From IMG/VR virus record IMGVR_UViG_3300031518_000060, positions 1 through 25,946 of that record: a stretch of 25,946 nucleotides of DNA. One strand, 5' to 3'. Origin of the DNA: a virus. Positions 1 to 25,946 of this stretch are shown here, in pieces. The translations under genes were made by a program, and so were the position numbers. Positions within the stretch are counted from its first letter, which is position 1, and each line of letters starts with the position of its first letter. The notes beneath the pieces were generated by a model that saw only the letters and a list, made by a program, of their open reading frames with translations, ran no database searches and had not been told where the DNA came from.

Positions 1-1
1 C

Positions 2-34
2 CGCGCCAGGCTCGTTTTAAACGAGCCTGGCGCG
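2..34 (+). terminator. Perfect 16-bp inverted repeat, possible terminator
   Basis: Positions 2-17 are the exact reverse complement of 19-34, with one base between the arms. The arms are GC-rich at the outer end (CGCGCCAGGC) and AT-rich at the centre. A short T-rich stretch (TTTCGT) follows on the plus strand, so it could end a rightward transcript entering from outside the window. A protein-binding palindrome is the alternative, since a one-base loop is tight for an RNA hairpin. Confidence 0.45.
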
Positions 35-480
35 TTTCGTAAACGACTAAAACTTTTCGTTGATACAGTTCCGTTTCTCGCTAATAGCTGGACAGTAGTC
101 ATCGATCGCGGAGTCTCGTTGATTCTCGTTGATTCTACGGCTGGCGGTAAATCTCATTATTTGCGTGCCCAGTAAGCTTTAGCCCTCAACCAGTGCAAGG
201 GTCTCGCTGATAGTCAAGCTCATCGTTTTTTGGTTAAACCGTTCAGCTATGAAGCTATCCGTTGCGCCTAAACCTTTCACCGCTAAATGGTTTCTGGCTA
301 AAATCAATTCTTTCTGGACTGCCCCCCCCCCCGGCGCTTTATGCCTGAAAGGTAATGGCCTAAAATTCACGACTAACCCTTTGACCTCCTGTTGGCGTAC
401 TGTCGCTTCGGCAGACATGCCTCCCATCGGCAATCCTCACGCTTGCTGCCTGGGTCCAAGGCCAGACCATCCAAGTGAAC
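35..480. other. Noncoding, locally AT-richer left intergenic region
   Basis: I see no convincing gene here. The stretch from about 180 to 380 is visibly less GC-rich than the phage genes. It contains an 11-base C run (322-332), a short tandem repeat of TCTCGTTGAT near 114-136, and several CTAAA motifs, three of them exactly 15 bp apart (268, 283, 298). Open frames on both strands lack a good ribosome binding site and look like chance. Confidence 0.5.
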
Positions 481-498
481 AATTGGATCGATCCAATT
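481..498. promoter_or_regulatory. 18-bp perfect palindrome, candidate operator
   Basis: AATTGGATCGATCCAATT is a perfect palindrome about 100 bp upstream of the 597-944 gene. A possible -10 box TATCCT lies at 561-566, but a good -35 box is not evident. The size and symmetry fit a dimeric repressor site, and the XRE protein encoded at 1588-2001 is one candidate binder. That link is inference only. Confidence 0.4.
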
Positions 499-596
499 TG
501 GGTAGGTCAGCGTCGGCTGTGCGATCCGACATGCTGCTGCCTTTCGTGTGCTTCATGTGCTATCCTGCGGGTGGGGACAAGTGGAGACGGGTGGCC

Positions 597-944
597 ATGG
601 AGTCGGTGTCACCGTTCACGCTGGCAGTGTCGCGAGTGGCGCTCGGGTTAGGGCGGTTCGGTTATCCGGTTCTGGCTATGGCATACGACGAATCACAAGA
701 TACTGTCGTTTTGGCTCTCGAGCAAGGCGTCCTTGTCACTTTTCCTGGTGCAGCGGTTGAGGACTACACGGAACTGGCGTACAACGTGGCACGCCTGTTG
801 GGTGAATCTGGTGTGCGCCCACGGGGCATTGATCCAAGGCGACCGGTTCTGGTCGAGAAGCGGACACTCGATTACTGGCTGTTCCTGCGCTATCTAGTCG
901 TTCGCTCTAGAGAGAGCAGCTCCTCACCACGCAACGCGCGGTAG
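597..944 (+). CDS. Small hypothetical protein
   Basis: This encodes a 115-residue protein I do not recognise. The open frame extends further upstream, but the region before 597 has noncoding character. The ATG at 597 follows a purine-rich GGAGACGGG and begins a segment with normal coding composition. The sequence has no membrane span or clear motif. Its middle (VVLALEQGVLVTFPGAAVED) reads like a small alpha/beta domain. The 3' end overlaps the convergent nuclease gene by 55 bp, so one of the two ends may be wrong or the genes may be expressed at different times. The upstream palindrome at 481-498 suggests regulation. Confidence is moderate because only open length, composition and a weak ribosome binding site support it. 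Confidence 0.5.
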   Translation: MESVSPFTLAVSRVALGLGRFGYPVLAMAYDESQDTVVLALEQGVLVTFPGAAVEDYTELAYNVARLLGESGVRPRGIDPRRPVLVEKRTLDYWLFLRYLVVRSRESSSSPRNAR

Positions 945-1591
945 AGCTCGAGCGTACCCAGAAAGCCGCGTGTCGCGGGCTCGATCGACACACGGTGCAC
1001 AGCTGGTTGCTTCCCTTTCAGACCTATGACGTATGCTGCACCGGCTGGCCTTTTCGTCATCTCAGCGACCGCCAGCCTATAGGCCGCGACTTGCATCGCG
1101 TGTTCCGGCCACACGCCACCGGACTTCCAGTCGATGACGACGATCCTACCATGGTGGTCGACGGCGACGACGTCCGCAGTTCCGGCGAAGCCACGATCCG
1201 AGTAGATAGTCACCTCGGTAGCGATGACTGCTAGGCCGAGACTGCGCAGTACGTCAGCTTCCTGACCGACGCCTTCTCTGGCTCGGTCAGCGATCCCTTC
1301 GTGGAGGGCGGTGCCGCGGTCAGCAGCGGCTTTCTTGATTCGCTCTGGTTCGTCAAGCGCACGGTCGAGGATCGCATCAAGCTCTTCCTTGGTCACGAAC
1401 GGCGCATCGCCGACAGCGGAGCGAACGAAGTCGATCGCTGTCCGCTTCGCCCACTTCACTAGCGCTGGCTTGGCGACGACGGACAGGATCGTCGTGACCG
1501 ATGGGTACAACCTGCCGTTCACTTCGTAGAACCGTTCTCCGTCGATCGTGACCATTCTCGATTGTACCTCGGGAATGACCTTGACGGTCAC
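890..1591 (-). CDS. PD-(D/E)XK (RecB/Cas4-like) nuclease
   Basis: This is a predicted Mg-dependent DNA nuclease of the PD-(D/E)XK superfamily, 233 residues, near the usual size of phage RecB-like exonucleases. Visible motifs are RGTALHE (about 92-98, the N-terminal helix with His), E126 in a beta strand, GTAD (137-140), the core IDWKSG (D154, K156) and QVAAY (167-171). Order and spacing match the RecB/Cas4 branch. The GTG start at 1591 overlaps the stop of the XRE gene as GTGA and follows AAGGAG at 8 nt. A longer reading to 1627 is less likely. It is the last gene of the leftward operon. Likely roles are processing ends for recombination with the RecT-like protein (7615-8592) or degrading foreign or host DNA. 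Family assignment is firm, role is inference. Confidence 0.85.
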   Translation of the reverse strand: MTVKVIPEVQSRMVTIDGERFYEVNGRLYPSVTTILSVVAKPALVKWAKRTAIDFVRSAVGDAPFVTKEELDAILDRALDEPERIKKAAADRGTALHEGIADRAREGVGQEADVLRSLGLAVIATEVTIYSDRGFAGTADVVAVDHHGRIVVIDWKSGGVWPEHAMQVAAYRLAVAEMTKRPAGAAYVIGLKGKQPAVHRVSIEPATRGFLGTLELYRALRGEELLSLERTTR

Positions 1592-2001
1592 ACGCTTTTC
1601 TCCTTGCCGAGTTGATCGTTCAGCCACGAGACGATTTCGCTGACCTTCTGCACGGCCTGCTCGCGCGTCTCTTCGTCCAGTGTACGGTCTTCAAGCATTC
1701 GCGACAGTGTGGCGAGCAGAAGCTGCCGATCGTTGACTGCGACGGTCGGCCAGAAACCGGCAGCAGCGAACAACTGGGCTAATTCGACATCGTCCAGAGA
1801 CATCGCTCGCGCCAATCGGCTCACCATAGATCTGCTCGGTACGCGGCTGCCTGATTCGAGGCGTGAAATCGTCGCGTGCGACGTGCCGCAAAGGCGCCCA
1901 AGCTTGCTCTGGCTCAAGCCGCGCGACTCTCTCAGTTGCTTCAACAGCGACCCGAACGATGCAGCTGGCACTGAATAGCTGTTGTTCGCTGGGTGCGCCA
2001 T
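1588..2001 (-). CDS. XRE-family HTH transcription regulator
   Basis: A 137-residue DNA-binding protein. Residues about 15-70 form an HTH_3/XRE domain: LLKQLRESRGLSQSKLG, then GTSHATISRLESG as the turn and recognition helix, then a third pair of helices. The rest is helical and may dimerise. The ATG at 2001 follows the purine run GGGGGTGG. An upstream extension would add 44 residues of low-quality sequence. It is co-directional with the sigma-like gene and the PD-(D/E)XK gene, which starts inside its stop codon. In phages such proteins act as repressors of early promoters. The 18-bp palindrome at 481-498 is a possible target, as are the divergent promoters at 3324-3395. Family is clear, target is unknown. 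Confidence 0.85.
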   Translation of the reverse strand: MAHPANNSYSVPAASFGSLLKQLRESRGLSQSKLGRLCGTSHATISRLESGSRVPSRSMVSRLARAMSLDDVELAQLFAAAGFWPTVAVNDRQLLLATLSRMLEDRTLDEETREQAVQKVSEIVSWLNDQLGKEKSV

Positions 2002-2047
2002 ATCCACCCCCACTGCTTTGGTGTGTTCTCTTTTGGGCAAGGGTGCC

Positions 2048-2245
2048 TCAGGAGCGTGAAGCGATCCAACAGAGCAACGCGAGTACGAGCGAGACGGCGA
2101 TGGTGCGCCCCCATGAAAATGCGTCTCGTTCACGGCGCGTGACGATGGGAACGATTTCTCGGACGTCCGACCAGCCTAGTATCCCGCACTCGACAGCATA
2201 GGTTATCCACGCTGGGAGTGGTGCCGCCTTCTCTTTGATCTTCAT
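2048..2245 (-). CDS. Small single-span membrane protein
   Basis: A 65-residue protein that starts with ATG inside the stop codon of the sigma-like gene (ATGA overlap), so translation is probably coupled. The N-terminal 45 residues are soluble, with a charged patch TRRERD. The last 18 residues (TIAVSLVLALLCWIASRS) form one hydrophobic span, giving a C-terminal tail anchor. I do not recognise the family. A small membrane protein coupled to a sigma-like gene resembles the layout of sigma/anti-sigma pairs, but no zinc-binding anti-sigma motif is present, so this is only a suggestion. The start at 2245 is preferred because it gives the overlap; further upstream the frame lies inside the sigma-like gene. 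Confidence 0.6.
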   Translation of the reverse strand: MKIKEKAAPLPAWITYAVECGILGWSDVREIVPIVTRRERDAFSWGRTIAVSLVLALLCWIASRS

Positions 2246-2688
2246 GAGCGCAATTCCCTCCACAGACGAGACCGTTGGCGGACGATTCTGCTCATGATAG
2301 TCTGCCTCGGAACACCAGCTCTGTCGGCTAGCTCCCGTACCGTCCATCCTAGCGCGGATAGCACGATCTCTGGCAGCGGGAAGTCGGGGCTGGGGCCAAG
2401 AACAAGCAGGACGTGCTCCAGCTCGTCGATGATGATCGCCTCGTCCTCGACCTTGAGGCTGTCAGGAATCCATTCTGCCAGCGGCAAGGGTGGTGGGTGG
2501 CGTGCTTGCCGCCGGATATGCTCGACGACGACACGGGCCAGGACTTTCTGCATCAGACCGGCGTGGTTGAGCAATGCTGGGTCACGATACTTCTCCCAGG
2601 CACGGAGGTAGGCTTCCTGGACAGCATCTTCTCCGTCCTGCCCTAGCCGCCGTGTCGCATATCGGACGAGACGACTGCGGTCGACCAT
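2242..2688 (-). CDS. Sigma-70-family-like protein (ECF-type)
   Basis: A 148-residue protein with the two-domain plan of small extracytoplasmic-function sigma factors. Residues 1-65 resemble region 2: EDAVQEAYLRAWEKY matches the DxxQexflraw helix, followed by a helix ending in VVVEHIRRQ. Residues about 100-148 resemble region 4: ALGWTVRELADRAGVPRQTI is a helix-turn-helix, followed by a basic helix with RQRSRLWREL. It is slightly shorter than most ECF factors and lacks a long linker. The ATG at 2688 follows AGGA at a proper distance, 11 nt after the preceding stop. It may direct polymerase to phage promoters (several in this window share a -35/18 bp/-10 plan) or act as a late regulator. Fold assignment is fairly sure, sigma activity is not shown. 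Confidence 0.7.
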   Translation of the reverse strand: MVDRSRLVRYATRRLGQDGEDAVQEAYLRAWEKYRDPALLNHAGLMQKVLARVVVEHIRRQARHPPPLPLAEWIPDSLKVEDEAIIIDELEHVLLVLGPSPDFPLPEIVLSALGWTVRELADRAGVPRQTIMSRIVRQRSRLWRELRS

Positions 2689-2699
2689 CGGTGTCCTGC

Positions 2700-3020
2700 C
2701 TAAGAGAAGTCTGCCTCATCGGTTCGGTCGGTGACCACCCAGACGGCTACCATGTGCCGCCAGTTTTGTACTTGGCTGCGGTCGACGCACAGCCGCTTGC
2801 CATCGGGAAAAGCGATGACGATTTCGTCGGCGTTGGTGGGTGGAAAAAGGACGAGTGCACACTCGAATTCAACGGGAACGACGGCCTGTCTCCGTCCGTC
2901 GTTGCATTCGTAGACGAATGGCTTTGCGAAGACGGCCGCTATGCGCTGAACGTAGAGACGACGAACCAGCTTGGCGTGAGTGCCGTCAGGGTCGCTGCGG
3001 AGGTCGTCGAGCCAGCCCAC
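2700..3020 (-). CDS. Hypothetical protein
   Basis: A 106-residue protein I do not recognise. It starts at GTG 3020, after GAGAGGGG with six bases between, and 12 nt after the stop of the gene before it. The N-terminal half is helical and basic (LVRRLYVQRIAAVFAKPF). The C-terminal half reads as beta strands (VPVEFECALVLFPP, then IVIAFPDGKRLCVD, then MVAVWVV). No catalytic motif, signal peptide or membrane span is visible. It is the second gene of the leftward operon, between another unknown protein and the sigma-like gene, and is therefore probably expressed early. Similar small alpha/beta proteins in phage early operons often act on host proteins, but nothing here shows that. Confidence 0.65.
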   Translation of the reverse strand: MGWLDDLRSDPDGTHAKLVRRLYVQRIAAVFAKPFVYECNDGRRQAVVPVEFECALVLFPPTNADEIVIAFPDGKRLCVDRSQVQNWRHMVAVWVVTDRTDEADFS

Positions 3021-3032
3021 CGTGCACCCCTC

Positions 3033-3296
3033 TCACCAGTCTGGGCCTTCCAGTGGTTCGTCAGCGTCGTGCTCGCGTGCTTCCCAGGCTGCGTCCGCTT
3101 CGGACAGGATATCGTCGACATCGCCGAGAAAGGCCAGCAAGTCGATGGTCTCCTCGGTGTCCATGTCATATGTGCGTCCAGAACTCAGTGCGACGACCGC
3201 TTCGTGGTTGGGGTTGATGGAAACCATTTCGATGCACCGCAGGTTGAAGATCTTGTCTCCGATCTGGACGAACCCTTCGCGTCGCAGCACGGCCAT
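3033..3296 (-). CDS. Hypothetical protein, first gene of leftward operon
   Basis: An 87-residue acidic protein of unknown function. The ATG at 3296 has an almost perfect ribosome binding site (AAAGGAGG, eight bases before the start), so it should be strongly translated. The N-terminal part looks like beta strands with alternating hydrophobic residues (GFVQIGDKIFNLRCIEMVSI and SSGRTYDMDTEETIDLL). The C-terminal 35 residues are strongly acidic (DVDDILSEADAAWEAREHDA). The plan, two short sheets plus an acidic tail, recalls small phage proteins that mimic DNA or bind host enzymes, but I cannot place it in a family. It is the promoter-proximal gene, about 20 bp below the TTGACA/TATCAT promoter. 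Confidence 0.7.
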   Translation of the reverse strand: MAVLRREGFVQIGDKIFNLRCIEMVSINPNHEAVVALSSGRTYDMDTEETIDLLAFLGDVDDILSEADAAWEAREHDADEPLEGPDW

Positions 3297-3323
3297 CGTC
3301 CTGTCCTCCTTTCCTTGCCGGTA

Positions 3324-3352
3324 ATGATAGCATACTATGTTCCGCGTGTCAA
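3324..3352 (-). promoter_or_regulatory. Leftward sigma-70 promoter for the 3296-890 operon
   Basis: Reading the minus strand, TTGACA (3352-3347) is followed after exactly 17 bp by TATCAT (3329-3324). This is close to consensus. The predicted start of transcription is near 3317, leaving a leader of about 20 nt that holds the AAAGGAGG site of the first gene. It is divergent from, and almost touches, the rightward promoter at 3366-3395, so one protein bound between them could control both. Confidence 0.8.
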
Positions 3353-3365
3353 GGGCCGGGCGGGT

Positions 3366-3395
3366 TTGCAATACGATCTTGTACTATGGTATCAT
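3366..3395 (+). promoter_or_regulatory. Rightward promoter into the repeat array
   Basis: TTGCAA (3366-3371) and TATCAT (3390-3395) are separated by 18 bp, the same spacing as at 4596, 7281 and 16872. The predicted transcript would start near 3402 and run through about 0.9 kb of DNA without a plausible gene, to the hairpin at 4328-4362. This suggests that the array is transcribed as a noncoding RNA. The -35 box is imperfect, so strength is uncertain. Confidence 0.55.
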
Positions 3396-3465
3396 CGTTG
3401 TTGGGCGGGCTGGCGTGCGAGGAGTGCAGGACGGGAAACGCGAGGGTTATCGTTGCCGGACAGTG

Positions 3466-4309
3466 GAGCGTGCCGCGCGGAGTAAGCGTGCCAGTTCGCT
3501 TGATCGAGCCGTACGGGTCTCGGGCACCGAGCCATCACAGCGAGCCGACAAAGTTTGTGTGTGCCGCCTGGTAGTGAGCGAGCCTTTTATTGCAGATGGC
3601 AACGACGTATATGAGCGAGCCGCTAGCTTCGACAAGTGACGGGGGAGACAGAGCGAGCCGATAGCCATCCAAACGGTATCGGGTAAGATGAGCGAGCCGA
3701 TAATCTGTGATGGTGACGGACTGGAGAAGCGAGCCGAAACCGGGAAAGAGGATCGCCGTTCAGGAGAAGCGAGCCGATGAATAGCGTGGGTACCGTACGG
3801 ACGCAGGGAAAAGCCGCTCACGCCGAGGCTGCCGGTGGAGTTGGAGCGAGCCAGCAAGGAGAAGGGTGCCGGTTAACCTGAAGCGCGACAGTTGCGTCCG
3901 AACCGTATACTGCGAAGGGCAACAGCTAGGCGAGTGCGTTTGCTTCATGATGAGCCGAGAATACTCGACTGTTTCGCAGATGTTGAGCGAGCCGGTCGGC
4001 AGATGGGGCGGCCGAAGATAGCGATTACTCAGCCGAGAACTACAAGGGTGCCGGAAATAATGGAGCGAGCCGATCAGAGTGGATAGCGCTGTAAGCAGAG
4101 TGCTGGTAGCGCGCTGGACGAGCCAAAGCAATGGGGCCGTCGTCCCCTTGAGCGAGCCGAGCCTTCGCAGGGTGCCAGTAAAGACTGCGCGAGCCAAGCA
4201 TGCCAAGGGCGCCGTATATTATGAGCGAGCCAGTTCGAGTAAAGCGTGCCGTATCTCGGTGCGAGCCGGGGCCGTTGACTAGTATCGTGCCGCAAAGCGT
4301 CGCATGCAC
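3466..4309 (+). repeat. Noncoding degenerate tandem array, about 37-bp period, core GAGCGAGCC
   Basis: The 9-mer GAGCGAGCC occurs exactly at 3576, 3613, 3651, 3690, 3844, 3985, 4063, 4150 and 4223, all on the plus strand. One- or two-base variants lie near 3466, 3502, 3538, 3727, 3767, 3949, 4187 and 4259. Most neighbours are 36-41 bp apart. About halfway between cores (18-19 bp on) sits a second box of type GGTGCC: clear examples end at 3565, 3717 (GGTGAC), 3794 (GGTACC), 3870, 4052, 4176, 4213 (GGCGCC) and 4250. The sequence between boxes is unique. Spacing is not a multiple of three and every frame is poor, so it is not protein-coding. It could be a tandem protein-binding array (origin, centromere or operator) or a repetitive RNA. 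Confidence 0.8.
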
Positions 4310-4327
4310 GGGTTCAACCTGATCGAT

Positions 4328-4362
4328 GAGGCGAGCGACCACCGCTCGCCTCTCACCTTTTG
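4328..4362 (+). terminator. Terminator-like hairpin closing the array
   Basis: GAGGCGAGCG (4328-4337) and CGCTCGCCTC (4343-4352) form a perfect 10-bp stem with a five-base loop ACCAC. A T run (TTTT at 4358-4361) follows after a few bases. The delayed T run makes it a weaker terminator than the ones at 15166 and 16973. It would end a transcript started at the 3366-3395 promoter. The stem also contains the GCGAGC part of the array core. Confidence 0.6.
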
Positions 4363-4397
4363 CGCGCTGGTAAGTTCGGTTAGGACGAGAGACGAAT

Positions 4398-4540
4398 GGG
4401 ATCGGGGCGCGCTGCTGCTCGACAGGAGGTGCTGGATATTTGTCGGTCGGACAGGCAGCGGCGGGAAAGGGGGACGAACCCGCCGCTTGTCAGGAAGGAG
4501 GGTAGAGGTGGGAAGGGATGTACGCCATGGCCCCGATCCC
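4398..4540 (+). ncRNA. Candidate structured RNA domain
   Basis: This 143-base stretch has no convincing gene. GGGATCGGGGC (4398-4408) is exactly complementary to GCCCCGATCCC (4530-4540), giving an 11-bp closing stem. Inside, AGCGGCGGG (4457-4465) pairs perfectly with CCCGCCGCT (4479-4487), and GACA (4450-4453) with TGTC (4488-4491) extends this hairpin past a three-base bulge. Nested pairing of this kind suggests a folded RNA or a cruciform. No promoter is visible directly before it, so it would need read-through past 4352. Chance cannot be excluded in GC-rich DNA. Confidence 0.35.
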
Positions 4541-4595
4541 GACCGAAAGTGTAACACGATCCAGCGCTAATCGTCAACAGCTGCCCACTGACTGC

Positions 4596-4625
4596 TTGCA
4601 GAAGCTGGTTGCGTCGCGGTATACT
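4596..4625 (+). promoter_or_regulatory. Promoter for the 4648-7278 operon
   Basis: TTGCAG (4596-4601), an 18-bp spacer and TATACT (4620-4625), followed by ATG. The hexamer and flank GGTATACTATG match the promoter at 7281-7310. Transcription would start near 4632, only a few bases before the AAGGAGG of the first gene, so the leader is very short. Confidence 0.7.
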
Positions 4626-4647
4626 ATGTGGCGAAGGAGGACGTGCT

Positions 4648-5058
4648 ATGACCCAGCACAATGATCCGTTCAAGCTGTATGAGGCCATTTTGGCCCATGA
4701 AGACGCCGAGAAGTCAGTCGGGCGCAGTGCCTTCAATAAGGTGCGCCGGTTGGGTGTGGCACCGCGTGTCTCTTCTGGAGGTCGCATGATCATCCACGTG
4801 CGGATCCGGAAGGACATCGTGGACATGATCGAGTCGTGGGTGGCGCAGGGCATTGCGTTGAACCGCAGTCAGGCCGTTGAGGACTGCGTGCAGCTGGTTC
4901 TCGACCATGGCTTGGTCGACGAGCTGGCGCGGCGGGCGCGTCAGCAGGTTGACGAGGGGCGATACAGGAGCTGGCGAGAGGCACTCGAAAGCGACCCGGT
5001 TTGTCGTTCGTTGCTGTCCGAGGCGCATGAGGGTGAGTCTGGGAGTGAAGGCTTATGA
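4648..5058 (+). CDS. Ribbon-helix-helix-like protein
   Basis: A 136-residue protein. The central part has the pattern of a ribbon-helix-helix domain: a short strand (MIIHVRIRKDIV), a helix (DMIESWVAQGIA), a turn, and a second helix beginning NRSQAVEDCVQLVLDHG. That fits MetJ/Arc-type DNA-binding proteins, which bind operators as dimers. The N-terminal 45 residues and the acidic tail have no recognisable motif. The ATG at 4648 is seven bases behind GAAGGAGG; the frame is open further upstream but with no site. It is the first gene after the 4596 promoter, and its stop overlaps the start of the next gene (ATGA). It is probably an early regulator, perhaps autoregulatory. The RHH assignment is by pattern only. 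Confidence 0.65.
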   Translation: MTQHNDPFKLYEAILAHEDAEKSVGRSAFNKVRRLGVAPRVSSGGRMIIHVRIRKDIVDMIESWVAQGIALNRSQAVEDCVQLVLDHGLVDELARRARQQVDEGRYRSWREALESDPVCRSLLSEAHEGESGSEGL

Positions 5059-5399
5059 TCGACCGTGGGCGCCTGTACCATGTCATGCGCTTGCGGGGAA
5101 TGACATATCGTGATGTCGCTGAGGCGCTTGGATTTTCGGTGTGGGAATGGTATTGCCGCCTAGAAGGTAAGACGCCGTGGCGTCGCAGCGAGCTCGAGCT
5201 GTTGGCTGATGTCCTCGACTGTCCAGTTGGCTACCTGCGTGGGACGATGGACGAAGAGGAGCTGCTTGCGGTGGCACAGAAGGCCAGGCGCGATAGGAGC
5301 TTGGTCGACCGCTGGATCGGCCCGACGATGACCGGCTGGGATATCGTGTACGCGTATGAGCGTCCTTTGTTGATGAAAGAGCGGACGTGGCGGCCGTGA
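5055..5399 (+). CDS. XRE-like helix-turn-helix protein
   Basis: A 114-residue protein. Residues 5-65 follow the XRE plan: a first helix (LYHVMRLRGM), a turn helix (TYRDVAEALGFSVWEW), a recognition helix with WYCRLEGKTPW, and the closing pair ELELLADVLDCPVGYLRG. The C-terminal 50 residues are of unknown fold and end in an Arg- and Trp-rich tail. The ATG at 5055 overlaps the preceding stop as ATGA, so the two regulators are translationally coupled. It probably acts as a Cro/repressor-type regulator of early transcription. Which promoters it binds cannot be read from the sequence. Confidence 0.75.
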   Translation: MIDRGRLYHVMRLRGMTYRDVAEALGFSVWEWYCRLEGKTPWRRSELELLADVLDCPVGYLRGTMDEEELLAVAQKARRDRSLVDRWIGPTMTGWDIVYAYERPLLMKERTWRP

Positions 5400-5674
5400 T
5401 CCGCGTCGACCTGTCGGACGAGCGATGGGTACGGGCACTTCAGAAGGCTGTGGCGACACACGCCGAGCCTGTCCTGCGTGAGGTCAAGCAATTGGGGCGC
5501 GTGTACGAAGTGCACAGCCGTTCATCGGACGCGGTGTACATCGTCGTGTTGCAGGCGCTCGAGGACGGGCGGGCGATGCTGTCCTGCAACTGTCCGGCTG
5601 GTTCCCACGACCGGCCGTGCTGGCACGCTGCAGCGGTCTGGCTCAGTTGGTCGAAGGAAGCGATCCAGGCATGA
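5387..5674 (+). CDS. SWIM zinc-finger protein
   Basis: A 95-residue protein with a C-terminal SWIM zinc finger: C67-x-C69, then C78-x-H80 after eight residues (CNCPAGSHDRPCWH), exactly the CxCxnCxH signature. SWIM fingers bind DNA or protein partners and often occur with SWI2/SNF2 helicases or MutS-like proteins. The N-terminal 60 residues form the usual strand-rich lead-in (YEVHSRSSDAVYIVVLQ). The GTG at 5387 is used here. A GTG at 5396 would give a GTGA overlap with the preceding stop and is equally possible. The next gene, an SF2 helicase, starts in its stop codon (ATGA). This suggests a two-protein complex in which the SWIM finger loads or guides the helicase. Confidence 0.8.
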   Translation: MAAVIRVDLSDERWVRALQKAVATHAEPVLREVKQLGRVYEVHSRSSDAVYIVVLQALEDGRAMLSCNCPAGSHDRPCWHAAAVWLSWSKEAIQA

Positions 5675-7278
5675 CGGTGGCGACTGTGCCTGCCATCGAG
5701 CCGCGTCCATACCAGCGCGAAGCCGTTGAGGCTGTATTGAGGGCCTATGAGCGCGGCTTGCAGCGCGTGCTGGTAACGCTTCCCACGGGCACAGGCAAGA
5801 CAATTGTTTTCGCACTAGTCGCGAAGGAACGCGGCGGGCGGACGTTGATCCTGGTTCATCGCGACGAACTTGTCCGGCAGGCTGTCGAGAAGTTATCGCT
5901 GGTCTGGCCTGACGCGCGTATCGGTATCGTGAAGGCCGAACTGGACCAGCACGATGCCCACGTCGTCGTCGCATCGGTGCAGACCCTGTCGCGTCCGAAG
6001 CGCCTCCAGCGGGTTACGATGGACTTCTCCACGGTGATCGTGGACGAGGCGCACCATGCGGTCGCGCCGTCCTACGAGCGCATCCTGGAGGCGGTCGGTG
6101 CCTTCCAGTCTGGCGGGCCGCTGGTGCTGGGGGTTACGGCGACGCCGGAGCGGGCGGACAAGAAAGCGCTCGGCAGAGTCTTTCAAGAGATCGTCTACCG
6201 CAAGACGATCGAAGAGATGGTGTTGGCCGGGTATCTGTGTGATGTCCGTGCTTTGCGTGTCCTGCTGGCCGTGTCCCTGGACAAGGTGAAGGTACGGGGT
6301 GGAGATTACGACGAGAAGCAACTGAGCAAGGCTTTGTTGGGCGCTGGTGCGCCGAGTGCGATCGCTGAGGCGTGTCTGGCGTTCGCTGCGGATCGCAAGA
6401 CGATCGTTTTCGTGCCCTCGGTGCGGTTGGCGTTCAAGACGGCCGAGCAATTGCGGGCGCGTGGTATCGCGGCAGCAGCTGTCCATGGTGGGACACCTGT
6501 CAAGGAACGGCAAGACATCCTGGAGAAGTTGCGGAACGGCACGATCAGGGCGGTTGCCAACTGCATGGTGCTGACGGAGGGTTTTGACGAACCGTCCGTC
6601 GATGGGTTGGTGATCGCGCGGCCGACGCTGTCGCGGCCGCTGTACATCCAGATGGTCGGTCGTGGGCTGCGGATCTGGCCAGGCAAAGAAGGCTGCCTGA
6701 TCCTGGACGTCGTCGGCGTCACCGAGCGACACGATCTGGTTACGGCGCAGACGCTTTTCGGTGTCGATGGCGAGACGCTGGAGCGAGATGGGTTGGTCAC
6801 GGCCCTGGCCCAGCGCAGCCAGGACGAGCGATTTCTGGACGTGTTGGGCGAACTGGTGGCGCGTCCAGTCGAGCTGCTCGGTCGCCGGAAGCTGCACTGG
6901 GTGTACACCGGGCAGGTGTACGTCGTGCCGACAGTGGACGGACGGATCGTCTTGCGGCCGAACATCTACGATGGCTCGTTGTGGGACGTCGTCCGCCAGC
7001 GTCGCGGGTGGTTCATGGACGAAGTGTTGGGCGAAAGGTTGCCGCTGGAATGGGCACTCGGTAAAGCCGAAGACGCCGTGCGCGCGGACGGTGCGCTGTA
7101 CTTGGCGGATCCCAACGCCAAGTGGCGCATGCGGCCAGCGACACAGAAACAGATCGACGTACTGCGTCGCTGGGGAATACCGATCCCGAAGGGGTTGACG
7201 TGCGGCCAGGCGTCCGACTTGATCACTGCGGGCAGAGATGCTGCGCGCATGATGGTGCGCCGCATCCAGTCACAGTAA
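5671..7278 (+). CDS. SF2 DEAH-type DNA helicase
   Basis: A 535-residue ATP-dependent helicase of superfamily 2. Motifs in order: Q-like RPYQREAV (12-19), Walker A LPTGTGKT (37-44), Ia LVHRDEL, Walker B/DEAH (125-128), III TATP (156-159), IV IVFVPS (245-250), V LTEGFDEPSVD (301-311) and VI QMVGRGLR (327-334). The core matches the phage UvsW/XPB-RAD25 type group (COG1061). The C-terminal 190 residues are outside the helicase core; their end (TQKQIDVLRRWGIP) resembles a small domain that follows helicases in other phages. The ATG at 5671 overlaps the SWIM gene stop. It probably remodels forks or R-loops during phage replication. Helicase assignment is firm, polarity and substrate are unknown. 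Confidence 0.93.
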   Translation: MTVATVPAIEPRPYQREAVEAVLRAYERGLQRVLVTLPTGTGKTIVFALVAKERGGRTLILVHRDELVRQAVEKLSLVWPDARIGIVKAELDQHDAHVVVASVQTLSRPKRLQRVTMDFSTVIVDEAHHAVAPSYERILEAVGAFQSGGPLVLGVTATPERADKKALGRVFQEIVYRKTIEEMVLAGYLCDVRALRVLLAVSLDKVKVRGGDYDEKQLSKALLGAGAPSAIAEACLAFAADRKTIVFVPSVRLAFKTAEQLRARGIAAAAVHGGTPVKERQDILEKLRNGTIRAVANCMVLTEGFDEPSVDGLVIARPTLSRPLYIQMVGRGLRIWPGKEGCLILDVVGVTERHDLVTAQTLFGVDGETLERDGLVTALAQRSQDERFLDVLGELVARPVELLGRRKLHWVYTGQVYVVPTVDGRIVLRPNIYDGSLWDVVRQRRGWFMDEVLGERLPLEWALGKAEDAVRADGALYLADPNAKWRMRPATQKQIDVLRRWGIPIPKGLTCGQASDLITAGRDAARMMVRRIQSQ

Positions 7279-7280
7279 CC

Positions 7281-7310
7281 TTGACGCGCGAATGGTCGTG
7301 GTGGTATACT
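7281..7310 (+). promoter_or_regulatory. Promoter for the replication operon
   Basis: TTGACG (7281-7286), 18-bp spacer, TATACT (7305-7310), followed by ATG as at 4620. Transcription would start near 7317, so AGGAGG (7318-7323) would lie at the very 5' end of the message. It starts only three bases after the helicase stop codon. Confidence 0.75.
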
Positions 7311-7329
7311 ATGGTGCAGGAGGATGACG

Positions 7330-7611
7330 ATGGCGAAATACCCCGAGATCATTTACGAGCATGTCGACCGTGAGCGCACCAGGCCGATGGTGGTGCATGT
7401 CACGAACGAGCAGTTTCTTGCAGTATCGGTACTGGCGTACCGGCTGCGGACGACGCGGTCGGCGGTCGTGCGATTCGCGATCGATGCTCTGGTGGCGATT
7501 GCGCAAGGCAAGCCGGTGCCAGTGACGCCGTTCATCACCGACTTGCAGCGGCTGATCGAAGAGTACAAGGAGACAGTTAAGGAAGAGGGTGAGGAAGGGA
7601 AGGAGGATTGA
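7330..7611 (+). CDS. Small RHH-like DNA-binding protein
   Basis: A 93-residue protein. Residues 20-60 fit a ribbon-helix-helix domain: a strand (RPMVVHVTNEQ), a helix (FLAVSVLAYRLR), a turn (TTRS) and a second helix (AVVRFAIDALVAIAQ). The C-terminal 20 residues are a charged Lys/Glu helix. An ATG at 7324 touches AGGAGG and is too close, so the ATG at 7330, six bases after it, is chosen. It heads the operon that contains the RecT-like and replication proteins and has a promoter of its own. A role as operon regulator is likely but not shown. It resembles the 4648-5058 protein in plan, not obviously in sequence. Confidence 0.65.
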   Translation: MAKYPEIIYEHVDRERTRPMVVHVTNEQFLAVSVLAYRLRTTRSAVVRFAIDALVAIAQGKPVPVTPFITDLQRLIEEYKETVKEEGEEGKED

Positions 7612-7614
7612 GTC

Positions 7615-8592
7615 GTGGCGGTAGTGCGATCTGGTCTTGCCGAGCGAGCGGCGATGTACGGCGACCTGAGTCGCCTCTCCGAAGAGGAGCGCCTCAACTA
7701 CTATCAAGCTGTCTGTGAATCTTTGGGATTGAACCCCCTGACGCGACCCTTCGAATATTTGCGTCTGGGCGGTCGCTTGGTTTTGTACGCGACGCGAGCA
7801 GCGACCGACCAGTTGCGGCAGATCCACGGCGTCAGCATCCAGATTTTGAAGCAAGAGCGGGTTGGCGACCTTTACATCGTGCATGTCCGTGCTCGCTCGC
7901 GAGACGGCCGCGAGGACGAAGATTTGGGTGTTGTGTCACTGGCGGGGCTGAGCCAGGAAGACTTGGTGAACGCCATCATGAAAGCGATCACCAAGGCGAA
8001 GCGCCGGGTCACGCTCAGTATCTGTGGTCTCGGCTGGCTGGATGAATCCGAGATCGAGACGATTCCTGGCGCTGAGCGCGTCTCTGTTCCCGCCGCTTCC
8101 GTGCCGTCCGTCCCCGTGAGTTTTGACCAACCTCAGGATATCCCGCAGGACGATCCGAACGGGCACGCGAGAGCAGGGGAACAAGTTTTGGCGCATCTGA
8201 CGGAGAAGCAGCGCGCCTACTTTACGGCCCTGTGCCAGAAGTTTGACATCGATCCGTCGCTGCTGGTCGAAGCGCGCCGGGTCGACAGCGCGCAGGGTGT
8301 GAGTACGCTCATCGACCTGCTGCGTGTCGCGGACAAGCTGTTCGGCGACCCCGACCGCGCGAGCAAGGCACTGACTGCGATCTGTGACCGGTTCAACGTG
8401 CCGGTGTCCGAGGCGGCGCGGCTGTTGGAGCAGCAGTTCGGATGGGACGGTGACCTGGAGAAGCTCGTGCGCGGTTGGGCGTTCTGGCTCGAAGCCGAGC
8501 TGTACCGCCGTCAATCCGTTGAGACAGGTCAATTCGAAGATACAGAACAGGACGATACGGATCCCACTGATCCTAATGCGGTGGTCGTCTAA
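7615..8592 (+). CDS. RecT-like single-strand annealing protein (probable)
   Basis: A 325-residue protein. The first 150 residues resemble phage annealing proteins of the RecT type: a helix with YYQAVCESLGLNPLTRPFEY, strands RLVLYATRAATDQLRQIHG and YIVHVRARSRDGR, and a helix NAIMKAITKAKRRVTLSICG leading to LGWLDESEIE. This strand-helix order and the AKRR helix are typical. The segment 150-185 is a Pro/Gln-rich linker. The C-terminal 140 residues are helical and may bind partners. GTG at 7615 follows AAGGAGG at eight bases. Annealing proteins usually work with an exonuclease; the PD-(D/E)XK protein (890-1591) and the VRR-NUC protein (16075-16431) are candidate partners. No exact family was confirmed. 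Confidence 0.6.
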   Translation: MAVVRSGLAERAAMYGDLSRLSEEERLNYYQAVCESLGLNPLTRPFEYLRLGGRLVLYATRAATDQLRQIHGVSIQILKQERVGDLYIVHVRARSRDGREDEDLGVVSLAGLSQEDLVNAIMKAITKAKRRVTLSICGLGWLDESEIETIPGAERVSVPAASVPSVPVSFDQPQDIPQDDPNGHARAGEQVLAHLTEKQRAYFTALCQKFDIDPSLLVEARRVDSAQGVSTLIDLLRVADKLFGDPDRASKALTAICDRFNVPVSEAARLLEQQFGWDGDLEKLVRGWAFWLEAELYRRQSVETGQFEDTEQDDTDPTDPNAVVV

Positions 8593-8599
8593 CAGAACG

Positions 8600-8625
8600 C
8601 ACCAGCGCTGGGCGGAGCGCTGGTG
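8600..8625 (+). terminator. Intergenic hairpin, no T run
   Basis: CACCAGCGCT (8600-8609) and AGCGCTGGTG (8616-8625) form a perfect 10-bp stem with loop GGGCGG, 8 bp after the RecT-like stop. No T run follows, so it may only slow polymerase, protect the 3' end of a processed message or adjust expression of the next gene. Confidence 0.45.
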
Positions 8626-8651
8626 TCTGACACGGTATGGGAGGGTGACTC

Positions 8652-9404
8652 GTGATGCGTTCTGGCGACACTGTATCACAAGGCAACGTTTGTCGTCAAG
8701 TTGTCTGTCTTCCTTTGGGGGTGCAGACGGTGCCCAGAAAGCAGAAAAAGGAGGTCGATCCCCGTGAAGCGAGTGTGCGACGATTGTTGTTTTGTGCACT
8801 CGTCGAAGAGTGGCTCGGCCACCCGTACGAGGTTGTCGCCGACCGACTGACTCGCAGCGAGCGTGGGCGGGTGAACCGTGCAGTTGCCGAGCTGCGTGCT
8901 GTCGGTGTTGACGATCCTGATGAAATTCACCGCCGAGCGTTGATCTATCGCGTACGGTTCCCCGGTTGTCCTGTCACACCGCAAGCGCTGACTGCAAACT
9001 GGACGGTGTGCAGCGAACCGCCTGAAAAGCTGGCCGCACCTGAAGCGAGCGGCTTGCGCTGGCAGGACGTTGATGCAGTGTTGGTCGAGGCTGAGGCTCG
9101 GCGGTTGTGCAAGCTGGTTGACGCTGGCAAGCTGGCTGGTTTTGTCCAGCCACTGGATGAAAACGAGCGCGAAGCCATCGCCTTCTGGCTACAGCTCGAG
9201 CGCGAGTATCGTGCTGGCAAGATGATCCCGGAGCGCTTTCGGACGTTGGACGTGTTGCGGCGCTGGGTGTTAGCGCGACGCCAGTCTGTATTGCCGGTGC
9301 CACCTGAAGTGTCACAGCTGATGCGCTTCTACCGGACCGCGTACGGCTGGCGTCCCTCTTCCGCGTTTGCGGCCACTGGGCTGCGCGAGAGGGGTGATCG
9401 GTGA
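8652..9404 (+). CDS. Phage replication protein (initiator/helicase-loader-like)
   Basis: A 250-residue protein that resembles phage replisome-organizer proteins. The segment at about 80-115 (AELRAVGVDDPDEIHRRALIYRVRFPGC, then TPQALTANW) follows the common pattern in which a helix pair leads to a conserved Trp ending the domain. A winged-helix N-terminal region is possible. The C-terminal third is helical (EREAIAFWLQLEREYRAGK). GTG 8652 (seven bases behind GGGAGG) or ATG 8655 starts it; a later GTG at 8730 has a poor site. It lies between the RecT-like gene and a Cys-rich gene, which suits replication. The position and the one motif support the call, but I cannot tell initiator from helicase loader. 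Confidence 0.5.
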   Translation: MMRSGDTVSQGNVCRQVVCLPLGVQTVPRKQKKEVDPREASVRRLLFCALVEEWLGHPYEVVADRLTRSERGRVNRAVAELRAVGVDDPDEIHRRALIYRVRFPGCPVTPQALTANWTVCSEPPEKLAAPEASGLRWQDVDAVLVEAEARRLCKLVDAGKLAGFVQPLDENEREAIAFWLQLEREYRAGKMIPERFRTLDVLRRWVLARRQSVLPVPPEVSQLMRFYRTAYGWRPSSAFAATGLRERGDR

Positions 9405-9862
9405 TGCGGTCGATGGCGGACATGTTGCCGGAAATCATGAGTCGCCTGAGCCAGCGGTTGCGGCGGCCGTACTATCGCTCGGCGCGGTCTCTGGTCGGCC
9501 TCGATGAACACGGACTGCCGCGCTATCGGGTGATCTGCCCTTGGTGCTTCGGTTCTGGCGGCACCGACTGCGCGTGTCGCGGGTCGGTGCTAGTCTGTCC
9601 TGACTGCCGCGGGGCGCGGATCGTCCGCCAGGAAAGCGCAGACGGATCGTTCCTGCCGCCGGTGCCGTGCGCGACCTGCACGGACTGGTATCGCCGTGCA
9701 CCGAACGAACGCTATGACAAGAACAGTCCGTATCGGACGTATGCGTATGCGATTGACCAGTATCAGGAGACACAGGCGATCGCGCGGTATCTGGCGAACT
9801 ATCCTGAGGTTCTCGATATCTTGCAGGCGCTCGGTGCGGCAATCGATGAGTGGACGGGGTAG
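9404..9862 (+). CDS. Cys-rich zinc-binding protein
   Basis: A 152-residue protein with four Cys pairs: CPWC (45-48), CAC (56-58), CPDC (65-68) and CATC (89-92). The first three resemble a DnaJ-type central zinc domain (CxxCxGxG) in shortened form, so two zinc ions are likely. The N-terminal 30 residues are basic (RLSQRLRRPYYRSAR), the C-terminal 50 are helical and Tyr-rich. The ATG at 9404 overlaps the preceding stop (TGATG); a GTG at 9401 is also possible. It lies in the replication operon between the replication protein and the ParB fusion. A DNA- or protein-binding accessory role is plausible. No family name can be given. Confidence 0.7.
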   Translation: MRSMADMLPEIMSRLSQRLRRPYYRSARSLVGLDEHGLPRYRVICPWCFGSGGTDCACRGSVLVCPDCRGARIVRQESADGSFLPPVPCATCTDWYRRAPNERYDKNSPYRTYAYAIDQYQETQAIARYLANYPEVLDILQALGAAIDEWTG

Positions 9863-9864
9863 AC

Positions 9865-11184
9865 ATGAGCCGTGATGCTGTCATCGCTTTGGGTGACCGC
9901 ACGTTTCGTCTTCCCTACATTGATCTCTTGCGGCCACTGAGCGACCAGGAATACGAGTCTCTGCTGAACAGCATTGCCGAGCACGGTATCGTGAACCCGA
10001 TCGTCGTGACCGAAGACGGCGTCGTGTTGGACGGCTACCACCGCCTGCGTGCTGCCGTCGAGCTCGGCCTAGCGCCGTCGTCCATTCCAGTCGTCGTCGT
10101 GCCGTTCCTGGACGAACAGTCCAGGGTCGCGATGGCCGTCGCGCTGAATGCGAACCGGCGACAACTGAAGGACGATGACCTGAAGCGAGTCGTCCTGGTG
10201 CTGCGCCAGCGCATGCGGCTGTCGTTTCGGCGGATCGCTGAGATCACGGGAATCCCGAAATCGACGGTCGCGCTCTGGTGTCAGGAAGCAGGTCTCGACG
10301 ACGTCGTGGAAACGGTCGTCGGCCGAGACGGGAAGGAATATCCGGCCGACTATGACGACCGCTGGGCTGAGCGCCGGAAAGCTATTTGGCAGATGGCACA
10401 AGAAGGTTTACCGGCTGAAGAAATCGCTCAGAAGTTAGGTATTACAACGCGGACGGTTCTCGCTGACCTGGCACGCGGGCAAGTGGTCATGACGACAGCG
10501 CAACGAGCGCAGTCTGTCGGCGAAGCGCTCGAGCAAGGTGTCTTGCCGCCGTCGCGCATCGCACGAGACAGCGACGTGGTCGGCGCTTTTCGTCGTCAGG
10601 CGCAGCGAGAGGTGGGAAAGCAGGAGGAGCGGTCAGGGACGTGGGAAATCTTCGTCGGCGATCCTGTGCAGCACCTGGCTGCGTTGCCGCCGGAGACGGT
10701 CGACTGCGCGATCGTCGATGCGGTGAGCGAAGAAACGTCACGCATTGTCGGCAACATATACGCACAGCTAGCTCGGGTGGTCGGCGAAGGTGGTTCAGTG
10801 CTGATCCTGACGACACCAGCGCGTCTGCCGGACGTCCTGAATGCTGGCCTTGCGTATCTGCGTTACCGGTGGCTCTTGGTCGCACGCACTGCTGGGGCTA
10901 GTGCGTACGGCGATATCGCGGGCGAATACCTGCCGATCCTGTGGCTTTCGCGCGGACAAGCGGTCGTCGCCGAGCCGCTGGTGGACGTGATCGACTGGCG
11001 TCGCCAGGGATGGTCGTATTTGATCGGCAAGTTAACGCGGCCGGGGATGACGGCCGCGGTGATCGGATCGAGCGTGCCGTATGCGGACGCACTCGTCCGC
11101 CGACACGACCGCGTCTTCCTGTTTTACGTGCACGATGTGGCAGCAGCCGATGCGGTTCGGGCGAAGCTAGGTGGGGCGCGATGA
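9865..11184 (+). CDS. ParB-domain protein fused to a degenerate DNA methyltransferase
   Basis: A 439-residue protein. Residues 10-100 are a ParB/Srx N-terminal domain, with IVNPIVV and the signature LDGYHRLRAA (55-64) and ANRRQL. A helix-turn-helix follows at 115-140 (FRRIAEITGIPKSTVALW) and a second at 175-205 (EEIAQKLGITTRTVLADL). Residues 258-439 follow the plan of a beta-class methyltransferase, but the catalytic DPPY is replaced by DAVS (285-288). The SAM-binding motif, normally DPFxGSGT after a Pro-Gly turn, reads RPGMTAAVIGSS (392-403). The enzyme half is therefore probably inactive and may only bind DNA. ParB-methyltransferase fusions are common in phages; a dead one is less so. ATG 9865 lies three bases past the preceding stop. 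Confidence 0.8.
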   Translation: MSRDAVIALGDRTFRLPYIDLLRPLSDQEYESLLNSIAEHGIVNPIVVTEDGVVLDGYHRLRAAVELGLAPSSIPVVVVPFLDEQSRVAMAVALNANRRQLKDDDLKRVVLVLRQRMRLSFRRIAEITGIPKSTVALWCQEAGLDDVVETVVGRDGKEYPADYDDRWAERRKAIWQMAQEGLPAEEIAQKLGITTRTVLADLARGQVVMTTAQRAQSVGEALEQGVLPPSRIARDSDVVGAFRRQAQREVGKQEERSGTWEIFVGDPVQHLAALPPETVDCAIVDAVSEETSRIVGNIYAQLARVVGEGGSVLILTTPARLPDVLNAGLAYLRYRWLLVARTAGASAYGDIAGEYLPILWLSRGQAVVAEPLVDVIDWRRQGWSYLIGKLTRPGMTAAVIGSSVPYADALVRRHDRVFLFYVHDVAAADAVRAKLGGAR

Positions 11185-11873
11185 GTTGGTTGCACTGGGC
11201 GGTGGCGAACGGTATCCCGGTGACCGATCCCGGCGACCTGGTCGTTGCGGGACGGGCAAGTGTGACGAACTGGATGCTGGTGCGGGTGATCGCAGAAGGA
11301 AAGCGTCCGCACCAGCGTGTGTTGGAATCGCTGCGTTCTTTCGATGAGTTGCTGTCGCGCGCCTGGCGTGCGGACTGGACGTACCGTGGCCTGCACGTCC
11401 TGATGATCAACGGACAGGATATCGCGCAGTCGAGGATATTGTTGCTGGACAACGTGCCGGTCACATTCAACGACTGGGTAAAGTTCCTGAAGTTCGAGCA
11501 ACCTGACGAGTGGTACGAGCGGCGGGCCTGGCCGGTCGAGGAGTCGCTGCGCGTCGACCGCCAGCGGGCAGAGCGTGTACTGAACGTGCTGAGAAAACTA
11601 ACCGAAGAGGCTGGTCTGTCGCTGTCGTATGCGCTGCGGTATCTCGCTGCCCAAGGCCAGCTGCCGAAGCAGTTGGCGGTTGAGATACAGAAGGGGGCGA
11701 ACGACCAGGAGGCGTTACTGCGTATCTGTGCAGCGATCGACGAGCGGCACATCCGGATGGTGCGCGACTTCTTGGAGGACGCCCGCTGGATGGCGTATGC
11801 GCAAAGCGTCGGGATTGATGCATCGGCAGGCAAGATGGCTGAGCGAGTCAAGGGAGAGGAAGGAGGATCGTGA
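11181..11873 (+). CDS. Hypothetical protein with helical C-terminus
   Basis: A 230-residue protein of unknown function. The ATG at 11181 overlaps the stop of the ParB fusion (ATGA); a longer upstream reading is only an open shadow of that gene. The N-terminal 110 residues mix strands and helices (WTYRGLHVLMINGQ and RILLLDNVPVTFNDWVKFLK). The C-terminal half is helical, with YALRYLAAQGQLPKQLAVEIQ and a probable coiled-coil-like end. The segment VDRQRAERVLNVLRKLTEEAG is amphipathic. No catalytic motif or membrane span is visible. It is coupled by overlap on both sides, so it probably works with the ParB fusion or the IS110-like protein that follows. Confidence 0.6.
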   Translation: MSWLHWAVANGIPVTDPGDLVVAGRASVTNWMLVRVIAEGKRPHQRVLESLRSFDELLSRAWRADWTYRGLHVLMINGQDIAQSRILLLDNVPVTFNDWVKFLKFEQPDEWYERRAWPVEESLRVDRQRAERVLNVLRKLTEEAGLSLSYALRYLAAQGQLPKQLAVEIQKGANDQEALLRICAAIDERHIRMVRDFLEDARWMAYAQSVGIDASAGKMAERVKGEEGGS

Positions 11874-12718
11874 TGGTGATCGTCGATGTCCAGGTGGGAG
11901 AGATCCGGCCGCTGGTGGAGCGGATCAGTCAGGATCTCGTCACGGTGGCGGCGGACACGAGCGGTGACGGGATGCGTGTACTGGTTCATCACTACGATTC
12001 GCTTCAGAAGATCCGCATCGCCGCCCACAATGCTGCAGTGGCCTATCGGAAAGACGGCAAACCAGCCGGGTATGCAGAGTGGCTCGCCAAGGAGCTGCAG
12101 AGGCTGGAGAACGGTCTGGTCAAGGTAATGAAGAGTTGGATATCCGAGTATCCGGTTGCCGAATGGGCGCTGCAGCAACGTGGCGTCGGGCCAGTGTCGG
12201 TTGCGACCTTGCTGGCCTATCTCGACGTCGAGAAGTGTCGCACGGCAGGTTCTGTCTGGCGCTACTGTGGACTGGATCCGACTATCGAGTGGAAGAAGGG
12301 CGAGCGGCGTCCGTTCAATGCGAAACTGAAGCGGATGTGCTACCTGCTAGGTGAGATGTTCCGTATGCACCACAAGTCACCGGACTGTTTCTATGGGCAG
12401 GTCTACTTGGCTCGCAAGGAGTATGAGCAGATCAAGAACGAGCGCGGGGAATATGCTGAACAGGCGAGAGCCAAACTGGAACAGCAGGCCAACTGGACAG
12501 CGAACCAGCGGTCGTACTTTGAGCGCGGGATGCTGACGCCAGCGCATATCGACCTGCGAGCGCGACGTTACGCCGTGAAGCTGTTCCTGGCGCACTTTGC
12601 CTGGGTGTATTGGGAAACCGAAAAGGGTGAGCCGTGGCCGCTACCGTATGCGGTGTCCCACCTTGGACACGTCGACGTGATCGCGCCACCAGGCTATACG
12701 CCGCTGGCGCGGGTGTGA
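11873..12718 (+). CDS. IS110-family C-terminal-domain-like protein, copy 1
   Basis: A 281-residue protein whose middle resembles the Transposase_20 domain of IS110 elements: QQRGVGPVSVATLLAYL (101-117), a helix-hairpin-helix with G104 and G106, then WRYCGLDP (129-136) and a basic helix KLKRMCYLLG. The DEDD (RuvC-like) catalytic domain found in IS110 recombinases is absent, and no catalytic Ser follows the GLxP motif. It is therefore unlikely to transpose and more likely binds DNA or RNA. The tail (LRARRYAVKLFLAH, 228-241) is almost identical to that of the paralogue at 15295-16074. ATG 11873 overlaps the preceding stop (TGATG), six bases behind GGAGG. It is followed by a VRR-NUC-like gene, as is its paralogue. 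Confidence 0.65.
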   Translation: MVIVDVQVGEIRPLVERISQDLVTVAADTSGDGMRVLVHHYDSLQKIRIAAHNAAVAYRKDGKPAGYAEWLAKELQRLENGLVKVMKSWISEYPVAEWALQQRGVGPVSVATLLAYLDVEKCRTAGSVWRYCGLDPTIEWKKGERRPFNAKLKRMCYLLGEMFRMHHKSPDCFYGQVYLARKEYEQIKNERGEYAEQARAKLEQQANWTANQRSYFERGMLTPAHIDLRARRYAVKLFLAHFAWVYWETEKGEPWPLPYAVSHLGHVDVIAPPGYTPLARV

Positions 12719-12737
12719 TCGAGGGACGGGGCGAGCG

Positions 12738-13310
12738 ATGGGATCACAGCGTGGCAGAAAGAAACAGGGTAAGGAGCCGTTGTGGTTGTCGCGGCCGATC
12801 TTGCCTGCCTACGACCCGCGGCGGTACCAGCCGACCGCCGAGACGCTCCTGCCACCTGTCGCGGCCGTGTGGGATCTCCTGCGGTATGTCGCTGAGGAGG
12901 CGCAGCGCTGTGGCTGGAAGGTGCGGTGCGACCCGGCTTATGCGCGCTGGGCGGTCTCGCCTATGAGCGTGCCTGGCGACGAAGGGTTTCCGCCGCTCTT
13001 GCTGTTCAAGCCACCACGCATCATGGCCGCGATCGTGAGCGAACGCGACAAGATTGTGTCACCGGAGATGCAGTCTTGGCTGGACGTCCTGTCGCGATAC
13101 GGGACCATCGAGATCCGACACTGGAACGTCCATGACTGGTTGAATGGGGTTGTCCATGACGAACTGAGCCAAGACCCTGCCAGCGAAGCTGTGGCCGCTG
13201 AGGCTGGACAAGCGAGTCGCGTTCGGGTAGCTAACGGCGAAAAGAAGGTCAAGCGTCGCAGAGGGAAAAGGGTGCAAGATGGGCAGGGGGCCTCCGCGGT
13301 GAAGCGATAG
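12738..13310 (+). CDS. VRR-NUC-like protein with lost active site
   Basis: A 190-residue protein. Residues 50-140 align with the intact VRR-NUC protein at 16075-16431: GFPPLLLFKPPRI here against GFPDLVLVQPPRV there, then MQSWLDVL against QERWLDAL, and HDWLNG against RHWLDG. The catalytic positions are all changed: D55 to P86, E68 to I99, K70 to S101 and Q78 to E110. A nuclease reaction is therefore very unlikely. The 40-residue N-terminal extension is basic and Pro-rich, and the C-terminal 30 are Lys/Arg-rich (KKVKRRRGKR), so nucleic acid binding is plausible. It follows IS110-like copy 1 after 19 bp, with ATG 12738 behind GAGGGACGGGG. It may be a regulatory or structural partner of the active copy. 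Confidence 0.7.
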   Translation: MGSQRGRKKQGKEPLWLSRPILPAYDPRRYQPTAETLLPPVAAVWDLLRYVAEEAQRCGWKVRCDPAYARWAVSPMSVPGDEGFPPLLLFKPPRIMAAIVSERDKIVSPEMQSWLDVLSRYGTIEIRHWNVHDWLNGVVHDELSQDPASEAVAAEAGQASRVRVANGEKKVKRRRGKRVQDGQGASAVKR

Positions 13311-13374
13311 GCGATTGGTAGTGAGTCTTGAAAACTGACGACGCAGAGCGATGGTTCAATGGGGGGTGTTGAAA

Positions 13375-13995
13375 ATGACGATCACAGTGCGAACGCCGAT
13401 CGACTTCAAGCCGACGGTCGCCGAATGGAAGGTCTTCGCTGCTCGCATCCGTGGCGTGACGCCGCTTTTGATGAACAACCCGAAGTTCAAGATGCAGAGG
13501 GACGATAAGAAGGCCAAGCGCAAGGAAAAGGAGGTGCTGCCGCCAGAACAAGAAGCCGAACTGGGCCTATATCGCGCTCCGGAGGGTTGGTTGTACTTGG
13601 GGGCTGACCACGTCCGTGAGGCGATGCTGGCGGCTGCCTCGGGATATCGGGTCAACAAGAAGCCGCTGCGGCCGCTGCTGGCGGCGTCGCTGTTCATACT
13701 CGAACCGTTTTTCCCGTTGTTGCGAAACGGTGAGTACTTGACGACGTACGACCGGATCGATATCCGCCGTGCTGTCGTACAAGGTGAAGGGATCCTGCGA
13801 GCACGAGCCCTGATTGAGGTTCCCTGGGAATGTGAGGTTCGCTATCAGTTTGACGCGGCGCTGGCTGACCCTGTCAATTACGTCCAGATGCTGGTGGAAG
13901 CAGGAACGCGGGTCGGCGTGTTGGACTACCGACCGCAGAAAGGCGGCATCTTCGGTCGGTTCGAGGTCATCGAGGCCTGGACGGAGGATTTCTGA
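13375..13995 (+). CDS. Hypothetical phage protein, strand-rich
   Basis: A 206-residue protein that I cannot name. It starts with strands (VFAARIRGVTPLLMNNPKF), followed by a Lys-rich linker (KKAKRKEKE), a segment LGLYRAPEGWLYLGADHV, a helix (REAMLAAASGYRV), a block ending RRAVVQGEGILRARALIEVP, and a C-terminal motif GVLDYRPQKGGIFGRFEVIE with clustered Gly, Arg and Phe. This looks like a conserved family with an alpha/beta, RRM-like plan. A distant relation to RAMP/Cas7-type RNA-binding folds is a thought, not a finding. ATG 13375 is six bases past GGGGGGTG. Its stop overlaps the ParB-like start (TGATG), so the two are co-translated. Confidence 0.65.
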   Translation: MTITVRTPIDFKPTVAEWKVFAARIRGVTPLLMNNPKFKMQRDDKKAKRKEKEVLPPEQEAELGLYRAPEGWLYLGADHVREAMLAAASGYRVNKKPLRPLLAASLFILEPFFPLLRNGEYLTTYDRIDIRRAVVQGEGILRARALIEVPWECEVRYQFDAALADPVNYVQMLVEAGTRVGVLDYRPQKGGIFGRFEVIEAWTEDF

Positions 13996-14678
13996 TGACG
14001 GATCAGCTGACGCGTGTTCCGGCTGTCGAGTTGGTCGAGGACTTGTCGCTCTATCCACGGCTGCAAGTTGACGACTGGTACGTCAGTCGCCTGGCGGAGG
14101 CGCTACGATCGGGGGCGGCATTGCCCCCGATCGTAGCCGACCGGGCCAGCAAGCGGATCGTTGACGGATTCCACCGGCGGCGAGCAGCATTGCGGGCGTT
14201 CGGGCCGACAGCAGAGGTCGATGTGCTGTTCAGGGACTACGCAGATGAGCGAAGCCTCTACCTGGATGCCCTACGGCTGAACGCGCACCACGGCAAGCGT
14301 CTCTCAACGGCAGAAGAAGTCCGCGCAGTGATCCGCGGCCAGGAATTAGGTATCGAGCCGCGCGTCATCGCCGACACGCTGGCGATCCGGGTCGAGAAGC
14401 TGGAAGGTTTGTTAGAGAGGAAGACGGCGCGCGGCACGGCGGAACCGGTCGTCGTCTTGAAGCCAAGCTTTAGCCACTTGGCTGGAGAGAAGTTGACGCG
14501 GGAGCAAGAACTTGCGAACAAGCACAGTGGTGGCCATCAGGCGAGTTTCTATGCACGAATGCTTATCGCGATTATCGAAAGCGGTGCAGTTGACGAAAGT
14601 AACCGGACGCTGATGGAGCGGCTTGCGCGACTGCATGAGTTGTTGACCGAATTTTGGGCTGTGCGACGGGTGGCTTAA
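13995..14678 (+). CDS. ParB-like N-terminal-domain protein
   Basis: A 227-residue protein. Residues 15-110 form a ParB/Srx domain: LRSGAALPPIVADRASKRI, then VDGFHRRRAALRAFG (ParB box II type) and LRLNAHHGKRLS. A helical segment (EEVRAVIRGQELGIEPRVIADTLAI) follows and may be a DNA-binding HTH. The last 80 residues are helical, ending ERLARLHELLTEFWAVRR. It lacks the methyltransferase part of the 9865-11184 protein. The ATG overlaps the preceding stop and follows GGAGG at seven bases. Such proteins in phages can be partition proteins, nucleases or regulators; the sequence does not decide. Its gene contains an unusually perfect hairpin at 14102-14137. Confidence 0.8.
   Translation: MTDQLTRVPAVELVEDLSLYPRLQVDDWYVSRLAEALRSGAALPPIVADRASKRIVDGFHRRRAALRAFGPTAEVDVLFRDYADERSLYLDALRLNAHHGKRLSTAEEVRAVIRGQELGIEPRVIADTLAIRVEKLEGLLERKTARGTAEPVVVLKPSFSHLAGEKLTREQELANKHSGGHQASFYARMLIAIIESGAVDESNRTLMERLARLHELLTEFWAVRRVA
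14102..14137. promoter_or_regulatory. 15-bp perfect inverted repeat inside the ParB-like gene
   Basis: GCTACGATCGGGGGC (14102-14116) is exactly complementary to 14123-14137, with loop GGCATT. It encodes part of the ParB domain (about residues 37-48). A 15-bp perfect stem inside a gene is unlikely by chance. It might pause translation, be a binding site for ParB, or act as a terminator-like element. Confidence 0.5.
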
Positions 14679-14720
14679 GAGCGTTCTGTGGTGCGGCGTG
14701 GGTGCGGCGACGCGTGGATA

Positions 14721-15098
14721 TAGGTGAGGCAAGGCCTGGCGAGGCCGGGCACGGCTAGTTCCGGCGAGGCAAGGCCTGGCGTGGTTCGGCAAGGTGCGGG
14801 CGTGGCGTGGCGTGGGCATGGTTGGGCTGGGCGAGGCCGGGCGGGGCGGGGGCGGGCAAGGCACGGCGAGGCGAGGCTGGGCACGGCGTGGCGAGTATGT
14901 GGCAAGGCGCGTCTGGGCCAGGTTCGGCGTGGCGTGGTCGGGTCCGGCGGGGCATGGCGCGGCCCCGGCTAGGCATGGCCTGGTTGGGCCGGGCCGGGCC
15001 GGGCGCGGCACGGTGAGGTGCGGACAAGGTGCGGCCGGGTATGGCTGGGCTAGGTGGGGCCTGGCGCGGTGAGGCATGGCGCGGTAAGCCGAGGACGC
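14721..15098 (+). repeat. Noncoding pentamer array, NNGGC repeated about 75 times
   Basis: From TAGGT GAGGC AAGGC CTGGC at 14721 onward, nearly every fifth position repeats GG followed by C or T, giving a 5-bp period over about 378 bp, with a few single-base phase shifts. It ends near AAGCC at 15098. The plus strand is strongly G-rich, with GG every five bases, the pattern that permits two-layer G-quadruplexes with three-base loops. A 16-bp stretch (GAGGCAAGGCCTGGCG) occurs at 14725 and again 40 bp on. Frames across it on both strands are open but read as repetitive Ala/Pro/Arg/Gly with no start site, so I read it as noncoding. It lies between a ParB-like gene and the second IS110-like gene. 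Confidence 0.85.
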
Positions 15099-15165
15099 GG
15101 CCTGACACGATGGATCTACCATCCTGTTGGCCTGCTTGAATGGGGCAAGCAGAAATGCCGTGATA

Positions 15166-15197
15166 CCAGCGGGTCGATCGACCCGCTGGCCTTTTTG
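15166..15197 (+). terminator. Strong rho-independent terminator
   Basis: A perfect 24-bp palindrome (15166-15189, arms CCAGCGGGTCGA) is followed by CC and TTTTT (15192-15196). It would end rightward transcripts that passed the ParB gene and the pentamer array. Just before it, CTGCTTG (15132-15138) and CAAGCAG (15146-15152) form a smaller hairpin. Together they would give the pentamer-array RNA a defined 3' end. Confidence 0.85.
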
Positions 15198-15208
15198 TTC
15201 ACGAAGCT

Positions 15209-15240
15209 TTGTGGAATCGATCATCCATTTGGTTTACAAT
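15209..15240 (+). promoter_or_regulatory. Possible promoter for the second IS110-like cassette
   Basis: TACAAT at 15235-15240 is a plausible -10 box, about 55 bp upstream of the GTG at 15295. The best -35 (TTGTGG, 15209-15214) is 20 bp away, too long. A promoter is expected here because the terminator at 15166 cuts the gene off from upstream transcription, but the boxes are weak. Confidence 0.3.
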
Positions 15241-15294
15241 CGCATTGACAACAGGCGAAGACGCCGATCCCGTATCGTCCATGGGAGAACAGGT

Positions 15295-16074
15295 GTGGAT
15301 CCGATCGCACAGGCGCTCGTGGACGACCTAACCGAAGACGCTGAGCTCGGCCGGGAACACGCTCACCAGCTGGTTCGCTTCTACTTGCACGCCCAGAAGC
15401 TGCGTGTTGCAGCGAACAATCGGGCCAAGGCGCTGGAGCGATCCGGGCGGCCGAACCGGACACCGGTTGCGGTAGCGGAACGGTTGTTTGGACTCGAGCG
15501 ATCGATCGCGCAGGCGCTGGGTAGCTGGGTACGCAGTCACCCTGCTGGCCAGTGGATGCTCCGTCAGCATGGTGTCGGACCAGTTCTCGCTGCCGCGTTA
15601 CTGGCAATACTGCTGCGTGGGCCGATACCGGAAAGGGTCAGTTCGTGGTGGGCCTATGCTGGTCTCGCACCGGATCGCGTGCACGAGCGCGGGCGTCCGC
15701 GGACATGGAATGCGACACTGAAGGTATTCTGTTACCGCTTGGCTGATTCGTTCGTCCGCTTCCACGACGATCCGAAATGTTATTACGGCCAGGTTTATGC
15801 CCAAAGGAAGGCGCTCGAACAAGAGCGCAACGAGCGTGGGGAATACCAGTCTGTCGCGAAAAAGACACTGGAGACACGCGATATCCGCGATCCCGAGACG
15901 AGAGGCTGGTACGAAAAGGGGATGTTGCCGCCTGGCCGCATCGAGTTGCGTGCGCGACGGTATGCTGTAAAGCTGTTCCTGGCTCACCTGCACCATATCT
16001 GCTACGAAGCAGCGTATGGCAAGCCGCCACCGGATCCCTATCCGATACCGCCGCCACTGCTCGAGGAGGGGTGA
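15295..16074 (+). CDS. IS110-family C-terminal-domain-like protein, copy 2
   Basis: A 259-residue paralogue of the 11873-12718 protein. Shared parts are the helix-hairpin-helix QHGVGPVLAAALLAIL (91-106), WWAYAGLAPD (118-127), a basic helix, YYGQVYAQRKALEQERNERGEY (163-184) and LRARRYAVKLFLAH (218-231). As in copy 1, no DEDD domain and no catalytic Ser after GLAP are seen, and no inverted repeats flank it, so it is not a mobile element. GTG 15295 is seven bases behind GGGAG; an upstream open extension lacks a site. It lies directly downstream of the pentamer array and its terminator, and is followed with no gap by an intact VRR-NUC gene. The two products are probably partners. Confidence 0.65.
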   Translation: MDPIAQALVDDLTEDAELGREHAHQLVRFYLHAQKLRVAANNRAKALERSGRPNRTPVAVAERLFGLERSIAQALGSWVRSHPAGQWMLRQHGVGPVLAAALLAILLRGPIPERVSSWWAYAGLAPDRVHERGRPRTWNATLKVFCYRLADSFVRFHDDPKCYYGQVYAQRKALEQERNERGEYQSVAKKTLETRDIRDPETRGWYEKGMLPPGRIELRARRYAVKLFLAHLHHICYEAAYGKPPPDPYPIPPPLLEEG

Positions 16075-16431
16075 ATGAGCCAGGACGTGATCGCTCGCTC
16101 CATTTCGGAGCGCCAGTTGTTGGACATGGTCGTGGAACTTGCTCTCCGCCTAGGTTGGCTCGTTCACCACGACCTTCCAGCGCTGAACGAGCGTGGCCGG
16201 TGGCGGACGGCGATTCAAGGTGTGGCTGGTTTTCCTGATCTGGTTCTGGTTCAGCCGCCGCGCGTGATCTTCGCAGAATTGAAGCGCGAATCTGGCAACA
16301 CGACACAGTTGCAAGAGCGCTGGTTGGATGCGCTGTCGTCGTGTCCAGTCGAGGTGTATGTCTGGCGGCCACGACACTGGTTGGACGGTACGATCGAGCG
16401 CGTGCTGTCAGGCGAGGGGTCTCAGCGGTGA
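16075..16431 (+). CDS. VRR-NUC domain nuclease
   Basis: A 118-residue single-domain VRR-NUC (PD-(D/E)XK-type) nuclease. All catalytic residues are present: E12 in the first helix (SERQLLD), D55 in GFPDLVLV, E68 and K70 in FAELK, and Q78 in TTQLQERWLDAL. The length is typical of phage VRR-NUC proteins, which cut branched DNA such as Holliday junctions or flaps. ATG 16075 lies directly after the stop of the IS110-like gene, behind GAGGAGGGG. It may resolve replication intermediates before packaging, as it sits just before the terminase genes. Its inactive paralogue lies at 12738-13310. Family and activity are well supported by motif, exact substrate is inference. Confidence 0.9.
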   Translation: MSQDVIARSISERQLLDMVVELALRLGWLVHHDLPALNERGRWRTAIQGVAGFPDLVLVQPPRVIFAELKRESGNTTQLQERWLDALSSCPVEVYVWRPRHWLDGTIERVLSGEGSQR

Positions 16432-16832
16432 GCGACCCGTTCTGGACATATCAGCGGGTGTCGTGGGCGTTGAAGAATTATTACGACCTGCTTGCGCATG
16501 CGCGTCCACCGCGGGATCCTGCCATGCCACCGCCCCCGCCGCCACGCTTTCGTGCCTCGATGGAACCGTACGACTACGAACTGGTGCGTATCCTGGCTGA
16601 CATCGACCGAGCGCTCTCGATCCTCGCTGCTCAGCATCCGGACTGCTACCGGTTGCTCGCGGCCGTCTATTTGGATCCCGACCGGCACTGGCAGCGCCTG
16701 TCGCTCAATGCTCGCGTCATGCTGGTCTCGACGCAGCGTGGATGTACCACGCGGACGACCTGGCGCGACATCGCACGAGCCAAGGGGCGTCTCGTTGAGA
16801 TCCTGTCCGGAGAACAGTCTGCAGAACAATGA
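16428..16832 (+). CDS. Possible late-gene regulator
   Basis: A 134-residue protein without clear family. GTG 16428 overlaps the preceding stop as GTGA. Residues 1-45 include a Pro-rich stretch (PAMPPPPPPRF). The rest is helical, with DYELVRILADIDRALSILA and a C-terminal pair of helices around RGCTTRTTWRDIARAKGRLVEIL that could be a helix-turn-helix like that of ArpU/RinA-type late regulators. Its position, last gene before a promoter with a terminator and then the terminase genes, is where lambdoid phages carry the antiterminator Q or other late activators. That position is the main argument. The fold is not proven. Confidence 0.5.
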   Translation: MSDPFWTYQRVSWALKNYYDLLAHARPPRDPAMPPPPPPRFRASMEPYDYELVRILADIDRALSILAAQHPDCYRLLAAVYLDPDRHWQRLSLNARVMLVSTQRGCTTRTTWRDIARAKGRLVEILSGEQSAEQ

Positions 16833-16871
16833 AATGTTCTTCCTCAAACTGGAGTTGACGAGTTTTAGCGC

Positions 16872-16901
16872 TTGAGCTGGTAGTCAGTAATGGCTTATCC
16901 T
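16872..16901 (+). promoter_or_regulatory. Candidate late promoter
   Basis: TTGAGC (16872-16877), 18-bp spacer, TATCCT (16896-16901). The spacing matches the other rightward promoters. Transcription would start near 16908 and meet the terminator at 16973 after about 70-95 bases, so late genes would be silent unless polymerase is modified. A TTGACG at 16855-16860 is not correctly spaced for this -10. Confidence 0.55.
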
Positions 16902-16972
16902 AACAGTAGGCTGGGTGATTTGGCGACCCTCGGTGCCGTGATGCGAGTGCTCGAGCCGTTTCATAGGTGTGG

Positions 16973-17003
16973 CTTCAGGGCCGGGCGAGGCCCTGAAGTT
17001 TTT
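16973..17003 (+). terminator. Rho-independent terminator before the terminase genes
   Basis: CTTCAGGGCC (16973-16982) and GGCCCTGAAG (16989-16998) form a perfect 10-bp stem with loop GGGCGA, followed directly by TTTTT (16999-17003). It is a textbook terminator. It ends 13 bp before the GTG of the small terminase gene and lies within the leader of any transcript from 16872-16901. Confidence 0.9.
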
Positions 17004-17016
17004 CGGGGGTTAGGCC

Positions 17017-17550
17017 GTGGCGGCAGTCAGGTCTGAGCGCTATCTGGCTCGCAAACAGCTCGCTGCTCAGGTCGTACAACTGCGCCTGTCCGGTCATTCC
17101 TACGACGAGATCGCGCAGTATCTCGGCTTGTCCAAGCGGCGTGTCCAGCGGATCATCGAGCGGGAACTGAGCCGGTCTTTCCGGGAGCCGACTGAATTGC
17201 TGCTGCAGATGGAGCTTGACCGCTTGGACGCTCTCCAGCGCGCGTACTGGGACGCAGCGATCGCTGGAGACGGCGAAGCGGCCGACCGTGTATTGCGCAT
17301 CATGGATCGGCGTGCTCGCTACCTGGGCCTTGACCGGCAGGACACTGTCCAGGAAGACCTGGGTAAAGCTGTCCTCAAGCTCGTGACGCGCCTCCAGGAG
17401 CTGGCTGGCGGAGAACCGGCACCGTCGCCGCCATTACCCGAGCCGATCGATGCACAGTATCGCATCGTGACGGAAGACAACGGTGGCTGTGCAGTTAACG
17501 AGACGACAGTTGATGCAGGAACTGGTACGAGCACTGGAACTGACGGATGA
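17017..17550 (+). CDS. Terminase small subunit (probable)
   Basis: A 177-residue protein in the terminase small-subunit position. Residues 20-55 form a helix-turn-helix (QLRLSGHSYDEIAQYLGLSK, then RRVQRIIERE), the usual DNA-recognition part. The middle is a long helical region (LLLQMELDRLDALQRAYWDAA, RVLRIMDRRARYLGLD), which fits the oligomerising core. The C-terminal 40 residues are Pro-, Thr- and Gly-rich and likely disordered. GTG 17017 is used; the ribosome binding site is poor because the terminator hairpin lies just upstream. The next gene starts inside its end with a 68-bp overlap. Its product binds the packaging site and regulates the large subunit. Position and HTH support the call. 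Confidence 0.75.
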   Translation: MAAVRSERYLARKQLAAQVVQLRLSGHSYDEIAQYLGLSKRRVQRIIERELSRSFREPTELLLQMELDRLDALQRAYWDAAIAGDGEAADRVLRIMDRRARYLGLDRQDTVQEDLGKAVLKLVTRLQELAGGEPAPSPPLPEPIDAQYRIVTEDNGGCAVNETTVDAGTGTSTGTDG

Positions 17551-18823
17551 CCCCGTCAAGTTCGCTCGTGCCTGGCTTTCCGTCGAGCCCCATGCGGGAC
17601 AGCAGCGCTGGCTGCTGGCCGAACCGCGGCCGACAGCGGTGTTGGTCACTGGCCGCCGGTGGGGGAAAAGCACAGTCGCCGCCATCCAGCTTCTCTACAA
17701 CGCACTCAAGCAACCCGGATCACAGCAGTGCATCGTCAGCATCACGCTCGACCAAGCGCTGATCGTGTTCTCGCAGGTGGAAGAGTTCGTCCACCGCAAT
17801 CCTGCGATCGAGCTCTTCGTCGAGCAGTGGAAGCAGTCGCCGTTCCCGTACCTGAAGTTCAAGAACGGGTCGGCGATCATGGTGCGGACGGGTGCGCGCG
17901 AAGGGATGTATCTGCGCGGACATAAGTTTCATCGGGTCGTGGTCGATGAAGCGGATTACCTGTCGGAATCGCTCATTACGGAAGCCGTGCGGATGACGCT
18001 GGCTGACGTTGGGGGTCAGCTCGTGATGACGACGACACCGCGCGCGCTGCGTGGCTACGTCTACCGGATGCTGCAACTGGGCTTGCAGGGCGATCCGATG
18101 GTCTACGCCCAGATCGGCACGACGTTCGAAAACCCACACGTCGACCATGCCTACATCCGGTCGATCTACGACCAGATGCCGACTTCAGCCTGGATGCGTG
18201 AGATCGAAGGTCAGTACGTCGAAGACGCCGGGTCGGTCTTCCGCTGGCAGGATATCCAGGCGGCCTACGAAGACTGTGGCTGGCTACTGCCGGAGGAGCC
18301 GCGGGAAGACCGCCTGTACGTCCAGGGTGTTGACCCGGCCAAGCAGAACGACCATACCGTGCACGTGATCCTGGACGTGACCGAACGGCCGTTCCGCGTC
18401 GTGCTGTTCGAGCGGTACCAACGGCGCCCCTGGCCAGCGATCGGTGAGCGGGTACGCGAACTGCACCAGCGCTACCACTGCCGCCTGACGCTCTTCGATG
18501 CGACCGGTGTCGGTGGGGCGGTGCTCGACGAGATCGGTGACGTAGCGCGACCGTTCGTGTTTACGGGGAAGTCCAAGGTCGAGCTGATCAGTCGGTTGCA
18601 GGTCGCGCTGGAACGGCGCGAAATCCGTTTCCCGTTCATCCGCGAACTGGTCGACGAGCTGCAGGCGTACACCTACCAAGACAGTCGCTTGTCGACCGAT
18701 GCGGTGATGGCGCTCGCGCTGGCCGTGCGCGCAGCGACACAGACGGTGCAGTCTGGGCCGATCATCCGGGCGGTAGCGTTGTCGAGGAGCAGGTCGCGTG
18801 TCATGGTGGAGCCGCTTCTTTAA
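17483..18823 (+). CDS. terL: Terminase large subunit
   Basis: A 446-residue packaging motor and nuclease. ATPase motifs: Walker A TGRRWGKST (56-64), Walker B VVVDEAD (152-158, catalytic Glu 156) and motif III TTTP (183-186). The C-terminal RNase H-like nuclease shows its acidic residues in GVDPAK (D284), LFDATGVG (D339) and TDAVMALALA (D406). Length is normal for terminases. The GTG at 17483 sits six bases after GGAAG. An internal ATG at 17513 is possible but would remove only ten residues. It overlaps the small-subunit gene by 68 bp and the portal gene by 26 bp. It drives DNA into proheads and cuts concatemers. Confidence 0.95.
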   Translation: MAVQLTRRQLMQELVRALELTDDPVKFARAWLSVEPHAGQQRWLLAEPRPTAVLVTGRRWGKSTVAAIQLLYNALKQPGSQQCIVSITLDQALIVFSQVEEFVHRNPAIELFVEQWKQSPFPYLKFKNGSAIMVRTGAREGMYLRGHKFHRVVVDEADYLSESLITEAVRMTLADVGGQLVMTTTPRALRGYVYRMLQLGLQGDPMVYAQIGTTFENPHVDHAYIRSIYDQMPTSAWMREIEGQYVEDAGSVFRWQDIQAAYEDCGWLLPEEPREDRLYVQGVDPAKQNDHTVHVILDVTERPFRVVLFERYQRRPWPAIGERVRELHQRYHCRLTLFDATGVGGAVLDEIGDVARPFVFTGKSKVELISRLQVALERREIRFPFIRELVDELQAYTYQDSRLSTDAVMALALAVRAATQTVQSGPIIRAVALSRSRSRVMVEPLL

Positions 18824-20222
18824 GCGACGGCGAGAAGGCCATGCGGTGATCCAGCGTGTGGCCGTCGGCCACGGTACCCCGCCCAGCCGTCAGGTCGCAG
18901 ACCCGTTCGAGGAGCTGTACTCGCTCGGTCGAGCCATCGAGCCACCGTACGATCCGGAGAGCTTGGCGGAACTCGCGGAGATGAACGAAGTCCATGCGGC
19001 GGCGCTGGATGCTGTGGCGGCCGATGCTGTCGGCCGCGGCTGGACGTTCGTACCACGTGTTAGCGCGCCTGACGAGCAGGCTAGAACCGACGTTGAGCTG
19101 TTCCTCGAGCACGTCAATCCCAATTACACATTCTCCGAGTTGCTCTATCAGGCTGTGTGGGAACTGCGGGCGATCGGCTGGTCCGCGTGGGAAGTCGTCC
19201 GGTCGGATGACGGTAGCATTGGTGCGATCTACCCGCTACCGGCACACACGCTGCGCCTGACGCGCGACCCGAACATCTTCGTGCAGCACCGCGGCGGCGT
19301 GTTCCGCTATTTCAAGCTGTTCGGTGCGCCCTTTGAATTGGACGGCAAGACCGGACAGGTGGTCGATTACACTGACGATCCAGCGAGCGAGGTCATCCTG
19401 TTCAGTCGCTACCATGGACGGACGCGCTACGGCGTCCCCAGTTGGGTAGCGTGCATCCCGTCGATCGTCGAATACAACGCGATCCGGGACTACAGTGTGG
19501 CCTTCTTTGACTCGTCCGGTGCAGTCGGCCGGATCGTGCACCTGTCCGCACCAGCATCGGTGAACCTACAGGACTACGTCGACCAGATCGAAGTGGCGCT
19601 GCAAGAAGCAGTCGGCAAGCACCGCAAGACGCTGGTGATCGGGATGCCGGACACGGTGCAGTTCCGTGTCGAAAAGATCGGACCGGACGTGCAAGAAGCG
19701 TCCTTCCTGAAGCGCCGGGAAGACCTGATGAAGGCGATCCTGATGGCGCACCAGGTGCCGCCGTACCGCGTCGCCTTGGCCGTGACCAACACCTTCGGTG
19801 GCTCGACGGCCCGCGAGATGATGCGGGCCTACCGCTGGGGCGTGATCGAGCCGTTGCAGACGGTGTTGGAAGACCGCCTGAACAAGACGCTGTTCGGCCC
19901 TTATGGGTTGGGCCTGGTCTTGCGCGGCTGGTACTGGCGCCTGGAAGACCTGGATATTCAAGAGACGGAACTTGATCTGGCGATTGCGCGAACTGGTGTC
20001 GACCGCATGATCTTGACGCCAAACGAAGCGCGTGCCCTCCTCGGATTCCGTCCAGCCGAGCATCCGGCTATGGATCAGTTCTACTTCCAGGGCAAGCCAG
20101 TTGCATCCGGTGAAGTGCCGACCCCTGGTGCGGCGATCAGTGCAGAGACGGAACGCACTGATGTCCCGATCGCGAACGTGCATTTCGGGTTGCGGGGAAC
20201 GAGGCGATGGAACCCGTCTTGA
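18798..20222 (+). CDS. Portal protein
   Basis: A 474-residue portal protein, the twelve-fold ring through which DNA enters the head. It lies in the portal position with a family-typical arrangement: N-terminal basic helix (WWSRFFKRRRE), then strand-rich wing parts (TFVPRVSAPDEQ, YTFSELLYQAVWELRAIGWSAWEVV), the segment RYHGRTRYGVPSWVACIPSI, and the helical stem region with LKRREDLMKAILMAHQVPPYRVAL followed by FGGSTAREMMRAY and a long helix. These features match the DUF935/PBSX-like portal group. The start is GTG 18798 within the terminase gene end (26-bp overlap). The last 16 bases overlap the next gene. Confidence 0.9.
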   Translation: MSWWSRFFKRRREGHAVIQRVAVGHGTPPSRQVADPFEELYSLGRAIEPPYDPESLAELAEMNEVHAAALDAVAADAVGRGWTFVPRVSAPDEQARTDVELFLEHVNPNYTFSELLYQAVWELRAIGWSAWEVVRSDDGSIGAIYPLPAHTLRLTRDPNIFVQHRGGVFRYFKLFGAPFELDGKTGQVVDYTDDPASEVILFSRYHGRTRYGVPSWVACIPSIVEYNAIRDYSVAFFDSSGAVGRIVHLSAPASVNLQDYVDQIEVALQEAVGKHRKTLVIGMPDTVQFRVEKIGPDVQEASFLKRREDLMKAILMAHQVPPYRVALAVTNTFGGSTAREMMRAYRWGVIEPLQTVLEDRLNKTLFGPYGLGLVLRGWYWRLEDLDIQETELDLAIARTGVDRMILTPNEARALLGFRPAEHPAMDQFYFQGKPVASGEVPTPGAAISAETERTDVPIANVHFGLRGTRRWNPS

Positions 20223-23200
20223 ACGTTTCACCTGACGATATCGCGTCGCCGCGGGACGTCCAGAAGCTGTCCGACGAGGAATTGCTGCTGCTTCACCTGC
20301 GGCTGCATCAGTGGGATGCGACGCTGCGCGAAAAGGGTGTGGCACGCGAGTACCGGACGATCAACCGGCACGTGTGGGTCGTCGAAGAGATGCGACGACG
20401 TGGGATGTCGCACAACGAGCACGACGAGCTCGACCGCGATAGCCGTCCATTCCTGGACAAGGCAGCTGACCTGTCGTGGTTGGAACGGCTGCTGGATCAG
20501 GCTGGCGATGCTGTCTTGGTTCCGCATTATGTATCGGTCGTTGGTTCGGCGGTGTTTTCCGATGACCCGCACGACATCGACTTGCTGGTTCGGGAAGATC
20601 CCAATGTAGCCCATCAGGGCTGGCGCGAGAGCGTCTTGTTGCTGGCGCGCAAGGCTTTGGATCCGGAAAAGACCGGCAAGCAGCTACACCTGCTGTTCAA
20701 CCCACAGGGTCCACACCTGGCCGATGGCCAAGCGTACGTGCCGCTCTTCGACCTGGTTCTGCGGCCGCACCGTCCACTGGAGCCGGTCAACTGTTCAGAA
20801 CTTCGCCCGCTGATGCGGTACCCCGTCCAGAAACCTGCCATGGTGGGGTCGACCGACTTCTTCTCCAGCGGTGAGGCCTGGGAACGCTGGGCGGAAAAGG
20901 CCGTGTCGGAAGGTGGCTTCGTCTACGCGAGTCCGAAGGTGGATGGGTTCCGCACGATCCTGTCGCGCAGCGGCGATGACGTGCGCGCCTGGCTCGAGGA
21001 CACACAGGAATCGCTGAATGGCCTTCTGGCGCAGATCGCACGTGAGCTGCCGGACGGCACGACAGTTGAAGGTGAACTGACTGTCCTGTATGGGGACAAG
21101 TGGTTGGCGCGACCGCAGATTCCTTCATTCTTGCATGGCAAGATCGACGGTGAACCATACGTGTTCCTTTACGACCTAACTGTGTGGCAAGGCGAAGACG
21201 TGCACGACTGGCCGTTTTCGGAGCGGCTAGACCTGCTGCAGTCGATCGATTCGCCGCACCTGGTCGTTTTGCCACAGGTTCCTGTCCGTTCTCGCGAAGG
21301 CCTGGAAAGTGCCGCAGACATCTTGCTTGCCTGGACGTTCCGCAACGACGGCCCGCCGATCGAGGGTGTTGTCTTGCGCCGGGCCGATGCACCGTACGTT
21401 TTCGGGGCGACGTCCACGATGGTGAAGTTCAAGGTGTACTTAGAACTGAAAGTCAAGGTCGTCGCGGTCGATCGGACGAAGAACGGCTGGGTGTACACCG
21501 GCGCTTTGCGTGGGGCGGACGGGCAGGACGTCGTGCTCGGCAAGACGTTCGTCAGTGACGAGAAGCTGGCTGACGTCGGCGATACACTGAACGTCCGCGT
21601 CGAAGAGCTGGTCGTGGACGATGAAGGGCGCATCTCATGGGGCAAGCCGACGCCGCTCGGTGTTGACCGGACGAGACCGGCCTATACCGTGGAGCAAGCG
21701 CTGGACATGGCTGAACGGTCAGGGACGCTGAAGCGCTACGTCGTGACCAAGCAAGAAGAAGACATCGTTCAAGTGTTGGATCCGCCACTGACTGGCTATT
21801 TCTCGGTGTTCGGTAACCTAGGTCAAATACGAGACAAGCTCGTGCCGTTGATCCTCAAGAAAGATATCAAGCGGATCGTTGAGCCTTTCTGCGGACGCGG
21901 CGAAGCGATTTGGATGGTGCAGGCGCGAGAACATGTCTTGGCAGACATTGATCCCGACATCGTGCGCCTGCACCGCATCTGTCAGAACCTGACGGAAGCC
22001 GATTACGAGCGGCTCAGGAAGTTTCATTGGATAGGCGATCATGAGCACTTTCTGAAGTTGGCCGAAGGGCCAGAACCAGAGGACGACATTGCCTGGTTCT
22101 ATCGGCAGCTGTATTGTCGTCGCTTCGGCTTTCGTTGGCCAGCGAGCAAAGACTTTCGCCATGACGAGAACGGCGTGGTCATGCGTTGGGAGCACCGCGT
22201 GCGCAAGGCGCAAGAGCGCCTGCAGGGAGTAATCATCGAGCAGGCTGACTTCCGCGAGACGATGAAGAAGTACGACGAACCTGGCACGCTGTTCTTCCTT
22301 GACCCACCCTGGCCGCGCCAGGACAAGTACTACCGGTTCGCTGGTGTCAACCCAGCTGACATCGCCGAGGCCATCAGGGGTCTCAAGCATGCTCACGCTT
22401 TCTTGGTGATAGCGGGTTCAGTGGAAGAACTTGCCCCGTTGCGCGAGGCTGGTTTGTATGAGCGCCGGGTCTTGCATGAAGTGCCGACTAGGCATTTCCC
22501 GGGAGCCTTCGGCGCCAATGTACAACCACGCTTTTATGTCCGCGTGTTCGCGACGTACGACCTGAGATCCTTGGCTAAAGAAGACGGAGAAGACGACGAG
22601 CCGCGCAGTGCCGTCGCGCTGAAGCACTGGGAAGAACACTGGCACGAAGCCATGCCACTGTCGGGTGAGGCGTTGCCTTGGGTGTTGCATGCGCATGTGC
22701 GCGGCTTGAGCAAGGAAGAAGCCGAACGGATCACCAAAGGCGAGTGGACGCTGCAGGATGTCGTGCACCAGACGGACCACTCAATTCACTTTGACCTGCG
22801 CCTGGCGACCGACCGCTTCGACGGCTGGTGGGGCATCACGCTGTTCGGTGGATCGATGGAAGAGAACCGCGAACAGCTGCGTCCATTCCAGCTCATGGAG
22901 GATTCGGGCCTTGCGATCCAGTCAGCTCCAAAGCTGTTCGGGCCCTTGAGTTGGCTCGAGGTCGGTGTCGACAGGCCGTTCGTCGTGGGGCCGCGCGGTG
23001 TCGGGTCGACGAGTCGCACCTGGGCAGCGTTCTGGGCAGTCGACCGTGGGACATACAGGTTGGGCTTCGCGCGCGTCCATGCTGTCGAGGTCTTTCTCGA
23101 AGGGAAGGTGCTCGAAGGACGTTTCCTGTGGCAGTACGCACCACTGGGTGAAGGGCGTCGTGAATGGCTGTTCACGCGTCCCGCTGACCAGACGCCCTAC

Positions 23201-23701
23201 GCCGTGACACACGACCGGGATGAGGTCATCCGCGAGTTGCGCCAGAAAGGGCAGCGATATCTCGTATGGCCCAAGGATCCGCAGGATCTGCGCGCCGGAC
23301 ACGAACTGATCGACGTCGCGCAGATCCTGCGGATCGTGCGCCGCGATCCGGAGAAACGCTACACGCTCGCCGTCGCCTACCCGCTCCGCGAGGTCGACTC
23401 GTGGGGAGACGTCATCACCGATCCCGAAGAACTGGAAAAGGCGGCTTGGGAATACATGCGCAAGAGCCGCCGCGTCGGTCTCGACCATGCTCCAGGTACG
23501 GAAGGCGCGGGCACGGTGGTTGAATCGTACATCTACCGCGGGCCGCGCTGGGAAGTAAACGGTGAAGTGATCGAGCCGGGGGACTGGTTGCTGGGGATCG
23601 TCTGGTCTCCGCAGGCCTGGGAGCGGATCAAGCGGGGTGAGAAGATCGGTCTGTCGATCCAGGGCTGGGCGCATCGTCGCAAGCGACGAGAGGAGGTGTA
23701 A
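20207..23701 (+). CDS. Giant fusion: nucleotidyltransferase-like, DNA ligase, adenine methyltransferase, LigD-PE-like, XkdF prohead protease
   Basis: A 1164-residue protein in the prohead-protease slot. Residues 100-190 show a nucleotidyltransferase pattern (GS 113-114, DID 123-125, possible third Asp 182). Residues 238-480 are an ATP-dependent ligase core: nucleophile K244 in KVDGFR, E288/E290 in VEGEL, FLYDL, E386 in EGVVLRR, K407/K409 in VKFK, then an OB fold. Residues 520-785 are a D12-class methyltransferase with EPFCGRGEAIW (559-569) and DPPW (699-702). Residues 820-1000 resemble LigD 3'-phosphoesterase, with HFDLRL (861-866; H861, D863, R865) and RTWAAFWAVDRGTY. Residues 1050-1160 are XkdF: REVDSWGDVIT, H1094, E1106 and S1150 in GLSIQGW. 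ATG 20207 overlaps the portal gene by 16 bp. Protease and ligase/methyltransferase calls are firm, the other two weaker. Confidence 0.88.
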   Translation: MEPVLNVSPDDIASPRDVQKLSDEELLLLHLRLHQWDATLREKGVAREYRTINRHVWVVEEMRRRGMSHNEHDELDRDSRPFLDKAADLSWLERLLDQAGDAVLVPHYVSVVGSAVFSDDPHDIDLLVREDPNVAHQGWRESVLLLARKALDPEKTGKQLHLLFNPQGPHLADGQAYVPLFDLVLRPHRPLEPVNCSELRPLMRYPVQKPAMVGSTDFFSSGEAWERWAEKAVSEGGFVYASPKVDGFRTILSRSGDDVRAWLEDTQESLNGLLAQIARELPDGTTVEGELTVLYGDKWLARPQIPSFLHGKIDGEPYVFLYDLTVWQGEDVHDWPFSERLDLLQSIDSPHLVVLPQVPVRSREGLESAADILLAWTFRNDGPPIEGVVLRRADAPYVFGATSTMVKFKVYLELKVKVVAVDRTKNGWVYTGALRGADGQDVVLGKTFVSDEKLADVGDTLNVRVEELVVDDEGRISWGKPTPLGVDRTRPAYTVEQALDMAERSGTLKRYVVTKQEEDIVQVLDPPLTGYFSVFGNLGQIRDKLVPLILKKDIKRIVEPFCGRGEAIWMVQAREHVLADIDPDIVRLHRICQNLTEADYERLRKFHWIGDHEHFLKLAEGPEPEDDIAWFYRQLYCRRFGFRWPASKDFRHDENGVVMRWEHRVRKAQERLQGVIIEQADFRETMKKYDEPGTLFFLDPPWPRQDKYYRFAGVNPADIAEAIRGLKHAHAFLVIAGSVEELAPLREAGLYERRVLHEVPTRHFPGAFGANVQPRFYVRVFATYDLRSLAKEDGEDDEPRSAVALKHWEEHWHEAMPLSGEALPWVLHAHVRGLSKEEAERITKGEWTLQDVVHQTDHSIHFDLRLATDRFDGWWGITLFGGSMEENREQLRPFQLMEDSGLAIQSAPKLFGPLSWLEVGVDRPFVVGPRGVGSTSRTWAAFWAVDRGTYRLGFARVHAVEVFLEGKVLEGRFLWQYAPLGEGRREWLFTRPADQTPYAVTHDRDEVIRELRQKGQRYLVWPKDPQDLRAGHELIDVAQILRIVRRDPEKRYTLAVAYPLREVDSWGDVITDPEELEKAAWEYMRKSRRVGLDHAPGTEGAGTVVESYIYRGPRWEVNGEVIEPGDWLLGIVWSPQAWERIKRGEKIGLSIQGWAHRRKRREEV

Positions 23702-23703
23702 CC

Positions 23704-24357
23704 GTGGAACGAGAACAGAAGGAGATTTACGAACTGGAGGACATCGAGGTAGACCGGGTCGATGCCGTGGACCGTCCGGCCACTGGTCGGCGTTGGCTGA
23801 TCATGAAGAGTGAGGAAGAAGACGAAAACGCGGCCATCGCCAAGGAGCTCGAAGAGCGCGTGGCGGAGGTTCTGCAGGCTTTGGCCAACGATGCCCAAGG
23901 CCGCGGTGGGCTTCCGCTATCGGAAGAGGCGCTAGCTGCACTGAACCGGCTGGCGACGCTGTATGGCCTGCAGCAGCCGTTCAGCGTTGCACCTGTCGAG
24001 GCCTCGGTCGAAGAGGCGTCTGGACAGAATGCTGAGGCCGAAAGCGTTGCCGAGCAGGCCAGCGAGCAGGCCAGTGAACCGGTTCCGGTCGCAGCAGAAG
24101 CTGACGAGCAGAAGACATCTGCAGACGGGCAGGAAGGGTACGGATATCCGGCACCCTATTACCCGAACCCGGACATCTGGAACGCGATCCTCGAAGAACT
24201 GAAGGCGATCCGCGCACTGCTCGAAAAGGGTGCTGTCGCCAAGTCTCAGCCTAGCCAAGTCGCTAGCCGCCAGCCCGAGCCGGAAGCGCGCGCGCGACAG
24301 CCGCAAGTGCGCCGGTGGGGTGAAGGCTTGTTCGCTGACGTCCTGTTCGGTTCTTGA
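23704..24357 (+). CDS. Scaffold-like protein (prohead protease C-terminal relative)
   Basis: A 217-residue acidic protein directly after the protease gene (GTG at 23704, two bases past the stop). Its N-terminus (VDRVDAVDRPATGRRWLIMK) resembles the segment that in XkdF-type proteins follows the protease and leads to the scaffold. The rest is Glu/Ala-rich and helical, with repeats of EQASEQASE, a Tyr/Pro patch (YGYPAPYYPNP), a coiled-coil-like helix (NAILEELKAIRALLEKG) and a basic C-terminus ending ADVLFGS. Low complexity, acidity and position fit an internal scaffold that the protease removes. Here protease and scaffold are separate genes, possibly because the protease carries the large fusion. 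No database support was available. Confidence 0.7.
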   Translation: MEREQKEIYELEDIEVDRVDAVDRPATGRRWLIMKSEEEDENAAIAKELEERVAEVLQALANDAQGRGGLPLSEEALAALNRLATLYGLQQPFSVAPVEASVEEASGQNAEAESVAEQASEQASEPVPVAAEADEQKTSADGQEGYGYPAPYYPNPDIWNAILEELKAIRALLEKGAVAKSQPSQVASRQPEPEARARQPQVRRWGEGLFADVLFGS

Positions 24358-24441
24358 CAACGATCGCGCGGCGCAGGTGTCCCAGCCTGGACAGGTCGAT
24401 ACAGTTGAGTCGTCAAACTACTGAGAAAGGAGGACGTTTCG
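24358..24441 (+). promoter_or_regulatory. Short leader with strong ribosome binding site
   Basis: This 84-base gap has no gene and no clear promoter. It ends with GAAAGGAGG eight bases before the capsid ATG. That is the best site in the head operon and fits the large amount of capsid protein needed. Confidence 0.6.
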
Positions 24442-25416
24442 ATGCCGAAGACTGCACGAGAATGGTTGGAGAAGGCGACGTTCACGACCGCTGATCTCGC
24501 GTCGGGTGGTCGACTGTCGCCACAGCAGGTGCGCGAATTCCTGCGGGTGGCGATGGAGTCTGGCGTCATCACCAAGGAAATGCGCTACGAGGACTCGGAC
24601 GCACCGCTGTTCGAGGTTCCGCGCATCTCGCTCAACACGCGCGTGCTGCGGCGCGGCACTGAAGGACAGCGACTTGCTGACGCTGACCGCGTCAAGCCGC
24701 AGACCGGCCTGGTCACGCTGCAGACTGTCCTGCTCAAGGGCGAAGTCCCGTTGACGGACGAAGTCCTGGAGGACAACGTCGAGAAGGAGCGGCTGGCTGA
24801 CACGATCATGGCCATGCTGGCCGAAGCGGTCGGCCGCGATGTCGAGGAGCTGTTCATCAAGGGCGACACGGCGCGAACCGCGTCGGAAGACCAGTATCTC
24901 GACTCGCTCGACGGGATCATCAAGCAGCTGCAGGTCGGCTTGCCGACGGCGCAGAAGATCGATGCGACGGGTATCACTCGCTACGACGACCTCTTCCATG
25001 CCATGCTGTCGGCGCTGCCGCCGCGCTACCGGACGAACGTCTCGCAGTTGCGCTTCTACGTGCCTGTCCGGCACCATGACGGCTATGTACGCGAACTGCG
25101 GGCGCGCGGCACGCGACTGGGTGACGACGCGATCGTCCAGAACATGACGGCCGATCTCGGGTTCGCGGGGATTCCCGTGCGGGCGGTGTCCCTGATGAGC
25201 GGCACGGACACGATCAACAGTGCGAGCGTCGACTACGGCAAGTTCGCGCTGCTGGTCGACCCGCAGAACCTGATCGCTGGTTTCCAGCGCCGGATCCGCG
25301 TTGAGCGCTATCGCGACCCGCGCGAGGGTGTGACGAGCTTCGTCGTCACGCTGCGCTGCGACGTCAAGATCGCCGATCCGGAATTTGGTGTGCTGGCGTA
25401 CAACGTGAACTTGTAA
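24442..25416 (+). CDS. Major capsid protein (HK97 fold, XkdG-like)
   Basis: A 324-residue protein in the major capsid position. The order agrees with XkdG/HK97-type capsids: a helical N-terminal arm (TAREWLEKATFTTADLASGG), a strand and E-loop-like segment (PLFEVPRISLNTRVLRRGTEG), the spine helix (LEDNVEKERLADTIMAMLAE) followed by VGRDVEELFIKGD, a P-domain strand, the A-domain with FYVPVRHHDGYVRELRARG, LGFAGIPVRAVSLM, and a C-terminal strand (VTSFVVTLRCDVKIADPEFG). It follows the protease and scaffold genes. ATG 24442 follows AAAGGAGG. No separate delta domain is obvious, in keeping with the separate scaffold gene. Confidence 0.9.
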   Translation: MPKTAREWLEKATFTTADLASGGRLSPQQVREFLRVAMESGVITKEMRYEDSDAPLFEVPRISLNTRVLRRGTEGQRLADADRVKPQTGLVTLQTVLLKGEVPLTDEVLEDNVEKERLADTIMAMLAEAVGRDVEELFIKGDTARTASEDQYLDSLDGIIKQLQVGLPTAQKIDATGITRYDDLFHAMLSALPPRYRTNVSQLRFYVPVRHHDGYVRELRARGTRLGDDAIVQNMTADLGFAGIPVRAVSLMSGTDTINSASVDYGKFALLVDPQNLIAGFQRRIRVERYRDPREGVTSFVVTLRCDVKIADPEFGVLAYNVNL

Positions 25417-25437
25417 TCCGAGTGAGGAGGGCACGAA

Positions 25438-25716
25438 ATGAGCTTGCGCAAGCTCGCAGCCCAATTCCTCGGACGCGGTGTGGAGCTGAAGGCCGCCGTC
25501 GCCGCTGGCGCGGCGGCCAACACCCCCATCAGCGTGCCGGGGATCAAGCGGGGCGACATCTTGGTTGCCGTGCTCGAACTGCAGCCGCCGACGGCAACGT
25601 CCGGCAGTGCGATCGTCGCGGATCGCGCTGGCCAGACGACGGTCGGTAACGGGACGATCCAGATCGCGACAGCGACAACGGGGAACCAGTTGTTGATCCT
25701 GTACTGGAGCGTGTGA
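25438..25716 (+). CDS. Small head protein, possible decoration protein
   Basis: A 92-residue protein directly downstream of the capsid gene. It is rich in Ala, Gly, Thr and Val with a beta-strand pattern (VELKAAVAAGAAANTPISVP, DILVAVLELQPP, TIQIATATTGNQLLILYWSV). The sequence has no charge clusters, signal or membrane span. Small beta-rich proteins after the capsid gene are often head decoration or cement proteins, in this case perhaps resembling the XkdH neighbourhood of PBSX-like phages. ATG 25438 follows GAGGAGGG at a suitable distance. The call rests on position and composition. Confidence 0.6.
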   Translation: MSLRKLAAQFLGRGVELKAAVAAGAAANTPISVPGIKRGDILVAVLELQPPTATSGSAIVADRAGQTTVGNGTIQIATATTGNQLLILYWSV

Positions 25717-25717
25717 C

Positions 25718-25912
25718 ATGCGGCTCGTCGTGACAGAGACCATCACCATCGACGGGCTGGTGTGGGAGCCGGGTGAGTACGAGGTCGAAGACCCCTACTG
25801 GGCCATGCGCTTGTACGAACGGCTGCGGCAGACCGGCGTACATGTTTCAGCCGAAGCGCAGGGCGAGCCTGAGACTGCGCAGGACGAGCGTCCGCGACGG
25901 CGGCGGGGGTGA
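25718..25912 (+). CDS. Small hypothetical head-module protein
   Basis: A 64-residue protein. The N-terminal 45 residues look like a small strand-and-helix unit (RLVVTETITIDGLVWEPGEY, then a helix DPYWAMRLYERLRQTG), a pattern of short phage proteins that sit near the connector genes. The C-terminus is charged and ends in an Arg run (PRRRRG), likely disordered. It starts one base after the previous stop, with GTGTGAC directly before the ATG and no clear ribosome site, so it probably relies on coupling. Function is unknown. Confidence 0.6.
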   Translation: MRLVVTETITIDGLVWEPGEYEVEDPYWAMRLYERLRQTGVHVSAEAQGEPETAQDERPRRRRG

Positions 25913-25917
25913 CGTGA

Positions 25918-25946
25918 ATGGCACGCCTGGTGACGCCTTCTCGATC
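25918..25946 (+). CDS. Start of a further gene, cut by window end
   Basis: ATG at 25918, five bases after the preceding stop, opens a frame MARLVTPSR that runs off the end of the window. By position it is probably a head-tail connector or completion protein. Nine codons do not allow more to be said. Confidence 0.4.

Follow-up and report, generated by a model that had tools for sequence, protein, structure and literature searches.

A DNA ligase and a LigD-type phosphoesterase fold fused to a prohead protease in viral head-gene clusters: a possible end-joining kit of the virion

Introduction

Why would a virus fuse DNA-processing enzymes to the protease that matures its head? Early survival and circularisation of linear phage genomes, before phage gene expression, are usually credited to host enzymes, and proteases of the XkdF family carry out head maturation from the inside. 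An uncultured phage, represented by an IMG/VR virus record of 25,946 bases (the window, by which we mean this whole stretch), carries a gene that joins a ligase to such a protease. We investigated whether the fusion is real, what its parts are and what they may do.

Results

The gene lies among the head genes of the window. The features are given below, the domains of the fusion protein from N- to C-terminus.

17483-18823 (+): terminase large subunit, before the portal gene (Terminase_6N 5.7e-12; phrog_2 3e-36)
18798-20222 (+): portal protein (Phage_portal 8.9e-26; phrog_12 1.9e-41), its last 16 nt shared with the fusion gene
20207-23701 (+): fusion gene, ATG start, single open frame of 1164 aa
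20207-20476 (+): N-terminal helical domain, LSDEELLxLHxRLHQ...NRHxxVxEEMxRRGxxH, common to L016, L059 and L061
20477-20806 (+): putative pol-beta-type nucleotidyltransferase (NTase), GS...D123xD125...D182
20912-21433 (+): adenylation domain of a predicted ATP-dependent DNA ligase, nucleophile K244 (nt 20936-20938), from Pfam, a PDB profile and Foldseek
21437-21736 (+): ligase OB domain, from alignment A9, strands in the model and a dN/dS of 0.03
21757-22551 (+): predicted D12-class (Dam-type) adenine-N6 DNA methyltransferase (MTase), in-frame insert of 795 bp with FCGRG and DPPW (MethyltransfD12 1.4e-8)
22670-23206 (+): LigD-phosphoesterase (PE)-superfamily domain with H830, H861, D863 and R865, from hhalign, AlphaFold2 and a structural match
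23330-23677 (+): XkdF-type (Peptidase_S78_2) prohead protease with H1094 and S1150 (Pfam 1.2e-14; phrog_3017 1.9e-18)
23704-24357 (+): scaffold-like acidic protein (VDRVDAVDRPATGRRWLIMKS) with a weak N-terminal phrog_3017 match, starting 2 nt after the fusion gene
24442-25416 (+): major capsid protein (Phage_capsid 1e-11; phrog_1623 4.7e-75)

The original prediction of an uninterrupted 1164-residue frame was borne out, with no internal stop on the + strand, and every motif it had named was found in place: GS..DID at 113-125, K244 in KVDG, VEGEL at 287, EGVVL at 386, VKFK at 406, FCGRG at 561, DPPW at 699, HFDLR at 861-865, H1094 and S1150. Its count of five domains was too low, although the domain reading itself stood: counting the OB fold and the helical N-terminus, the protein comprises about seven units, and the MTase is an optional insert, accessory to the core. 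Profiles identify the ligase (phrog_114, 2.9e-14), the MTase (phrog_56, 1.2e-19) and the head maturation protease (phrog_3017); profile-profile comparison and an AlphaFold model identify the PE, and motifs alone point to the NTase. The protease profile (PF14550, Peptidase_S78_2) covers residues 1042-1157, with the H1094/S1150 dyad intact, and this part is 47-49% identical to the capsid maturation proteases of Sonali and Mufasa8. These two phages also encode portal-NUDIX-MuF fusions of about 1000 aa ahead of a separate XkdF gene (Mufasa8 L004:1497-4499; Sonali L005:854-3841). Elsewhere in the window, two proteins match transposase family phrog_4285 (11870-12718, 1.4e-33; 15127-16074, 5.3e-28), and the early region encodes two ParB-like proteins (9850-11184 and 13995-14678).

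We then considered an assembly chimera and rejected it, because the fusion, minus the MTase, is found on independent contigs. Three metagenome contigs (L010-L012), 99.9% identical to one another and 88% identical to the window at the DNA level, encode an 899-aa protein with the domain order of the window minus exactly window positions 21757-22551. Together with L002, they reproduce the reading frame of the window at 87-88% DNA identity, and one-frame fusions are seen again in L021, L023, L059 and L060. Between the window and L010, dN/dS (Nei-Gojobori) was 0.055 for the N-terminus, 0.043 for the NTase, 0.123 for the ligase, 0.032 for the OB domain, 0.070 for the PE and 0.064 for XkdF. Every domain common to both is thus under purifying selection (0.03-0.12) and kept as protein. 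The fusion is real and conserved, and it belongs to a modular family of which we found no description, nor any of a ligase-PE head protein, in the largely open-access literature searched.

The MTase had been predicted from FCGRG and DPPW. Its identity holds: MethyltransfD12 (PF02086) matches residues 543-704 above cut-off (E 1.4e-8), and the FxGxG and DPPY/W motifs together with the family profile point to a D12-class adenine-N6 DNA methyltransferase. As a core component it was rejected, being missing from the relatives at 88% DNA identity (L010-L012); the insert (METHYLTRANSFERASE) is an optional part of the fusion. Its GC content (0.567) is lower than that of the adjoining ligase-OB (0.616) and PE (0.621) segments, which would suit gain rather than loss. 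In more distant relatives a MTase lies after the OB domain (L015), before the PE (L017) or between two PEs (L023); L051 carries two copies at the N-terminus, and L059 has a SAM-binding segment between NTase and ligase that reads as a different MTase class. MTases look to have been acquired repeatedly across the family. The best match of the window MTase within the family is in L023 (94.7 bits); the top Dam of a cultured phage scores 72 bits.

The ligase, first proposed from KVDGFR, VEGEL, EGVVLRR and VKFK, was recovered by three approaches. Pfam DNA_ligase_A_M (PF01068) matches residues 236-409 at the curated cut-off (E 7.3e-6). A profile built from residues 1-506 and their relatives, run against the PDB, retrieves the archaeal DNA ligase 3rr5 (3.2e-27) and the mycobacterial LigD ligase 1vs0 (3.6e-11), which places the core closer to archaeal and eukaryotic ligases than to LigD. 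The predicted ligase-OB model is good and has a DNA ligase fold (Foldseek 3gde, 4.6e-17; 3rr5 and other DNA ligases, 1e-14 to 1e-17). With its KxDG nucleophile and motifs III-V, the protein has the sequence features of an ATP-dependent DNA ligase and is predicted to seal strands. In a 10-row alignment (A9) the catalytic columns D123, D125, K244, D246, G247, E290, E386 and K407 are invariant. L059 and L023 have KxNG instead of KxDG, and the ligase core is missing from L024 and L054.

The 110 residues ahead of the ligase carry the motif that had suggested an NTase: G[GS]...DxD...[DN] is kept in nearly all of 11 segments, the third Asp being D or N. The motif is there, but the identity is weaker, since the nearest profile matches (NTP_transf_2, DNA_pol_B_palm, terminal transferase) are sub-threshold and residues 75-222, which include this region, model at low confidence (pLDDT <50). 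We regard the domain as a probable pol-beta-type nucleotidyltransferase.

The riskiest claim was the PE, guessed from HxDxR in a region (residues 800-1040) with no relevant Pfam or NCBIfam match. It was confirmed at the level of the fold. A 13-row alignment of the window PE family (A10) matched 17 genuine LigD PE domains (A11), fetched with PF13298 from genomes of the Chloroflexota phylum, with an hhalign probability of 96.4% (E 1e-9). The AlphaFold2 model of residues 779-1041 (mean pLDDT 75, pTM 0.77) gave a PE fold, and its significant Foldseek matches were solely LigD PE structures (3p43, 5.4e-7; 3n9b, 2.2e-6; 3p4h, 8.6e-6; 5dmp, 1.5e-5). On structural re-alignment, the archaeal LigD PEs 3p43 and 3p4h (the latter over 117 residues, 1.9 Å) reached Z 12.4, compared with 4.1 for the first unrelated row. 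Of the metal site H...HxDxR, H861, D863 and R865 are invariant in the 13 rows and H830 nearly so, with a 24-residue insert between H830 and H861 in the window lineage. The His and Tyr of EDHPxxY, equivalent to H84 and Y88 of the Pseudomonas enzyme, are invariant in the 17 LigD PEs; in the window family the His is replaced by Gly or Glu and the Tyr by Trp. By predicted fold and metal-site motif, the domain is therefore a member of the LigD PE superfamily and not a canonical LigD PE, and its chemistry may differ.

To find relatives, we scanned IMG/VR, GTDB contigs and genomes with alignments as guides. With P0001 or P0002 as the single query protein, scans of viral contigs returned one and zero relatives, respectively, while pairwise alignments worked. 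We count about 18 distinct relatives, mostly uncultured and including the archaeal virus ANMV-1, among which the parts of the kit are shuffled. Among 50,697 phage records, the ligase-PE core matched ANMV-1 only. The loci are as follows, where the ASCH-like and PE2 labels are sequence readings with no profile match behind them.

L059, L060: LIG-OB-PE-XkdF, flanked by portal or MuF and scaffold/capsid; with L061 and L062 the closest of these loci (43-61% in PE)
L013: portal, then ASCH-like domain-NTase-LIG-OB-PE
L014: as L013 plus a second PE-like copy, with a divergent portal upstream and a head protease and head protein downstream
L016: portal-MuF, then N-domain-2xNTase-LIG-OB, then PE-PE2-protease-scaffold
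L021: portal, then NTase-LIG-OB-PE-PE2-XkdF as one protein of 1360 aa, then capsid
L023: single 1894-aa protein, NTase-PE-MTase-PE2-LIG-OB-XkdF
L025: Dehalococcoidia MAG; portal, NTase-LIG-OB, PE-PE2-protease/scaffold
L026: Euryarchaeota MAG
L053:4031-7465: ASCH-like domain and metallo-beta-lactamase fold (Lactamase_B_2 1.2e-9) where the NTase would precede the ligase; MAG contig with terminase and portal
L054: NTase-PE-XkdF, without ligase
L015, L017 (identical to L018), L024, L052: further members

Readable neighbours include portal, MuF, protease, scaffold or capsid genes; profile searches of some small contigs and of the upstream genes of L017 and L024 returned no match. The motif of the scaffold-like protein is also found downstream in L023, L024, L059 and L060. 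The exception is L051:6814-10233, a decayed MTase-MTase-NTase-LIG-OB-PE with two internal stops (TAG, TGA), flanked by chromosomal genes on a chromosome contig of the Chloroflexota phylum. Its PE is 43% identical to that of the window, a hint that the host of the window virus belongs to this phylum. The family is rare in the genomes sampled (2/400 in the Chloroflexota phylum, 4/390 in the phylum of L026). Two further observations concern single loci: L060:3951-5768 encodes a MuF-like head protein with an apparent intein (CYSEDTEVLATDGFVRIGDLEIGDEV), and L061:7207-9639 is one 810-aa ORF in which scaffold/protease-like sequence seems joined to capsid-like sequence.

Discussion

We propose that the fusion protein is a head-module polyprotein. 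Since XkdF works inside the prohead, DNA enzymes covalently linked to it would be carried into the head, where cleavage would free them. Some would remain with the packaged DNA and, at infection, leave alongside it by way of the portal. Once in the cell, DNA ends would be tidied by the LigD-PE-like and NTase domains and joined by the ligase, which would circularise or repair the injected genome; the methyltransferase, where present, would protect this genome from restriction by marking it. We put the probability that packaged enzymes are freed by the protease and used on genome ends at entry, to heal, join or mark them, at roughly 0.5; packaging, cleavage, ejection and substrates are what we infer.

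Several results speak for packaging and use at entry: the intact protease dyad in the fused frame, the portal gene upstream and scaffold and capsid genes downstream, the kit, variously split and reordered, among head genes of unrelated viruses, MTases at differing positions in several loci, the conserved catalytic residues under a dN/dS of 0.03-0.12, and the PE and ligase folds confirmed in predicted models. The phage of L016 encodes another ligase separately, far from the head cluster, so that the head-cluster copy is not its sole ligase, which argues against a replicative role for that copy. The content of the kit (ligase, LigD-type end domain, probable NTase, the metallo-beta-lactamase fold of L053, DNA methyltransferases) also suits DNA ends. 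Multidomain enzymes carried in heads (PMC5512222) and the use of end joining by phages for circularisation (PMC7719229) provide precedents. Against it stand the replaced LigD PE His and Tyr, the weak identity of the NTase, the lack of a Ku match, KxNG in L059 and L023, and the ligase-less L024 and L054. In ANMV-1, L013, L014 and L061 no XkdF is fused to the ligase-PE protein, so fusion would not be the sole route into the head.

Unrelated bacterial and archaeal viruses have relatives of the kit at an equivalent position, which makes an end-joining machine in their heads possible. That bacterial and archaeal tailed viruses pack, through fusion to the maturation protease, a Ku-independent machine of NTase, ligase, LigD-type end-healing domain and optional MTase, and that this machine enters the cell together with the genome, whose ends it heals, joins and marks, is a tentative generalisation that we consider less likely than not.

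The evidence of fusion and location would serve equally if the enzymes acted during assembly, tethered to the protease in the prohead or near the portal, where they would repair nicks or methylate DNA during packaging before being degraded or expelled with the scaffold. Prohead proteases normally destroy the scaffold and themselves, which fits such a fate. However, an assembly role leaves the recurrence of end-processing domains (PE, NTase, the metallo-beta-lactamase fold of L053) unexplained, and a space holding packaged DNA would allow little ligase turnover; we consider it unlikely.

The substrate could also be RNA, with ligase, PE and NTase acting soon after entry to repair tRNAs that host anticodon nucleases have cleaved, or to defuse nucleotide signals. 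The ligase segment does have a weak RNA_ligase Pfam score (5.5e-5), and Arthrobacter phages carry an RNA-end 2H phosphoesterase-XkdF fusion in the same gene neighbourhood. The family profile nevertheless matches DNA ligases far better (3rr5, 3.2e-27), an OB domain is present and the associated D12 MTase modifies DNA, and RNA repair or counter-defence appears improbable. We judge similarly poor the prospects of a loss of catalysis, with the enzyme folds serving as a DNA-binding scaffold or as structural parts on the portal side. The two LigD catalytic positions missing from the PE, KxNG in two relatives and the lack of a ligase core in two others would agree with it, but A9 shows no other change at the catalytic residues of ligase and NTase, and constraint on the domains is strong. 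Finally, a fusion that arose neutrally by accident of gene order, with no functional tie between its enzymes and protease, is very improbable: modules are separate or partly separate neighbouring genes in L015, L016, L017 and L025, yet the XkdF fusion recurs in the divergent L021, L023, L024, L054, L059 and L060, and wherever the flanking genes can be read the neighbourhood persists.

If packaging and use at entry are correct, some viruses of bacteria and archaea bring their own ligase and end-processing kit, wired to the capsid protease, and a LigD-like repair system is part of the virion. Virion proteomics can test whether the kit is brought in. Fusion to the capsid protease also suggests a natural way of loading enzymes into capsids, and large proteins annotated, if at all, merely as a ligase gain an identity.

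Like bacterial LigD (polymerase, 3'-phosphoesterase, ligase), the window protein has a ligase and a PE-fold domain on a single chain. It differs in having a probable pol-beta-type NTase where LigD has its AEP polymerase (the Pfam and NCBIfam matches of P0001 and P0002 include no AEP or primase family), in its fusion to a prohead protease within a phage head cluster, and in not keeping EDHPxxY. The proposed link to LigD-type NHEJ is apt as to the list of parts, but two PE catalytic positions are replaced, and the suggested search for Ku found none across the window and ten related records, possibly fragments. We liken the protein to LigD-type repair enzymes, here set among head proteins, rather than assign it to a LigD-Ku system. 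End joining is used by phages for genome circularisation (Pitcher et al., 2006, as cited in PMC7719229). There, the mycobacteriophages Omega and Corndog share this use, supplying Ku and borrowing host LigD, whereas the window virus encodes ligase and PE and no Ku was found.

The ANMV-1 protein AJP62006 (KP703175), annotated as ATP-dependent DNA ligase, has the same NTase-ligase-OB-PE order and its gene comes right after the portal gene; it belongs to an archaeal virus, has neither MTase nor XkdF fusion and is about 24-25% identical. Polyvalent phage proteins (Iyer et al., 2017) are, in PMC5512222, multidomain enzymes predicted to be packaged and injected, sometimes combining Dam MTase and peptidase and encoded with or fused to portal or MuF. 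Text searches of that paper found no DNA ligase or LigD-PE, and the peptidase described there is a zincin-like MPTase, not a maturation protease.

Labels of "DNA methyltransferase" or "RNA ligase" on some XkdF families (phrog_1530, phrog_14859, Lactococcus phage 28201 and the 639-base gene of Rhizobium phage RHph_Y1_11) were set aside as no proof of MTase or ligase fusions. Pfam finds XkdF alone in the Lactococcus phage 28201 protein, and 2H with XkdF in the Arthrobacter phage proteins. The latter, in Kovu (L006:5251-6384) and Ottawa (L007:3745-4884), bear RNA ligase as their product name, with aldolase class I as a further name among relatives. Although their enzyme is of the 2H fold, RNA-type and without a ligase, they too place a nucleic-acid-end enzyme N-terminal to XkdF, near the portal.
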